64,000 nt of DNA from NCBI RefSeq assembly GCF_004634425.1, contig NZ_SBJL01000004.1, positions 248,001 through 312,000 on the forward strand, in the 5' to 3' direction. Source of the DNA: Vitreimonas flagellata (lineage in GTDB: Bacteria > Pseudomonadota > Alphaproteobacteria > Caulobacterales > Aquidulcibacteraceae). The notes under the pieces were generated by a model. That model was not told the origin of the DNA, did no database searches, and worked only from the letters and a program-made list of their open reading frames with translations. Within the stretch, counting starts at the first letter, position 1; each line of letters opens with the position of its first letter. This document shows positions 1 to 64,000 of this stretch, one piece after another. A program made the translations under genes and the position numbers.

Positions 1-1157
1 TGAAGGATTTGCTGGCGAACGGCAATGGCAATGTCCGCATCTTCTATCTCTCCACCGCGCCGTCGCTGTTTGTGACCATTGCTGAACGACTGCAGGAGAC
101 AGGCTTAGCGACGGCCAATTCGCGCATCGTGCTGGAAAAGCCGATCGGCCGCGATTTGGCGTCGTCACGCGCGATCAATGACGGCGTGGGCCGCGTGTTC
201 GATGAACAGCGCACGTTCCGCATCGACCATTACCTCGGCAAGGAGACGGTGCAGAATCTGCTCGTGTTGCGCTTCGCCAATATGATGGTGGAGCCTGTGT
301 GGTCGCGTGAGCACATCGATCACGTGCAGATCACGGTGGCGGAAGAACTCGGCGTCGAAGGTCGCGCGGACTATTACGATAAGTCCGGCGCGCTGCGCGA
401 CATGGTGCAGAACCATTTGCTGCAGCTTCTGTGCTTGGTGGCGCTGGAATCGCCGAACTCGATGGATGCGGATGCAATCCGCACCGAGAAGCTGAAGGTG
501 CTTTCGGCGTTGCGCCGTATTGGGCCTATGGATGTCGCGGGCAAAACAGTGCGCGGCCAATATCGCGCTGGCTTGGTGGATGGGAAGCCTGCGCCGGCGT
601 ACGCGGATGAAGTCGGCAAGCCGTCGCGTACCGAGACGTTCGTGGCGATCAAGGCGCAGGTGGACAATTGGCGCTGGGCTGGCGTGCCATTCTATCTGCG
701 CACCGGCAAACGCATGAGTGCACGCCGTTCCGAGATCGTGGTGCAGTTCAAGGATACGCCGGTGCCGATCTTTGGCGCGAATGCGGGCGTGCCGAATAGG
801 CTCGTGTTGCGCATCCAGCCGGATGAAGGCGTGCGTCTGTGGCTCAATATGAAGGAGCCGGGGCCGGGGGGTTTGCGCATTAAGGCGGCGCCCCTTGATC
901 TGACGTTCGAGGATGCCTTCGGCGTGCGTTACCCGGATGCGTATGAGCGGCTGCTGATGGATGTGGTGCGCGGCAATCTCGCACTCTTCATGCGCCGCGA
1001 TGAAGTCGACGCGGCCTGGAAATGGGCGGATGAATTGTTGGCGGCGTGGGACGCGAACGGCGCGGAGCCCTATCCGTACGCTGCGGGTTCCAATGGGCCA
1101 ACGCAATCGGCGCTGCTGATGGATCGCGACGGCCGCGCGTGGTGGGATCCGGATTGA
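1..1157 (+). CDS. zwf: Glucose-6-phosphate 1-dehydrogenase (5' truncated by window)
   Basis: Oxidises glucose-6-phosphate with NAD(P)+ to 6-phosphogluconolactone, the first step of the Entner-Doudoroff and pentose phosphate routes. The open frame runs from base 3 and about 384 residues are visible. The family is usually near 490, so roughly 100 N-terminal residues, including the nucleotide-binding Rossmann motif, lie outside the window. The signature [13 protein letters not shown] (active-site His, substrate-binding Lys) is present near visible residue 75, followed by [15 protein letters not shown]. The TTG at base 9 is only the first possible start in the window and not the real one. The stop TGA (1155-1157) shares one base with the ATG of edd, so the two are translationally coupled. 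No pgl gene lies between them. Confidence 0.95.
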
Positions 1158-2986
1158 TGGCAGCGCTCAACAGCACAATCGCCCAAGTCACCGAACGCAT
1201 CGCGCAACGCAGCGCGAAGCGGCGGCGGCATTATCTTGATCTGATCGATGCGTATGATCCGACCAGGCCGGCGCGGGTGAAATTGGCGGAAGCCAACCAG
1301 GCGCACACGTCGGCCGGATGCGCCGTGCAAGATAAAATCCAATTGCTCGGCGGCAAATGGCCGTCGATTGGGATCGTGACCGCGTACAACGACATGCTCT
1401 CGGCGCATGCGCCGTATGAGCGTTTTCCTGATGTGATCCGTAAAGCGGCCCGCGAAGCGGGCGCGGTGGCGCAAGTTGCCGGCGGGGTGCCGGCGATGTG
1501 CGATGGCGTCACGCAGGGCTTCGAGGGCATGGAGCTTTCACTGTTCTCGCGCGATGCAATCGCGCTGAGCACTGCGGTGTCGCTCTCACACGCGACGTTT
1601 GACGCGGCGCTGCTCTTGGGGATTTGCGACAAGATCGTGCCGGGCTTGCTGATCGGTGCGCTGCGCTTTCCGTGGTTGCCGGCGATCCTCGTGCCGTCCG
1701 GACCAATGCCATCCGGTTTGCCGAACAAGGAGAAGGCGGCGCGGCGTCAGCTATTTGCGGAAGGCAAGATTGGCCGCGAAGAATTGTTGAAAGCCGAGGC
1801 GGAGAGCTATCACGCGCCGGGCACGTGCACGTTCTACGGCACAGCCAACTCCAATCAGATGATGATGGAGATGATGGGCTTGCACATGCCCAGCGCTGCA
1901 TTCGTGCCGCCGAACAATCCGTTGCGCGATGCGCTGACGATTGCGGCGACGAAGCGCGCGGCGGAGATCACGGGGCTTGGAAGCGATTATCGCCCGATCG
2001 GGCGCGTCGTGGACGAGAAGGCGATCGTCAACGCCATGATCGGCCTGATGGCGACAGGCGGGTCGACCAATCATTTCATCCATCTGCCGGCAATCGCGCT
2101 GGCGGCGGGCATCGAGATCAATTGGGACGATTTTGAGGAGCTGTCGCACGTCACACCGCTGCTGGCGCGCATCTATCCGAACGGCTCGGCCGACGTGAAC
2201 CATTTCCACGATGCGGGTGGCATGGCGTTTCTGGTGCGCGAATTGCTCGATGCGGGCTTATTGCATGGCGATATCGTGACCGTGGGCGGCGGGAGTTTGG
2301 CTGCATACGCGCAAGAGCCATTCCTCGCTGGTGAAACGCTGAGCTGGCGCGATGCGCCGGCGGTGAGCGGCGATGAAAGCGTGTTACGCGGCGTGCGTAA
2401 GCCGTTCTCGGCTGATGGCGGTTTGCGCTTGATGGCGGGCGGCTTGGGGCGTGCGTGCGTGAAGGTGTCCGCGGTGGCGGAAGACAAGCGCGTGGTGGAA
2501 GCGCCGGCTTTGGTGTTCGATTCACAGGCGGACGTGCAGGCGGCTTTCAAGCGCGGCGATCTGGATCGCGATTGTGTGCTGGTGGTGTGTGGGCAAGGCC
2601 CGCGCGCCAATGGCATGCCGGAGCTGCACAAGCTGATGCCGCTGATCGGTGCGCTGCAGGACCGCGGCTTCAAGGTGGCGCTGGTGACGGACGGTCGCTT
2701 GTCGGGCGCCAGCGGCAAGGTGCTGTCGGCGATCCACGTGACGCCGGAAGCGGCGGAAGGCGGGCCGATCGCGAAAGTGCGCGACGGCGATCTGATCCGC
2801 GTGGATGGCGAGGCGGGCGCGCTTGAGGTGTTGGCGCCAGCGGATTGGCGCGAGCGAGCGCCGTCGCAGCTCAATCTCGCCGCCAATGCGCGCGGCATGG
2901 GGCGTGAGCTGTTCGCGCTCTTCCGTCATAACGCATGCTCGGCAGAGCGCGGCGGCTCAGCGTTTCCGGACTACGATCCGATCTAA
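1157..2986 (+). CDS. edd: Phosphogluconate dehydratase (Entner-Doudoroff)
   Basis: Dehydrates 6-phosphogluconate to 2-keto-3-deoxy-6-phosphogluconate, the committed Entner-Doudoroff step, using an iron-sulfur cluster. The 609 residues match the usual length of about 605. IlvD/Edd-family blocks are visible: a [13 protein letters not shown] segment, a [20 protein letters not shown] segment, and near the C-terminus a [11 protein letters not shown] segment. The start is the ATG at 1157, which overlaps the zwf stop as TGATG. The open frame extends upstream into zwf, but that part is a shadow. The gene ends tail-to-tail with the glycosyltransferase on the other strand, the two stops overlapping by four bases. 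The aldolase gene (eda) and pgl are not in the window. Confidence 0.96.
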
Positions 2987-4533
2987 TCGTCGTCGCGGCG
3001 CATCACGCGTTCGCGGAACGCTTCGTCGCGCACCACGGGCGCAAAGCCCTCGCCGACCGAGATTTCAAGATCGCGATTGCGCCCGCCGCCAAGCGGCACG
3101 GAGAGATGCTCCACCGTGCGGAACACGGTGAAATCGCCAGCCACGAAGGGAATGTACGCGGCGCGTTGGTGCACGACGAGCACGCGCGCGCCTTCTTCCG
3201 GTCGCATCGGGTCGCGCTGTTCGGCGGAGTTTTCAGCTTCACCGTGCAGCAGCCACATGCGCAGCGGCGGCAGCGGCACGCCGTCGCGGCGTAGATCACG
3301 CCAATGATAATTCAGCTCGAAATAGAGATCGCGGTCATCGACCATGATGGCGGTGAAGGGCGGCTCGCCCGGCGCGACGCTGGCGCGTTCGGCGATTGCC
3401 GCTGCGGTTTCCGACCAGCCGAGCGCATTGCGGATGTTCTTGAATTGCGTGGCTTGCGCCGGGTTGAACGCAAATATGCCGGCCACAAAAATGCCAAGCG
3501 CCATATTGATGGCGATCGCGTTGAAGAGCACGACGCGGCCGTTGCGCGTGGCGAAGAGAACGCCCGTCAGCCACACCACGATCGCGGGATACGCCACAGC
3601 CGCCCAGTTTGCATTCGAGCGCGAGATGAAAGCGATGATCGAGATGAAGACGAAGGGTGGCAGGATGTAGGCGAAGAGGAATTTGTCTTCGACCGAATTG
3701 GTGTCGCTACGCCGAATGGTGCGCCAGATCAGCCAGATCAGAGCAAAGAAGATGAGCGGGCCGAGCACGGCCGCTTGGCCGAAGATGAACTCGAACAGCT
3801 CGTCGAAATGGAACATATCGTCGAGGTTGAGGCTCGCGTTCGACGCGGTGTGGCGCGCGGTGGCGAAGCCGTTCTGCACGTTCCAATAGACATTCGGCGC
3901 CACGATCACAGCGGCGATCAGGCCCGCGACCCAGGCGCGGCCTTGCGCCAAAGCTTGGCGCATCGGCTCGAGCCAAAGTGCTGCGAGCGCGGTGCAGACT
4001 ATGAAATAGAGCATCGCGTATTTCGCGAGCACGCCGAGGCCGACGAACACGCCGACCACGATCGCCCAGATCATCGCGCGCGTGTTCATCAAGCGCCACA
4101 TCGCGAAGAGTGCAACGCTCCACAGCGGCAGGAGCAATGCGTCGGTTGAGATGAGACTCGACGAGAAGAAGACGCCAGGCAGCATCAGCCAGCTGAAGCC
4201 GGCCCAGAAGCCGGGCCACGCGCCATGCGTCGAGCGGCCGAGCAGATAGAGCGCGGTGGCGGCGATGGCGTGTGCGAGCGGCGCGCCAAGGCGAACGGCC
4301 CATTCGACGTCGCCGAAAATCGCGGTCGTCGCGCCGATCACCCAGGCGATCATCGGCGGCTTGGTGAAATAGCCCCACTCGATGCTGCGCGACCACGCCC
4401 AATATTGCGCTTCGTCGACGCCCAGGCCGACGGGGTTCAGAAAGAGCAGATTGATACGGATCGCGGTCATCGCGATCAGCACGGCTGCGAAGGCGAGGCT
4501 CGCGCGGTCGAAGGCGGCCTGGAACGGCGTCAT
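2983..4533 (-). CDS. Membrane glycosyltransferase, GT39/ArnT-like
   Basis: Polytopic membrane protein of 516 residues of the dolichyl-phosphate-mannose mannosyltransferase / ArnT superfamily. Such enzymes transfer a sugar from a polyprenyl-phosphate donor to a lipid or protein on the outer face of the inner membrane. The N-terminal region has a hydrophobic helix followed by the family's first-loop signature, [10 protein letters not shown] with the catalytic acidic DE pair (about residues 35-45), then [10 protein letters not shown]. About ten further hydrophobic segments follow, then a C-terminal soluble part. The ATG at 4533 is chosen because the 37 upstream residues in frame are Arg-rich and not membrane-like. 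The acceptor cannot be told from sequence. It is divergent from the agmatine operon. Confidence 0.8.
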
Positions 4534-4660
4534 AAGCGTCTCGGAATTTCCCCGCCTGGGTCTTAGCCGAACGGGGCGGAGGGCGCCAGAAGCGCGGCGC
4601 ATCTTGCGCGCGGGCCGCAAACGCCTATCTGGCGTCGTTTGCATGCGCTAAGGAGCGGCC

Positions 4661-5647
4661 ATGACGACGATTCCAGCCGAATGGCAGCCCCACAAAGCGA
4701 TCTGGACGGCCTGGCCCTCCGCCGCCGATCTTTGGGGAGAAGATTTGGAGCCCGCACGCGCCGAGGTCGCGGCGATGATCCGCGCGCTCGCCGATGGCGG
4801 TAAGGGCGACAAGATGCGCGTGCTGGCGCATGGGCGCGAAGCGGAAGCGACGGCAAAGCTCGCGCTCGGCCAGAATGCGGAAATCATTCCGGGCGCGTTC
4901 GGCGACATCTGGTTTCGCGACACGGGGCCGATTTTCACGGCGGACGGCAAAGCGCTTGGCTTCAAGTTCAATGGCTGGGGCGGCAAGTATCAATTGCCGC
5001 ACGACGATGAAGTCGGCGCGCGCGTGGCGTTGCTGGCCGGCGCGGGCTTCAAGCAGCACGACTTCATTCTGGAAGGCGGCGCCATCGAGATGGACGGCGA
5101 AGGCACGCTGATGACGACGCGCCAATGCCTGCTCAATCCGAACCGCAATTCGCACTGGACGGAGGAAGGCGCCGAGGTCGCGCTAAAGAAGGCGCTCGGT
5201 GTGACAAAAATATTGTGGCTCGATGAAGGTTTGGAGAACGACCACACCGACGGCCACATCGACAATCTCGCGCGCTTTGTTGCGCCGGGTAAGGTCGTGT
5301 GCCAAGCGCCGTTCGGGCGCGAAGACCCGAACTTCGAGGTGCTGGAAGAGATCGCGATGTCGTTGGCGGCGATGACGGACGCTGCGGGCCGCAAGCTTGA
5401 AGTGATCCGCATTCCGTCACCGGGCATTGTCGTCGATGAAGACGACGATCCGGTGCCGGCGAGCCATATGAATTTCCTGATCGGGAATTCGACAGTGGTG
5501 GTGCCGATCTATTCGGGCAGTGGCGACGACGCCGTGAACGCGCTCGCGCCGCTCTTCCCAGGCCGCAAAGTCGTGGGGCTTTCGTCGCACGCCATTCTCA
5601 CCGGCGGCGGCTCGTTCCACTGCATCACGCAACAGGAGCCGGCATGA
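4661..5647 (+). CDS. aguA: Agmatine deiminase
   Basis: Hydrolyses agmatine to N-carbamoylputrescine and ammonia, the first step of the agmatine route to putrescine. The 328 residues belong to the peptidyl-arginine deiminase-like family. Recognisable blocks are WPSAADLWGEDLEPAR, IWFRDTGPIF, the NDHTDGHIDN block holding the catalytic His/Asp, and the C-terminal GGGSFHCITQQEP with the nucleophile Cys321. A clear ribosome-binding site, TAAGGAG, precedes the ATG. The last four bases overlap the start of the next gene (ATGA). The matching second enzyme (N-carbamoylputrescine amidase) is two genes downstream, which strengthens the assignment over arginine deiminase-like alternatives. Confidence 0.93.
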   Translation: MTTIPAEWQPHKAIWTAWPSAADLWGEDLEPARAEVAAMIRALADGGKGDKMRVLAHGREAEATAKLALGQNAEIIPGAFGDIWFRDTGPIFTADGKALGFKFNGWGGKYQLPHDDEVGARVALLAGAGFKQHDFILEGGAIEMDGEGTLMTTRQCLLNPNRNSHWTEEGAEVALKKALGVTKILWLDEGLENDHTDGHIDNLARFVAPGKVVCQAPFGREDPNFEVLEEIAMSLAAMTDAAGRKLEVIRIPSPGIVVDEDDDPVPASHMNFLIGNSTVVVPIYSGSGDDAVNALAPLFPGRKVVGLSSHAILTGGGSFHCITQQEPA

Positions 5648-6246
5648 GCACGCCTGTGATCCAATTCTGGTTCGAGTTCGCCTCAACCTATTCCTATCCT
5701 GCGGCGATGCGCATCGAGGCGGCGGCGAAGGCGCGCGGCGTTGTCGTGGAATGGCGCCCGTTCTTGCTGGGGCCGGTGTTCGCCTCGCAGGGTTGGCAGG
5801 ACTCGCCGTTCAACATCTACCCGACCAAGGGCAAATACATGGTGCGTGATTTGGAACGCACCTGCGCTGCGCTCGATCTGCCGTTCACGATGCCGAATCC
5901 GTTCCCACAGAACGGCTTGCTCTGCGCGCGCATCGCGGCGGCGTTAGAGGGCCCGCTGCGCGCGCGCTTTGCGCAGGCGGTCTATCAACTTGAATTCGGC
6001 GAAGGCCGCACCATTTCGGACCCGTTGACGGCAGCAGAAGCGCTCCGCCGCGCCGGGCTCGACGCGGCGATGGTGGAATTGGCGCAGAGCGATGACGTGA
6101 AAACGGCTTTGCGTGTGTCTACCGAAGAAGCGCAGGCGCTCGGCATATTCGGCGCGCCAACGTTCGTGACCGCCGACAAGGAATTGTTCTGGGGCAATGA
6201 CCGCTTGGAAGCCGCGCTCGATTGGGCGGTTCAGGGACATCTCTAA
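5644..6246 (+). CDS. 2-hydroxychromene-2-carboxylate isomerase-like, DsbA-fold protein
   Basis: A 200-residue member of the thioredoxin/GST-kappa fold family that includes 2-hydroxychromene-2-carboxylate isomerase, a glutathione-dependent enzyme of naphthalene breakdown. The N-terminus IQFWFEFASTYSYPAA has Ser/Tyr at the place where DsbA proteins carry CxxC, as in the isomerase branch. The C-terminal GIFGAPTFV supplies the cis-Pro loop, and FWGNDRLE follows it as in this family. It sits inside the agmatine operon, overlapping aguA by four bases and aguB as TAATG. No naphthalene catabolic genes are present, so the substrate is unlikely to be the name-giving one. Its true role here is unknown. 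Confidence 0.82.
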   Translation: MSTPVIQFWFEFASTYSYPAAMRIEAAAKARGVVVEWRPFLLGPVFASQGWQDSPFNIYPTKGKYMVRDLERTCAALDLPFTMPNPFPQNGLLCARIAAALEGPLRARFAQAVYQLEFGEGRTISDPLTAAEALRRAGLDAAMVELAQSDDVKTALRVSTEEAQALGIFGAPTFVTADKELFWGNDRLEAALDWAVQGHL

Positions 6247-7082
6247 TGCCACGTACGATTAAAGTCGCCGCGATCCAAACCAGCTACGGCGAAGACCTGA
6301 AAGCCAATATCGAAAAGACCGAACGCTTCGTGCGCGAAGCGGCAGGCAAGGGCGCGCAAGTGATCCTGCCGTCGGAGCTCTATCAGGGCCCGTATTTCTG
6401 CACGACGCAGGAAGAGAAATGGTTCGGCACGGCGCACGAGGCGGCGACGCACCCGTGTGTTGTCGCGATGGCGCCTGTGGCGAAGGAGCTGGGCGTCGTC
6501 GTGCCGGTCTCGATCTTCGAGCGCGACGGGCCGCTCTATTACAATTCGATCGTCATCCTGGATGCGGATGGCAAGCAGCTCGGCGTGTATCGCAAGAGCC
6601 ACATTCCTGACGGCCCCGGCTATCAGGAGAAATATTATTTCCGCCCCGGCGATACCGGCTTCAAAGTTTGGGACACCGCGTTCGGCCGCATCGGTGTGGG
6701 CATTTGCTGGGATCAATGGTTTCCCGAGTGCGCGCGCGCGATGGCGATCCAAGGCGCGGAAGTGTTGTTCTACCCGACTGCGATCGGCAGCGAGCCTCAC
6801 GATAGCTCGCTCGACACGCGCGATCCGTGGCGGCGCGCGATGCAAGGCCATGCCGTGTCGAACGTGATCCCGGTAGTGGCGAGCAATCGCATCGGCACGG
6901 AAGCGAGCGGGCAGAAATTCTACGGCTCCAGCTTCATCGCCGATCATCGCGGCGATCTGGTGCAAAGCTTCGAGCGCGAAGACGAAGGCGTGCTCGTGCA
7001 CGAATTCGAACGCGATTTCCTCGACCGCCACCGCGCCGCTTGGGGTTTCTTCCGCGACCGGCGGACGGAGTTTTATCGGTAA
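6246..7082 (+). CDS. aguB: N-carbamoylputrescine amidase
   Basis: Nitrilase-superfamily hydrolase that converts N-carbamoylputrescine to putrescine, carbon dioxide and ammonia. The Glu-Lys-Cys triad is visible: Glu44 in LPSELYQG, Lys117 in YRKSHIPDGPGYQEKYYF, and Cys154 in GICWDQWFPE. The substrate-binding stretch with SEPHDSSLDTRDPWRR is the form expected for the carbamoylputrescine branch. Protein length is 278, normal for the family (about 290). The start at 6246 overlaps the previous stop as TAATG, and a longer in-frame start at 6222 would lie inside the preceding gene. Together with aguA it forms a complete agmatine-to-putrescine pathway. Confidence 0.93.
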   Translation: MPRTIKVAAIQTSYGEDLKANIEKTERFVREAAGKGAQVILPSELYQGPYFCTTQEEKWFGTAHEAATHPCVVAMAPVAKELGVVVPVSIFERDGPLYYNSIVILDADGKQLGVYRKSHIPDGPGYQEKYYFRPGDTGFKVWDTAFGRIGVGICWDQWFPECARAMAIQGAEVLFYPTAIGSEPHDSSLDTRDPWRRAMQGHAVSNVIPVVASNRIGTEASGQKFYGSSFIADHRGDLVQSFEREDEGVLVHEFERDFLDRHRAAWGFFRDRRTEFYR

Positions 7083-7744
7083 TGACCCAAACCCTTCGCA
7101 TCGATTTCGTCTCTGACGTGGCGTGCCCTTGGTGTGTGGTGGGCTTGCGGTCTTTGTTGCAGGCGCTGGATGCGGTGGGCGATCAGGTGAAGGCGGAGAT
7201 CCGCTTCCAGCCGTTCGAGCTCAATCCGAACATGGCGCCGGAAGGCGAGAACACGACCGAGCACATTCAGAGGAAATACGGCGCCTCGCCGGAGCGTTCG
7301 GCCGCCTCGCGCCAAGCGATCAAGGACAGCGGCGCGCAGCTTGGCTTTACGTTCAATTACGGGCCGGAGAGCCGCATCTGGAATACATTCGACGCGCACC
7401 GGCTGCTGCATTGGGCGGGGCTTGAAGGCAAGCAGCTCGCGCTGAAGGAAGCGCTGTTTAAGTCGAACTTCACCGATCAGCGGCCGACGAATGATGCGGA
7501 TGCGCTGGCGGATGCTGTGGCGGAAGCGGGCCTCGATCCCGCACGCGCGCGCCAGATTTTGGCGTCGGACGAATTCGCAGCTGAGGTGCGCGCCGAGGAA
7601 GAACAATGGCGGCGCAACGGCATTCAAGCCGTGCCATCGGTGATCTTCAACGAACGCTGGCTGATCCAAGGCGGCCAGCCGCCACAAGTGTTCGAACAAG
7701 CGATCCGCGAGATCGTCGCAGGCACTGGGCGCGAAGCAAGCTAA
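7082..7744 (+). CDS. FrnE-like DsbA-family oxidoreductase
   Basis: Thioredoxin-fold protein of 220 residues resembling FrnE / polyketide-type disulfide oxidoreductases. It has a CPWC active-site motif at residues 15-18 (SDVACPWCVVG) and a cis-Pro loop at GIQAVPSVIFN near residue 180. It lacks a signal peptide, so it should act in the cytoplasm. The start overlaps the aguB stop as TAATG, making it the fourth gene of the agmatine operon and the second DsbA-fold protein in it. The gene ends tail-to-tail with the flavin monooxygenase, the stops overlapping by four bases. A role in redox protection is known for some family members, but its link to agmatine is not. Confidence 0.85.
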   Translation: MTQTLRIDFVSDVACPWCVVGLRSLLQALDAVGDQVKAEIRFQPFELNPNMAPEGENTTEHIQRKYGASPERSAASRQAIKDSGAQLGFTFNYGPESRIWNTFDAHRLLHWAGLEGKQLALKEALFKSNFTDQRPTNDADALADAVAEAGLDPARARQILASDEFAAEVRAEEEQWRRNGIQAVPSVIFNERWLIQGGQPPQVFEQAIREIVAGTGREAS

Positions 7745-9201
7745 CGCAGCTCCAAATCCGCCAACACCGGCTCGGCCGTCGCCTTCGCGTAATCGCGCGT
7801 GTGCGAGCCCCAGTTTTGGGTGATGCGGCCGGCGGCGTTTTTATACCACGACGCGCAGTGCGGATCGGCCCAAACGGTTTTCGCGAGCCTCTCTTGTAGG
7901 CCTGCGTTGAAGCGCGCTTGCGCGTCGTCGCGCACGGTGACGGAGCGGGCGTTTTGCGCGCGCGTGGCGGCGAGCGTTTTGACGATGTACTCGACCTGGC
8001 GCTCGATCATGAAGGTGATCGAATTGTGCGCGAGGTTGGTGTTGGGGCCGTAGAGCATGAACATATTGGGGAAGCCGGCGGTGAGCAGGCCGAGATAGGC
8101 TTGTGGGCCATCTTTCCAGGCTTCGCTCAAATGCACGCCGCCACGGCCATACATATCAAGCGACCAATGCCAATCGGTGGTCTCGAACCCCGTGGCGTAG
8201 ATGATGACATCGCCTTCGTGTGTGACGCCATCCTTGGTGACGACGCCGTTCTCGCTGATGCGGTCGATGCGTTCGGTGACGAGTTCAACATTATCGCGCA
8301 TCAAAGCCGGATAGAAATCATCCACGATCAGCACGCGCTTGCAGCCGATCGGATAGTCCGGCGTGAGTTTCTTACGGAGGGTTTCGTTCGGGATTTGCGC
8401 AGCGAGGTGGTCGAGCGATTGGCGGGTGAGGGCGGCGCGGCCTTCGGGCGTCCATTCGAACGCCTGCCAAAAGAAATGATCGGCACGCTCATAGATCAAT
8501 TCGCGCGTCATGGCGCCGAGCTTCATTGCGATCTCGGGATTGGTCATCATCAGGACCTTGTCTTCGTCGGTGATGGCCTGATCCATGCGCGGGATGCACC
8601 AGTTCGGCGTGCGCTGAAAGACGGTGAGGTGCGCGGCTTCCTTCGCCACCTCTGGAATGAGCTGCACGGCGCTGGCGGCTGAGCCGATGCAGAGGACGCG
8701 CTTGCCTTTGAGGCTCACGCTCTGATCCCAGCGCGCCGAATGCATCGAGGCGCCCTTGAACGTGTCGCGACCGGGAATGTTCGGCCATTGCGGGCGGTTG
8801 AGTTGGCCGAGCGCGGAAACGATCACATCTGCTTCGTACGTGGCGCCAGTGCGCGTGGTGAGCGCCCACGAAGATTTCGCATCGTCCCACACGGCTCTGA
8901 TCGGCTCTTCGTTGAGCTTCAGGTGCGGGTGGAGTTGGAACCAATCGCAGAGATCGTTGGCGTATTCACGAATTTCTGGGCCGCGTGCGTAAAGGTGGCT
9001 CCATTTTGGCGTCGGCGCGAATGAGAATTGGTAAAGCGCGACCGGCACGTCGCAGGCGCAGCCGGGATAAAGATTGTCGCGCCAAGTGCCGCCGACGCCG
9101 TCGGATTTTTCCAGGATGGTGATGTCGGTGTAGCCGGCCTGCTTCAGCTGAATCGCCGCGCAAAGCCCGCCAAGACCCGCGCCGATGATCGCTACGCGCA
9201 T
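7741..9201 (-). CDS. Flavin-containing monooxygenase, Baeyer-Villiger type
   Basis: FAD- and NAD(P)H-dependent monooxygenase of 486 residues. The N-terminal Rossmann motif GAGLGG (residues 7-12) binds FAD. The sequence FKGASMHSARWD fits the Baeyer-Villiger fingerprint F-x-G-x-x-x-H-x-x-x-W-(P/D). It is followed by a second, slightly degenerate nucleotide-binding loop, CIGSAASAVQ. The downstream ATGFETTDWH block is also typical. Known relatives insert oxygen next to a ketone (cyclohexanone, phenylacetone) or oxidise cyclic compounds. The actual substrate cannot be read from sequence. A strong ribosome-binding site (GGGAGGAAG) precedes the ATG. The gene appears to be a single-gene unit. Confidence 0.85.
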   Translation of the reverse strand: MRVAIIGAGLGGLCAAIQLKQAGYTDITILEKSDGVGGTWRDNLYPGCACDVPVALYQFSFAPTPKWSHLYARGPEIREYANDLCDWFQLHPHLKLNEEPIRAVWDDAKSSWALTTRTGATYEADVIVSALGQLNRPQWPNIPGRDTFKGASMHSARWDQSVSLKGKRVLCIGSAASAVQLIPEVAKEAAHLTVFQRTPNWCIPRMDQAITDEDKVLMMTNPEIAMKLGAMTRELIYERADHFFWQAFEWTPEGRAALTRQSLDHLAAQIPNETLRKKLTPDYPIGCKRVLIVDDFYPALMRDNVELVTERIDRISENGVVTKDGVTHEGDVIIYATGFETTDWHWSLDMYGRGGVHLSEAWKDGPQAYLGLLTAGFPNMFMLYGPNTNLAHNSITFMIERQVEYIVKTLAATRAQNARSVTVRDDAQARFNAGLQERLAKTVWADPHCASWYKNAAGRITQNWGSHTRDYAKATAEPVLADLELR

Positions 9202-9288
9202 GCGCTTCCTCCCGTTTGTTCTGTTTTGCGGGAGCCTAGTACGAAGCTATCGGCGGCGCATCCGTGCCGTTGGGGCGCCGGCCCGGCG

Positions 9289-10077
9289 TTAGGCGCCTAG
9301 CATTTCCAATAGGGCGGGCTTCAGCGCGACGTCACCCACGGCCAGCACTTGACCGCCTTGGGCGGCATCGCCGCCGCGCCAGGACACGACATCGCCGCCG
9401 GCGCCGCGAATGATCGGGATGAGGGCCGCGATGTCGAACGGCTTCAAGCCGCTTTCCACGACACAATCGAGGTAGCCAGCCGCGACCATGGAATAGGCGT
9501 AGCAATCATAGCCATAGCGCGTGAGCTTCGTGGCTTTGCGCACGCGCGCGAAGGCTTCGGCTTCAGCGCCGCTGAAGAGATAGGGATCGGTGGTGGAGGC
9601 GAGCGCTTGGGCGAGGCTGGCGCAAGGGCGGGTTTTGATCGCTTGTGTTTGCCCGCGCGCGGTGACGTTCGCGCCGTCGTTCCAGCCGCGATAGCGCTCG
9701 TCCAGATAGGGCTGATCCATGATGCCGATCAGCGGGCGGCCTTCGTAATAGAGGCCGATCAGCACGCCCCAGGACGTAAGCCCCGAGATGAAGGCGCGCG
9801 TGCCGTCGATCGGATCGAGCACCCATTGATAGCCGCTCGCGCCGGCGCGCTCGCCATATTCTTCGCCAAGGATGGCGTGATCGGGAAAGTCGCGCTCGAT
9901 TAAAGCGCGCATGGCGGCTTCGGCGGCTTTGTCAGCGTCGGTGACGGGATCGAAGCGGTCACCGCCTTTGTGGTCGATCGAGTGCGCATTGCGAAAGAAC
10001 GGCAGGATCGCGCCGCGCGCCGCGTCGGCCAACATGTCGGCGAAAGCGAGAAGGCGGGGGATGTCGTGCGCGGTCAT
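9289..10077 (-). CDS. hisN: Histidinol-phosphatase, inositol-monophosphatase family
   Basis: Mg2+-dependent phosphatase of 262 residues. The metal-binding blocks are all present: DPVTDADKAAE, GEEYG, and WVLDPIDGTRAF followed by SGLTSWGVLIGL. A C-terminal PFDIAALIPIIRGAGG block replaces the WDxAAG of inositol phosphatases. The combination of FISG after the DG(T/S) motif and the DIAAL form is characteristic of the HisN type, which dephosphorylates histidinol phosphate in histidine synthesis. A role on inositol phosphate or another sugar phosphate cannot be excluded. It lies downstream of the XRE regulator on the same strand, but a hairpin terminator separates the two, so it is probably transcribed on its own. 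Confidence 0.8.
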   Translation of the reverse strand: MTAHDIPRLLAFADMLADAARGAILPFFRNAHSIDHKGGDRFDPVTDADKAAEAAMRALIERDFPDHAILGEEYGERAGASGYQWVLDPIDGTRAFISGLTSWGVLIGLYYEGRPLIGIMDQPYLDERYRGWNDGANVTARGQTQAIKTRPCASLAQALASTTDPYLFSGAEAEAFARVRKATKLTRYGYDCYAYSMVAAGYLDCVVESGLKPFDIAALIPIIRGAGGDVVSWRGGDAAQGGQVLAVGDVALKPALLEMLGA

Positions 10078-10098
10078 CGCGTTCCTTCAAGCACAACG

Positions 10099-10125
10099 AA
10101 AACGGGCCCGCCATAGGCGAGCCCG
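10099..10125 (-). terminator. Rho-independent terminator after the XRE regulator
   Basis: On the minus strand, 10-base arms CGGGCTCGCC and GGCGGGCCCG flank a three-base loop with one mismatch, followed directly by TTTT. It lies 31 bases downstream of the XRE gene stop and just before hisN, so it should end the regulator transcript. Confidence 0.7.
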
Positions 10126-10155
10126 ATTCCCCTGGTCCCAATCCGCTCTAGCGGA

Positions 10156-10566
10156 TTAGGCCGCGTCGGTGGTTTCGTCTTGCAGCGCCTTCGCGAGATC
10201 GAGCAGGCGGCGACGCGGACGCTCGCCGAGCTTGTAGTACGCGCGGATCAGCTCAAGCGTTTCTTTCTGTGAAAGCACATCGGCCGCGATCAAATCGCGA
10301 TCGTTGGCAGGTGCGCCCGGCGCGCCCGGCGTCGCCGGAGCAGCAGCGGCCTGCAGGCCTTCGAAGAAGTAGTTCACCGGCACGTTCAGCGCGACGGCGA
10401 GTTCGTACAGACGGCTCGCGGTCACGCGGTTGGCGCCGCATTCGTATTTTTGGATCTGCTGGAAGCGGATGCCAATGGACTCAGCCAATTGTTGTTGGGT
10501 GAGGCCCAGGAGCCGGCGACGGCGGCGAAGCCGCTTGCCGACATGGAGGTCAATGGCGTTAGCCAT
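10156..10566 (-). CDS. XRE-family helix-turn-helix regulator
   Basis: DNA-binding protein of 136 residues. The N-terminal half is a Cro/CI-type HTH (about residues 8-62) with GLTQQQLAESIGIRFQQIQKY as core; the Gln-rich recognition part and YE...NRV are typical. The C-terminal part carries a Pro/Gly/Ala linker (PGAPGAP) and a helical region. Proteins with this architecture are widespread in alphaproteobacteria, where relatives are cell-cycle or stress regulators, but its targets are unknown. The ATG at 10566 (MANAIDLHVGKR) is chosen; 11 extra upstream codons in frame carry no recognisable conserved feature. It is divergent from the lipoprotein gene across 267 bases that probably hold both promoters. 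Confidence 0.85.
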   Translation of the reverse strand: MANAIDLHVGKRLRRRRRLLGLTQQQLAESIGIRFQQIQKYECGANRVTASRLYELAVALNVPVNYFFEGLQAAAAPATPGAPGAPANDRDLIAADVLSQKETLELIRAYYKLGERPRRRLLDLAKALQDETTDAA

Positions 10567-10833
10567 GAGTAGCGCCCTTATTCGCGGCGGTTCCCCCATT
10601 GGGCCCGCCTTTTCTGCGAAGGGGGGATCAGCAAGGCTTGCGCCACAGCTTTTGGGCGCGTGGCGCCCCGTTCACACACGCTCAACCACGCTCATTTGCG
10701 CGCGTGAGGTGAGTTTCGCACCGAAATGGCGCCGGCGATTTGGTGAACGCGGCGCGCCTCTTTTTCGTCATTGCATCGCCTCGCGAGGCGCACGTTCGCC
10801 CTTAGGGTGGCGATCGTTAGATTGTGGGACATT

Positions 10834-11274
10834 ATGATGCGAATTCGAACTCTGTTGATTGCGGCGACCCTTGTGGTGAGCGGCTGCGCTTCAACGCAAA
10901 GCTTGCTGACTTATCCGGCCGGTTGGTCCGACGCCGACGTGATGGTGGGGCGCGAGCGGTATCAGATATGGTTTCACGAGAGCCAGCCGACGGTGCTGGT
11001 GCAACGGGGCGAGCCGCGGCCGCTTGGCCAGATGCTGGCGCAGAACATGACGGTGCGCGCCGGGGATCAATCGCCGGGCATTCTTACTTGGGGGGCGGCC
11101 GCGAACGCCGTGCTTAACCAGATCGGCTGCGGCGCGACCGAAGTGACGGGCGCCGACCAGATGCGCGAGATCCGCTACACCTGTCAGCCGGGCGTAAGCG
11201 TCCGCAACGAGGTGAACGCGCGTCGTGAGGAATGGCGCCGTGGCGTGGTCGTGGCCGCGCCTGCCGCGAACTAG
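10834..11274 (+). CDS. Putative lipoprotein of unknown function
   Basis: A 146-residue protein starting MMRIRT with a hydrophobic stretch and the lipobox VSGC followed by AST, so it should be lipidated and membrane-anchored. The mature part has no domain I recognise. It contains two further cysteines (in IGCGATEV and YTCQPG) that could form a disulfide outside the cytoplasm. Two adjacent ATG codons (10834 and 10837) are equally possible starts, and the frame continues upstream without a better one. It stands alone between the XRE regulator, which is divergent, and the YjbR-like gene 36 bases downstream, with which it may be cotranscribed. Confidence 0.75.
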   Translation: MMRIRTLLIAATLVVSGCASTQSLLTYPAGWSDADVMVGRERYQIWFHESQPTVLVQRGEPRPLGQMLAQNMTVRAGDQSPGILTWGAAANAVLNQIGCGATEVTGADQMREIRYTCQPGVSVRNEVNARREEWRRGVVVAAPAAN

Positions 11275-11309
11275 TTTGACGCTGGGCGGCGGCGTGGCAC
11301 GCTGCCGGC

Positions 11310-11660
11310 ATGGCGATCACTAAGGCTCGTGCCCGTAAACTCGCGCTGGCGCTCGAAGGCGCGAGCGAGGTGGTGCACGTCGATCGCCCGGCCTTCCGCA
11401 CCACGCGCAAGATCTTCGCCACCGTGCCGCCCGACGCGCAGGCGGTGAATCTCATGTTCGACGTGGCGACGCAGGAATTCTTCTGCGAGCAGGCGCCGGA
11501 CATGTTTTCCGTGATGGGCGGCGGTTGGGGCCGGAAGGGAATCACTGTGTGTGACCTGAAAGCCGCGGACGAAGCGACTTTCCTTTCCGCGCTCAAAGCT
11601 GCCCACGCTTTGGCAAAACCTGCGCCGAAAAAGGCAAAGCGCACAGCCAAACGCAGCTAG
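11310..11660 (+). CDS. MmcQ/YjbR-family protein
   Basis: Small protein of 116 residues of the YjbR/MmcQ family. The fold is a cyclophilin-like/double-wing DNA-binding-like alpha-beta structure whose cellular role is unsettled. Visible hallmarks are the early ALALEGASEVVHVDRPAF region, KIFATV, NLMFD, and the GWGRKGITVCDL stretch that corresponds to the family's conserved (G/N)-x-(G/K)W-x(n)-V block. The C-terminal tail is Lys/Ala-rich (KPAPKKAKRTAKRS), which would suit nucleic-acid contact, although that is inference. No signal peptide is present. Confidence 0.8.
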   Translation: MAITKARARKLALALEGASEVVHVDRPAFRTTRKIFATVPPDAQAVNLMFDVATQEFFCEQAPDMFSVMGGGWGRKGITVCDLKAADEATFLSALKAAHALAKPAPKKAKRTAKRS

Positions 11661-11854
11661 GCCATCCGATAGAGTTTGCGATCGCCGCGAAGCAGCGCAG
11701 CCTTCCTGATGTGGCTGCGGGGCCCATCACATCGGGGTGTGAACGCATCCGGCGTGGAGCCCAGCCGCATCCCCTCGCGTTGAGGTGCATGTGAACGCGC
11801 TGAAAGGTTTTGTTTAGCAATCAAGCGCAGCCTTTCGGTGCTCGGAGAAGTCCA

Positions 11855-12040
11855 ATGCTCGAAAAGAAAATTGGCGAGCCTTGCCCAACCTGTTCGACGC
11901 CGTTGCAGCGTCGACGCTCCACGTTCCGCACGATCGTCGGCGACGTTGCGTTTTGCGCGCGGTGCTGTTCGTCGTTCGAACTGGCCAAGGACGAGGACAA
12001 GGCGCTGGCCGCGTTCGGCCCGCCGCAATATGCGCTCTAG
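11855..12040 (+). CDS. Small CxxC zinc-ribbon-like protein
   Basis: Sixty-one residues with two cysteine pairs, CPTC near residue 10 and CARC near residue 34, spaced as in a treble-clef or zinc-ribbon knuckle. The name is therefore by motif only. The ATG at 11855 is chosen because a good ribosome-binding site (GGAGAAG) lies five bases upstream; a TTG at 11810 would add 15 residues without such a site. It ends facing the YjhX-like gene (56 bases between stops). The function is unknown, and small zinc proteins of this size are often regulators or accessory subunits. Confidence 0.6.
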   Translation: MLEKKIGEPCPTCSTPLQRRRSTFRTIVGDVAFCARCCSSFELAKDEDKALAAFGPPQYAL

Positions 12041-12096
12041 GCGCAGGCGACGCTGGGGAAGCGACGCCGGACCATCTGGCCCGGCGCCTTGGAGCT

Positions 12097-12354
12097 TCAC
12101 CGGTTATCCAATTGCGCGCGCACGGCGGCCAAACCATCGCGGGAAATGCGATAGGGGCCGCCGTTTTCACTCCGGATGAAACGACGCCGGCGCAGTTTCT
12201 TGAAGATTTCGAGCGTGCAATCATTCAGCCGCCAACCGTCGCGGTTGAGGCAATCGATCGCGATGATATCGCCCTTGTCGTTTTTATAATGATGGATGCA
12301 CCCGCCTTGGGCGAGCGCGTGCAGCGTGCGCTGCTCGTACTTTGAAATGTTCAC
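12097..12354 (-). CDS. YjhX/UPF0386-family protein
   Basis: Eighty-five residues that match the UPF0386 (YjhX) family along the whole length. It starts [18 protein letters not shown], has [12 protein letters not shown] in the middle, and ends with the family's PYRIS...VRAQLDNR tail. E. coli YjhX is described as the toxin of a YjhX-YjhQ toxin-antitoxin pair, while many homologues are chromosomal singletons of unknown role. No YjhQ-like acetyltransferase lies next to it here, so a toxin role is doubtful. It is upstream of and on the same strand as nothing else, and faces the small CxxC gene. Confidence 0.85.
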
Positions 12355-12499
12355 TGGAAAGATCGCCTGATCTGAACGTGCGTGTTCGCGCCGCGTTTGG
12401 CGCGGTTCAGAGCGGGCTGGCGTTGCTCACGCGGCCCGCAGCGTCATGCAATCTCGGTCGTCATAGGCGGGCGGTGTTTGGCGCTTTAAGCGCGCAAGG

Positions 12500-13615
12500 T
12501 CAAGCGGCAGGCGCCGCGTCGAGGTTCGCTTCCGGGATCAGCGACCGCATGCGGTTGCCGAACGAGATGAGGCAAACTTCGCTCTCGGAGAGCGGGCCTG
12601 TCGTGTAGCTGGAGCTTTCCATGCCTTGCTGCACGCCTTCGATCAGCACCGTGTCCTCGGCGTTGACTTGGCGATTGATGCGCCAGTTCAGATAGCGCGC
12701 CGCGTTCATTTCGCGGCTCGCATTCGGGTGCACGTAGGCGATTTCACGGATCATCGTTTGGCCGGCCGAGACCGGGATGAATTGCATGAAATCGACCTGG
12801 TCCGGGTAGATGTCGAACGCGACGTTGGGCCAGAGTTTGTAATACGCCCACAAACGGCGGCGTTCGGCCGGGATGTGATCGAACGTGCCGAGCAGTTTCT
12901 GATATTGGCGTTCGGGCCAATGGTTCGACGGGGTTTCGGTGATCTCGCCCCACATTTTGTCGATCCATTCCTTGGCTTCGATTTTGTAAGTGCCTGCGAG
13001 CAGGCGCGAAAGTCCGGGATGCGCGACCGGGATGTGCATGCCGTCGGAATAATTATCGCCGACGTTTTTCCAATTCACCGGACGCGGGCGCAGCGTGACG
13101 CGGCCATTGGGCACGAGTTTTTCCAGTTCGAACGCCGCGAGTTCGTCCGCATAGGGCGCCATCATCTCGGCGACGCTGGGCAGGCCTTGCGCAAAGCGTA
13201 CAAAGATGAAGCCGAACGCGATCTCTTGATCGACGGGCTTGAGGCCGAGCCCTTTCGCATCGAGCCCATCGAAGCCCTGCCATTTCGGCGCGCCGGCGAA
13301 GCTGCCGTCGAGCTTGTAGCTCCAGGCATGATAGGGGCAGACGAGGCGATGACCGCAGGCGCCACGCGCTTCGGTGGCGATCTTGCCGGCGCGGTGGCGG
13401 CAAACATTGTGGAAGCTGCGCAGTTTGCCATCCTCGCCGCGCACGGTGACGACGCGTTCGCCGAGGATATCTAGAGTTAAGTAATCACCAGTGTTCGGCG
13501 CGTCGTTGATGTGGCCCATGATGTGCCACGCTTGGCGAAACACCTTCTCGCGCTCCAATTCAAAGAAGCGCGGGTCGGTATAGAGCCAGGCAGGCAGGGA
13601 CATCGGGGTCGGCAT
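12500..13615 (-). CDS. Rieske non-heme iron oxygenase, alpha subunit
   Basis: Ring-hydroxylating or demethylating oxygenase of 371 residues. The Rieske 2Fe-2S ligands are visible as Cys72-x-His74 and Cys93-x-x-His96 (CRHRAG and CPYHAWSY). The mononuclear iron site follows in GDNYSDGMHIPVAHPGL, with His194 and His199. Compact single-subunit members of this size act on quaternary amines, aromatic acids or sterol-like lipids, and the substrate cannot be assigned. No beta subunit or dedicated reductase gene is adjacent. It is the last gene of a six-gene minus-strand run and sits 46 bases after the sterol-desaturase-like gene. Two ATG codons (13615, 13603) could serve as start. Confidence 0.86.
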   Translation of the reverse strand: MPTPMSLPAWLYTDPRFFELEREKVFRQAWHIMGHINDAPNTGDYLTLDILGERVVTVRGEDGKLRSFHNVCRHRAGKIATEARGACGHRLVCPYHAWSYKLDGSFAGAPKWQGFDGLDAKGLGLKPVDQEIAFGFIFVRFAQGLPSVAEMMAPYADELAAFELEKLVPNGRVTLRPRPVNWKNVGDNYSDGMHIPVAHPGLSRLLAGTYKIEAKEWIDKMWGEITETPSNHWPERQYQKLLGTFDHIPAERRRLWAYYKLWPNVAFDIYPDQVDFMQFIPVSAGQTMIREIAYVHPNASREMNAARYLNWRINRQVNAEDTVLIEGVQQGMESSSYTTGPLSESEVCLISFGNRMRSLIPEANLDAAPAA

Positions 13616-13661
13616 GCGCCCATGCTAGCGCCAGTCGCGCAAAGCACAAAGGCGGCGTGAT

Positions 13662-14507
13662 TTAGTCCGAATTGGCAGCCGTTACGCGGCGTTCGGGGGT
13701 GAGCGCACGCCACACCACTTTGAACGGCCAGAGCAATTGCGCCACGAGGCCGGCGCCGATGTTCTCGCGCACGCCGAGCGGGACATTGCAGGGCCCGGGC
13801 ACGTGATAGGTGCCCCAGGCTTGGTCGAACACCGAAAACACCGTGGCGAAATTCACGCCGGCGCCGTTGGCGTCGCGGATATGGTGCCAGCGGTGCATGG
13901 CGGGCGACACGAAGACCCGGCCGAGCGGGCCGTAGGTCCACGGCAGATCCATGTGGATGAAGAGGCCATAGTGGTGGCGCACAAGATTGTTGAGCACCAA
14001 AACCCAGGTCGGGAGGCCGAGCAGCGCGAGAAACGTGGTGTCGATCAAAGACGTGGTGAGGCGATTGATCGGGTGAAAGCGCAGGCCCGTCGTCCACGTC
14101 ATCGCCGTGTCGCTGTGGTGCATCACATGGCTCGGCCAGAGCGCATCGGTGTGTTCGAGACGATGGCGCCAATAGGCGACGAAATCGCCGAGGAAGATGG
14201 CGATGAAGAGAACGAGCACCGCCGGTAAGGCTGCCCAGGTTTGCGCCAGCGGCAGAATGAGGTGATTGCTCTGTAGTGTCAGGTGCACGGCGTTGATCGC
14301 TAGCACGATGATCGGCGTGACGAACACGATGTCGAGCACGAACGCGGCGATGTTGAAGCGCACCTCGTGCGCAGCGTCTCGCGCGGTTTTCAGTGACGCG
14401 AAGCCGCGAATGGCGAGTGCGATCAGCGCGAACACGATCGCTGGTGCGATCAAATTGCTCGATGCCGCCCACAAGGCGGCAGCGCTGTCTGTTAAGAACG
14501 TGTTCAC
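13662..14507 (-). CDS. Sterol desaturase / fatty-acid hydroxylase family membrane protein
   Basis: Integral membrane di-iron oxygenase family of 281 residues. Three histidine clusters are visible: HRLEH (HxxxH), HVMHH (HxxHH) and HRWHH, the last preceded by VSPAM. Four to five hydrophobic helices surround them. Members hydroxylate or desaturate fatty acids, sterols or carotenoids with molecular oxygen. Translation most likely begins at GTG 14507 with a GAGGGC site upstream. It lies 14 bases after the phzF-like gene and 46 bases before the Rieske oxygenase, so two oxygenases of different class sit next to each other, suggesting a shared lipid-like substrate (inference). Confidence 0.86.
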   Translation of the reverse strand: MNTFLTDSAAALWAASSNLIAPAIVFALIALAIRGFASLKTARDAAHEVRFNIAAFVLDIVFVTPIIVLAINAVHLTLQSNHLILPLAQTWAALPAVLVLFIAIFLGDFVAYWRHRLEHTDALWPSHVMHHSDTAMTWTTGLRFHPINRLTTSLIDTTFLALLGLPTWVLVLNNLVRHHYGLFIHMDLPWTYGPLGRVFVSPAMHRWHHIRDANGAGVNFATVFSVFDQAWGTYHVPGPCNVPLGVRENIGAGLVAQLLWPFKVVWRALTPERRVTAANSD

Positions 14508-14521
14508 TTCTATCGCCCTCG

Positions 14522-15421
14522 TCAGACGAATAGCACGCCTTCGCTAATTTTTACCGCCTTGCCGGCGATGCGCGCGCCCGCGAGTGCGCCGTTTTCGATG
14601 TTCACTTCTAGCCCAATCAGCGACGGCCGGCCCATTTCGACGCCTTGCAGAATGGGCAGCGTTGTCCAGCCTTCGCCGAGCGGCTCAAAGCGCGCCAGTG
14701 CGCCCGCGAACGCGGCCGCTGCGCCGCCCGTGGCGGGATCTTCGACGATGCCGATCTCGGGTGCGAACATGCGCGCGCGGAACGAATGCGCGGCGTTCGG
14801 TTCGGCGCGCGTGTAAACGAAGACTTCCGTTGCGCCGAGCGTGAAGGAGGATTTCGCGTCAATGAGATGTGCGCGTCGCAATGCGTCGAGGCTGGCGACC
14901 GGCGCCATCGCGAAAGGTACGCCGGCAGAGAAGAGCGAGGGCGTGTGCTTGTCGAAGCCGATGTCGCTTGGTGCAAGGCCGAGCGCTTTTGCGGCGACCT
15001 CGATGCTTGGATCGGCGCCGGCTTGGGCGGAGAGTTTGGGTGCTGTGAATTCGGCGAAGCTTGCACCATCGGTGGCGAGCTTCACGCCGCAACGCACTGG
15101 GCCGACGCGCTCTTCGAGCACGAGCAGCAGATCGCGTGGGTTGTCGCCGTTGCGGTTTCGCTCCGCCAAAGCGATAGCGCAGCCGATCGTGGGATGGCCG
15201 GCGAAGGGGAGTTCTTTGGTCGGCGTGAAGATACGCACGCTGGCGGCGTGTTGCGCGTATTCGGCGCTACGCACAAAGATGGTCTCGGAAAGATTGAATT
15301 CGCGCGCGATGGTTTGCATCTGCGCGTCGCTTAAGCCGTCAGCATCGAAGACGACTGCAAGCGGATTGCCGGCGAAGGGTGTGTCGGTGAAGACGTCGTA
15401 GGTGGCGAAGGGGAGCTGCAT
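14522..15421 (-). CDS. PhzF-family isomerase
   Basis: A 299-residue protein of the PhzF / diaminopimelate-epimerase fold. The N-terminal half shows FTDTPFAGNPLAVV, the catalytic Glu46 in FNLSETIF, and FTPTKELPFAGHPTIGCA. The second half repeats the fold with EDPATGGAAAAFAGAL. PhzF itself isomerises trans-2,3-dihydro-3-hydroxyanthranilate in phenazine synthesis. No other phz gene is present, and most family members have unknown substrates, so only the fold and the isomerase mechanism are claimed. It starts nine bases after the GIY-YIG gene and leads into the desaturase-like gene on the same strand. Confidence 0.88.
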   Translation of the reverse strand: MQLPFATYDVFTDTPFAGNPLAVVFDADGLSDAQMQTIAREFNLSETIFVRSAEYAQHAASVRIFTPTKELPFAGHPTIGCAIALAERNRNGDNPRDLLLVLEERVGPVRCGVKLATDGASFAEFTAPKLSAQAGADPSIEVAAKALGLAPSDIGFDKHTPSLFSAGVPFAMAPVASLDALRRAHLIDAKSSFTLGATEVFVYTRAEPNAAHSFRARMFAPEIGIVEDPATGGAAAAFAGALARFEPLGEGWTTLPILQGVEMGRPSLIGLEVNIENGALAGARIAGKAVKISEGVLFV

Positions 15422-15430
15422 CGCGCTGTT

Positions 15431-15715
15431 CTAACCCAGAGCCGTCGTCTCCGCCTGCAACAAAAGCGCTAGGGTCGCGCGAAACTTTCGGTCACGTTTC
15501 AGCGAGACCTCGCGGCTCATGGCTTCGCGGCGAGTTGAGAAGCGTTCGGCGTAGAGCAGCACCCAAGCGCGCCCCCGCGTGGAGCGCGCGCCGTGGCCGG
15601 CATTGTGGGCATTCAGCCGTTGGTCGAGATCAACGCACCAGCCGACATAGGTGCGCCGGTCGTCGCCGCGAGCGGAGCCGAGGACGTAGACGAAGCCGCA
15701 CTCCGCGCGCGTCAC
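15431..15715 (-). CDS. GIY-YIG nuclease-domain protein
   Basis: Ninety-four residues forming a single UvrC/Intron-type GIY-YIG domain of the YhbQ class. FVYVLGS is the first motif, TYVGWCVDLDQRLNAHN supplies the second with its conserved Arg, and YAERFSTRREAMSREVSLK supplies the catalytic Glu region. The cellular role of free-standing GIY-YIG proteins is mostly unknown. The start is set at GTG 15715 because it overlaps the stop of the upstream small membrane protein as GTGA; another GTG at 15730 is possible. It is followed after nine bases by the phzF-like gene. Confidence 0.8.
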   Translation of the reverse strand: MTRAECGFVYVLGSARGDDRRTYVGWCVDLDQRLNAHNAGHGARSTRGRAWVLLYAERFSTRREAMSREVSLKRDRKFRATLALLLQAETTALG

Positions 15716-15990
15716 ACCCTGCGACCCCACCGCTGAATCAACCCAGCCAGGACAGAAACAGGAAGTGTCACCCAGACGCTAATCGCATGAGCGTAACTGT
15801 ATCGAAAAACGGGCTCGGAAACTTCGGTCAGTACCCCGTGGTTGTACAAATAGAAGCGGCCGTCGGTCATCTGACCATTGATCGCGTCGCCACCGATAGT
15901 CACGGCGATCAGCCAAAAAGCCATGAAATTCAGAAAGCCGAAAATTATCGCGGCTGTGCAAATTCGATCAAGCGTCTCGTTTCTAACCAT
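15712..15990 (-). CDS. Small membrane protein of unknown function
   Basis: Ninety-two residues with two predicted membrane helices, one near residues 10-32 (AAIIFGFLNFMAFWLIAV) and one near residues 67-86. The loop between them is polar and probably exposed. I recognise no family. The ATG follows immediately after the gabD stop codon with no spacer, and its own stop overlaps the GTG of the GIY-YIG gene, so it is translated as part of the gabD transcript. The frame looks real because of this packing and the membrane pattern, not because of homology. Confidence 0.6.
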   Translation of the reverse strand: MVRNETLDRICTAAIIFGFLNFMAFWLIAVTIGGDAINGQMTDGRFYLYNHGVLTEVSEPVFRYSYAHAISVWVTLPVSVLAGLIQRWGRRV

Positions 15991-17433
15991 CTAGAACCCG
16001 CCGAAGTTTACGAACTTGGTTTCCAGATATTCGTCCAAACCCTCGACGCCGCCTTCGCGGCCGAGGCCGCTTTCTTTGACGCCGCCGAACGGGATGACTT
16101 CGTTGGAGAAGATGCCGTCATTGATCGAGACCATGCCGGCTTCGATGCGCTCAGCCACACGCCAGGCGCGATTGACGTCCTTGGTGAATAAATAGGCGGC
16201 CAAGCCAAACGGCGTGTCGTTGGCGATTGCGACGGCCTCGTCTTCATCCTTGAAGCGGATCAAGGGCGCGACGGGGCCAAAGATTTCTTCCTGGTTCACG
16301 CGCATCTCGCGGGTGACGTTGGCAAGCACGGTCGGGGTGAAGAATTGCGCGCCGGCCGCATGCTTCTTGCCGCCGGTGAGCGCGACCGCGCCCGATGCCA
16401 AAGCTTCGCCGACCATCTGCTCTACTTTTTCGATCGCCGTTTGATCGATCAAGGGCCCGATTTCGACACCATCGGAATCGCCCGGGCCAACTTTGAGCTT
16501 CGCGACGGCTTCGGTCATCTTCGTCGAGAACGCGTCGTAGACCGAATCTTCAACCAGAATGCGGTTGGCGCAGACGCAGGTTTGGCCGGCGTTGCGGAAC
16601 TTGGACGCGATCGCGCCTTTGACGGCGAGGTCGAGGTCGGCGTCGGCAAAGACGAGCAGCGGCGCGTTGCCGCCGAGTTCGAGCGAGACCTTCTTCACGG
16701 TGGACGCCACGCACGCGGCGCCGAGCTTCTTGCCGATGCCGGTTGAGCCGGTGAAGGAGAATTTGCGCACGAGCGGGCTTTCGCAGAGCACCTTGCCGAC
16801 ATCGGCGGTGTGATCGTGCGTGGTGACGACGTTGAACACGCCAGCCGGGATGCCGGCCTTCTCCGCAAGCTCAGCCAGCGCCAGAGCTGTCAGCGGCGTT
16901 TGCGACGGCGGCTTCACCACGAAGGTGCAGCCGGCGGCGAGCGCGGGCGCGGCTTTGCGCGTGATCATCGCGAGCGGGAAATTCCACGGCGTGATCGCAG
17001 CGCTGACGCCGATCGGCTGGCGGATGGTCACATAGCGCCGCGTCGCCGTGGTGGAGGGGATAGTGCGCCCGTAGGCGCGCTTGGCCTCTTCGCCAAACCA
17101 TTCGACGAATGAGGCGCCATAGGCCGCTTCACCCTTGGCTTCGGCGATTGGCTTGCCGCCCTCGAGCGAGATGAGGCGCGCGAGGCGATCGAGGTCGCCC
17201 ATCATCAGATCGAACCAGGCGCGCATGATCGCGGCGCGCTCCTTGGCCGCTTTCGCCGCCCAAGCCGGAAAGGCGCGATGCGCCGCGGCGACCGCTTCCT
17301 CGGTCTCGGCCGCGCCGAAATCCGGGACGTGCGCGATGACCTCTTGGTTGGCTGGATTGAACACGTCGAAGCGCTTGGCGGAGGCGCGCCATTTGCCGTC
17401 GATATAAGCGTCGGAGCGGAACGTGGGGCTCAT
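15991..17433 (-). CDS. gabD: Succinate-semialdehyde dehydrogenase
   Basis: Oxidises succinate semialdehyde to succinate with NAD(P)+, the last step of GABA catabolism. The 480 residues are full length for the family. Visible are the NAD-binding ITPWNFPLAMITRK and FTGSTGIGK, the general base Glu in LELGGNAP, and the nucleophile Cys286 in GQTCVCANR. The CVCAN form, with a second Cys two residues on, is typical of this dehydrogenase and underlies redox regulation in homologues. It heads a six-gene same-strand run and is divergent from the universal stress protein gene. In this window it could receive carbon from the agmatine-putrescine genes, though GABA transaminase is not here. Confidence 0.93.
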   Translation of the reverse strand: MSPTFRSDAYIDGKWRASAKRFDVFNPANQEVIAHVPDFGAAETEEAVAAAHRAFPAWAAKAAKERAAIMRAWFDLMMGDLDRLARLISLEGGKPIAEAKGEAAYGASFVEWFGEEAKRAYGRTIPSTTATRRYVTIRQPIGVSAAITPWNFPLAMITRKAAPALAAGCTFVVKPPSQTPLTALALAELAEKAGIPAGVFNVVTTHDHTADVGKVLCESPLVRKFSFTGSTGIGKKLGAACVASTVKKVSLELGGNAPLLVFADADLDLAVKGAIASKFRNAGQTCVCANRILVEDSVYDAFSTKMTEAVAKLKVGPGDSDGVEIGPLIDQTAIEKVEQMVGEALASGAVALTGGKKHAAGAQFFTPTVLANVTREMRVNQEEIFGPVAPLIRFKDEDEAVAIANDTPFGLAAYLFTKDVNRAWRVAERIEAGMVSINDGIFSNEVIPFGGVKESGLGREGGVEGLDEYLETKFVNFGGF

Positions 17434-17564
17434 TCTGGTGTTCCTTGAATCTGAACGGGAGATTGCGCAGCCTCAACGCCGCCGCAAGCCCCGTGGCTCA
17501 ACATGGGCCGGAATTGTGGCGCGACACGCGCGCACGGCGTATGATGGAGGTACGGAGAACCGCC

Positions 17565-18410
17565 ATGAGCTGGAAAGACATCCTGGTCATCGTCTCTGAG
17601 GCCGAAGCGGACGAGCCGGCGTTGAAGCTGGCCGAAGCGCTGGCGCAGCAATGCTCCGATTGCCACCTCGCCGCCGCCTTCCTGACGCCGCTGCCGGATG
17701 AGCCGCTGGCTTATGAACCGACCGTGGTCGCCGGCGTGTGGGCCGAGCTTTTGAGCCGCGCGCGCAAGGAGGCGGACGTCGAGCGCAAGAAGGTCGAGGC
17801 GCGGCTGAAGCAATTCGAGAAGGCGTGCGAGCTGCGCAATGCGGAGGCGCTGTCGCGCGACCTGGGCCGCGTGGCCGCCGTGCACGCGCGCTACGCCGAT
17901 GTCGCGGTGATGACGCGGCCGACCGAAGGCACGGGCGTCGAATTGCGCGAAGAGATTATCGAGGGCGTGCTGTTTCACTCGGGCCGCCCGGCCTTGATCG
18001 CGCCGCCCAATTGGAAGGGCGGCACGATTGGCAAGCGCGTGGTCGTGGCGTGGGACGCCAGCCGTGAGGCGACGCGCGCGCTCTCCGAAGCGCAATCGAT
18101 TTTGGACAAGGCCGACAAGGTCACAGTGATCACTGTGGACGCGAAGCCGAAAATGTTCGGCCACGGCGATCAGCCGGGCGCGAATATCGCCGGCCATTTG
18201 TCGCGGCGCGGCCTGCCGGCGGAAGTGCGGAATGTGGATTCAATGGGCCGCTCGGCGTCGCTGGCGATCCTGGAGGAAGCGCAGGCGCTCGACGCTGATC
18301 TGGTCGTCATGGGCGGCTATGCACACTCGCGGCTGCGCGAATTGGTGTTCGGCGGCGCGACGCGCGATCTGTTGCGCACAGCAACAATTCCGCTGCTGAT
18401 GGCCCATTAA
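17565..18410 (+). CDS. Universal stress protein family protein
   Basis: A 281-residue protein with two USP-like halves. The C-terminal half carries the ATP-binding signature GGYAHSRLRELVFGGATRDLL, fitting G-x2-G-x9-G-(S/T), while the N-terminal half (ILVIVSEAEADE, then a long Arg/Lys/Glu helix) lacks it. Such proteins are generally induced by starvation or other stress and bind nucleotide. The ATG at 17565 is chosen for its upstream GGAG, and the 40 residues before it in frame are not conserved-looking. clpB follows after 112 bases on the same strand, but a separate promoter-like sequence lies between, so they may be only neighbours. Confidence 0.85.
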   Translation: MSWKDILVIVSEAEADEPALKLAEALAQQCSDCHLAAAFLTPLPDEPLAYEPTVVAGVWAELLSRARKEADVERKKVEARLKQFEKACELRNAEALSRDLGRVAAVHARYADVAVMTRPTEGTGVELREEIIEGVLFHSGRPALIAPPNWKGGTIGKRVVVAWDASREATRALSEAQSILDKADKVTVITVDAKPKMFGHGDQPGANIAGHLSRRGLPAEVRNVDSMGRSASLAILEEAQALDADLVVMGGYAHSRLRELVFGGATRDLLRTATIPLLMAH

Positions 18411-18428
18411 AAATCCGGCCCGCCGGCC

Positions 18429-18457
18429 CTTGTGTGCCATTCGGGCCACACCTACGT
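18429..18457 (+). promoter_or_regulatory. Candidate heat-shock (RpoH-type) promoter of clpB
   Basis: CTTG at 18429-18432 and CCTACGT at 18451-18457 are separated by 18 bases and lie about 66 bases upstream of the clpB ATG. This resembles the alphaproteobacterial sigma-32 form (CTTG ... CCTATnT) with one change in the minus-10 box. The assignment is by eye only; clpB is a classical RpoH target. Confidence 0.35.
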
Positions 18458-18522
18458 CAGAGGCACAACAGTGTGTTGGTCGTGCTTCGGGCGATCGACA
18501 TGGGACGCCTTAGGGGTCGGAC

Positions 18523-21117
18523 ATGGATATGGAAAAGCTCACCGAGCGTGCGCGTGGATTCGTGCAGGCGGCGCAGACAATCGCGATCCGCGAGCAGAAC
18601 CAACAGCTCGAAACACAACACCTTCTGAAAGCGCTGCTCGATGACCGCGAAGGTCTCGCGGCGAGCCTGCTAACGAGCGCGGGCGCCAATGCACGCCAGG
18701 CGGCGGACGAGGCCGACAAGGCCGTGCAATCCTTGCCGAAAGTGCAGGGCGGGGGCGATCGCATGTATGCGGCGACGTCGTTCACGCGTGCGCTGGACGC
18801 TGCGGATCAAGCCGCGACAAAGGCGGGCGATTCTTATGTTACGGCGGAGCGTTTGCTGTTCGGCTTGGCGATTGCCGATGGCAAAGCCTCGGAGATTTTG
18901 AAGAAAGCCGGGCTCACGCCGCAAAAGCTCGAAGCCGCGATCGCTGAGCTGCGCAAAGGCCGCACGGCGCAATCCTCGTCGGCGGAAGATCAATACGACG
19001 CGCTGAAGAAATACGCGCGCGATCTCACCGAGGACGCCAAGAAGGGCAAGCTCGATCCGGTCATCGGCCGCGACGAAGAAATTCGCCGCACGATCCAAGT
19101 GCTGAGTCGCCGCACCAAGAACAATCCGGTGCTGATCGGCGAGCCGGGCGTGGGCAAGACGGCGATTGCGGAAGGCTTGGCGCTGCGCATCATCAATGGC
19201 GACGTGCCGGAAAGCTTGAAACACAAGAAATTGCTCGCGCTCGACATGGGCGCGCTCATCGCTGGCGCGAAATTCCGTGGCGAGTTCGAAGAGCGCTTGA
19301 AGGCGGTGCTGAACGAGGTCACGGCGGCCGAAGGCGGCATCATCCTGTTCATCGATGAAATGCACACGCTGGTCGGCGCTGGCAAAGCCGATGGCGCGAT
19401 GGATGCGTCGAACCTCTTGAAGCCGGCTCTGGCGCGCGGCGAGTTGCATTGTGTCGGCGCGACCACGCTCGATGAATATCGCAAGCACGTGGAGAAGGAC
19501 GCGGCGCTCGCGCGGCGTTTCCAACCGGTGTTTGTCGATGAGCCAAGCGTCGAGGATTCGATCTCGATTCTGCGCGGCCTGAAGGATCGCTACGAGCAGC
19601 ACCACGGCGTGCGCATCTCGGACGCCGCGATCGTCGCCTCAGCGCAGCTTTCGCATCGCTACATCACCGATCGCTTCTTGCCGGATAAAGCCATCGATTT
19701 GATGGACGAAGCGGCGTCGCGCCTGCGTATGCAAGTCGATTCCAAGCCGGAAGAGCTGGACGAATTGGATCGCCGGGCGCTGCAGCTGAAGATCGAGCTC
19801 GAAGCGCTGAAGAAAGAGAAGGACGCCGGCTCGAAAGATCGCGTCACCAAACTCGAAGCGGAAATCGCGCAGATCGACACGCGCTCGGCGGAGTTGACGG
19901 CGCGGTGGTCGGCTGAAAAGCAGAAGCTCCAGGTCACATCTAAGTCGAAGGAAGAGCTGGAAAAGCTGCAGACCGAGTACGAGCAAGCGGTGCGCAGCGG
20001 CAATCTCGCGCGCGCGTCGGAGCTCAAATACGGGCGCATTCCGCAGTTGGAAAAGCAAATCACTGACGCTGAGAAGGCGGGCGGCGAAGGCGGCGGGCTC
20101 GTGAAAGAAGTCGTGGACGCCGAAGCGATTGCGGCGGTTGTCTCGCGCTGGACCGGCGTGCCGGTCGAGAAAATGCTCGAGGGCGAGAAGGCCAAGCTGC
20201 TGGCGATGGAAGATCAGCTGCGCAAGCGGGTGATCGGCCAGGAGCCGGCGTTGCGCGCTGTCGCCGACGCTGTGCGGCGTGCGCGTGCGGGCTTGCAGGA
20301 CCCGAACCGGCCGATCGGCTCGTTCATGTTCTTGGGCCCAACGGGCGTCGGCAAAACCGAACTCACCAAGGCGCTCGCTGAATTCCTGTTTGACGACGAA
20401 AGCGCGCTGACGCGCGTCGATATGTCGGAATACATGGAGAAGCATTCGGTCGCGCGTTTGATCGGCGCGCCTCCGGGCTATGTTGGCTACGAAGAGGGCG
20501 GTGCGCTGACGGAAGCCGTGCGTCGCCGGCCATATCAGGTCGTGCTGTTCGATGAGATCGAGAAGGCGCACCCGGACGTGTTCAACGTCCTGCTGCAAGT
20601 GCTCGACGATGGCCGCCTGACCGATGGCCAGGGCCGCACGGTCGATTTCAAGAACGTCATCCTGATCATGACGTCGAACGCAGGCGCGCAATTCTTGGCC
20701 GAACAGCCGGACGGCGCCGATGTCGATGACGTGCGCGATTTGGTCATGGGTGAGATTCGTGCGCGCTTCCGCCCGGAATTCTTGAACCGGATCGATGAGA
20801 TCATTCTGTTCAAGCGCTTGGAGCGCGCGCAGATGAGTGCGATTGTCGATGTGCAGCTGAAGCGGCTGGAAAGGCTGCTAGCCGCGCGCACGATGACGCT
20901 CGATCTCGACCCGCGTGCGAAGAGCGAGTTGGCCAAGCGTGGCTATGATCCGGCTTGGGGTGCGCGTCCGCTGAAGCGTGTGATCCAGAAGGATCTGCAA
21001 GACCCGCTTGCGCGGCTTATTCTGGAAGGCCGCATCAAGGATGGCGACCGTGTCGCCGTGACGTTCGACGGGAATGATTTCCTGTTCAACGGCGCCAGCG
21101 AGAAGGCGGCGGCTTAA
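18523..21117 (+). CDS. clpB: ClpB disaggregase (Hsp100)
   Basis: Hexameric AAA+ chaperone that, with DnaK, pulls proteins out of aggregates after heat stress. All regions of the 864-residue family are present. These are the N-domain with the two Clp repeats (about 1-145), the first ATPase with Walker A GEPGVGKT (206-213) and [12 protein letters not shown], and the long coiled-coil middle domain (about 405-525, Lys/Glu-rich). The second ATPase has Walker A GPTGVGKT (605-612), the pore loop GYVGYEEGG, and the C-terminal arm [11 protein letters not shown]. The protein is full length with no visible defect. A strong hairpin terminator follows the stop. Confidence 0.98.
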
Positions 21118-21141
21118 AAACAAGCGGCTTAAAAACAAAAT

Positions 21142-21175
21142 GGGCGGAGCCGCGAAGCTCCGCCCGTTCTCTTTT
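21142..21175. terminator. Bidirectional rho-independent terminator
   Basis: Perfect nine-base arms GGGCGGAGC and GCTCCGCCC with a six-base loop. The plus side continues GTTCTCTTTT and the minus side continues ATTTTGTTTTT, so both clpB (plus) and the small lipoprotein gene (minus) can end here. Confidence 0.88.
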
Positions 21176-21189
21176 CGCGTCAGCGAAAC

Positions 21190-21435
21190 TTAGTTCGTCG
21201 CCGGATTGTCGTCCGTCGCGTGCTCGACTTCGGTCGCGGCGTCATTGACAGCGCCTTCAACCGCTTCGCCGGCTTCGTTCGCAGCGTCGCCCACAGCGTC
21301 CGTGCCTTCTTCGAGGGCTGCGCCCGCTTCGCTTGCGGCTTGTTCGGCGTCGGCGCCGGCTTGATCGGTTTCAGCTTGGCTGCACCCAGCCAGACCCAGA
21401 GCCGCGGCAGCGGCGATGGCGAGTAGAATTCTCAT
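21190..21435 (-). CDS. Small acidic lipoprotein
   Basis: Eighty-one residues: a short signal peptide ending in the lipobox LAGC, then a low-complexity Ala/Glu/Asp tail (about residues 20-81) without aromatic residues. The ATG at 21435 has GGAGG eight bases upstream. The tail contains NEAGEAVEGAVNDAATE, similar in style to the two tandem small lipoproteins at 29.4-30.0 kb, with which it may form a family. Mature proteins of this kind are probably extended and anchored in the inner or outer membrane. The function is unknown; an entericidin-like role is only a guess. Confidence 0.75.
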   Translation of the reverse strand: MRILLAIAAAAALGLAGCSQAETDQAGADAEQAASEAGAALEEGTDAVGDAANEAGEAVEGAVNDAATEVEHATDDNPATN

Positions 21436-21530
21436 AAGGGGTTCCTCCACCAGAGCCGCTGCTTGTGGTTGCGGCGTCCGAAACCTAACGCGCGCGTGCC
21501 TCGCGTTAAACGAATTTATTTCGCGCGTGC

Positions 21531-22286
21531 ATGGGAACCTTTTTCGAGGTGACGCGCTCTCCACCTCCGATGGAACCTGCACGCTCGTATCTCAATCCGC
21601 GCACTTGGCTTGCTCTGGCGCAGCGCGATATCGCGCCGATCGCGGGAATGCTTGGCATCGCCTTGTTATTGCTCGCGTTCGCTGAAATTGCTGACGATGT
21701 CGGTGAGGGCGATACGCGCGCGTTTGATACGCGCTTGTTGTTAGCGTTGCGTGCGAGCGATCCGGCTGACCCGATTGGGCCTGCATGGTTCGAGCAATCC
21801 GTCGCCGACATTACGGCGCTTGGCGGCTTTGCTGTGCTCGCGCTGGTGGCGCTGCTGGCGTGCGGATACCTTGCAGTGCAGCGCAAATGGGGCGGCGCGC
21901 TGATGCTGCTGGTTGCTACGCTTGGCGGTACGGCGATCAGCGAAGGCTTGAAGCTGGGCTTCAATCGTCCGCGGCCTGATCTTGTCGCGCATGTGGTGGA
22001 GACCACGAGCATGAGTTTTCCGAGCGGGCACGCGATGCTGTCGGCGGTGACCTATCTCACGCTTGGGGCGTTGCTGGCGCACACGCAGGAGAAGCGGCGC
22101 TTGCGCGGCTATATTTTAGGCGCCGCGATCTTGGTGACGCTGCTGATCGGCGTGAGCCGCATCTATCTGGGTGTGCACTGGCCGACGGATGTGATGGCCG
22201 GTTGGTGCTTAGGCGCGGCCTGGGCGATGCTCTGTTGGAGCATCGCCACTTGGCTTTCGCGTCGGACGGAGACGTCCGCTTCTTAG
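21531..22286 (+). CDS. PAP2-family membrane phosphatase
   Basis: Integral membrane phosphatase of 251 residues with about six hydrophobic helices. The three lipid-phosphatase motifs are visible: KLGFNRPRP (K-x6-RP), PSGH, and [12 protein letters not shown] (SR-x5-H-x3-D). Relatives dephosphorylate undecaprenyl pyrophosphate, phosphatidic acid or phosphatidylglycerol phosphate in the periplasmic leaflet, and the present substrate is not determinable. ATG 21531 is used; ATG 21570 is a possible shorter start since neither has a clear ribosome-binding site. The stop overlaps the chemoreceptor stop by four bases on the other strand. Confidence 0.88.
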
Positions 22287-24217
22287 AACTCTTCCCAATC
22301 CGCTGACGGGGCGAGTGCGTTGTTGCCGGACATGGCCGGTGCGCGTGCCGGGGCGGGCGTCGCCGGCTTCACAGCGGCAGGGCGTGCAGCGGCGGGCTTC
22401 GCAGCCGGCTTGGACGCTGCTGGCTTCTTGTAGGTTTCCACCAGCGGCTCGTTGCCGATGTTGAACTTGGCCACGAGGTTGGCGAGTTCGCGCGCTTCGT
22501 GCGCCAGCGCGTGGCTGGCCGCCGTGCTTTCCTCAACCATGGCCGCGTTTTGCTGCGTGCCCTGGTCCATCTGGTTCACGGCTGTGTTCACTTGGCTCAA
22601 GCCTACGGCTTGCTCTTCGGCGGACGAGGCGATCTCGCGAACGAGTTCGTTGATCTCGGCCACGCGGCCGATGATGCGTTGGAGCGATGCTCCCGTATCG
22701 CCGACGAGCTTGGCGCCGCTTTCGACTTGCTCGGTGCTCTTCGAGATAAGGCCCTTAATCTCCTTGGCCGCTTCCGCCGAGCGTTGCGCCAGAGCGCGCA
22801 CTTCGGAGGCGACGACCGCAAAGCCGCGGCCCGCATCGCCCGCGCGCGCAGCTTCGACGCCGGCGTTCAAGGCGAGGAGGTTGGTTTGGAAGGCGATCTC
22901 GTCGATCACGCCGATGATCTGGGCGATCTGAGAGGAGCTTTGTTCGATCGCCTGCATGGCGGCGATCGCGCCGCGCATCACTTCGCCGCCTTCTTCCGCG
23001 TCGGTTCGGGCATTGGCGGCTGCAGCGTGCGCTTGGCGTGAGCCGTCAGCCGCGCGCTTCACCGTGGCGGTGATTTCATCGAGGGCGGCCGCGGTTTCTT
23101 CCAAGGACGCCGCTTGTTGCTCGGTGCGCTTGGAGAGATCGTCGGCGGCGCCGCTCATTTCGCCCGCGCCCGAACGGATGCCTTGTGATGCTGCGCTGAT
23201 GACCTTCATCGTTTCCATGAGTTGGCTCATGGCGTCGTTGAAGTCGTCTTGCAGCTTCTTGTACTCGCCCGGGAAGTCGCGGGTGATGCGATAGGTGAGG
23301 TTGCCGCTCGAGAGTTGCGTCAGGCCGTCAGCCAGGCCGCTGACGACGATGGCTTGCTCGGCGGCGGACTTCTTCTGCGCTTCTTCGTTACGCGCACGTT
23401 CGGCTTCGGCGGCGGCGCGTTGCGCGGCGGCTTCGCCTTCCATGCGGATCTTTTCGATCGCGGCGTCCTTGAACCCTTGGACCGCGGCGGCCATGTCGCC
23501 GATTTCGTCCTTACGGCCCACGCCCGGGATATCGACATTGTTGTCGCCAGCGGCGAGCTTGCCCATCGTTGCGGTCATCTGCGTGACTGGCGTGGCGATT
23601 GAGCGCGACAGCAGCCAACCCATCGCGAAGGCGATAATAACGGTCAGCGCGCCACCTATGAGTAAGACCATCTTTTCGGCGGCAACGGCCGCTTGCTGCT
23701 CTTCGCCGCGCAGGACAAGCATTTCTTCCTGCGTCGTGACGATTTCTTGCACGAGCGTGCGCATGTCGCCCAGGCGCGCGCCTGAGATGATGTCAGCGCC
23801 TTGGGCGCGGGTGGCTGGGTTCGCCACGAGCGCCACGCCCTGGTCGATGGTGGCGCGGAATTCGGCGACCATGCCGATCAGACGCTCAGCGCGTTCGCGT
23901 TGTTCGGGATTGAGCGTCGCGTCGCGGAAGGCTGTGATGCGCTCGTCGAACACCTGCGCGTAATTGGCGGAGTCTTCTAAGCGGGAGGCGTCGCCATCCA
24001 TCGCGTAGCCCCTCATGACCGATTGTTGCTCGACCAATTGTGTGTAGGCGCCTTGCACCATCAAAGTGCGTTCGTTGACCGCATCGACTTGTGCGATCTT
24101 GGACTCAAGGTCGTTCAGGCCGAGGAACACTAAGGTGCTGGCGGCCACGGATGTGATGATCAGCAGGGCGAAAGCGATGATCAGCTTCCGCGAGATTTTC
24201 AAATTATCGAGCGACAC
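22283..24217 (-). CDS. Methyl-accepting chemotaxis protein with CheR/CheB pentapeptide
   Basis: Transmembrane chemoreceptor of 644 residues. A first membrane helix (about 10-33) is followed by a periplasmic helical ligand domain and a second membrane helix (about 184-206). A HAMP domain and a long cytoplasmic coiled-coil come next. The tip sequence is [36 protein letters not shown]-like, about residues 429-466 (given here only as key words [11 protein letters not shown] and VEAARAG). The C-terminus ends DWEEF after a Pro/Ala-rich linker, which matches the xWxxF tether that binds CheR/CheB. The start is set to GTG 24217 with GGGGGC upstream; 41 more residues in frame look non-coding. No other che gene is nearby. 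Confidence 0.93.
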
Positions 24218-24427
24218 GGCATTGCCCCCAAAGCGTGATGCGGCGGAGATTGCCGCGCGTTCGGGGGGAAGGAATGCGGTATGCGGTTTAACTAGGTCAT
24301 AATGCGGCTGCGAAGTTTTCGCGAAATGCAGTTGCGGCAAGACCTGGGAAATCCAGATTAAACAAGGACAAACAAAACACGCTGCATTTGCGTTGCTCTC
24401 TATGTCGAACGGAATAGAGTGAGCGGC

Positions 24428-25354
24428 ATGAGCATACGACCTGGCGACGATATCGATCCTGCAAGCGGCGACGTGAGCGCCTGCGCTTTCCTTGAAACTG
24501 TGATCGTACCGCGTGCGAAAGACCTCGGCGGATTCGAAGTGCGGCGCGCGTTACCGGCAATCGAGCGGCGCATGATCGGCCCGTTCGTGTTTCTCGATCA
24601 GATGGGGCCGGCCGAGTTCGCGGCCGGCAAGGGCGTTGACGTGCGTCCGCACCCGCACATAAATCTGGCGACGGTCACGTATCTCTATGCCGGCGAGATT
24701 TATCACCGCGATACATTAGGGTCGTCGCAGGCGATCCGGCCGGGCGATCTGAATTGGATGAGCGCAGGGCGCGGCATCGCGCATTCGGAGCGCACGGCCC
24801 CGGACGTGCGCGCGGGCGCTCATCCGCTGTTTGGCTTGCAGGCCTGGGTGGCGCTGCCGGCGGACAAGGAAGAGAGCGAGCCGACTTTTGCCCATTACGG
24901 CAAGGCCGAACTGCCGGTGATCGAGGGCGAGGGCAAGAGTGTCCGGCTCATCGCGGGCGTGCTTTATGGCCAGCGCTCGCCTGCGGCTGTGCTTTCAGAT
25001 TTGTTTTACGCCGACGTCAAATTGGGCGCAGGCGCCACGCTGCCGCTCGATCCGGAATATGAGGAGCGCGGGCTATACATCACAGAAGGTGAAATCGAGA
25101 TCGCGAGCGATAAGTTTCAAGCCGGTCGCTTGCTGGTGTTCAAACCCGGCGACCGCATTACGATCAAAGCCAACAGTCCGGCGCGCTTCATGCTGCTCGG
25201 CGGCGCCTCGCTCGACGGCCCGCGCCACATGTGGTGGAATTTCGTGTCGTCCCGTAAGGACCGGATCGAGCAGGCCAAGGAAGATTGGAAAGCCGGTAAA
25301 TTCGGGACCGTGCCGGGCGACGACAAGGAATTCATCCCGCTGCCGGATCACTGA
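24428..25354 (+). CDS. Pirin-family protein
   Basis: Bicupin protein of 308 residues. The N-terminal cupin shows the metal-binding pattern [18 protein letters not shown] with three candidate His ligands, and later [12 protein letters not shown], a characteristic pirin block with the fourth ligand region. Bacterial pirins have quercetinase activity or bind and modulate metabolic enzymes; which applies here is unknown. A GTG at 24419 would add three residues and is an equal alternative. It is followed after 11 bases by an unknown gene on the same strand, so the two are likely cotranscribed. Confidence 0.88.
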
Positions 25355-25365
25355 AGCGCTTACCA

Positions 25366-25875
25366 ATGGCTCTCACAATCAGCCTCACCAAAGGCGCCAC
25401 ACAGGACACGGTCGAGATCGCTGGCGCAGGTATCAGCGCGTCCCGCTTTGAGTTTCCAAAGAAGGGGCCGATCCCTCACGACTTCGTGCATCTGGCTGTC
25501 GAACAGGCGCTGGGTCTCAAACGCGGCTTCTGGGGCATGATCGCGGAGGGCGTGGCGCCTGGCGATATTCAGGAGATTGCGAAAGCAGGCGGGCACGCGA
25601 GCGCATCGCGCGCGGAAATTCCGTCTGCGGATATCGTCGAGCTGATCCAAGCCGAGCGCGTCGTCGAATGTTTCGAAGCGGATTTCTGGGGCGCGCCAGC
25701 GGACAACGAGACGTTTCGCGAAATCGCGTCCGTCGCGTGCGCGCATTCGTTCGTGCCGTGCCCTGCGCTCAATGACGAAACGATCGCTTCAATCCGCGCG
25801 CGCATTGCCGCGTTTGCGAAGGAATGGATGGCTGCACCAGCCGGCAAAAGATTTGATCTGGTGTGGCCGACCTAA
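25366..25875 (+). CDS. Conserved-looking protein of unknown function
   Basis: A 169-residue soluble protein, no signal peptide or membrane helix. It has two parts: an N-terminal beta-rich segment ending in KGPIPHDFVHLAVEQALGL, and a helical remainder rich in Trp/Phe (RGFWGMIAEG, EADFWGAP). I do not recognise a Pfam-type domain. The HDFVH sequence with nearby acidic residues could bind a metal, but that is speculation. It begins 11 bases after the pirin gene and probably shares its transcript, hinting at a related function. Confidence 0.7.
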   Translation: MALTISLTKGATQDTVEIAGAGISASRFEFPKKGPIPHDFVHLAVEQALGLKRGFWGMIAEGVAPGDIQEIAKAGGHASASRAEIPSADIVELIQAERVVECFEADFWGAPADNETFREIASVACAHSFVPCPALNDETIASIRARIAAFAKEWMAAPAGKRFDLVWPT

Positions 25876-26006
25876 GGCGCTTGGCGCCTCGTTCTGTTCG
25901 TGAAACAGTGAATGCACGGCCTCGACAGGCCGCCATAAGCGAGAAGCGGCGCCCGCCGCACAATCCGCGCATGGGGCGCCGCCCGAACCGAAAGGGAGGC
26001 AGCGCC

Positions 26007-28007
26007 ATGGCTGCGCATAAATCGAGCAATCACAACGTGAGGGCAATCGCCGTCGTCGGTCCGACCGGGGCGGGCAAGACGGCGTTGATCCAAGCTCTGG
26101 CATCGGCCGCCTCGGGCGGTTCGGGCGCAGTCCCGAACGCCGCCGGCCAATCCACTGAAACCGGCTTCACCGCCATCGACTATATGGGCGACCATTACGC
26201 GCTCATCGACGCGCCCGGCGCTGTCGACTTTCTGGCCGACGCGGATTTCGCTTTACCCGCCGCCGACATAGCGATCGTCGTCGCCGATCCTGATCCAGAC
26301 AAAGCCGTGCTGTTGCAACCCTTCTTGAAAGCGATCGAACAGCTGAAAGTTCCGCACGCGCTGTTCATCAACAAGATCGACACCGCGCGCGGGCGTATCC
26401 GCGATTTGTTGGAAGTGCTGCAAGGCGTGAGTGCATTGCCTTTGGTGGCGCGGCAGATTCCGATCTGGAAAGACGATCACGTCTCGGGTTTCGTGGATCT
26501 CGCGATGGAGCGGGCGTTTCTCTATCAGCAGGGCAAGCCGTCGCAGCGCATCGATATTCCGGCGGACCTGGCCGAGCGCGAAACCGAAGCGCGGTTTCAC
26601 ATGCTCGAACAGCTTGCTGACTTTGATGACGAACTGATGGAAAGCCTGCTGTCGGATGTGACGCCGGATCAGGATGTTGTGTTCGCCGATCTTGTGCGCG
26701 AGACGCGCGAAGGGTTGATTGCGCCAGTATTCTTTGGCGCCACCGCGCAGGGCGCGGGCATTCGCCGGCTGCTGAAAGCATTGCGCCATGACACGCCGGA
26801 GCCGCAACATGCGGCCGCGCGCTTGGGGCTGAACGGCGCCGGCGCATACGTGATGAAAATCTCGCACGCAGGGCAGGCCGGCAAGCTTGCGTATGCGCGC
26901 GTGTTTGGCGGCGCGTTGGCGGACAGCACGCAGATCACGCTGAGCGATGGGTCGCAACAGCGACCGGGCGCGCTCTTTTCCGTGAATAACGGGCAGACCA
27001 AGAAGATCAGCGATGCGCGCGAAGGCGATGTCATCGCGATCGGCAAGCTCGATCCAGTGGCGGCCGGGGACATGCTGGGCGCGGGCGCGCCGGCGGCGAA
27101 GATCAAGATGCCCTTCGAGAAGCGTTTCCCGGTCTATCAGCTGGCGATCGCCACCAAGGATCGGAAAGACGATGTGCGTCTCTCCGGCGCGCTGCAGAAA
27201 TTGGTCGAGGAAGATTCCGGCCTGGCGGTTGTGCACGATCAAACGACGCACGAGATTCTGCTGCAGGGCCAAGGCGAGCCGCATCTGCGCACGGTGCTGG
27301 ACCGATTGAAGGCGCGTTTCGGCGTGGAAGTCTCCGCACAACGGCCGAGCACGCCGTATCAGGAGAGCATTCGCCGTAGCGCCGAAAAGCGCGGGCGGCA
27401 CAAGAAGCAGACGGGCGGTCACGGCCAGTTCGGCGATTGCGTGATCCAAGTGAAGCCGCTGCCGCGCGGCTCGGGCTTTGAGTTTGTCGATAAGATCACG
27501 GGCGGCGCCATTCCGCGTCAGTGGATTCCGGCGGTGGAAGCAGGCGTAAAGGACGCGATGGCGAAGGGACCGAAAGGGTTCCCGGTCGTCGATGTGCAAG
27601 TCACGCTGATCGACGGTTCGTTCCATTCGGTGGATTCAAGCGAGCTTGCGTTCCAGATGGCCGGCCGCCTCGGCATGAGCGAAGCGCTGGCCGAATGCGA
27701 TTCCGTGATCCTGGAGCCGGTCGAGAAGCTCACGATCTACACGCCGAGCGCCGGTACGCCGAAAATCAATTCGGCGGTGTCGTCGCACAACGGCCAGATC
27801 CTCGGCTTCGAGCCGCGCGAAGGCTGGCCTGGTTGGGATAAGGTCGAAGCGTATCTGCCGCATTCGGAGCGGCAGAATTTCATCATCGAGCTGCGCTCAA
27901 TGACGCAAGGCTTGGCGACGTACGAAGCGGAGTTCGATCACATGGTCGAGCTGACGGGGCGTCGTGCCGATGATGTCGCGAAACGGGCGCAGCACGCGGC
28001 GGCTTAG
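26007..28007 (+). CDS. Elongation factor G-like protein (EF-G2 type), degenerate GTPase
   Basis: A 666-residue translation-factor-like GTPase with domains I-V of EF-G, including domain II, the III/V folds and a domain IV with GGHGQFGDC. G1 is intact (GPTGAGKT, 18-25) and so is NKID. Switch I is missing: only about 42 residues separate G1 from G3, and no RGITI-like motif is present. G3 reads DAPGAVDF (68-75) instead of DTPGHVDF, so the catalytic His is Ala72. This variant belongs to the EF-G-like group seen in alphaproteobacteria whose function is not established. It is not the housekeeping fusA. The ATG at 26007 has an ideal GGGAGG site; the upstream frame extension is not coding-like. Confidence 0.9.
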   Translation: MAAHKSSNHNVRAIAVVGPTGAGKTALIQALASAASGGSGAVPNAAGQSTETGFTAIDYMGDHYALIDAPGAVDFLADADFALPAADIAIVVADPDPDKAVLLQPFLKAIEQLKVPHALFINKIDTARGRIRDLLEVLQGVSALPLVARQIPIWKDDHVSGFVDLAMERAFLYQQGKPSQRIDIPADLAERETEARFHMLEQLADFDDELMESLLSDVTPDQDVVFADLVRETREGLIAPVFFGATAQGAGIRRLLKALRHDTPEPQHAAARLGLNGAGAYVMKISHAGQAGKLAYARVFGGALADSTQITLSDGSQQRPGALFSVNNGQTKKISDAREGDVIAIGKLDPVAAGDMLGAGAPAAKIKMPFEKRFPVYQLAIATKDRKDDVRLSGALQKLVEEDSGLAVVHDQTTHEILLQGQGEPHLRTVLDRLKARFGVEVSAQRPSTPYQESIRRSAEKRGRHKKQTGGHGQFGDCVIQVKPLPRGSGFEFVDKITGGAIPRQWIPAVEAGVKDAMAKGPKGFPVVDVQVTLIDGSFHSVDSSELAFQMAGRLGMSEALAECDSVILEPVEKLTIYTPSAGTPKINSAVSSHNGQILGFEPREGWPGWDKVEAYLPHSERQNFIIELRSMTQGLATYEAEFDHMVELTGRRADDVAKRAQHAAA

Positions 28008-28402
28008 CCGCCCGCGAACAGCGCCATCTGCGTTTGGATCACCAGCGCGACGGTTTTGCCGTCTTCGCTGGTGATCTTGGTTTGCCACACGCTCATGCGC
28101 TTGCCGCGATGCAAAGGCGTCGTCTCGCCGCGCACAATTTTGCCCGCTTTGGCGCCGCCGAGAAAATTCGTCTTGCTCTCCAGCGTCGTCGTGCCGATTG
28201 CGCCTTCGGGTAGTGAGAGAAAGCCGCCGATGGCGCCCAACGAATCCGCGAACGCCATGATCGCGCCGCCGTGTAGAATGCCGCCGGCGGTGCAGAGATC
28301 GTCGCGCACGAGGAGCGCGCCAACGACGCGATCCGGCGTCGCGTCCTCGATCTCCACGCCCATCAAAGTCGCGAACGGCATGGTGGCGGCGAGATTGCTC
28401 AT
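28004..28402 (-). CDS. PaaI-family hotdog thioesterase
   Basis: A 132-residue hotdog-fold protein. The typical HGGAIMAFADSLGA block (with the HGG motif and the active-site acidic residue at the helix start) and TNFLGGAKAGKI are both visible. Family members hydrolyse acyl-CoA thioesters, often phenylacetyl- or hydroxyphenyl-acyl-CoA; the substrate here is open. Its ATG overlaps the stop of the upstream DMT transporter by four bases (ATGA), so both form one operon. Its stop overlaps the EF-G-like stop on the opposite strand. Confidence 0.85.
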   Translation of the reverse strand: MSNLAATMPFATLMGVEIEDATPDRVVGALLVRDDLCTAGGILHGGAIMAFADSLGAIGGFLSLPEGAIGTTTLESKTNFLGGAKAGKIVRGETTPLHRGKRMSVWQTKITSEDGKTVALVIQTQMALFAGG

Positions 28403-29283
28403 GTCTGCTCCTTCAGGCGCGTCAGCCGGCGCTCGTCATAAGCTGCGTACAAGCACGCGGCGACGATGAGGGCTGCGCCCGCGTAAATCTCTGGGCGTGG
28501 CGTTTCGCGGAAAATGATGTAGCCGATCACGCTGGCCCACAACAGTTCGGTGTAGTGGATCGGCGCGAGCTGTTGCGCTTCGGCGCGCGCGTACGCTTGC
28601 GCCATCAGATACATGAACACCGCCGCCAACGCGCCGAGCTGGAAGAAGAACGGCCAGTCGCTCAAGGTTGGCGGCGTCGCGAACGCGATGGTGGGAATGA
28701 GAAGGATTACCCCAGGGATAAAGCTCGTCATGAGCCCAACGATCGGGGCGCCATCCTTCTGCGCGCGCTCGCGCAGTAGCACCATCGCAATGGAGAAGAA
28801 GGCGGCGGAGACCAGAACAGCAGTCACGCCAATCGCATGCTGCGGCGAGTCGGCGGTGCCTGGCGCGCCCTGCATCGCGATGATGACGCCAGCGAACCCG
28901 ACAAGCGCGCAAATCAGGCTCGACGCCCGAATGCGCTCCTTCAGGATCACAGCCGCTACGAAAGGCGCGAGCAGCGGATAGATGAAGGAGAGCGTCACTG
29001 CTTCGGCGAGCGGCAAAATGCTCAGTGACCAGAAGAAGAGCACCGCGCACGCCGCGATGACGAAGCCGCGTAGCCCATGTGCGCGCCACATCTCTTTGGT
29101 AATCACCGGCATGCCGGCGCGCTGCCAAATCGCGAATGAGAACAGCGCGCCAAACAAATAGCGACCGAATGCGACCAACAGAACATGGTTGGTCATCGAC
29201 AGAAACTTGATCGTCGCGTCCATCGCCGAACCGGCGACGATGGCGCCTGTCAACACAAGCGCTGGCGGCAAGCGGCTGAACAT
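28399..29283 (-). CDS. DMT-superfamily (EamA) transporter
   Basis: Membrane transporter of 294 residues with ten hydrophobic helices arranged as two EamA repeats, roughly residues 5-135 and 145-285. The conserved PLLAPFVAAVILKERI motif closes repeat one, and repeat two shows the equivalent YTELLWASVIGYIIFRE. Such carriers export metabolites or import small polar molecules; substrate unknown. The ATG at 29283 has GGGAG upstream, and 17 extra in-frame residues before it are unlikely. It is coupled to the downstream thioesterase gene. Confidence 0.85.
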   Translation of the reverse strand: MFSRLPPALVLTGAIVAGSAMDATIKFLSMTNHVLLVAFGRYLFGALFSFAIWQRAGMPVITKEMWRAHGLRGFVIAACAVLFFWSLSILPLAEAVTLSFIYPLLAPFVAAVILKERIRASSLICALVGFAGVIIAMQGAPGTADSPQHAIGVTAVLVSAAFFSIAMVLLRERAQKDGAPIVGLMTSFIPGVILLIPTIAFATPPTLSDWPFFFQLGALAAVFMYLMAQAYARAEAQQLAPIHYTELLWASVIGYIIFRETPRPEIYAGAALIVAACLYAAYDERRLTRLKEQT

Positions 29284-29370
29284 CGTGACTCCCCAAGGGC
29301 CGGGGGTTGTGGCGCAGCCTGCGCGCGGCGGCAATCGCTATTCGATGTAGGGGATTGCACGCCGGACAAA

Positions 29371-29396
29371 CGAAAACGCCCTCCGCACCGAGGGCG
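29371..29396 (-). terminator. Rho-independent terminator after small lipoprotein
   Basis: On the minus strand, CGCCCTC and GAGGGCG form a seven-base stem with a six-base loop, followed by a GTTTTCGTTT tract. It sits about 36 bases downstream of the small lipoprotein gene and 88 bases before the DMT transporter start, so it ends the lipoprotein transcript. Confidence 0.72.
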
Positions 29397-29431
29397 CGAA
29401 GGGCGTTGCTGCAACGCAATCGAGGATCGCG

Positions 29432-29686
29432 TTACGGGGTCGTGGCGGGTGGCGATTCAGCCGGCGGCGCTGTCGGCGTCGTGCCCGACGGCGCGCCTTC
29501 CGTCGTTTCATCGATGGCTTCGCCGGCTTCTTCCATCGGGCCTTGGCCCAGATCGGTGGAGCCAGTGGTGGATTGTTCGTAGGCGGTGTCAGCCGCTTCG
29601 CCCGCTTCTTCATTGGCGCCTTGGCCGCACGCGGCGACGCTCAGCAACGCAGCCGCCGCGGTGGCGGCCAGCAAGGACTTCAACAT
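29432..29686 (-). CDS. Small acidic lipoprotein (tandem copy 1)
   Basis: Eighty-four residues: signal peptide with lipobox VAAC, then an acidic low-complexity tail ending in a Pro/Thr-rich stretch. The segment QGPMEEAGEAIDETT aligns with DGPLEQAGESIDEAT of the neighbouring gene, so the two arose by duplication. A GGAG ribosome-binding site lies nine bases before ATG 29686. The tail should be extended and may lie in the periplasm. Nothing in the sequence gives a function. Confidence 0.75.
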   Translation of the reverse strand: MLKSLLAATAAAALLSVAACGQGANEEAGEAADTAYEQSTTGSTDLGQGPMEEAGEAIDETTEGAPSGTTPTAPPAESPPATTP

Positions 29687-29756
29687 TGGTGTCTCCTGTT
29701 GGTCTCCGACGGCGTGCGCCGCCAACTGAGTGAACGTGTTGTTCAGAACACGGTTC

Positions 29757-30017
29757 CTACGGATTGGTGCTGGCGTCGCCGTCCGTGGCGTCGTTCACGG
29801 CATCGCCGAGATCGTTGTTCTGTTCGTTGCCGGTGGCTTCATCTATCGACTCGCCAGCCTGTTCGAGCGGGCCGTCGCCAAGGTTTTCGTTGCCTTGCGT
29901 CGCTTCTTCGATGGCGGAATCGAGATTTTCGCCGGATTGCTCCGCGTTGTTCTCACCGCACGCGGCCAAGCTCAGCATCGCGGCCGCCGCAATCGCCGTG
30001 GCGATAGTCTTACGCAT
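29757..30017 (-). CDS. Small acidic lipoprotein (tandem copy 2)
   Basis: Eighty-six residues with a signal peptide (MRKTIATAIAAAAMLSL) and lipobox LAAC. The rest is rich in Asn, Glu, Asp and Gly and carries the GPLEQAGESIDEAT segment shared with the adjacent copy. The GGAG just upstream of ATG 30017 picks this start; an ATG at 30029 is in frame but would remove that site. It precedes the other copy by 70 bases on the same strand, so both may be on one transcript that stops at the 29.37 kb hairpin. Confidence 0.75.
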   Translation of the reverse strand: MRKTIATAIAAAAMLSLAACGENNAEQSGENLDSAIEEATQGNENLGDGPLEQAGESIDEATGNEQNNDLGDAVNDATDGDASTNP

Positions 30018-30146
30018 AATCGTCTCCATTTCGCGCCCCCGAGCGCCGGGCGGCACACTCAAACACCTGAGGATGTGGACGGTTCCTGCCCAGGAACGCT
30101 GGAATTGCGGCAATGGAGGGCTATAAGGCGAGCAAACGAGGGAACA

Positions 30147-31286
30147 ATGTCCGCCGAACTTACGGAAGACCAACAACTTATTGTCGAAACCGCGCGCGCC
30201 TTTGCGCAAGAAAAATTGCGTCCGAACGCAGCCCGCTGGGAAGAGGAGGGCCTCGATCGCGGCGTGCTGCAGGAACTCGCAGGGCTGGGCTTTGCCGGCA
30301 TTTATGTCGGCGAGGAGCACGGCGGCTCGGGGCTCACGCGGCTCGATGCGGCTTTGATCTTTGAAGAGCTGTCGCGCGGGTGCATTTCGACGGCGGCGTT
30401 CTTGTCGATCCACAATATGTGCTCGTGGATGATCGACAGCTTCGCCAGCGCCGAACAACGCGCGCATTGGCTGCCGAAGCTGACGACGATGCAAACGATC
30501 GCGTCCTATTGTTTGACCGAGCCGGGTTCGGGTTCGGACGCTGCTGCGTTGCGCACGACAGCGAAGCCGGACGGCAATTCCCAATACGTCGTCAACGGCT
30601 CGAAGGCGTTCATCTCGGGAGCGGGCTTTTCCGATCTTTACGTTCTGATGTGCCGCACCGGCGATGACGGGCCGAAGGGCGTGTCGACGCTGCTGGTCGA
30701 GAATGGCGCGAAGGGCCTCTCGTTCGGAAAAGCTGAAGACAAGATGGGTTGGCGCGCGCAACCGACTGCGATCGTGAATTTCGAAGATTGCTGCGTGTCA
30801 GTCGACAATCGCGTCGGTCCCGAAGGCGAGGGTTTCAAATACGCGATGAAGGGCCTCGATGGCGGGCGCTTGAATATCGCGGCCTGCGCCTTGGGTGGCG
30901 CGCAGGACGCTTTGGATCGTGCGCTGCAATATGTGAAAGAGCGCAAGCAATTCGGCAAACCCATCGCCGATTTTCAGAACACGCAATTCGTGCTGGCTGA
31001 TATGGAAACCGAACTCGCCGCCGCGCGCGCGCTCCTGTATGCGGCGGCGCGTAAGCTCGATGCGAAGGCGCCGGACGCCTCCAAGTATTGCGCGATGGCC
31101 AAGCGCTTCGTGACCGACACCGCGTTCAAAGTCGCCGACCAAGCACTGCAGCTACATGGCGGTTACGGCTATCTGGCCGATTACGAAGTCGAACGCATCG
31201 TCCGCGATCTTCGCGTGCACCGGATTCTCGAAGGCACCAACGAGATCATGCGCGTCATCATCTCGCGTGAAATGTTGCGGGGATGA
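30147..31286 (+). CDS. Acyl-CoA dehydrogenase
   Basis: FAD-dependent dehydrogenase of 379 residues that introduces a double bond into an acyl-CoA and passes electrons to ETF. The family blocks are visible: YCLTEPGSGSDAAALRT in the middle domain, and LQLHGGYGYLADYEVERIVRDLRV followed by LEGTNEIMR at the C-terminus. The catalytic Glu is expected near the LDGGRLNIAACALGGAQ-GLDxA region or the EGTNE segment, depending on subclass. The sequence style is closest to isobutyryl/short-chain branched acyl-CoA dehydrogenases, but that is an impression only. GAGGGA upstream of ATG 30147 sets the start. It begins a four-gene ATGA-coupled operon. Confidence 0.92.
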   Translation: MSAELTEDQQLIVETARAFAQEKLRPNAARWEEEGLDRGVLQELAGLGFAGIYVGEEHGGSGLTRLDAALIFEELSRGCISTAAFLSIHNMCSWMIDSFASAEQRAHWLPKLTTMQTIASYCLTEPGSGSDAAALRTTAKPDGNSQYVVNGSKAFISGAGFSDLYVLMCRTGDDGPKGVSTLLVENGAKGLSFGKAEDKMGWRAQPTAIVNFEDCCVSVDNRVGPEGEGFKYAMKGLDGGRLNIAACALGGAQDALDRALQYVKERKQFGKPIADFQNTQFVLADMETELAAARALLYAAARKLDAKAPDASKYCAMAKRFVTDTAFKVADQALQLHGGYGYLADYEVERIVRDLRVHRILEGTNEIMRVIISREMLRG

Positions 31287-31546
31287 GCGTCGATTTCCGG
31301 TCGGTCCGGAAAATCCTCTGGGAGGATTGGGACCCGATCGGATGTGGCGTACCTGCCGACGAATATGATGATTACGTGCCGTCGGTCTTGCGTCTCTTGA
31401 TTGAGCGCAAGCCGCGCGAGATGGTCGCCGACTATCTCCGTGTCACGGCGGCCGAAGCGATCGGCTGCCCTGTTTCGGACGAAAAGCTGGCCAAGGTCGT
31501 CGACCTCTTGATGGCGCTGGGCGCAGGTGGAGACACGCAATCATGA
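31283..31546 (+). CDS. Small conserved protein, DUF1871-like
   Basis: Eighty-seven residues. The block LWEDWDPIGCGVPADEYDDYV resembles the WDP-x-G ... DEYD-x-Y signature of the DUF1871 group, proteins of unknown function that often carry a helical fold. The rest is helical (LRLLIERKPREMVADYL, VVDLLMAL). The match is a tentative recollection of the motif. It overlaps the acyl-CoA dehydrogenase stop and the next gene's start by four bases each, so it is translated in an operon. It has no signal peptide or membrane helix. Confidence 0.65.
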   Translation: MSVDFRSVRKILWEDWDPIGCGVPADEYDDYVPSVLRLLIERKPREMVADYLRVTAAEAIGCPVSDEKLAKVVDLLMALGAGGDTQS

Positions 31547-31932
31547 TTATGCGCGCAATGGGATTGGGCTTTTTGCTGTGGCTTGCGATCGCAGCGGCGT
31601 TTCGGTTGGGCGGCCAATATTTCTTCCTGCCGGACGAAGGCTTGCGGCTGATCACGTTTCTCTCAGCGCCGGTTGTCGGCGTGGTGTGCGCGCTGGTGGC
31701 GCTCAAGCTTTTGGGTGAGGCGCGCGGTGACGAAGGTGAAGCCGCAATCGGCTTGACGCTTCCTGTGCTGATGCTCAACGGCTTCCTCACGCACGAATTT
31801 CCAACCGCCTTCCCGAATCTTGACGCCACGCTGGACGCCACGTTTGGCGCATGGTCGCTGCTGTTCGGCGCGTCGATCCTGTTCATGGGGCTGTGGACGA
31901 CGAAGCTTGCGCCGCAGGATGAGCGCGTATGA
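31543..31932 (+). CDS. Small membrane protein, DUF5367-like
   Basis: A 129-residue membrane protein with four hydrophobic helices, near residues 5-25, 37-58, 70-85 and 100-120. The early FRLGGQYFF and the later LNGFLTHEFPTAFPN region recall the DUF5367 family, which has no known function. Its ATG overlaps the stop of the gene before, and its stop overlaps the ATG of the phosphodiesterase gene, so it should be made together with them. Confidence 0.7.
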   Translation: MIMRAMGLGFLLWLAIAAAFRLGGQYFFLPDEGLRLITFLSAPVVGVVCALVALKLLGEARGDEGEAAIGLTLPVLMLNGFLTHEFPTAFPNLDATLDATFGAWSLLFGASILFMGLWTTKLAPQDERV

Positions 31933-32984
31933 GGCGGCGCGATGTGGTGTTGGGCGCGGCGACGCTGGCGGGATGCGCGAGCATGAGTGAATCGACCACG
32001 CACACGCGGCCCATCGTGATCGCGCATCGTGGCGCCAGCGCGTTTCGGCCGGAGCACACGTTGGCGGCGTATCGTCTGGCGATTGCGCAGGGCGCCGATT
32101 TCATCGAGCCGGATTTGGTGATGACACGCGACGGCGTGCTCGTCTGCCGTCACGAGAACGAAATCTCCGGCACGACCGATGTGGCGCAGCAAGCTGAGTT
32201 TGCCGACCGCCGCAAGGAGAAGGTGGTCGATGGCGTCACCGCGACCGGCTGGTGGGTGGAAGATTTCACGCTGGCCGAGCTGAAGACGCTGCGTTGCATC
32301 GAGCGCATCCCGCAACTCCGCCAAGCCAACACCGCCTATAATGGCCAGGAGCAAATCCCGACGTTTGTCGAAGTGCTGGCGCTTGCGGCTGAGCACAATG
32401 TCGGCGCCTATCCTGAATTGAAGCACCCGACCTTCCTGCGCGAGCAGGGGCTTGATCCTGTGCCTGCTTTCATCGCCGCCGTACGCGAGGCCGGTGGGCA
32501 ACGCGTCGCCGATCGCCTGTTCGTGCAATGCTTTGAGATTTGGCCGCTGCCGCTGCTGGCGCAGATGTCGTCGCTCCGCTGGCAGTGCGTGCAGCTTGTG
32601 TCGTCCGAAGGCGGACCGTGGGATCGGCGCGATCTCACTTATGCGCAGATGCTGAGCGATGACGGCCTACGCCGCGTCGCCGAGTACGCGCGCGGTCTCG
32701 GCCCTGAGAAGTCGCTCGTGATCCCGCGGAGCGCGGAAAATCTCATGCTGGCGCCCACCGATCTTGTGACGCGTGCGCATGCGGCGAACCTCGTCGTGCA
32801 TCCGTGGACATTCAGGCCGGAGAATTATTTCTTGGCCAACGACATGCGCGCCGGCGACGCAAGCTCGCCCCCCTACCTCGCCATGCGCGGCGACGTCGAA
32901 CGCGAGATCCGCGCTTTCATCGCGGTAGGTGTCGATGGCGTGTTCAGCGACGATCCGGCGGCGGCGGTCGCCGCGCGCGGCTAA
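31929..32984 (+). CDS. Glycerophosphodiester phosphodiesterase (lipoprotein type)
   Basis: Hydrolyses glycerophosphodiesters, the deacylated headgroups of phospholipids, to glycerol-3-phosphate and an alcohol. The 351 residues fit GlpQ-like proteins. Visible are [18 protein letters not shown] (the catalytic HR and E-x-T), [17 protein letters not shown] (metal ligands and the second His), and the later YPELKHP. The N-terminus starts [16 protein letters not shown] and ends in an LAGC lipobox, so it is exported as a lipoprotein, possibly by the Tat pathway given the RR. It is the last gene of the ATGA-coupled operon. Confidence 0.9.
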
Positions 32985-33325
32985 ACTTTACGCACGAATT
33001 CGGATTTGAGCTTCATCGCGCCGAAGCCGTCGATGCGGCAATCGATGTCGTGATCGCCGCCGACTAGGCGGATGTTCTTGACCTTGGTGCCGACCTTGAG
33101 CGCTTGTGACGCGCCTTTGACCTTGAGGTCCTTGATCACGACGACGGTATCGCCATCCGCGAGCACTTGGCCATTTGCGTCGCGGATAACGGCGTCGCCA
33201 TCCTGCGCGGCATTAGCTGTGCTTTCGGCCGACCATTCATGCGCGCACTCAGGGCAAATGAAGAGCGGCGGGTCTTCATAGGTGAGTACGGACGCGCAAT
33301 TCGGGCAAGGCGGCAGGGTGCTCAT
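32981..33325 (-). CDS. yjdM: PhnA/YjdM-family zinc-ribbon protein
   Basis: A 114-residue protein with an N-terminal zinc ribbon (CPNC at residues 7-10 and CPEC at about 24-27) joined to a beta-barrel domain containing [26 protein letters not shown]. It is the YjdM (formerly PhnA) family, which occurs widely outside phosphonate operons and has no proven function. The fit of both domains is clear. It faces the phosphodiesterase gene (stops overlap by four bases). A second gene of unknown function lies upstream on the same strand, 52 bases apart. Confidence 0.88.
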
Positions 33326-33377
33326 GAAAAGCTCCTACCGCCCGAGTCAGCACTTTGGAATGTGGCGTGTGGTCCGC

Positions 33378-33728
33378 TTAAGCGACACGGCGCAGCATGT
33401 TGCGGTTGAGGATCGGTGCTTGCGCTTCGAGCACGTCCTTCTCGACGCGTTCACGCGTCTGCGGGTCTTTCACCACGAGGATGTGAATTTCCTTCGCGCC
33501 GAGATTTTGCGCCGCCTGCCACATATCGTGGCGCGCCAGCGTGGTGGAGAAATCATCGGTCTTGGCGACGAACAGCGAAATTGGGCCGCCCCAATCTTGC
33601 TGCTGCTCTTGCGGCTTCACGAACATATAGATTCCGCCCACGGGCTCCCACGCGCGTTGCGCGCGCACGATCTCGAACTCGTACCAACGGCCCGTGCCGC
33701 CCTGCCAAGAAAACGTGTTCGTGCTCAC
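33378..33728 (-). CDS. Hypothetical protein
   Basis: A 116-residue soluble protein with no membrane segment or signal peptide. It begins with an aromatic-rich stretch (WQGGTGRWYEFEIV), then GGIYMFVKP, and ends in a basic helix (NRNMLRRVA). I recognise no domain. An imperfect palindrome of two GANTC sites lies 32 bases upstream of its ATG and could be its promoter. It precedes the yjdM-like gene on the same strand. Confidence 0.6.
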   Translation of the reverse strand: MSTNTFSWQGGTGRWYEFEIVRAQRAWEPVGGIYMFVKPQEQQQDWGGPISLFVAKTDDFSTTLARHDMWQAAQNLGAKEIHILVVKDPQTRERVEKDVLEAQAPILNRNMLRRVA

Positions 33729-33759
33729 CCATGCCCTCCAGGAACGCCTACCCGAATGT

Positions 33760-33775
33760 GACTCTAATATGAGTC
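33760..33775. promoter_or_regulatory. Paired GANTC sites flanking a minus-10-like TAATAT
   Basis: GACTC at 33760-33764 and GAGTC at 33771-33775 are inverted arms around TAATAT. GANTC is the recognition site of the CcrM methyltransferase of many alphaproteobacteria, and such sites in promoters can tie expression to the cell cycle. The location, 32 bases upstream of the gene at 33728, fits a promoter. No other support is available from sequence. Confidence 0.35.
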
Positions 33776-33854
33776 GGCGCGGTACGAAGGCTAGGCGTTA
33801 GGGCGCGGGATCGAAGCTTACGGTTTGGACATCAGAAGCGTCGAATAACTCTGG

Positions 33855-34585
33855 CTAAAATTCCGCAAGCGCAACGGATTGGCGTTCCGCGTGATCCGGG
33901 CGATCAATCGGCACGATGCGCACATCGACGCGCGCGAAATCCCGCGGGCCTTGTGGAGAAGACGCACGCCACGCGCTGAACGCGGCGCCTTCGGCGTGGA
34001 GCGAATAGCCTTGCGGATCGTGCTCCAGCAGGTCGGACATCAGCACGAGACGACGGCTCGGTATTTCGGCGCCGAAATCAGGATCGGCGGCGACGGCGCG
34101 TAGGCTGGTGATGATCGGCGAGGCGCGCAGGCCCGCCCGATTGCGCCGAGCACAACGCGCTATCGAGCGCGCCGGCGAAATCGTCGTCCCAACGCTGCTA
34201 CGCCATGCGCGCATTCTCAAACAGCGGATTGGTTTGCTCGGGCGGGCGCGGCAGGCAGCGCGAAAAGAGGATCGCGGGCTCCTGCGGTCGGCGCACATTG
34301 AGTCGCATGATCGTGAGGCGATCATATTGGCCAAGCCGCGCGCGTTCTCGTGCCAGCACAGCGCGCAATTTGCGGCGATGGCGCGCCTCAAAACGATCGG
34401 TGGAATCCACCAGCACGATCGTGTGCGCTTGAAGTGGTGCGTCCATGCGGCAGAGCGTTTCTTCGTCCGTCGGTGGGGGCGCAGGAAAAACGTCGCCGCG
34501 CCCAAGCCCCCAACACCAGCATCGCCGCGATGATGGGCACGACGCCCAGCACGTTGCGACCGCCCACGCCGCGCCCGCGTCTCAT
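33855..34585 (-). pseudogene. Broken membrane-anchored VWA-like protein gene
   Basis: Three partial frames give one coherent protein. Frame one runs from ATG 34585: MRRGRGV, then a membrane helix (VLGVVPIIAAMLVLG). Dropping one base in the CCCCC run at 34507-34511 joins it to a second frame that reads VFPAPPPTDEETLCRMDA, then HTIVLVDSTDRFEARHR. That frame meets an in-frame TAG at 34200-34198 but continues sensibly as QRWDDDFAGALDSALCSA. Dropping one more base at about 34120-34135 joins it to SPIITSLRAVAADPDFG, RRLVLMSDLLEHDPQGYSLH and the TAG stop. The repaired length is 242 residues. The HTIVLVDSTD and LVLMSDLLE strands look like a Rossmann/VWA-type fold. It overlaps the upstream membrane gene as ATGA. 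It is most likely inactive, unless the bases are sequencing errors. Confidence 0.7.
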
Positions 34586-35961
34586 GCGGCCGCGCCCGCG
34601 TCGAGACGTGCAGCGGCGTCTTCGAGATCGCGCAGCAGGCCTTCCAACGCCTGCGTCGATTGCTTCTGCGCCTCTTCAAGGCGCGCACGCGCATCGTCGA
34701 TCATCGACGCCGAGGGGCCCAGCGCATCGAGCGAGGGGCCGACGATGGGTGGCGGCACGCTGAAATAGGGCGGCGCCGGCGTGGTGCGGACGGCGGCGTT
34801 TTCTTGGCGATAGATGTGGATCGCGCCGGCTGCGGCCTCATCAAGCGCGCGCGCTTTGGAATCCAGCGTCTCCATTTTGAGCGCGGCGGTGTCGAAGGCT
34901 TTGCTCATCGCCTCGTACTCGGCGCGCATTTTTTCGAGCCGCGCGGCCAGCGCGATTTTCGCGGCCTCGATCGGCGCCTCCAGCTCACGTCGCGCTTCGG
35001 CGCGGAGATCGGAGAGTGCATGCGCGGCGTCCTGGGCCGCGCGGTCCATCTTGCCGAAATCTGGATAGGGATCGTCGAAGCCGGAATAGCCTTTGCGCGT
35101 GGCGAACACCCAGACGCCGGCGCCGAGCATCAACAGGATAATGGCTTGCGGTGAATCCAATTGCAGCAGCGACCAGAAACGGAAGCTCGCACCGGAGCCC
35201 AAGTCCACTTCGCGCCCGGCCATCGCCGCCATCTGATCGCGCCAATCGGCGGCGAAGAGATTGAGCATCAACGCCAGCGCGGTGAACAGCGCGAACGCGA
35301 ATCCGCCCAACACTTTGATCGGCAGCTTGATGTGCTGCAGGTAACGCAGGCCCAAAAAGCCCGCGAGATAGCCGAGCGTGACGTTTGCGCCGGAGAGCCC
35401 AATCGCGGTGATGGCGTCGCCCAGCAAGCCGCGCGCATCGTCCTCGGCGAAGAGTGCGGCGCTGAACAAAGCTTCGAACACCGCAGCACACAACAGCAGC
35501 CCCGCCTGCAACAGCGTCGAACTCGGATAGACGGCGCCGCGGCGCAATTGGTTGGCCTTCTTGAATGCATCGAGATCGGCGCGCGCTTGCGCAGCGCGGT
35601 CGGCGGCCTCGCCCCAATCATGGCCGACGCGGCCGGCGGCTTGTTTCAGCGCCAGCCGCGCATCGAGTGCTGGGCCGGCGAAATCCTGTGGCGTTGGCGC
35701 AAGTGCGCGTAAGCGACGTTCCGCTTCAGCCCTCGCTTCGTTGCGGGCTTGATCGACATGCGCGCGTTCGGCGGCGACCGCCTCCAATACGGCGCGCTCG
35801 GCGCTAGAAAGATCCTCGGCATCGTGGCGCGGGGAATTGTGGGCGGCGTCCTCGCGGGCGCGTTTGCGGAGATGGAGCCGCTTCTCCAGCGCCGAAGTGC
35901 TGAAGCCTTGCGGCGGTTTGGCCGCGCGCTCATTGGCCCTGGCTTGCCCGCCGCCGTCCAT
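34582..35961 (-). CDS. Coiled-coil membrane protein of unknown function
   Basis: A 459-residue protein. The first 150 residues are helical, Ala/Arg/Glu-rich and probably coiled coil. About four membrane helices follow in the middle (starting near AGLLLCAAVFEALFSAALF, then VTLGYLAGFLGLRYL, GGFAFALFTALALMLNLF, and AIILLMLGAGVWVF). A second long coiled coil follows (about residues 320-410), then a Pro-rich linker and another helix. No known domain is recognised. ATG 35961 is chosen because GGGAG precedes it; a GTG at 36030 is in frame. The stop overlaps the start of the broken VWA-like gene (ATGA), so they form a two-gene unit. Confidence 0.7.
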   Translation of the reverse strand: MDGGGQARANERAAKPPQGFSTSALEKRLHLRKRAREDAAHNSPRHDAEDLSSAERAVLEAVAAERAHVDQARNEARAEAERRLRALAPTPQDFAGPALDARLALKQAAGRVGHDWGEAADRAAQARADLDAFKKANQLRRGAVYPSSTLLQAGLLLCAAVFEALFSAALFAEDDARGLLGDAITAIGLSGANVTLGYLAGFLGLRYLQHIKLPIKVLGGFAFALFTALALMLNLFAADWRDQMAAMAGREVDLGSGASFRFWSLLQLDSPQAIILLMLGAGVWVFATRKGYSGFDDPYPDFGKMDRAAQDAAHALSDLRAEARRELEAPIEAAKIALAARLEKMRAEYEAMSKAFDTAALKMETLDSKARALDEAAAGAIHIYRQENAAVRTTPAPPYFSVPPPIVGPSLDALGPSASMIDDARARLEEAQKQSTQALEGLLRDLEDAAARLDAGAAA

Positions 35962-36047
35962 CGCCCGCTCCCGGGGCGGCACTAAAGCGCGGAACCGGCG
36001 CTTCTCCAAGAGCAGCGGGGGCGCTATCACGCCATCGGGAGCACATC

Positions 36048-36800
36048 TTGAGCGATTTACGCGATCTCTTGGCTATCGCCGTAGCCGCCGCCATCGAGGC
36101 AGGCGCCGCTTTGAAGACCCATCGCACCGCCTGGAGCGTGGTCGCCGCCGAGGAGGGCCGCGAGGTCAAAATCGACGCTGACAAGCATGCTGAAGCCTTG
36201 ATCCTCGCCGCTTTGGAGAAAGCCTCGCCCTATGCCGTGATCTCGGAGGAGGCCGGCTGGGTGCGCGCGACCGAGCGCGGCGATCGCTTTATCTGGGCGG
36301 TCGATCCACTTGACGGCAGCGTCAATTATTTGCGCGACTATCCGCATTGCGCGGTTTCGATCGCATTGCTCGATAATGGCCAGCCCATCCTGGGCGTCGT
36401 CGATTGCTTTGCTCTAAACGAGCGCTTCACCGGCATCGTCGGCGAAGGCGCCTGGCTGAACGGCGCACCGATGCGCGTGTCGCAGATCGACGCGCCGTCG
36501 AGCGGCATTTTGCAGACTGGAGTTCCGTCGCGCGCGACGCCAGAATCGATGCTTCTGTTCGAAGAGCGTCTGAAAACATGGCGTAAAGTGCGGATGATCG
36601 GCTCGGCTGCCTCTGCGCTGGCGTATGTCGCGGCCGGACGCGCCGAAGCGTACCGTGAATCAGGTTCCATGATTTGGGACGTGGCCGCCGGTTGCGCATT
36701 GGTGAAGGCGGCGGGCGGAGAGTTCCGTATCAGCGGTGGTCGTCTCGACCGTCCACTCGAAGTGGCCGCATGTAACGCACGTGTCACATTGCCGGACTAA
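36048..36800 (+). CDS. Inositol-monophosphatase-family phosphatase
   Basis: Mg2+-dependent sugar-phosphatase of 250 residues. Metal-binding blocks are visible: ISEEAGW (an EE pair), WAVDPLDGSVNYLR (DPxDG) and WDVAAGCALV, the WDxAAG motif typical of inositol monophosphatase and CysQ-like enzymes. The natural substrate is open (inositol phosphate, 3'-phosphoadenosine phosphate or fructose bisphosphate). Translation appears to start at TTG 36048, 7 bases after a GGGAGCAC stretch. It is divergent from the membrane protein gene and lies upstream of a polysaccharide epimerase gene on the same strand. Confidence 0.85.
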   Translation: MSDLRDLLAIAVAAAIEAGAALKTHRTAWSVVAAEEGREVKIDADKHAEALILAALEKASPYAVISEEAGWVRATERGDRFIWAVDPLDGSVNYLRDYPHCAVSIALLDNGQPILGVVDCFALNERFTGIVGEGAWLNGAPMRVSQIDAPSSGILQTGVPSRATPESMLLFEERLKTWRKVRMIGSAASALAYVAAGRAEAYRESGSMIWDVAAGCALVKAAGGEFRISGGRLDRPLEVAACNARVTLPD

Positions 36801-36973
36801 TCCCCAGCTCAACGCATGGCGATTTCGTGGGCATGCGCAAGTTTTTCGACGGAAAGACTGTACAGCCGCGTTCGATCAGGGAATCGTTACAACCTCTGCT
36901 GAAGCATGCGGTGGACAGGGCGGTTTGATTCGGCGAGAGGGTGTTGGTCGGTTTTGGGTCGGCGAGCGAGGGG

Positions 36974-38356
36974 ATGACGCTAGCGGCGATCATAATGGGT
37001 TCCGCCTCCGCCGTGCGTGACGCTTGGTCCGCGCGCGATATTTGGCGCGCCCGCGGAATGACTTTGCACGGCGCGGTCGTTATCGGCCCCGGCGAAGTTG
37101 AACCGCAGCTGATAGCAAGACTTCCCGCCTGGGATGCGCTGAATACTGACGCTTTAGGGTGCCAAACACTTGTGCTGGCTGAGCCACCGCGCTCAGCCGC
37201 GTTGTCGCGTGATTTGCTGCACAAAGCCGCCAACGCGCGGATGCGCATCGAATTGATCGAAGGTGGGCTGCTGAGGCCACTGGCGCTTCGCGATCTGATC
37301 GGCGGCTCGCTGGCGGATATCGACGCCGCCCGCATCGCCAACACGTTTGCCGGCAAGCGTGTGTTGATCACAGGCGGCGGCGGCTCGATCGGCTCGGAGC
37401 TCGCGCGCCGATTGGCGGTTTGCAATCCGGCGCAACTCACGCTGCTCGATAGCTCCGAATACAATCTCTTCCGCATCGGTAACGAATTGCGCGATGCGCG
37501 CATTGTTATGGCGGACGTGCGCGATGCCGCTTCGGTGCGTCGTTGGTTCACACGCGAGCGGCCCCAGATCGTTTTCCACGCGGCGGCGCTGAAGCAGGTG
37601 CCGCTTGTCGAAGCCTTCCCAAGTGAAGGTGTGCTCACCAATGTGAACGGTCTGCGCAATGTCGCGGAAGCGGCGCAACTGGTGGATGCGGAGCTTGTGT
37701 TCTTGTCGACCGACAAGGCGGTTGATCCCTCCGGCGTGATGGGCGCTTCGAAGCGCCTGGGCGAAATGTATTGCCAGTCGCTCGATCGCCGTGGCCCGCG
37801 CCGCGCCATCCCCGTGCGTCTGGGCAATGTGTTGGGCTCGGCCGGCTCCGTTGCGCCGATCTTTGAGAAGCAGCTCGCCATGGGCGGCCCGCTCACGGTC
37901 ACCGATCCGCAGGTCACGCGCTATTTTATCTCGATCCCGCAAGCAGCGGACGCGCTGTTACACGCGGCCGCCGCGAGTTTCGCGGACGAGCGCCGTGGCG
38001 CGGTGCTCACGATCGACATGGGCGAAGCGCTTTCGATCGTGGAATTGGCGCGCGAGACGATCCGGCTCTCCGGTCAGCGGCCGGACGAAGACGTCAGCAT
38101 CGTCTTCACCGGCTTGCGCCCGGGTGAGAAGCTGCACGAGAGCCTGATCGCGTCCGACGAAGCCGAAGAAGCCGGCCCAGCCGATGGCCTGATCGCTGCG
38201 CAATCGCCACCGCGTGGTCTGGGCGAACTGCATGAACTGATGGAGCGCCTAACGCTCCTCGCGCGCGAGGGCGCAGAGGTCGAACTGACCGCCGAATTGT
38301 TCGCCGCAGTGGCGACTGTGGCCGAGACGGCCGAAACCGAACTCAAACTCGCTTAA
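36974..38356 (+). CDS. FlaA1/CapD-type nucleotide-sugar epimerase/dehydratase, short form
   Basis: NAD(P)-dependent short-chain enzyme (460 residues) that changes UDP-sugars for polysaccharide or glycan synthesis. The Rossmann motif GGGGSIGSELARR lies near residue 140. It is followed by HAAALKQVPLVE, FLSTDKAVDPSGVMGASKR with the active Lys, and TRYFISI, then LRPGEKLHESL. Most relatives are about 620 residues and begin with four membrane helices, which are absent here. The segment before the Rossmann domain matches only the soluble linker domain. ATG 36974 is used; GTG 36941 is an in-frame alternative and neither site has good spacing. Confidence 0.86.
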   Translation: MTLAAIIMGSASAVRDAWSARDIWRARGMTLHGAVVIGPGEVEPQLIARLPAWDALNTDALGCQTLVLAEPPRSAALSRDLLHKAANARMRIELIEGGLLRPLALRDLIGGSLADIDAARIANTFAGKRVLITGGGGSIGSELARRLAVCNPAQLTLLDSSEYNLFRIGNELRDARIVMADVRDAASVRRWFTRERPQIVFHAAALKQVPLVEAFPSEGVLTNVNGLRNVAEAAQLVDAELVFLSTDKAVDPSGVMGASKRLGEMYCQSLDRRGPRRAIPVRLGNVLGSAGSVAPIFEKQLAMGGPLTVTDPQVTRYFISIPQAADALLHAAAASFADERRGAVLTIDMGEALSIVELARETIRLSGQRPDEDVSIVFTGLRPGEKLHESLIASDEAEEAGPADGLIAAQSPPRGLGELHELMERLTLLAREGAEVELTAELFAAVATVAETAETELKLA

Positions 38357-40455
38357 GGCGTCGGCGCTGGCGTCGTCTGCTTTTGCTCGCGTTGTTCGCG
38401 GGCGCGGCGGAGGATTTCTTCGAGCGGATTGGTTGAGCGCGTTGGCTCTTGTTGAGCCGGCGTTTGCGCAGGCGTTTCAGCGGCGGGCGTTTCGCCGTCG
38501 CTGGACGCTGGCGTTTCCGTTGCCGGCGGCGTGGTCGCGGCGGGCGTGCGGCCGAACAGGGCTTCGCCGAGCGTTGCGAGCGGACTGCCTTGCTCTTGGC
38601 GCGAGAGGATGTCGCGCAATTGGTTTTGCACCACTTCTTCGAGTGCGGGGCGGAAGCTCACGCGCGACCACGGCCCGCTGATGCGGAACGGCACGCCGAG
38701 GCCTGCGACGCTAGCGTCGCCGCCTTGGCCTTGAGCGTTGTTCACGGCGCGCGGCGCGATGCGCATGTCGATGGTTTGCGCGCCGATATTGACCAAGCCG
38801 CTGCCTTCGAGCCGCACATAGGGATTGAGCATGCGCATGTCGTTGGTGGCCATTACGCCATCGGCGACAGCGAATGTCGCCGAGAGCTCGGCGAAATCGG
38901 TGGACGAGCCTTCGCCCGCGGCCTGGCCCGTGAGCGCTGATTGCACCGTGCGCGCGATCTGCGCGAGGTTCACGCCCTTCCATTGGCCGTCATTGAAATT
39001 GAACGAGGCGTTGCCGTGCAGCGAGCGCATGAGCGCTGCTTGCGATGTTCCCGTGCCGACGAGCGAAGCGCGGAGGCGGCCACGGCCGACGATCTTGTCG
39101 AAGCCGATCGCGTCGCGCAGCAGTGTTTCGGCTTGGACGTTTTGCGCATCAATCTCGAACGCGATGCGCGGCGTCGCGCCCGAGCCATCGGCGATCAAGC
39201 GCGCCGTGCCGCCGCCATCATACATGGAAATGCGGGTGAGTCGGGCGTCGGCGGCGCCATTGGCGACGCGCAGCGCCAGCGCCACATCGGCAAAGCTCAT
39301 GCGCTGGAAGCGCAGCGAGCCAAGATTGAGCTGCAAATCCGCATCGAGCGCGCGCAGGCCGGAGAGATCGAGCGGCGATGTGCTCCAGGCGGTGTCGACC
39401 TCGACGCCTTCTTGGCCGGCTTGCGCCGGCGGTGGGAGGTAGGTGTTGAGATCGATCGCGGCGGAGCTGAGCGCGCCATTGACGCGCAAGCGGCCGCTCT
39501 CTTGCGTGATCAGCGTAAGACTGCCGTTGGCGTTGATATCGTCCAGGCGCAGTGTGGCGTCGGTGAGCGCCGTTTGCTGGCCTTCATGAGCCATCTGGCC
39601 TTCGACATTGAACGGGCCGAAGCCGCCGCCGGCCGCCATCGGCGTGCCTATCCAAGCCATCAGCGCGCGCAGTGAATTGCCGCTCGCGTCGACGCCGCCG
39701 GTCAGCGCGCCGGTGGCCGAATGGAACACGCCTTCGAAATTGGCTTGCAGGGGATCGGAGCGTACAGCGGCGGAGAAGGGCGTTTCGCCTTGCTCCAACA
39801 CGGCGCGCGGCAGGCCGATATTGCTCTCAAGGTTGATGCGCTGGTTGCGATAATCGAACGCGGCTTGCAGCTGCGCCGGTAGATCGAGCGATTGCAGCGC
39901 CAGGCTCGCATCGACGTCTTGCAACACCAGCGGCTCGCCCTCGGCGCCTTGGAACGAGATCATGCTGTCGATCATGCGCACATCATCGAGGCGCAGATCT
40001 TCGAGCGTGTTTTCCTGCTGGGAATTGTTTTCGGTCGGGAAGGTCCAATTGTTGTTGGCGGCTGCGTCATCCTCGGCGCGGAGTCGCACTTCGGCGCCAT
40101 CGAGGATCAATTCCTTCACCTCGATCGCGCCGCGCAGCAGAGGCATCACCTTCACGGCGAACACGATGCGATTGGCGGCGAGGAAGGCTTCGTCGGAGGG
40201 GAAGTCTTCGGGATTGGAGAGCATCGCGTCATTCACGGAAAAGCCGAGCGCGGGCCAGAAGGTGATCTGGATATCGTCGCCAAGCGTGAGATCTCGGCCG
40301 GTGGCTTCCTCGATGCGGCGCTCGGCTTCGGCGGCGGCCAAATCTTTCGGGAAGAAAACGAAGAAAATCACCACCGCCAGCACGAGCAGCGCTACGAGCG
40401 CGCCAACGGCGATGCCGATCGTCTTCAGATTGAGGGCCTTGATGCTGAGCGCCAT
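38353..40455 (-). CDS. AsmA-family protein
   Basis: A 700-residue protein with one N-terminal membrane helix (about residues 10-35) and a long periplasmic body, followed by a Pro/Ala/Gln/Thr-rich tail (TPAATTPPATETP, then AQTPAQQEP). The start is like AsmA: RRIEEATGRDLTLGDDIQITFWPALGFSVNDAML. The C-terminal AsmA block with LRLEGSGLVNIGAQTIDMRI-like text (key words GSGLVNIG and IDMRIAP) is visible. AsmA proteins are thought to move or organise phospholipids between inner and outer membranes. GAGGACG precedes ATG 40455. It is tail-to-tail with the epimerase gene. Confidence 0.88.
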   Translation of the reverse strand: MALSIKALNLKTIGIAVGALVALLVLAVVIFFVFFPKDLAAAEAERRIEEATGRDLTLGDDIQITFWPALGFSVNDAMLSNPEDFPSDEAFLAANRIVFAVKVMPLLRGAIEVKELILDGAEVRLRAEDDAAANNNWTFPTENNSQQENTLEDLRLDDVRMIDSMISFQGAEGEPLVLQDVDASLALQSLDLPAQLQAAFDYRNQRINLESNIGLPRAVLEQGETPFSAAVRSDPLQANFEGVFHSATGALTGGVDASGNSLRALMAWIGTPMAAGGGFGPFNVEGQMAHEGQQTALTDATLRLDDINANGSLTLITQESGRLRVNGALSSAAIDLNTYLPPPAQAGQEGVEVDTAWSTSPLDLSGLRALDADLQLNLGSLRFQRMSFADVALALRVANGAADARLTRISMYDGGGTARLIADGSGATPRIAFEIDAQNVQAETLLRDAIGFDKIVGRGRLRASLVGTGTSQAALMRSLHGNASFNFNDGQWKGVNLAQIARTVQSALTGQAAGEGSSTDFAELSATFAVADGVMATNDMRMLNPYVRLEGSGLVNIGAQTIDMRIAPRAVNNAQGQGGDASVAGLGVPFRISGPWSRVSFRPALEEVVQNQLRDILSRQEQGSPLATLGEALFGRTPAATTPPATETPASSDGETPAAETPAQTPAQQEPTRSTNPLEEILRRAREQREQKQTTPAPTP

Positions 40456-40553
40456 GAAACGTCCTCTTCGATCACAACCTAGTGTTCCCGCACGACAAAA
40501 TCGAGACGTACCGCGCCCTAGGCGGTTCCGCCGCCTTGGGCTATTTCCCAGGC

Positions 40554-40982
40554 ATGGGTGGATTCTTCTCTGCAATGTTCGCTGAATTGGGCGCGCGGCG
40601 GCGGCGCTTGCGCGCAAGCCTCGGCGATCGCGGCCAAGCCATCATGGAATTTCTGGTGCTGGGCGGGCTTGTCATCGGCTCGCTCGGACTTTTCCTGCGG
40701 CCCTGGATGCTTACGGTTGCGCCGTGGGGTTTTGCGCTGCCCTTCGTGTTTCTGATCGGCTTCTTTCTGATCGAGGCGCGCCGGCAAGCGAGCATCGCGC
40801 GCGGCCAAGACTCAGCGAAGACCAACGCGAGCTATGATTGGTTTGCGCTTCTGTGGTCGTTCGGTTGCGCGCTTGCGGGTGCGGCGGCGTTTGTGATCGC
40901 GTTCACATCGACGCCGCCTGCTGCGCCCGAGGAAGATTGGGTGCCGCCGCCGAACGCGGTCGTCATTGAAATGGACCCATAG
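40554..40982 (+). CDS. Small polytopic membrane protein
   Basis: About 142 residues. After a basic N-terminus (RRRRLRASLGDR) comes GQAIMEFLVLGGLVIGSLGLF, a hydrophobic helix that resembles the TadE/TadG-type prepilin cleavage region (basic, G-x-x-x-x-E-F). However, at least two more helices follow (WGFALPFVFLIGFFLIEA and FGCALAGAAAFVIAF), which pilins do not have. The C-terminus ends in an acidic/Pro loop. The start is uncertain: ATG 40554, ATG 40575 and GTG 40482 are all in frame. It shares a divergent promoter region with asmA. Confidence 0.5.
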   Translation: MGGFFSAMFAELGARRRRLRASLGDRGQAIMEFLVLGGLVIGSLGLFLRPWMLTVAPWGFALPFVFLIGFFLIEARRQASIARGQDSAKTNASYDWFALLWSFGCALAGAAAFVIAFTSTPPAAPEEDWVPPPNAVVIEMDP

Positions 40983-41092
40983 GGGCTCTGCACAAAATCT
41001 CCCAAGCGCCTGAGCGATAAATCGGGCGGGGCTCCCCGCGCAGTGCCCGCGATGCGCTCAAAGCATCGGCGTTTGTCACTCGGGGAGAATGC

Positions 41093-42517
41093 ATGACCTC
41101 CAATCCCATATCCGGCCTGATCCCGCGCGGATCGTTGGGCCTTAAACTCTTGCTCGTCTGCGCGCTCGTGCTCGCGATGGGCATTCCGCTAATGACGGTC
41201 GGCGCTTTGATGGAGGGCCGCGAACAGCGGGCTCGCCAAGTCACGGCCGAGATCGGCGCGCAGGCGGGCGGTCAGCAAGTGATCGGCGGGCCGATGCTGG
41301 TGGTGCCGTATCGCCGCACGATTGAGGTCACCACAACGGAAGGCCAAGTTTCAACCAGCATCGAACGCGGCCGCTACATCGTGTTCGCACAGAACGGCAC
41401 GGCGGACTCACAGCTGGCTGTCTCGCAGCGGCGTCTCGGCATTTATCGCGCCGATTCCTTCGACGCGACGACGAATTTCCATGCGGAGTTCGATCCCGCC
41501 GCCGCGCTCGAAGGGCTCGATCCGTCCTACACGTTCGATTGGGCGCAGGCGCAATTGGTGATGTTCGTCGGCGACAGCCGCACCATTCGCGACGCCGCCG
41601 AACTGCGCTTCGCCAATGGCGACACCGCCACCTTGGAGCCGACCTCGGATTTCGACTTCGGCCAAGCCGCCATTGCGGCAGGGCAGTGGGACTACAGCGC
41701 TTCGCCGCCGGCGCAGGCGTTCCGTTCGCTGCAAGCCTTCGCCGCGCCCGCGCCATTGGGTGATGCGCCGGAGCCGTTCGTGGTCGACACGCGCATCGTG
41801 CTGGGCGGGGCGCAGCGCTTTGCCGTCGCCGCCTTCGCACAGGACACCGCCGTCACCATCGCCGGCGACGCCACGGCCACTCGCGCGCAAGGCTATTTCC
41901 AAACCAACCAAGGCGTGGAGCTGACGGGCGAGGGCTTCAATGCGCAATGGCGCGTGCCGTTCGTGGCGCGCAACATGCCGAAAGCGGCCAATCTGACCTC
42001 GTTCAATCTGGGCGACATCGCCAATCACGACATGGCCGTGAGTTTCGTCGCCGCCGACGACATCTACCAGGGTGTCCGCCGCGCCATCGAATACGGCATC
42101 ATGTTCATCGGCATCGTCTTCCTGGCGACGCTCGTATTCGAGGCCGTCAGCGGCAAGAAGGCCCACGCCGCCCAATACATCCTGGTCGGCCTGGCGCAGT
42201 GCGTCTTCTACCTGCTGCTGCTCTCGATCACCGAGATCATCGGCTTCACCCAGGCCTTCACCATTGCCGCCGCAGCCACCGTGCTGCTGCTCTCCTATTA
42301 CGCTGGGGCGTCCTTCCGCTCCGCGGCCGTGGGCTTCAAGGCGCTCTTGGGGCTCAGCGGTCTCTACGGCGCCATGTACGTGCTGATGACCTTGGAGGAT
42401 TTCGCCCTCCTGGCCGGCTCCGTGGTCGCCTTCGCGGTCATTGCCGCCACCATGATCGCCACACGCCGCATCGATTGGTACGGCCGGGCGGCTCCTGCCG
42501 GATCGACGACGGAATAG
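41093..42517 (+). CDS. creD: CreD-family inner membrane protein
   Basis: A 474-residue protein. It has one N-terminal membrane helix, a large periplasmic domain with LVVPYRR and NFHAEFDP-like strands (about 45-330), and then a cluster of six helices (IEYGIMFIGIVFLATLVFEA onward). The EYGIMFIGIVFL block is a good CreD signature. CreD affects envelope integrity and beta-lactam or colicin tolerance in E. coli and Stenotrophomonas, but the molecular role is unknown. The usual partners creA, creB and creC are not in the window. sdhB follows after 54 bases on the same strand. Confidence 0.88.
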   Translation: MTSNPISGLIPRGSLGLKLLLVCALVLAMGIPLMTVGALMEGREQRARQVTAEIGAQAGGQQVIGGPMLVVPYRRTIEVTTTEGQVSTSIERGRYIVFAQNGTADSQLAVSQRRLGIYRADSFDATTNFHAEFDPAAALEGLDPSYTFDWAQAQLVMFVGDSRTIRDAAELRFANGDTATLEPTSDFDFGQAAIAAGQWDYSASPPAQAFRSLQAFAAPAPLGDAPEPFVVDTRIVLGGAQRFAVAAFAQDTAVTIAGDATATRAQGYFQTNQGVELTGEGFNAQWRVPFVARNMPKAANLTSFNLGDIANHDMAVSFVAADDIYQGVRRAIEYGIMFIGIVFLATLVFEAVSGKKAHAAQYILVGLAQCVFYLLLLSITEIIGFTQAFTIAAAATVLLLSYYAGASFRSAAVGFKALLGLSGLYGAMYVLMTLEDFALLAGSVVAFAVIAATMIATRRIDWYGRAAPAGSTTE

Positions 42518-42571
42518 GGGCATTTCGCGTGCTTGACGGGCGCTGCGGCGCTCGTCAGGTTCGCGCCCGCC

Positions 42572-43354
42572 ATGGTCGAACTCACACTACCCAAGAATTC
42601 CAAGGTCAAAACCGGCAAGCGCCACGAGACCCCAAAGGGGGCCAAGCGCACGCGGGAGTTCAAGATTTACCGCTACGATCCCGAGACGGGCGAAAATCCG
42701 CGCTGGGACATCTACCAGGTCGATTTGGATAGCTGCGGGCCTATGGTGCTCGACGCGCTGATCTCGATCAAAAACGACATCGACCCGACTTTGACCTTCC
42801 GCCGCTCGTGCCGCGAAGGTGTCTGCGGCTCCTGCGCCATGAACATCGGCGGCCGCAACACGCTGGCCTGCACCAAGGGCATGGATGAATATCCAGCCGG
42901 CGCGATCACGATCTCGCCGCTGCCGCACCAGCCGGTGTTGAAGGACCTGGTGCCGGATCTGACGAACTTCACCGCGCAATACGCCGCGATCCAACCCTAT
43001 CTGCAAACCGAGACGCCCGAGCCGGACGCCGAATGGCGCCAAAGCCCAGAAGAGCGCACCAAGCTCGACGGCTTGTACGAGTGCATCCTGTGCGCCTGCT
43101 GCTCGACCTCGTGCCCGTCCTATTGGTGGAATAGCGACCGCTTCATGGGCCCGGCGGCGCTGCTGCAAGCCTATCGCTGGATCGCCGACAGCCGCGACGA
43201 GCACCAGGGCGAGCGCCTCGATGCGCTTGAAGACCCGTTCAAGCTCTATCGCTGCCACACGATCATGAATTGCGCCCAGGTCTGCCCCAAGGGTCTGAAC
43301 CCGGCCAAGGCCATCGCCGAGATCAAAAAGGCGATGGTGGAGCGCAAGGTTTAG
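42572..43354 (+). CDS. sdhB: Succinate dehydrogenase iron-sulfur subunit
   Basis: SdhB of complex II, 260 residues. The 2Fe-2S ligands are in [15 protein letters not shown], the 4Fe-4S in [16 protein letters not shown], and the 3Fe-4S in [11 protein letters not shown]. The IYRYDP start and the DFTNFYAQY-like segment (here [16 protein letters not shown]) are normal. The three other subunits (sdhC, sdhD, sdhA) are not upstream: the gene before is creD, 54 bases away. So this sdhB is either detached from its operon or the operon starts elsewhere. The ATG at 42572 (MVELTLPKN) is the natural start; the frame extends 13 codons upstream. Confidence 0.96.
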
Positions 43355-43415
43355 GTCCGCACATGGGCGGGAACAAAGTTCCCGTCTGCGGCGTTGACGG
43401 GCTTCGGCGCAAGGC

Positions 43416-44951
43416 GTGCGGGAGTCGTTGGTGGCGGATGCGGTGGATAAGGAAGGCGACGACGCTCCGCCATCGACCATCGCCGCGCAGGTTTTTTTCC
43501 GCCTGACCGATCGCCTGTTTCGTTCGGCGACATCCCAGCAAGCTTACGAAGCGGCGCTGGACGCGATCTTCCAAGCGCTGGGCTGCGACCGGGCATCCAT
43601 TCTTTTGTTCGACGAACGCGGGCAACTGAGCTTCGTGGCCTCGCGTGGGCTTTCGCTGCGCTACCGCGACGCGGTTTCCGGGCACACGCCCTGGCGACAA
43701 GGCGAGCCGCAGCCTGAGCCGATCACGCTCTGCGATATCGAGGCGTCGGATGAAACGCCGGCACTGAAGGCGGCGGTGCGCGAAGAGGGCATATGCGCGA
43801 TGGCGTTCGTGCCGCTGATGGCGCATGGCGGCGTCGCCGGCAAATTCATGGTCTATCACGATGCGCCGCATAATTTCAGCGCGGAAGAATTGGATGTCGC
43901 GCACACGATCGCGCATCAGGTCGGCTTCTATCTGGAGCGGGACATTGCGCGCGCGCTGCGTGCGCGCGTCGATCAGACAGGCCAATTGCTGAAATCGATC
44001 GTCGAGAATTCGAGCGATGCGATCATCTCGAAAGATTTGAGCGGAATCATCAATAGCTGGAATAAGGGCGCCGAGCGTTTGTTCGGCTACGCGCCGGACG
44101 AGGTCATCGGTCGCTCTGTGCTGACGCTCATTCCACCTGAGCTGCATCATGAAGAGCCCGGCATTATTGCGCGCGTCTCGCGCGGCGAGCGGTTGGAGCA
44201 CTTTGAAACCGAGCGTGTGCGCAAAAACGGCGAGCGCATCCATATTTCTCTCACAGTTTCGCCGGTGAAGGATGCGAGCGGTCGCATCGTCGGCGCCTCG
44301 AAAATCGCGCGCGACATCAGCGAACGCAAGCGCGCCGACGAACAGCGGCAATTGCTCATCAATGAGCTGAACCATCGCGTAAAAAACACGCTGGCGACGG
44401 TGCAATCCTTGGTGATGCAAACCTTGCGGACAACCGAACGCAGCGCCGATGCGCGACCTTTGATCGATGCACGGCTCACCGCGCTGGCTCGTGCCCATGA
44501 TTTGCTAACGGCTGAGAATTGGGAAGGCGCCTATCTGCGCGAAGTAGTCGAGCGCGCGCTGAAAGCGTTCGCGGCCGGCGCGCGCGTTGAGGTGGGCGGC
44601 CCGGTGGTGCGGCTCACGCCGAAGCAGGCGCTGGCGTTGTCGATCGCGCTGCATGAATTAGCGACCAATGCTGCAAAGTACGGCGCGCTTTCCAACGAAA
44701 GCGGTCGCGTCACACTGAAGTGGGACGTTGGCGGCGAGAGCGGCGCCGACATGCTGCAGCTTGCGTGGTGCGAGAGCGGCGGCCCGCCTGTGTCGCCGCC
44801 GACGCGCGCGGGCTTTGGCTCACGGCTGATCGAGCGCAATCTGGCGTTCGAGCTGAACGGCGAGGCGCGGATCGAGTATCGGCCTGAAGGCGTGGAAGCA
44901 TTCATCTCGACGCCGGTGGAGCGTCGGCTTGTGTATCAATGGGAAAGCTAG
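43416..44951 (+). CDS. GAF-PAS HWE-type sensor histidine kinase
   Basis: Cytoplasmic sensor kinase of 511 residues without membrane helices. The N-terminal GAF domain (about 25-175) is followed by a PAS domain (about 190-310; NSSDAIISKDLSGIINSWN), and then a kinase core of the HWE/HisKA_2 class. The phospho-acceptor is His320 in NELNHRVKNTLATVQS, and the N-box is ALHELATNAAKYGALS. The late ATP-lid part (GFGSRLIERNL) is also typical. HWE kinases are common in alphaproteobacteria for general stress or light signalling. It starts at GTG 43416 and overlaps the response regulator gene by 13 bases, so they are partners. Confidence 0.9.
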   Translation: MRESLVADAVDKEGDDAPPSTIAAQVFFRLTDRLFRSATSQQAYEAALDAIFQALGCDRASILLFDERGQLSFVASRGLSLRYRDAVSGHTPWRQGEPQPEPITLCDIEASDETPALKAAVREEGICAMAFVPLMAHGGVAGKFMVYHDAPHNFSAEELDVAHTIAHQVGFYLERDIARALRARVDQTGQLLKSIVENSSDAIISKDLSGIINSWNKGAERLFGYAPDEVIGRSVLTLIPPELHHEEPGIIARVSRGERLEHFETERVRKNGERIHISLTVSPVKDASGRIVGASKIARDISERKRADEQRQLLINELNHRVKNTLATVQSLVMQTLRTTERSADARPLIDARLTALARAHDLLTAENWEGAYLREVVERALKAFAAGARVEVGGPVVRLTPKQALALSIALHELATNAAKYGALSNESGRVTLKWDVGGESGADMLQLAWCESGGPPVSPPTRAGFGSRLIERNLAFELNGEARIEYRPEGVEAFISTPVERRLVYQWES

Positions 44952-45310
44952 ATTTGGCGGGGGCTCAGCTGAAATTTCTGATCGTTGAGGATGAGGCGCT
45001 GGTGGCGATGCTCATCGAAGATGTGTTGAACGATTTGGGGCACGAGGTCGTGGCCGTCAGCGGCCGTGTCGAGCAGGCGCTGAAGCTCGCACAAGACTCG
45101 GCGATCGATTTCGCCATCCTCGATCTCAATCTCAACGGCACACACACGTACCCGATCGCTGAAACGCTGCGTGCCCGCGGCGTGCCCTTCATTTTCGCGA
45201 CGGGCTATGGCTCCGGCGGCGTCGATGAGGCGTGGAAGAGCGTGCGCGTGCTGCCCAAACCGTTCGAGCCGCATCAGCTTGCGGCGGCAATCGCGGAAGT
45301 GCGCGCTTAG
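44939..45310 (+). CDS. Single-domain response regulator
   Basis: A receiver domain of 123 residues with no output domain. The acidic pocket is ED at residues 17-18 in LIVEDEA, the phospho-acceptor is Asp62 in FAILDLNLNG, and the switch Thr (FATGYG) and Lys (PKPFEP) are present. It is the partner of the HWE kinase encoded just before, whose gene it overlaps by 13 bases. With no output domain it probably acts by phosphotransfer or by binding another protein. It faces the TPR/EF-hand gene, the stops overlapping by four bases. Confidence 0.92.
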   Translation: MGKLDLAGAQLKFLIVEDEALVAMLIEDVLNDLGHEVVAVSGRVEQALKLAQDSAIDFAILDLNLNGTHTYPIAETLRARGVPFIFATGYGSGGVDEAWKSVRVLPKPFEPHQLAAAIAEVRA

Positions 45311-46533
45311 CTCACTGGCGCGTTCCCGAGCCCCGGTGTCCAATCATAGAGCGGCCGCGTGTGGCCATTCTCAAACCGCACGCCGTTCGGCGCCGTCATC
45401 AGGCCCGGCCGCGTGGTCTCGCCGCGCACGGAAAGCGCCGTCACGCCGTGCACGTTGGCCGGCATCACTTCGCCCGGATCGCTGACACCGTTACGGTTTT
45501 CGTCGCGCCAGAGCGCCAACCCGCCGAGTTCGGCGCCGGTGAGTTCCCCGTTGCGATCATCGTCCAGCGCGCGCAGCGCCTCGAAGCCATCGCTCCAGAA
45601 CACGCTCCAGGTGCGCTGGCCGATCATGTCGAAGCCTGAGCGCACTTCGCCGCGCCATTCGGGATCCCACACCAGCCACGCCGCATCCGGCGTCAGCCAG
45701 CCTTGCGCGCGCGCATCGCCCGTGCCTGCGAAATCGAATGCGACGCGCGAACCGTTGTCGACCAAGCGCTCGAATGGGCGATCCGCGAGCGGCACGACGA
45801 CAGGCGTCACGTAAATGATCGGCTGGCTCGCTTCCAAACGCTGGCGCAAGCGATCCATACGTGCGCGATCGCTGTGCGAGGTCGCGAGGTGCGCCAGGTG
45901 CGCCGCGGTTTCGGTGAGCACCGCGTGATCTTCCCATTCCGATTGCGGGCCAGCCAAGCGTGACAGACCGCGCTTCAAAATGTGACGCAATTCGCGGCGC
46001 GCATCATTGGTGCGGCCAAGGCGATCGAGCACATAAGCGTAGCCCAATCGCGCGCGCAGATTGGTCCGGTCGATTTCCAACGCACGCGCATAATGGCCCC
46101 GCGCCGCTTCCAGCCGCGCACGCGCGCCGGCGCTCGGATTTTGCGGCGCGTTGGCCGGCGTTTCGGTTTGTGGGCCCAGATGAAAATTGTACGCGGCGCA
46201 GCGATCGTTCGGGCCGAACTCGCGCTCCTCTTCCTCCATGGGTGGGCCCATCGGCTGCACGTCACGGCAGAGCATGCTGCCAGCTTCGACGAAATTGTCG
46301 TTCTCGCGCATGTAGGTGAAAGGCGCGTTGTCGCGCGCGTAAGCGAGAAGGTTGAGCCGGCCCAGCAGGCGCTCGCGTTGCGCGGGATCGACACCCTCCA
46401 TTGCGCTGACATTCGCCAGGGCGCGATCGATGGGCGCTTCATACACTGGTTGCGGCGGCGGAATGTAAGGGATGGCGATGCTCGTCGCCGTTAGTCCCAC
46501 CCACAATCCGAGCGCCAAAATACGGGCGCGCAT
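45307..46533 (-). CDS. Secreted protein with TPR-like and EF-hand-like segments
   Basis: A 408-residue protein with an N-terminal signal peptide (residues 1-20, ending near AIPYI). A helical region of tetratricopeptide style follows (ARGHYARALEIDRTNLRARLGYAYVLDRLGR, about residues 143-175). Two calcium-loop-like segments lie near the C-terminus: LDDDRNGELTGAEL and RDENRNGVSDPGEV. Both match the D-x-(D/N)-x-(D/N)-G EF-hand loop, though real calcium binding is only probable. I recognise no full-length family. GGGAG precedes ATG 46533. Confidence 0.65.
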   Translation of the reverse strand: MRARILALGLWVGLTATSIAIPYIPPPQPVYEAPIDRALANVSAMEGVDPAQRERLLGRLNLLAYARDNAPFTYMRENDNFVEAGSMLCRDVQPMGPPMEEEEREFGPNDRCAAYNFHLGPQTETPANAPQNPSAGARARLEAARGHYARALEIDRTNLRARLGYAYVLDRLGRTNDARRELRHILKRGLSRLAGPQSEWEDHAVLTETAAHLAHLATSHSDRARMDRLRQRLEASQPIIYVTPVVVPLADRPFERLVDNGSRVAFDFAGTGDARAQGWLTPDAAWLVWDPEWRGEVRSGFDMIGQRTWSVFWSDGFEALRALDDDRNGELTGAELGGLALWRDENRNGVSDPGEVMPANVHGVTALSVRGETTRPGLMTAPNGVRFENGHTRPLYDWTPGLGNAPVS

Positions 46534-46595
46534 GGCTCACTCCCATCCGATACCCGTCCCTCGCAGAGTATCCTGCGCTGCGCCGTGACCGGCGT

Positions 46596-47543
46596 CTATG
46601 GCGAAGTTTTCACAATTGGTTGCGCGGGCGGGGGATCGCGCCAGGCGCATTCTGGGCCGCCCGGATCGAAGGGCTTGTCCGGCGCGTGTTCGAGTTCGCG
46701 CTCCACATAATGCTTGATGCGCCGCGTGATCGAGACGCCGTCACCCACCGCTTGCTCGGCGGGGATGAGTGGGCCGAAGGTGAGCTTGTACGTTTTGCCC
46801 TGCTTGTTGAGCAGCTCGTGAAACAGCGTGATGTCGCGCAGTTCGGCCGAGAATTTCGAGAAGGTGTGAAACCAAAACGAGTAGGGCCCACTCATGTGCA
46901 CGGGCAGGATCGGCAGCTCATATTTGCGCGCGAGGCTGATCGCGGTCGGCATCCATTCCGGATCGGTGAGCTTGCCGTCGTCGCGAATGCGCGCGAGTCG
47001 CCCTGCCGGGAAGATCGCCAGCGGACGATTTTGCGCGAACGCTTCATCCGTCATCTTCAGCGTCACGCGCGTACGTTCACGTGTGCGCTTGGCCAGCACC
47101 CATTCGACCGGGATCAGCACGTCATCGAAACGCGGACACACGCGCTGCGCATCCGAGTTCGCGTAGAACATCACATCCGGCCGGGGGCCCTTGAGTGCAT
47201 CGTAAAGCGCAATGCCGTCTGTGATGCCCGTCGGGTGATTGGCCAGCACGATGAACGCGCCATCGCGCGGTACGCGTTCCAAGCCGCTGACATCAAGCTT
47301 CACCGACAAGAGCTGGGAGATCGATTCCAACGCCTCCGCCCCGGCCATTGGCGCGATCATGTCGGCCATGCGCACGGCTTTTTGGTAGTTCAGGATCGTG
47401 AACAGTGGCGGGCGCACGACCGGCCAGATCGGCCCTGACGAAAGCTTCGGCGCACGCTCTTCAATCAGCACGTCGACGATATGCTTGGCGGGCGCGACTG
47501 CGCGCGCCGGCTGGGTCGTTATCGTGGCGTCTATCTGCGTCAT
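46596..47543 (-). CDS. Putative lysophospholipid/glycerol acyltransferase
   Basis: A 315-residue PlsC-like protein. The acyltransferase motif NHPTGITD (H-x4-D) lies near residue 102, and the second motif IFPAGRLA is near residue 174, as in glycerolphosphate and hemolysin-like acyltransferases. A Pro-rich C-terminal stretch (RDPPPAQPIVKTSP) follows. It transfers fatty acids to glycerolipids or a similar acceptor. It is divergent from zapE with a promoter region of about 150 bases. Confidence 0.78.
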   Translation of the reverse strand: MTQIDATITTQPARAVAPAKHIVDVLIEERAPKLSSGPIWPVVRPPLFTILNYQKAVRMADMIAPMAGAEALESISQLLSVKLDVSGLERVPRDGAFIVLANHPTGITDGIALYDALKGPRPDVMFYANSDAQRVCPRFDDVLIPVEWVLAKRTRERTRVTLKMTDEAFAQNRPLAIFPAGRLARIRDDGKLTDPEWMPTAISLARKYELPILPVHMSGPYSFWFHTFSKFSAELRDITLFHELLNKQGKTYKLTFGPLIPAEQAVGDGVSITRRIKHYVERELEHAPDKPFDPGGPECAWRDPPPAQPIVKTSP

Positions 47544-47694
47544 CGGGCTCCGCCCCCAGCGCTCGTTTCCGAGTCGGCGCTGCTACCGGCAGGGAAGCAT
47601 GCGGCGCGGGCGGCGAAAAGAGCCGTCCAGCACTTGCGTTGGCCCGCCTGGGCCGGTTCTAAAGCGGCTGCCGCCGCCGGAGTACTGAGTCTCG

Positions 47695-48801
47695 ATGTCA
47701 TCGCCGCTTGCCGCGTACCGCCGGCGCCTCGAAGCGGGCGATCTCGTGCCCGATCCGGACCAGGCCCGCGCCGCCGAGCGTCTGGACGCGCTGGCCGAGG
47801 CGCTGAAGCGCTGGAATCCGGACGCCTGGTTCAGCAAGGGCGCTGCCCCGCGTGGGCTGTATCTTTGGGGCCCGGTCGGGCGCGGCAAGTCGCTGTTGCT
47901 CGATCTTTTCTTCGAAACGGCGCCGGTGAAGAAGAAGCGGCGCGTGCACTTCCATGAATTCATGCTCGACCAGCACGCCGCGATGCGCGACGCGCGTGCG
48001 GCCGGCGCGGGCCAAGATCAATTGATCGCGCAGGCGGCCAAACGCGTCTCCGATAGCGCGCAGCTTTTGTGCTTCGATGAAGTGCAAGTCACCGACATTG
48101 CCGACGCCATGATCTTGGGCCGCTTGTTCGAGCGCTTGTTCGAAAGCGGCGTCACTATCGTCGCCACCTCGAACCGGCCGCCGGATGAGCTCTACAAGAA
48201 CGGCCTCAATCGCCAGCTCTTCTTGCCGTTCATTGAGCAATTGAAGCAGAAGCTCGACGTGATCTCCGTCGCCGGGCCGCGCGACTATCGGCTTGAGCGC
48301 TTAATGGCGGCGCCCGTCTATTACGCGCCGCTTGGACCGGCTGCCGAAGAATCCATGGATCGCGCGTGGGAGCGTTTAACGCTGGGTGCGGCGCCGCAAT
48401 CGGTGATGCTCGATGTCGGCGGGCGCGCGCTGAAGGTGGAGCGCGAGGCGGCCGGCGTGGCGCGCTTCACCTTTGAAGAACTCTGCGCGCGGCCGTTGGG
48501 TGCGGCGGACTATCTAGAAATCGCCGAGCGCTTCCACACCGTGCTGCTGGAGAACATCCCAAAGCTCTCGCCCTCAATGCGCGAAGAAGCGGCGCGCTTT
48601 CGCACGTTGATCGATGCGCTCTATGAAGCAAAAGTGAAGCTCGTGGCCTCCGCGGACGCGCCGCCGCAAACGTTGTACCCGGCGGGCGATCAGAGCTTCG
48701 AGTTCGAACGCACCGCCTCGCGCCTAATGGAAATGCGCAGCGAAAGCTACCTCGCGCTGCCGCGTCGCGATGCGGAATGGAAAAGCGGGATCGTGGATTA
48801 G
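47695..48801 (+). CDS. zapE: ZapE, cell division ATPase
   Basis: AFG1-type AAA+-like ATPase of 368 residues. Walker A is GPVGRGKS (about 59-66), and Walker B is LCFDEVQVTDIADAM. The arginine-finger region follows in TSNRPPDELYKNGLNRQLFLPFI. In E. coli ZapE destabilises FtsZ under low oxygen or heat. Relatives also stand near respiratory genes. The protein is full length. A DUF1203-like gene follows after 76 bases on the same strand with its own ribosome-binding site (GTAGGAGG). Confidence 0.93.
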   Translation: MSSPLAAYRRRLEAGDLVPDPDQARAAERLDALAEALKRWNPDAWFSKGAAPRGLYLWGPVGRGKSLLLDLFFETAPVKKKRRVHFHEFMLDQHAAMRDARAAGAGQDQLIAQAAKRVSDSAQLLCFDEVQVTDIADAMILGRLFERLFESGVTIVATSNRPPDELYKNGLNRQLFLPFIEQLKQKLDVISVAGPRDYRLERLMAAPVYYAPLGPAAEESMDRAWERLTLGAAPQSVMLDVGGRALKVEREAAGVARFTFEELCARPLGAADYLEIAERFHTVLLENIPKLSPSMREEAARFRTLIDALYEAKVKLVASADAPPQTLYPAGDQSFEFERTASRLMEMRSESYLALPRRDAEWKSGIVD

Positions 48802-48877
48802 TTTCTGGCGCCAAGTCCGAAAGCGGCGCGCTCCGAAATGGAATCCGTGACCTTCTCCCACGCGGTAGGAGGATGTC

Positions 48878-49354
48878 ATGAATTTGCGTGTGAGCGGAAT
48901 TCCAACGGCGGAATTTGATCAACTTCGTAACGACGGCTTTGATGCGAACGGACAAGCGCCCCTAGCGCGCGTCGCTGAGGGCGCAGCCAATCCGTGCCGG
49001 CACTGCCTCCAGCTCATTACGCCGGGCGCCGACAAGCTGGTGCTCAATTGTCGTCCCTTTCCCTGTGCGCAGCCTTATGCGGAGACCGGCCCCATCTTTC
49101 TGCACAACGAAACATGCGTGCGGTTCGAAGGCGCGGGCTTGCCGGCATGGTTCCACTTTCTCGATCCTGCGGCGGTTCGCGGATACGATGCTGACGATTG
49201 GATTCGCTACGAAACCGGACAGATCGTGCGCGGCGGCGATCTGAAGGACGTATGCGAGTCGATCTTGAGCGACCCATCGGTCGCGTACGTGCACATCAGG
49301 TCGAAGTTCGGTTGCTTCCAATACCGTGTTGATCGCGCCTCAGCGGCCAGTTAG
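48878..49354 (+). CDS. DUF1203-family protein
   Basis: A 158-residue soluble protein. The PCRHCLQLI segment, followed by CRPF and PYAETGPIFLHNETC and later the RSKFGCFQYRVDR end, is typical of DUF1203. The CxxC, an additional Cys and a His (FLHNETC) could bind a metal, which is inference. No function is known for the family. A strong ribosome-binding site, TAGGAGG, precedes the ATG. Its 3' end overlaps the TonB receptor gene by 15 bases on the opposite strand. Confidence 0.82.
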   Translation: MNLRVSGIPTAEFDQLRNDGFDANGQAPLARVAEGAANPCRHCLQLITPGADKLVLNCRPFPCAQPYAETGPIFLHNETCVRFEGAGLPAWFHFLDPAAVRGYDADDWIRYETGQIVRGGDLKDVCESILSDPSVAYVHIRSKFGCFQYRVDRASAAS

Positions 49355-51319
49355 GCGAATTCCAATCCGCGCGGCTTGCGGCGCGCCGTAAAGTGTGACG
49401 CCGTCCGCCGTCGCTCCGGTTTCGATTTCGGCATCGAGCGCGTTGTCGAGCGCGATGAAGGCGCTCGCGTGGGGCGTGATGTCTTGCTCGAAGCGTAGAT
49501 CAAGCGTCAGCGCTTCGCCGAGGCGGCGTGTGTTCAGATCATCATCGAAGCGGGCGCTTTCGTAGCGCGCGTCGGCGCTAAACTCACCGCTCGCCCAGGG
49601 GCGCCACGCGAGGCCTGTTGTGGCGCTCCATTTCGGCGCTTGCGCGGGGCGGAGGCCGGTGAGTTGTGGCGCATCATCGCCGCCGTTGACCTCGGCGTCC
49701 GTGTAAGAGAGCGCGGCGCGCCAGGAGAGCACATCGCTTAGCGCGCCGCGCGCGTCGGCTTCGACGCCGAATGCATTGATGTGGCCAGTGTTTTGGCGCT
49801 GCCGATATACGCCCCCCGCGGGCACGAACACACCGGGCGGAAATGTGCCGGGGCCGACGCCGAGCGTGACATTGGTGATTGGATCGACCAGGCGCACAGC
49901 GAACACGCCTACGCTCCACGCGACATCGCCATTGTCATCGCCGAACGTGGCGTCGAGGCCATAGAGATGTTCCGGCTCCAGCGACGTGTTCGATTCCGTG
50001 ATGTCATTTCCAACGCGGAAGGGGCGGTGGAGCTCGTTGAGCGTCGGTGGGCGAAAGCCGGCGTATGCGGCGGCGCGGGCGTAGTGCGCGCCGAAATCGT
50101 GGCGCACGCCAACGCGCGCATTGGGCGCCCAGATTTCTTGATCTTCGGCTTCGACATCGAGCGTCGGCGCACCCGTGGAGATCAAACGCTCAAGCCGTTG
50201 ACCTTCGCTCGCCTGCCACCAATCCAGTCGAACGCCGCCTGAGACGAGCGTGTCGCCATAGCTGCGCCAGCCCTCGGCATACGCGCCAGCGCTCAGAGTT
50301 TCGCCGCCGGCGATGCGAGAGCGCAGGAACGTGCCGCCGCTATAATTAAAACGCTCGCGCGTTTCGCCATCGGCGGCGCGCACGTCGAAGCCGATTTCGG
50401 CATTGCTCCAGCGCAGCGCCGCGTTCGCGCCCCAGCCAAACGCAGGCGTTTCGTCTTGCACGGAAGCCGGGGTTGTTGCGTTGCGGCCAGGCGCCACGCT
50501 GACGAAGCTGTTGCTCATGTCGCTCTCGCGCGCCCACGCTTGCAGGCGCCATCCCGGCGCATCGGCGCTTGGTTGGGCGACAAGCGTGAGGCTGGCGGCG
50601 AGTCCATCGGCTGTTGAGTTTGCGCCGACCAAGCCGGAGCTGCGTTCTTCACCGTAAGCGGAAAGGCGTGCGGAGATGAGCGCATTGTCCTGCATGCGCT
50701 GCACCCGCACAGCGCCGCTCATGGCGTCGCGTGCGAGCGGCGTATCGGCGGCGCCGCGGCCTTCGCGTGTGGGAATCCAGCCGTCGTCATGCTCAACGCT
50801 TGCGGCGAGGAGCGCGTTGAACGCATCGCCATTGGCGACGCCTACGCCGCCGGTGCGCGTGTAATCGCGGTCGCCATGTTCGGCGCGGAGCGAGAAGCCT
50901 TGTGAACTGCGTTCGTCCAGCGCGACGACGCCGGTCAACGCGCCCGCGCCATAAGGCCCAGCGCCGGCGCCACGAATGATGTTGGCGCGCTCGATTAATT
51001 CGGGTGGCAAACCGCCCCAAATCACCCAGCCGCCAAACGGATCGTGCTGTGGCACGCCATCGAGCGTGACAAGCGCGCGGCCCGCGCCAGAGGGGCCAAT
51101 TGCGCGCAGCGACAAGCCCTGCACTGTAGGGTTCGCCGCGCCGCTATCGTTGCGGCGAAAGAGATTGGCCGCCGGCGCGACCGCGAGCGCGCGATCCAAA
51201 CGCACGGCATCCTCCACCGCACGGGGATCGATCGGCAGCGTCGAATACACTTGCTCACCCGCCGCTTCCGGTAAGCGCGGTGCGGTGACGACGATGATCT
51301 CTTCGCTTGCGGCGTCCAT
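49340..51319 (-). CDS. TonB-dependent receptor lacking a signal peptide
   Basis: A 659-residue outer-membrane receptor. A TonB box-like EEIIVVTAPR (residues 7-16) and a plug domain with VTLDGVPQHDPFGGWVIWGGLPPELIERANIIRG are followed by a beta-barrel rich in aromatic and polar strands. The barrel ends in RIGIRLTGR. The ATG at 51319 overlaps the stop of the HerA-like gene as TGATG. Upstream codons in frame read mostly His/Arg/Thr with no hydrophobic stretch, so no signal peptide is possible. Typical receptors have 20-30 signal residues directly before the box. Without export it should not reach the outer membrane. The substrate (iron complex, vitamin B12 or sugar) is unknown. Confidence 0.85.
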   Translation of the reverse strand: MDAASEEIIVVTAPRLPEAAGEQVYSTLPIDPRAVEDAVRLDRALAVAPAANLFRRNDSGAANPTVQGLSLRAIGPSGAGRALVTLDGVPQHDPFGGWVIWGGLPPELIERANIIRGAGAGPYGAGALTGVVALDERSSQGFSLRAEHGDRDYTRTGGVGVANGDAFNALLAASVEHDDGWIPTREGRGAADTPLARDAMSGAVRVQRMQDNALISARLSAYGEERSSGLVGANSTADGLAASLTLVAQPSADAPGWRLQAWARESDMSNSFVSVAPGRNATTPASVQDETPAFGWGANAALRWSNAEIGFDVRAADGETRERFNYSGGTFLRSRIAGGETLSAGAYAEGWRSYGDTLVSGGVRLDWWQASEGQRLERLISTGAPTLDVEAEDQEIWAPNARVGVRHDFGAHYARAAAYAGFRPPTLNELHRPFRVGNDITESNTSLEPEHLYGLDATFGDDNGDVAWSVGVFAVRLVDPITNVTLGVGPGTFPPGVFVPAGGVYRQRQNTGHINAFGVEADARGALSDVLSWRAALSYTDAEVNGGDDAPQLTGLRPAQAPKWSATTGLAWRPWASGEFSADARYESARFDDDLNTRRLGEALTLDLRFEQDITPHASAFIALDNALDAEIETGATADGVTLYGAPQAARIGIRLTGR

Positions 51320-52860
51320 CAACGCCGCCGGCGTGGCGTGCCGAGTATGCCGCGCATGAGTTCGCGGACGAGTGTGTTCATCATGCCGCTGGCGACGCGG
51401 CCGGTTTGGCGCTCGACGGCGGTGGTGCGCGAGCCGGAGCTGCGTGTGGATTTGGCGCGTGACGTGCCGCTGCTGGAGCGGGAGCCTGTGCTGCGCGAGG
51501 CGCGCGCGGCTTCTTTCTCGCGCGCCTCACGTTCTTCTTCGCGCGCTGTGGCTTCGGCGGCTTGTTGGGCGCGGCGGCCAAGGATTTCGTGCGCGCTTTC
51601 GCGGTCGACCGCTGTTTCGTAGGCGCGGCCGGCCGTGTTGGCGCGCATCATGGCTTGGCGTTCGGCTAGCAAGATCGGGCCGACATGGGAATTCGGCGGG
51701 CGGATTTTCGTGCGCGCGACGGGCGTTGGCGCACCTTTTTCGTCGAGCGTCGAGACCAACGCTTCGCCGACGTTCAATTCCTGAATTTCTTTCGCGACAT
51801 CGACGTTTTCATTCGCGCGGAAGCTCTGCGCTGCCGCGCGCAGGGCTTTCTGGTCGCTTGGCGTGTATGCGCGCAGCGCGTGCTGGAAGCGGTTGCCGAG
51901 TTGGGAGAGTACGATCTCCGGCACGTCGGCCGGCGATTGCGTGACAAAATAGATGCCGACACCCTTGGAGCGGATCAAGCGCACGACTTGCTCGACGCGA
52001 TTGACCAATTCCTTCGGTGCATCGCGGAAGAGTAGGTGCGCTTCGTCAAAGAAGAAGACGAGCTTCGGCTTATCCTGATCGCCGACTTCCGGCAGCTCTT
52101 CCCAAAGCTCGCTCATCAGCCAGAGCAGGAACGCGGAATAGAGACGCGGGCTCTGCACCAGGCGCTCGGAGGCGAGGATGTTGATCGTGCCTTTGCCGTC
52201 TTCGCGCGTGCGCAGCAGCTCTTCGAGCTTGAACGCGGGCTCGCCGAAGAAATGGTCGGCGCCGTCCATCTCAAGCTGCAACAATTTGCGCTGGAGGGCG
52301 GCGATCGATTGCGGGGTGACGAGGCCGTATTGCTTGCCGATCTCGTCCGCGTTTTCCGAGAGATACGTGAGCAGCGCCCGCAGATCGTTGAGATCGAGCA
52401 GCAGGCCCTCGTTCTTGCCGGCCTTGATCCAATCGTCGGCGATACGAAAGGCGATGGTCAGCGCGCCGGCTTGCGCGTCGGTCGCCTCCAACACGCGGCC
52501 CATCAGCACCGGGCCCATTTCCGTCACCGTGGTGCGGACGGGGTGGCCGAGTTCGCCATAGACGTCCCAGAACACCGCCGGCATCGCTTCGGGCGTCAGC
52601 GGCAGATTGATTTCCGCGGCGCGTGCTGTGGCCCACGCCGGGGCCGGATCGCCATTCGCGGCGCAGCCGGAAAGGTCGCCCTTGATGTCGGCGGCGAGGA
52701 CGTTGACGCCCTCGCGCGCGAACGCCTCGGCCAACACCTGCAACGTAACGGTCTTGCCGGTTCCCGTGGCGCCGGCAATCAGGCCGTGGCGGTTGGCGCG
52801 CTTCAGAGCCATGCTCTGCACCCCCTCGGGGGACGCGCCGATCTCGATGTTTGCCGCCAT
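51319..52860 (-). CDS. HerA/YjgR-type ATPase (DUF853)
   Basis: A 513-residue P-loop ATPase of the HerA-FtsK superfamily, YjgR/DUF853 group. Walker A is GATGTGKT (30-37), and Walker B is VFFFDEAHLLF (about 265-275). LIRSKGVGIYFVTQSPADVPE and the sensor-like NRFQHALRAYTPSDQKAL are typical. The C-terminal 60 residues are Ser/Arg/Ala-rich and end in GTPRRRR. The proteins are nucleotide-dependent and suspected DNA translocases, but the biological role is unproven. It is the gene before the TonB receptor; the two may share a transcript. Confidence 0.88.
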   Translation of the reverse strand: MAANIEIGASPEGVQSMALKRANRHGLIAGATGTGKTVTLQVLAEAFAREGVNVLAADIKGDLSGCAANGDPAPAWATARAAEINLPLTPEAMPAVFWDVYGELGHPVRTTVTEMGPVLMGRVLEATDAQAGALTIAFRIADDWIKAGKNEGLLLDLNDLRALLTYLSENADEIGKQYGLVTPQSIAALQRKLLQLEMDGADHFFGEPAFKLEELLRTREDGKGTINILASERLVQSPRLYSAFLLWLMSELWEELPEVGDQDKPKLVFFFDEAHLLFRDAPKELVNRVEQVVRLIRSKGVGIYFVTQSPADVPEIVLSQLGNRFQHALRAYTPSDQKALRAAAQSFRANENVDVAKEIQELNVGEALVSTLDEKGAPTPVARTKIRPPNSHVGPILLAERQAMMRANTAGRAYETAVDRESAHEILGRRAQQAAEATAREEEREAREKEAARASRSTGSRSSSGTSRAKSTRSSGSRTTAVERQTGRVASGMMNTLVRELMRGILGTPRRRR

Positions 52861-52934
52861 TCGTCGGGCTCCTTGCTTCGCGCAACAGCTTGGCGCATCG
52901 GGTGTTTATGGCGCAAGCCGGGCAGGAGAGGCAG

Positions 52935-54005
52935 ATGGATTTGTCGCAACGGGGCGCGCTGTGGATAATTGCGGCGGGCGTCATGGCTGCCGGCCTCTAC
53001 TTTCTGCGCGAGCCGCTCTCCCAGTTCGCAATGGCGCTCATCCTCTGGCTCGCGATCGACGGACTGGCCGAGACCTTGGACAAGCGCATCCCGTTTACGC
53101 CGCGCTGGGTCGCGCTGCCGGCAGCGATCATCATCGTGCTGGGCATCATCGCCTTCGTTGGCGTTGTCGTGGTCAACAATGTTGCGGCCATCCTGGCCGA
53201 TCAAACGCGCTACGAATTCCGGCTCAACCAGGTGCTCAGCCAAGCACATGAAGCGCTCGGCGTGCCGGGGCGTTCGCCGACGGTGCGCGATTTGATCGCC
53301 AATCTCGATCCGGCGCGGCTCGCGGGCGAGATCGGCGAGAGCCTGCAGAACCTCGTCTCCAGCACGATCTTCACGCTGATCTTCCTGGCCTTCCTGTTTC
53401 CAGCCGCGGGCGTTATGTCAGACAAGCTCGATCTGATCTTCCGTGGCAAAGGGAAGCGCGAGGCGGCGCGTGACGTGATCGCGCGCATTCGCCTTTCAAT
53501 GGAGCGCTATCTTTGGGTTCAGACAGTGATGAGCCTGATCATCACCGGACTCACGTTCACGACGCTGACCATCATTGGTCTTGAGAACGCGCTGTTTTGG
53601 TCGTTCCTGATATTCTTTCTCAACTACATTCCAACCATCGGCTCAATCGCCGCTGTTGTCCTGACGACAGCCGTCGCGCTTGTACAATTTCCCACACTCG
53701 GACCTGTAGTCGCGGTTTTTGCCGGGGTTAGCGTTTGGCAATTCGTCATCGGCAATTTCATTCAGCCGCGCATGACGGGAGAGTCATTAAATCTTTCTGC
53801 AGTCGTCGTTCTGCTTGCACTGGCGATTTGGGGCTTGGTGTGGGGCATCGTTGGCGCGTTTCTCGCAGCGCCGCTCACGGTGATGTTGATGATTGTATTG
53901 GCGCAATTTCCAACGACGAAATGGATCGCCATTCTGCTGTCCGCAGACGGAAAACCGACACCCGACGCAGAGATGCCAAGAAGCGCCGAGTCCGGATCAA
54001 ATTGA
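52935..54005 (+). CDS. AI-2E family transporter (TqsA/PerM-like)
   Basis: Membrane protein of 356 residues with seven to eight helices. The family features are the early WIIAAGVMAAGLYFL and WLAIDGLAETLD, and the late LIFFLNYIPTIGSIAAVVLTTAVAL with FIQPRMTG, a hallmark of this family. Known members export autoinducer-2 or act as Na+/H+ antiporters or permeases, so the substrate is not assigned. ATG 52935 follows AGGAGAGG; 52908 is an alternative. The last 60 residues and the following non-coding stretch have slightly lower GC than the rest. It is divergent from the HerA-like gene. Confidence 0.85.
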   Translation: MDLSQRGALWIIAAGVMAAGLYFLREPLSQFAMALILWLAIDGLAETLDKRIPFTPRWVALPAAIIIVLGIIAFVGVVVVNNVAAILADQTRYEFRLNQVLSQAHEALGVPGRSPTVRDLIANLDPARLAGEIGESLQNLVSSTIFTLIFLAFLFPAAGVMSDKLDLIFRGKGKREAARDVIARIRLSMERYLWVQTVMSLIITGLTFTTLTIIGLENALFWSFLIFFLNYIPTIGSIAAVVLTTAVALVQFPTLGPVVAVFAGVSVWQFVIGNFIQPRMTGESLNLSAVVVLLALAIWGLVWGIVGAFLAAPLTVMLMIVLAQFPTTKWIAILLSADGKPTPDAEMPRSAESGSN

Positions 54006-54461
54006 TCTTGCGAATCGGCGGCAAGCATGTATCGATTTTGTTACGAACGTCGCCGGGGCTTGGGACGTTTCTAGCTACTAACGACACTTGCACCGGCGCG
54101 CGCTCGAACGTCATTCGACGTATCGATCCGTAATGCGTGGGCTCAAGCGGGGGGCTTCATTCACGCGGACCGTGACCGTCCACAGGACCAGGCCTCCGCG
54201 TGCGTCCCCCACCCAGCCTGCTGCGAGGCCTGCAGGCGCCGTCGGACAGCTTGTCCCCGTCCGACGGCGCCGCCAATTTTCGAAATCGCGCTGATGTGAT
54301 CCGGCCATGCGCTAGCGCAGGCCGCTTGGCCGACTTTGCGGTCGAAGATTGGCCGTACCGCTGTTGCGCCTGCCGCTGGGGAGGCTAGGTTCGCGCCAAA
54401 ATCTAACGCGTGCTTCGCGCCTGTTCGAATTGCGGCGCGAACCGCTCTCAGGAAACGCTTC
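54006..54461. other. 456-base non-coding interval before the glutamate dehydrogenase
   Basis: No convincing gene is seen here: small open frames are short and start nowhere near a ribosome-binding site. It holds one perfect 13-base-arm hairpin (see terminator) at 54235-54271. The rest shows no repeat or motif that I could name. It probably contains the dehydrogenase promoter and leader. Confidence 0.6.
54235..54280 (+). terminator. Strong hairpin with TTTT, terminator or leader element
   Basis: Arms GGCGCCGTCGGAC and GTCCGACGGCGCC (13 bases, perfect) enclose an 11-base loop. TTTT follows eight bases after the stem. It lies 230 bases past the transporter gene and 190 before the dehydrogenase ATG, so it may end the transporter transcript or attenuate the next one. 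Confidence 0.5.
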
Positions 54462-57400
54462 ATGGACGCCGCTGCGCGTGCGGAACTTCCGCAAACCGCC
54501 GACCAATTCATTTCAACCGCAACCCAGGGCCCTTGGCCGGCCTTTCGTGTCAACGGTGTCATTGATCCGGCCGCCGAAGCTTTCCTCCGTGGGCTCTATG
54601 ATGACGCCTCCGCCGACGAATTGGGCGATCTGACGCTCGCCGATCTCGCAGCTCTGGCGCACGAATTCTGGCTTTGGCGTGGTGAGCGGACGCCGGAGCA
54701 GCAATCGACACGCATTCGCCCCGGCATCGGCGCCGGCGGTCGCGCGCTCGATCGCGATATTCTCGAGATCGTCGGCCCGGACATGCCGTTCCTCGTTGAC
54801 TCGGTGATGGGCGAATTGGCCGACCAAGGCATCGCCGCCCTCGCCATGTTCCACCCCTTAGCGCCGGCGCCGAGCGGGCAGGGCCGTGAGTCACTCATTC
54901 AAGTGCACCTGCCGCGCCTCTCACCGCAGCGCGCGAAGGCGCTGCATGACGGGGTGCGCGCCTCGTTGGGCGACGTGCGCGCGGCGGTGAAAGATTTCCA
55001 AGGCATGCGCCAGCGTATGCTGGAATGCGCGGAGGAACTTGAAGGCGCGCGAACCAATGCGCCGGCTGAAGAGGTCGCGGAATCGGTGGCTCTGTTGCGC
55101 TGGCTCGCGGCCGACAAATTCACCTTCCTCGGGTCTCGAGATTATAAATATCAGCGTCTGCCGGACGGCAGCTACAAGGCCGATGAGCCGGAAATCCTTT
55201 CTGCGACGTGCCTCGGCGTGCTGCGCGATCTTGAGCTTTATGTGCTGCGCAGCTCCGCCGAGCCGATGATGCTGACGCCGGAATTGCGCCGGCTGATGGA
55301 TGAGCCCACGCCGCTTGTCGTGTCGAAATCCACGATCCGCGCGCGCGTGCACCGCCGCACCACCGCCGATTTCGTGAGCGTGAAGCGCTACAACGACAAG
55401 GGCGAGGCGATTGGCGAAGTGCGCTTCGTGGGCCTCTTCACCAGCGAGAGCTTCACCGAGCCGACGCGCAATATTCCGATCCTGCGCCGCAAGGCTGAAT
55501 GGGTGATGGAGCAGGCAGGTTTCGCGGCCGGCGGTCACAATTCGAAGACACTGCGCAAGATCATCGAATATTATCCGCGCGAAGAGCTCTGGCAGATGTC
55601 GCGCGAGGATCTGCTCGCCATCTCGCGTGGCATTCTGCATTTGCTCGATCGCCCGCGCGCCCGCGTGTTCACCCGCCGCGATCGCTTCAACCGCTTCGCC
55701 ACGGCGCTCGCTTACATTCCAAAAGATCGCTTCAATTCCGAACTGCGCGAGCGTGTCGGCGAGGCGATCGCGCGGCGCTATGGCGGCGTGGTCGAAAGTT
55801 TCCAGCCGCAACTCGGCGAAGGCCAACTCGCGCGCGTGCTGTTCGTGATTGGCGACATCGACAAGACGCGCGCCGATCCGGATGCCCAGGCGCTCGATGT
55901 CGAGGTGGCGGCGCTCACACACACCTGGGACGATGCGTTCAACGACGCGCTGTTGCGCACAGACTTGTTCAGCGCCGCCGCGCGCGAGCAAGTCGAGAGC
56001 CGCTTCGATGGCGCGTTCACGGCGGCCTACCGCGAGCGTTATCCGGTCAACGAGGCTTTGATCGACACGGCGCAGATTTTGACGGCGGGCGATGACGAGA
56101 TCATCCGCGCGCGCGCCTATCGCCTTGCCGACGACGCCGAAAACACGATGCGCTGCAAATTCTATGCGCGCGGCGATGTGTTGGCGCTTTCGGCCACGGT
56201 GCCGATCCTTGAGAACATGGGCCTCTTCGTCGACTCGGAAGTGAATTTCGAGCTGCAGCTGAAGGCCGATGCGCTGCATCCAGGCCAACGCATCCATGTG
56301 CACGACATCGAAACGCGCTCCGCCGATGGCAAGCCGATCGATCTCGCCCGCGCCGGCAAGCAATTCGAAGAAGCCTTCGCTGCTATCTGGACGGGTAAGG
56401 CCGAGAATGACGGCTTCAACCGTCTGATCCTGGCGCTGCCGTGCTCATGGCGCGAAGCGGCGCTCGTGCGGGCTTTGGCGCGCTATCGCCAACAAACCGG
56501 CCTTGATCCGACGCAAGCGGTACAAGAGCAGGCGCTCGCCAACAACACGAAGATCGCAGCGCTTATCCTCGCGTTCTTCAAAGCGCGCTTCGATCCGAAT
56601 TTGCCGGAGACGATGGAGACGCGCGAGTCACGCAGCTCGAAACTCGAATTCCTGATCGAAGCGGCGCTGAACGAAGTCGTCAGCTTGGATGAGGATCGTG
56701 CGCTGCGCCGTATAGCGCAGCTCGTGAAAGCGACCCGCCGCACGAATTATTATCAACCGGGCGCCGATGGGCAGCCGAAGGCGTATATGTCGTTCAAGAT
56801 CGACAGCCACGCCGTTGCCGAATTGCCGGCGCCGAAACCGTACCGAGAAATCTGGGTCGCCAGCCCGCAGGTCGAAGGTGTGCATCTGCGCTTCGGCCCA
56901 GTGGCGCGCGGCGGCTTGCGCTGGTCCGATCGCCGCGACGATTTCCGCACCGAAGTGCTCGATCTCGTCAAAGCGCAGCAAGTGAAGAACGCCATCATCG
57001 TGCCGGTCGGCGCGAAGGGCGGCTTCTTCCCGAAGCGCCTGCCCGCACGCGGCGCGCCTGGCTTTCAAGAGGCGGGCGTCGAAGCCTACAAGACGTTCCT
57101 GCGCGGCTTGCTTGACATCACCGACAACATTGTCGGCGAAGGCGTGAAGGCGCCGGAAAAAGTGGTGCGCTGGGATAGCGATGACGCTTACCTCGTCGTC
57201 GCCGCCGACAAAGGCACCGCGACCTTCTCCGACATCGCCAACGGTGTTAGCGCCGAATACGGCCATTGGCTGGGCGACGCGTTCGCGTCGGGCGGCTCGG
57301 TTGGCTACGACCACAAAGCGATGGGCATCACCGCCAAGGGCGCGTGGGAAGCGGTGAAGCGTCACTTCCGCGAAATCGGCAAGGACATCCACACGCAAGA

Positions 57401-59333
57401 ATTCACCGTCATCGGCGTCGGCGACATGTCGGGCGACGTGTTCGGCAACGGCATGTTGCTGTCGCGCAAGATCAAATTGCTCGCCGCGTTCGATCACCGC
57501 GATATCTTCATAGATCCGAATCCGGCCGATGTTGAAGCGACGTGGGTGGAGCGCAAGCGCCTGTTCGATACGCCGCGCACGTCCTGGCAGGATTATAACA
57601 AGGCGCTGATTTCCAAGGGCGGCGGCGTGTTCTCGCGCAGCCTGAAGGCGATCGACATTTCGCCCGAGATCGCCGCGCTCACAGGCATCGATAAGCCGTC
57701 CGTGACGCCCACGGAATTGATGCACGCGCTGTTGCTCAGCCAATGCGAGCTGCTCTGGTTCGGCGGCATCGGTAATTACATCAAGGCGCGCAGCGAAGGT
57801 CATGCCGAGGTCGGCGACAAAGCCAATGACGCGATCCGTGTCGATGGCGAAGATGTGCGCGCGCAGGTGATCGGCGAAGGCGCGAACCTTGGCGTCACGC
57901 AGAAGGGCCGCATCGCGTTCGCACGCAATGGGGGGCGCATCAACACGGACGCGATCGACAATAGCGCCGGCGTCGATACGTCGGATCACGAGGTCAACAT
58001 CAAGATCCTCTTGGGCGATGCGATCCGCAGTGGCGCGCTGAAAGCCGATGCACGTGACAAATTGCTTGAATCGATGACCGACGAAGTCGGTGCGCTGGTG
58101 CTGGAAGACAATTACAACCAAACCGGCGCCATCAGCATCGCGCAAACCAGCGCCGCGGCCGATCTCGATAGCCACGAGCGCTTCATTCAGCGCCTAGAGG
58201 CCGCAGGCAAACTCTCGCGCCGCGTCGAGGGTTTGCCGCTGACGGCTGACATCGCCTCGCTTCGCGCCGCCAAGCAGGGGCTGACACGCCCCGAACTCGC
58301 GAAGCTGGTCGCCTATGCCAAGATCGATCTATTCGATGCGATCGTGGCGTCTGACGCGCCGAACGATCCGGCGTTCAGGGAGCCGCTCAAAGCGTACTTC
58401 CCGAAAGAACTCTGGAGGTTCGAGCCGCAAATGCAGACACACCGTCTGCGACGCGAAATCATCGCTACCAAATGGGCCGATGACGTCGTCAACCGCGCCG
58501 GGCCGTCCTTCGTGGATCGCATTCGCGATATTTCGCGCGCCGACGCTGTCACGGTGGCGCGCGCGTTTGAAGCCACGCGCCGCATCTTCGATCTCGAACC
58601 CTTGGTCGATCGCATCAACGCGCTGGACAACAAGGCGCCGGCTGCCGCGCAAATCGCGTTGCACCAACGTGTTGGTGGCGCACTTCGCCGTGGCACGATC
58701 TATCTGGCCCGCAATGGCGGCTTCGATCGCGACAATCCGCCGTCGATCCTCGACGTGGTGAAGCTCTATCGCGAGCCGGTCGAAGCGCAGCGCAAGACGT
58801 TGCTCGATGACCTTTCCGCGATCGAACAGCAGCGCGTCGATACGCGTCGCAAGAGCCTGCTCGATCTCGGCGCACCGGCTGATCTGGCGGAGGAGGCTGC
58901 ACTTCTTTCGCCGCTCACGCTCTCGCTCGACGTGGCCGATCTGGCGCGGCGGGCGTCTTGGCCGATCCATCCGGCGTCGACGTTGCATTGCGTGATCGGC
59001 GCCGAGCTTGGCCTCGACGCGCTGCGAGATGCGGCGATGAACATGCGCCTCGATCAGCACTGGGATCGATTGGTGGTGCGTCGCGCCGCTGACGATTTCG
59101 GCGAGATGCAGTTGAAGCTGGCTGAAGCCGCCGCGAAGGCGATCGGTGCGCCCAAGCAAGCGGATGCTGCGTCGGTGGCGCAGGCGGCTAAGCAATGGCT
59201 GGGCTCGCTTGGTCAGCCGGCGATGCGTGCGCATGCGGCGTTTGCCGAGCTGAACGCGCAAGGGCCGTGGACGTTTGCGAAGCTGATGCTGATCTCAGCC
59301 GAGTTCAACGCACTCACAAGCGCGGTACGCTAA
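54462..59333 (+). CDS. gdhB: NAD-specific glutamate dehydrogenase, large type
   Basis: A 1,623-residue enzyme of the roughly 180 kDa class that deaminates glutamate to 2-oxoglutarate with NAD+, for amino-acid catabolism. The first half is a long regulatory region with ACT-like folds. The catalytic core is near residues 820-1,250, with RFGPVARGGLRWSDRRDDFRTE, KNAIIVPVGAKGGF, and GVGDMSGDVFGNGML as key blocks. The C-terminus is helical. The ATG at 54462 (MDAAARAEL) has AGGAAA upstream, and the frame extends 42 codons further without a better start. The protein is full length. Gene names vary (gdhB, gdh2, gdhZ). Confidence 0.95.
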   Translation: MDAAARAELPQTADQFISTATQGPWPAFRVNGVIDPAAEAFLRGLYDDASADELGDLTLADLAALAHEFWLWRGERTPEQQSTRIRPGIGAGGRALDRDILEIVGPDMPFLVDSVMGELADQGIAALAMFHPLAPAPSGQGRESLIQVHLPRLSPQRAKALHDGVRASLGDVRAAVKDFQGMRQRMLECAEELEGARTNAPAEEVAESVALLRWLAADKFTFLGSRDYKYQRLPDGSYKADEPEILSATCLGVLRDLELYVLRSSAEPMMLTPELRRLMDEPTPLVVSKSTIRARVHRRTTADFVSVKRYNDKGEAIGEVRFVGLFTSESFTEPTRNIPILRRKAEWVMEQAGFAAGGHNSKTLRKIIEYYPREELWQMSREDLLAISRGILHLLDRPRARVFTRRDRFNRFATALAYIPKDRFNSELRERVGEAIARRYGGVVESFQPQLGEGQLARVLFVIGDIDKTRADPDAQALDVEVAALTHTWDDAFNDALLRTDLFSAAAREQVESRFDGAFTAAYRERYPVNEALIDTAQILTAGDDEIIRARAYRLADDAENTMRCKFYARGDVLALSATVPILENMGLFVDSEVNFELQLKADALHPGQRIHVHDIETRSADGKPIDLARAGKQFEEAFAAIWTGKAENDGFNRLILALPCSWREAALVRALARYRQQTGLDPTQAVQEQALANNTKIAALILAFFKARFDPNLPETMETRESRSSKLEFLIEAALNEVVSLDEDRALRRIAQLVKATRRTNYYQPGADGQPKAYMSFKIDSHAVAELPAPKPYREIWVASPQVEGVHLRFGPVARGGLRWSDRRDDFRTEVLDLVKAQQVKNAIIVPVGAKGGFFPKRLPARGAPGFQEAGVEAYKTFLRGLLDITDNIVGEGVKAPEKVVRWDSDDAYLVVAADKGTATFSDIANGVSAEYGHWLGDAFASGGSVGYDHKAMGITAKGAWEAVKRHFREIGKDIHTQEFTVIGVGDMSGDVFGNGMLLSRKIKLLAAFDHRDIFIDPNPADVEATWVERKRLFDTPRTSWQDYNKALISKGGGVFSRSLKAIDISPEIAALTGIDKPSVTPTELMHALLLSQCELLWFGGIGNYIKARSEGHAEVGDKANDAIRVDGEDVRAQVIGEGANLGVTQKGRIAFARNGGRINTDAIDNSAGVDTSDHEVNIKILLGDAIRSGALKADARDKLLESMTDEVGALVLEDNYNQTGAISIAQTSAAADLDSHERFIQRLEAAGKLSRRVEGLPLTADIASLRAAKQGLTRPELAKLVAYAKIDLFDAIVASDAPNDPAFREPLKAYFPKELWRFEPQMQTHRLRREIIATKWADDVVNRAGPSFVDRIRDISRADAVTVARAFEATRRIFDLEPLVDRINALDNKAPAAAQIALHQRVGGALRRGTIYLARNGGFDRDNPPSILDVVKLYREPVEAQRKTLLDDLSAIEQQRVDTRRKSLLDLGAPADLAEEAALLSPLTLSLDVADLARRASWPIHPASTLHCVIGAELGLDALRDAAMNMRLDQHWDRLVVRRAADDFGEMQLKLAEAAAKAIGAPKQADAASVAQAAKQWLGSLGQPAMRAHAAFAELNAQGPWTFAKLMLISAEFNALTSAVR

Positions 59334-59338
59334 AACAT

Positions 59339-59428
59339 CGGACGGCCGACTTCCAGCCGGCATCTTTGTTCAATCCAGCGCCGTTGGTGCACGTTGAAAC
59401 GGAGTGCCGGCTGGAAGCCGGCGGTCCG
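59339..59428. repeat. Long inverted repeat between convergent genes
   Basis: The arms 59339-59363 and 59404-59428 are reverse complements with about two mismatches (core CTTCCAGCCGGCA against TGCCGGCTGGAAG) around a loop of about 40 bases. It stands between the ends of the dehydrogenase (plus) and the hydrolase (minus) genes, so it could be a terminator for both. It could also be one copy of a dispersed palindromic element. No second copy was noticed in the window. Confidence 0.6.
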
Positions 59429-59433
59429 AAGCG

Positions 59434-60261
59434 CTACATCGCTGCGATCATATCGCGGATCATGGTGTGCTCGCGCGCGGTTGCAGCGGGATTGTAGCGC
59501 ACGCGCGGGTCGCTGGCTTGCGGGTCTTCGAAGGCGTGCGTGGCGCCTTCGAAGAGGACCAGATCAAGCGAAGGGCTGCGCAGGCGCTGCCGCTCCAGTG
59601 CGCTGCGCGTTTGGCCGACGATATAATCGTGCTGCGCAATGATCGCCGTGCTGCGCGGCGCAAGCCGCCACTCGCGACGTCCGGCGAACGAGCCGATGCC
59701 TGTGTAGGGATAAACGATCAGCGCGGCGCTCAAGCCTTCAAGCGGTTCATCGGGCAGATCTTCTAGCCCCGTTGCGCGTTGCATCTCAGCGCCGGAGCGC
59801 AGCGCAAGCGCATCCATGATGGTCCAGGCGCCGTGGCTCCAGCCGATCGCGGAGAGGCGCGTGCGATCCGCCCAGCTTTGCTGACGCGCCCAGGCCATCG
59901 CCGCGTAAAGATCGCCGGCGCGTTCGCGGCCTTGCAGCCGTGCACCGGTGCAGACGGTCGCTAGCGCAGAAACACGGCTGATGCGGCGCGGCCGATATGA
60001 ATCGACATTGATCACGGCAGCACCCGCCCGCATTGCGGCCTCGGCGGTGTGATCCAGAAACGGACGCGGCCCGCCGCAGCCATGCAGCATGATCAGAACC
60101 GGAAACGGGCCGTCGCCCTCGGGCCGGGTCACGCTGAAATGCGGCGCCAGCAGCTCAACGCGATCCTGCAATGTCTCGGCGGCGGCCGGCATGCTTGCAC
60201 CCATCAGCGCCCATATCAGCGCGATGATGCCCAAACTCATACGGCGCAAACAAGGCCGCAT
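59434..60261 (-). CDS. Dienelactone-hydrolase-like secreted alpha/beta hydrolase
   Basis: A 275-residue alpha/beta hydrolase with a signal peptide (about 1-28, ending in AAAE). The oxyanion region is [10 protein letters not shown] and the nucleophile Ser is in [10 protein letters not shown] catalytic Asp is likely in [10 protein letters not shown], and the His is in [10 protein letters not shown]. The family includes dienelactone hydrolases and other esterases; the substrate is unknown. It starts five bases after the purH stop on the same strand, so it is probably in that operon, although no metabolic link is evident. Confidence 0.8.
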
Positions 60262-60266
60262 GCGCG

Positions 60267-61853
60267 TCAGTGCCGGAAATGGCGCATGCCGGTGAAGGCC
60301 ATCGCGATCTCGGCTTCGTCGGCGGCCTTGATCACTTCGTCGTCGCGGATCGAACCGCCCGGCTGGATCACCGCCGTCGAGCCCGCTTGCACGGCTTGCA
60401 GCAAGCCGTCGGGGAAGGGGAAGAATGCGTCGGACGCGCAGACCGAACCGATCGTCTTCGGTTCGCGCCAGCCATTGGCGTGGGCGACATCCTCTGCCTT
60501 CAAGCGCGCCACGCGCGCGGAATCCACGCGGCTCATTTGGCCCGCGCCGACGCCGACAGTGGCGGCGTCCTTCACATAGATGATCGCGTTCGACTTCACG
60601 TGCTTGGCCACCTTGAACGCGAAGATCATGTCGCGCACTTGGGCGTCAGTCGGCTGCTTCTTCGTGACGAATTTAAGGTCGGCGGCTTTGATTCGGCCAT
60701 TGTCGCGGTTTTGTGCAAGGAAGCCACCAGCGATGGTCTTGATCGACAAGCCCGGTGTGGCCGGATCAGGCAGACCGCCGGTGACGAGCAAGCGAAGGTT
60801 CTTCTTCTTCGCGAACACCGCGACCGCATCTTCATCCGCTTCCGGCGCGATCACGACTTCGGTGAAGATATCGGCGATCGCTTCCGCAGCCGCTTTGTCC
60901 AAGCGGCGGTTGAGCGCGACGATGCCGCCGAACGCCGACGTGGAATCGCATTCCAGCGCGCGCTGATATGCTTCGAGCAGACTGCCGCCCGTCGCCACGC
61001 CGCATGGATTGGCGTGCTTGATGATGGCGACAGCGGCACTTTCGCTGGGATCAAACTCGGAAACCAATTCGAACGCAGCGTCGGTGTCGTTGAGGTTATT
61101 GTAGCTGAGTTCTTTGCCTTGCAGCTGCTTGGCCGTGGCGACGCCGAAGCGTTGCTCGGCCGTTGTGTAGAACGCCGCATGCTGGTGCGGGTTTTCGCCA
61201 TAGCGCAAGGTTTGCTTCAGCTTGCCGCCGAGCGAGCGCCAAATGGGCGTGGTCTCGCCAAGCTGATCCGCATACCAAGACGAAATCGCCGCGTCATACG
61301 CGCCGGTGCGAGAGAAGGCTTTCGCCGCGAGCTTCTTGCGCAGCGCGAGCGTGGTGCCGCCATGCGTTTTCGCTTCTTCGAGGATCGCGGCCATGTCGTC
61401 CGCATCGGTGGCGACGGCGATGAAGCCGTAATTCTTTGCGGCGGCTCGGATCATCGCTGGGCCGCCAATGTCGATGTTCTCAATGCAGGTGTCGAAATCG
61501 GCGCCGCGCGCGACCGTCTCTTCAAACGGATAGAGGTTCACGTAGAGCACGTCGAACGCTTCGATGCCGTGCTCTTTCATGGCGCCGGCGTGCTCGGCAT
61601 TGTCGCGCAGCGCCAGCAAGCCGCCATGCACTTTCGGGTGCAGCGTCTTCACCCTGCCATCCATCATTTCCGGAAAACCGGTGACAGCGCTGACGTCATC
61701 GACCCTCAGCCCCGCATCGGCGATCGCCTTCTTGGTGCCGCCGGTGGAGATGAGCGCTGCGCCCAGGCCCGAGAGCGCCTTGGCGTGATCGATCAGGCCA
61801 GTCTTGTCCGACACCGAAATAAGGGCGCGCTTGATGGGGAGAATGTTGGTCAT
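60267..61853 (-). CDS. purH: Bifunctional AICAR transformylase / IMP cyclohydrolase
   Basis: Catalyses the last two steps of purine (IMP) synthesis. The 528 residues are full length. The N-terminal cyclohydrolase (MGS-fold) domain shows [24 protein letters not shown] and [13 protein letters not shown]. The C-terminal transformylase shows [14 protein letters not shown], the catalytic KHANPCGVA and [20 protein letters not shown] and the [13 protein letters not shown] end are normal for the family. The start is ATG 61853 after a GGTCCCACC-type leader. It is followed after five bases by a hydrolase gene. Confidence 0.97.
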
Positions 61854-62008
61854 GGTGGGACCTTTCGGCCGTTAATGTGACGAATTTGTTGGGCTGTGCA
61901 TGGCCTCGACTCGCCGTGTGGTCAATGCGACGGGCTGCCGGTCTGGCGCGCGATTTCATAAGGGCGACGCTTCGGGGTGTGCTAGAGGCGCGCCCAGGGA
62001 GACGCGAC

Positions 62009-62647
62009 ATGCCGCAGGCCAATAAAGCCGCACGTTTTTGGGACCGCATTGCGCGCAAATACGCCAAGGATCCGATCGCGGATATGGCGGGCTATGAGCG
62101 GACACTTGAGGAGACGCGCCGCTATCTGAAGCCGAGCGATTCCGCGTTTGAATTTGGCTGCGGCACGGGCACCACCGCGCTCAGGCTCGCGCCCTCTGTT
62201 GGCCACCTGACGGCGACCGACATCTCCAGCGAGATGATCTCCATTGCGCGCGCGAAGGCGGCGACGGAGGGCGTGGCGAACGTCTCGTTTGAAGTCGCCA
62301 CGCCGGACGCCTCGAAATTTCCCGAAGCGGCGTTTGATGTCGGGCTCGGCTTCAATGTGCTCCACCTCGTAGCTGCGCGGGACGCTGCCTTGCGCGGCGT
62401 GCATCGTCTGCTCAAGCCAAGGGGCTTGCTTATCTCCAAGACGCCGTGCCTTGCGGAGATGAATCCCGCTATCCGTTTGCTGGTGCCGCTTATGCAAGCT
62501 TTCGGCAAAGCGCCCTATGTGGCGTTCTTCTCCGCCGACGAATTGGAGCGCGCAATCAGTGATGCGGGCTTTGAGATCATCGAGCGCGCACGGCATGGCA
62601 CGAAAGGCAAGGACGTGCGGCCGTTCATCGTCGCGCGGAAGATGTGA
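62009..62647 (+). CDS. Class I SAM-dependent methyltransferase
   Basis: A 212-residue methyltransferase. Motif I (FEFGCGTGTTALRLAP, near residues 47-62) binds the methyl donor. LTATDISSEMISIARAKA gives the acidic end of strand two, and DVGLGFNVLHLV is motif IV. The later LLKPRGLLISKTPCLAE is also typical. The substrate is not known. The ATG at 62009 has AGGGAGA upstream and the 44 residues before it in frame are not conserved-looking. It sits between purH and the heparinase-like gene on the opposite strand to both. It ends directly against the stop of the heparinase-like gene. Confidence 0.86.
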   Translation: MPQANKAARFWDRIARKYAKDPIADMAGYERTLEETRRYLKPSDSAFEFGCGTGTTALRLAPSVGHLTATDISSEMISIARAKAATEGVANVSFEVATPDASKFPEAAFDVGLGFNVLHLVAARDAALRGVHRLLKPRGLLISKTPCLAEMNPAIRLLVPLMQAFGKAPYVAFFSADELERAISDAGFEIIERARHGTKGKDVRPFIVARKM

Positions 62648-64000
62648 CTACGCCCGCGCCAGCGCCCAGCGGATACGGTTGGGTGGGGCGAGGCCGTGGC
62701 CCATGGGGTCTGCTGCGCCGGTGAGCACGATTTGCGTGCTCTCGCGCGGGGCGGGGCCGCCCCAATAGATGGATGGTTCGATGCTGATTTCCGGCGCGTC
62801 GGTGCGCAGGCGCCAGCGTTGGCCGTTCCGCGTTTCCAGCAGCGCCATTTGGTGTTCGACCAGTTTGGCGCGCACGTCCGGGTGCAGATGGAAGCGCGCG
62901 ACGTAGGGAATATCCTTCTTCCAGGTCGGACCCTTGAGCTTCACCGGGCGGATCATTTCGTCGATGCCGCGCAGGTTTTTGCCGTCGTGGTCGATGAAGA
63001 GATAGCGCCGATGCAGCAGGCCAAATTTGTCGCGATAGCCGTCATGACGGCCCTGCACGGTGATGCCGCTCTCGTCGGACGAGCGGCGCACGTCATCGAG
63101 CGTGGGGCCGGAGATCCGCGAGGGGCCCTTGCCGCGGCGTGGTTCTTCGAGTGCTGCGGAAAGCGAATCTGCGAGCACGAGTGTGGAGTGCGCGTTGGTA
63201 ACGCGCGCGGCCATGCGCGCGGCCGGCTCCAATTCGCGCGTCGCGCCGACATTGACGATGATCCGCTCGTTCTCGCTCGAAAGCTCAAACGAAAGTGCGC
63301 TAGCATGCGCACGCTCGGAATACGCGAGCGGCGGCGCCGTGCCGACATCGAAGATCACGCGCAATGGCCCGGCTTCGAGGCGCTGATAGCCGGTATGCGT
63401 CGCGAACTGAAAATTGCGCGGCTCTCCGCCTACGCGCGCGAGCACGGCGTCAACCGAAGCAGCGGAATCTTCCGAGCCGCCGTGGAAGCACGCGAGCCCG
63501 CCATCGCCCAAGCGCAACATGCGCAGCATGTTGGCGAGCTTCGGCATCGTGTCGCGCACGAGCTGCGGCGGGTCTTCCAGCATCTCGCACGCCGTGACCA
63601 TGTCGCAAAGCGCATCGGCCAAGGCTTCGGGCGAGCGCGAGAGGTGACCGCCATCGGAGAAGAATTGCTTGGCGCACGCCTCAATCAGCATTTCCTCGCC
63701 TTGCTCGGCGAGGCGGATCGCATCGGGAAAACCAGCGGCGCCGGCGAGGATCAGCGCAGCGCCAGCTTTGATTGAACCCAGATGGCGCTCGTTCAATTCG
63801 CTTTGCGCCAGCATCAGCATGCGCGCTTGCCGCGCAGCGGAGCGCATCAGCGCAGCGCGTTGCTCCGGCGCGCCCATCTCAAACGCAGGCCGGCCCCAAC
63901 AGAGCCACGCAAACAAGCGCTCGGCGGTAAGCTCAGGATCCCAAGCGAGTTCGTCCCATTCGCCGAAATCCGCGATCCAGGAATCGATGAGATCCGCGAT
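62648..64000 (-). CDS. Heparinase II/III-like protein (5' truncated by window)
   Basis: The open frame runs through the window end; 450 residues are visible. The visible part begins in a helical (alpha/alpha toroid-like) region with ERLFAWLCWGRPAFEMG. Heparinase II/III-like text follows: DGGHLSRSPEALADAL, RMLRLGDGGLACFHGG, then a beta-rich C-terminal part (about 200 onward) with GRHDGYRDKFGLLHRRYLFID. Such proteins are polysaccharide lyases or secreted carbohydrate-acting enzymes, and in Caulobacterales a homologue is often next to purH and rsmB. The activity cannot be confirmed, and the N-terminus lies outside. Confidence 0.85.
   Translation of the reverse strand: MADLIDSWIADFGEWDELAWDPELTAERLFAWLCWGRPAFEMGAPEQRAALMRSAARQARMLMLAQSELNERHLGSIKAGAALILAGAAGFPDAIRLAEQGEEMLIEACAKQFFSDGGHLSRSPEALADALCDMVTACEMLEDPPQLVRDTMPKLANMLRMLRLGDGGLACFHGGSEDSAASVDAVLARVGGEPRNFQFATHTGYQRLEAGPLRVIFDVGTAPPLAYSERAHASALSFELSSENERIIVNVGATRELEPAARMAARVTNAHSTLVLADSLSAALEEPRRGKGPSRISGPTLDDVRRSSDESGITVQGRHDGYRDKFGLLHRRYLFIDHDGKNLRGIDEMIRPVKLKGPTWKKDIPYVARFHLHPDVRAKLVEHQMALLETRNGQRWRLRTDAPEISIEPSIYWGGPAPRESTQIVLTGAADPMGHGLAPPNRIRWALARA

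Follow-up and report, generated by a model that had tools for sequence, protein, structure and literature searches.

Two adjacent genes on the reverse strand of the window (the whole 64,000-nt stretch of DNA analyzed here) raise the question of whether the second of them is a functional gene or a remnant and, if it is a remnant, which kind of system it once belonged to. The contig belongs to a 3.9-Mb alphaproteobacterial genome in 16 contigs (G000), to which metagenome genomes of Hyphomonadaceae are the closest named relatives. The first gene, encoding a protein with coiled coils and four transmembrane (TM) helices, runs from an ATG at 35961 to a TGA at 34582 without an internal stop, and this TGA shares the tetranucleotide ATGA with the ATG of the downstream gene. 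The overlap had been pointed out in a preliminary description of the locus and is borne out by the sequence; an ATGA or GTGA overlap is also kept in nearly all congeners. The downstream gene of the window, by comparison, is split over three frames. Searching the whole G000 genome with a profile of the intact family yielded exactly two pieces, both at this locus (profile positions 31-151 and 150-257) and each carrying one TAG. An Rfam scan around the locus gave no match.

In congeners, the downstream partner is one open frame of 262-269 codons, which begins at the same ATGA/GTGA start directly downstream of the coil gene. Alignment of the window with congeners, including G023, G005 and G020, identified five disabling lesions, i.e., three indels and two nonsense codons, within one 788-base gene (Table 1). 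Most congeners have an intact single-frame homologue at this position, which excludes chance as an explanation for these pieces. Decay of the second gene, as proposed in the preliminary description, is therefore evident from the congener alignment, but the gene carries five lesions rather than the three originally listed. One extra base had been assumed in the CCCCC at 34507-34511, where the alignment instead revealed two separate one-base losses (lesions 1 and 2); a further extra base, assumed at about 34120-34135, is a two-base loss (lesion 4). The TAG of lesion 3 had been read correctly and replaces a Gln codon, which is CAG in the sister species and CAA or CAG in most other aligned congeners. 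The length of 242 residues given for the repaired protein falls short of the approximately 263 residues indicated by the alignment; the TAG that had been taken as its end is the nonsense codon of lesion 5, at Trp245, a residue present in 63/63 family members covering the position. Like the reading frame preceding the original TAA, homologues of this protein terminate in DPAP or a similar sequence.

Table 1. Features of the locus, in window positions
Feature	Position	Strand	Basis
Gene for coiled-coil/4-TM inner-membrane protein, intact, 459 aa	34582..35961	-	Open frame; same Met start as homologues
Pseudogene of membrane-anchored vWA-like partner, ~263 codons if intact	33798..34585	-	Congener alignment; profile matches
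ATGA stop/start overlap, translational coupling signal	34582..34585	-	Sequence
Lesion 1, net loss of 1 base	34496..34511	-	Congener alignment
Lesion 2, net loss of 1 base in C-run	34475..34479	-	Congener alignment
Lesion 3, Gln codon CAG to TAG	34198..34200	-	Congener alignment
Lesion 4, net loss of 2 bases, next to 34128	34122..34129	-	Congener alignment
Lesion 5, invariant Trp codon to TAG	33855..33857	-	Congener alignment; Tyr in sister species
Original TAA stop of decayed gene, after DPAP	33798..33800	-	In frame with third piece
116-aa gene after the pair, family not assigned	33378..33728	-	No Pfam match
Divergent inositol monophosphatase-family gene, conserved neighbour	36048..36800	+	PF00459, E=5.7e-53

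Across the genus, the locus is carried by 27 of 30 congeners; in G010, G026 and G028 the pair is missing, and its neighbours are represented there by distant paralogues alone. Most species of the genus have an intact pair, and in others it is freshly broken. In a tree of the coil gene, G023 and G000 are sisters, and this grouping is fully supported. In G023 (CP096134.1), the vWA gene has lost 8 bases near its start and has suffered two large deletions that removed both MIDAS aspartates, and the coil gene is also frameshifted, near residue 45 (locus L021, CP096134.1 near 3507570-3509300, a complete-genome record). No lesion is common to G000 and G023. A deletion in G027 (L038:6220-6885, reverse strand) has joined residues 1-63 of the coil protein, in frame, to residues 113-263 of the vWA protein. 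The vWA genes of G029, with one frameshift, and of G015, with several, are also broken, and these may be assembly errors. The gene of G022 (L010) was considered as another frameshifted copy and was ruled out, as its start region proved to be in frame by alignment. A second, divergent pair, with a coil protein of approximately 510-555 aa and a vWA protein of approximately 255 aa, was found intact in at least 10 congeners (L033, L035, L036, L037 and L039), regardless of whether the first pair is broken. This second pair was not found in G000, where the sole family matches are the two pseudogene pieces and the coil gene of the window. With its vWA half dead and no second copy in the genome, the surviving coil gene is therefore an orphan.

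To look for other broken genes, the genes of G020 were mapped onto the window. Among 26 syntenic frames, three were flagged (the vWA gene, a low-identity antisense frame and a frame whose stop lies in an upstream extension), and the vWA gene is the only clearly broken one among approximately 24 syntenic genes compared. Pairwise omega values between the remnant and intact homologues were 0.15-0.23, and those among intact genes were 0.08-0.24. The nearly normal constraint on the remnant, together with its standing as the only clearly broken syntenic gene, therefore points to a recent loss. The earlier suggestion of a recent loss in this strain thus holds as to age, but the loss is not limited to the strain, since broken copies also occur in the sister species and elsewhere in the genus. 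Judged from these alignments, 33798-34585 is a real, recently formed pseudogene that has arisen through ordinary decay.

Alternatively, the organism could have an intact gene, with the breaks introduced by errors in sequencing or assembly. This alternative gains some plausibility from the frame changes in a C-run and in GC-rich repeats, which are typical error sites, and from the fact that the broken copies in G015 and G023 come from long-contig assemblies with possible indel errors. It is nevertheless very unlikely. Of the five lesions, two are not indels but nonsense codons, all five fall in one gene with unbroken neighbours, and whole segments of the same gene, including those with both MIDAS aspartates, are missing from the sister species. 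Expression of an interrupted gene through programmed frameshifting or stop-codon readthrough would fit the near-normal amino acid constraint on the pieces, but it would require several recoding events as well as readthrough of two TAG codons; as all intact relatives use one frame and segments are altogether gone in the sister species, such recoding is hardly conceivable.

The decayed partner had been described as a membrane-anchored VWA-like protein, and the data on the intact family agree. The family keeps two Cys, the Asp in a D-x-T/S-D motif, and Ser-Pro, Ser-Asp and Phe-Trp motifs. MIDAS sites consist of a DxSxS motif, a Thr in a second loop and an Asp in a third loop. Across 67 family members, the MIDAS-type positions are nearly invariant (D61 in 65/65, T/S63 in 64/65, S/T157 in 66/67 and D186 in 66/66); conservation does not extend to the final Ser of DxSxS. 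Comparison of the family with true vWA domains by hhalign gave a probability of 50-60% (E-values of 6.6e-5 to 1.7e-4 for a single comparison), with the Asp, Ser and Asp columns aligned to the MIDAS columns, and unrelated controls in the same comparison reached 0-0.2%. The family resembles vWA/MIDAS proteins of the Pfam VWA_2/VWA type in its Asp, Thr/Ser, Ser/Thr and Asp residues and in its profile columns, but differs from them in having mostly D-x-T/S-D instead of DxSxS, two additional conserved Cys, the FW motif and an N-terminal anchor. The Pfam vWA models did not detect the family. These observations support a vWA-like, membrane-anchored partner family with a putative MIDAS-type site; the fold is a prediction based on the pattern of conserved residues and on a weak similarity of profiles. 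The predicted domain is probably periplasmic, Cys46 and Cys111 are likely to form a disulfide, and the membrane helix has no conserved acidic residue. An AlphaFold model built from two sequences was poor (pLDDT 40).

In the coil protein, two coiled-coil regions flank four hydrophobic segments; identity to the congener proteins is 65-87%. Comparison with MotA_ExbB/TolQ profiles by hhalign gave probabilities of 0.1-0.4%, and homology was not found; an AlphaFold model from few sequences was again poor (pLDDT 47). Neither gene had a significant match in Pfam and NCBIfam scans, which assigned no family to either, and PDB profile searches returned only coiled-coil or chance matches. Viral contigs contained no match, and a plasmid search with the coil protein gave none.

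Within a class-wide sample of 289 genomes, vWA matches were found in 17 and coil matches in 15, with both in 14. Of 49 alphaproteobacterial loci that were inspected closely, 46 have the coil gene immediately upstream of the vWA gene and on the same strand, so the possibility that homologues of the two genes are never neighbours fails and the earlier view of a coupled, uncharacterized membrane pair stands. Since the surroundings of the pair otherwise vary, the pair itself can be regarded as the unit. In 20 loci (L097-L104, L106, L109-L112, L114 and L116-L121), mostly from rhizobial-type, Paracoccus and related genomes and plasmids, the two genes open a four-gene operon in which the coil/4-TM and vWA genes are followed by a third gene, encoding four TM segments with a coiled-coil tail, and a fourth, encoding a TM segment with an OmpA domain. 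The OmpA domain passes the cut-off (1.7e-6), the helix of the fourth protein contains an acidic residue, and this protein matches ZorB at 8e-6. The third protein matches ZorA weakly and mainly in the coiled-coil tail; with TolQ/ExbB profiles, hhalign gave it 0.1-0.4%, no significant match, and by eye it may resemble TolQ helices 3 and 4. A staphylococcal-nuclease-like (thermonuclease-like) gene was found near the operon in 5 of 7 annotated plasmid loci. The loci of the window genus consist of the pair only, without the third and fourth genes.

Taken together, the gene in the window is very probably a recent pseudogene, which in its intact state was the second member of a conserved envelope module of two genes. 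For this module, the following mechanism can be proposed. The first gene would supply the coiled-coil protein with four TM helices, and the second, coupled to it by ATGA, a protein in which one N-terminal membrane helix precedes a vWA-like domain, probably periplasmic, with a putative MIDAS-type metal site formed by Asp61, Thr/Ser63, Ser157 and Asp186 and a likely disulfide between Cys46 and Cys111. Both proteins most likely form a complex in the inner membrane. Its metal-dependent vWA domain would bind a ligand in the periplasm or cell wall, and on the cytoplasmic face the coil protein would relay or anchor this binding. The OmpA-domain/4-TM pair of many alphaproteobacteria probably joins and perhaps energizes the complex, in a layout like that of the MotAB/TolQR/ZorAB ion-driven stators.

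Zorya consists of adjacent ZorA and ZorB plus a ZorC/D or ZorE effector, and MotB and TolR have an acidic residue in their helix. The 20 relatives with 4-TM/coil and TM/OmpA genes after the pair are similar to Zorya ZorA/ZorB and to MotAB/TolQR in this respect; the pair in the window differs from these systems, as it has no motor genes alongside and no ZorC, ZorD or ZorE was seen. Membrane-tethered vWA proteins encoded beside TolQ-like genes have also been described as putative force transducers (PMC12204202, Mol Biol Evol 2025), with a trans-pore helix carrying a conserved Asp, a TolQ-like partner and heterologous vWA pairs. The module described here is comparable in that a vWA protein anchored by a single helix is encoded tightly beside a multi-TM inner-membrane protein, but, going by that description, it differs in lacking the helix Asp and the TolQ-like partner and in having one vWA gene.

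The pair could further be the core of an undescribed alphaproteobacterial envelope machine, in which a metal-dependent periplasmic vWA sensor or transducer works with a dedicated coil/4-TM partner, the full form having an ion-powered pair, similar to MotAB/ZorAB, as its drive and a nuclease linked to it, and the window lineage, without motor genes, now losing the rest; we regard this as possible though rather doubtful. That the module is a Zorya-type anti-phage or conflict system, of which the window pair is a reduced and dispensable remnant, appears unlikely. The ZorB and ZorA matches of the fourth and third genes, the nuclease gene of the plasmid loci, the patchy distribution and the repeated loss are all consistent with such a system, but the position of the ZorA matches in the tail argues against it, a PADLOC scan of both window genes gave no match, and the pair of the window genus resides stably on the chromosome, flanked by housekeeping-type genes and without a motor or nuclease gene next to it. 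Somewhat less likely again is that the function rests with the coil protein alone, the vWA protein being an accessory dispensed with in several strains. The coil gene is indeed intact in G000, G029 and G015, where the vWA gene is broken, and its omega against the sister species is 0.097. The two genes are otherwise nearly inseparable, however, and the coil gene is broken too in G023 and G027. As the decay is recent, an intact coil gene may only reflect the short time elapsed, and its low omega mostly reflects the time before decay, because the coil frame of the sister is also broken.

For the preferred reading of a decayed half of a two-gene module, the copy in the window represents ordinary decay, and it is the module, above all its four-gene form, that merits study. 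The pairing is fixed across Alphaproteobacteria, yet neither gene belongs to a Pfam or NCBIfam family, and the four-gene form of rhizobial and Paracoccus plasmids resembles an ion-driven motor of the envelope that includes a vWA component and corresponds to no described family. With its mixture of intact and freshly broken pairs, the genus offers natural knock-outs for testing the function of the module.

Two further observations concern the surroundings of such genes. The multi-TM proteins of gammaproteobacterial-type loci were considered as homologues of the coil protein and set aside, as homology was not demonstrable; in these loci (L123-L128), an OmpA-type lipoprotein gene, the multi-TM gene and a distant vWA-like gene lie in a row. 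The 116-aa gene that follows the pair in the window adjoins it in three genera (the window genus and those of L024 and L025), and distant paralogues of this gene exist.
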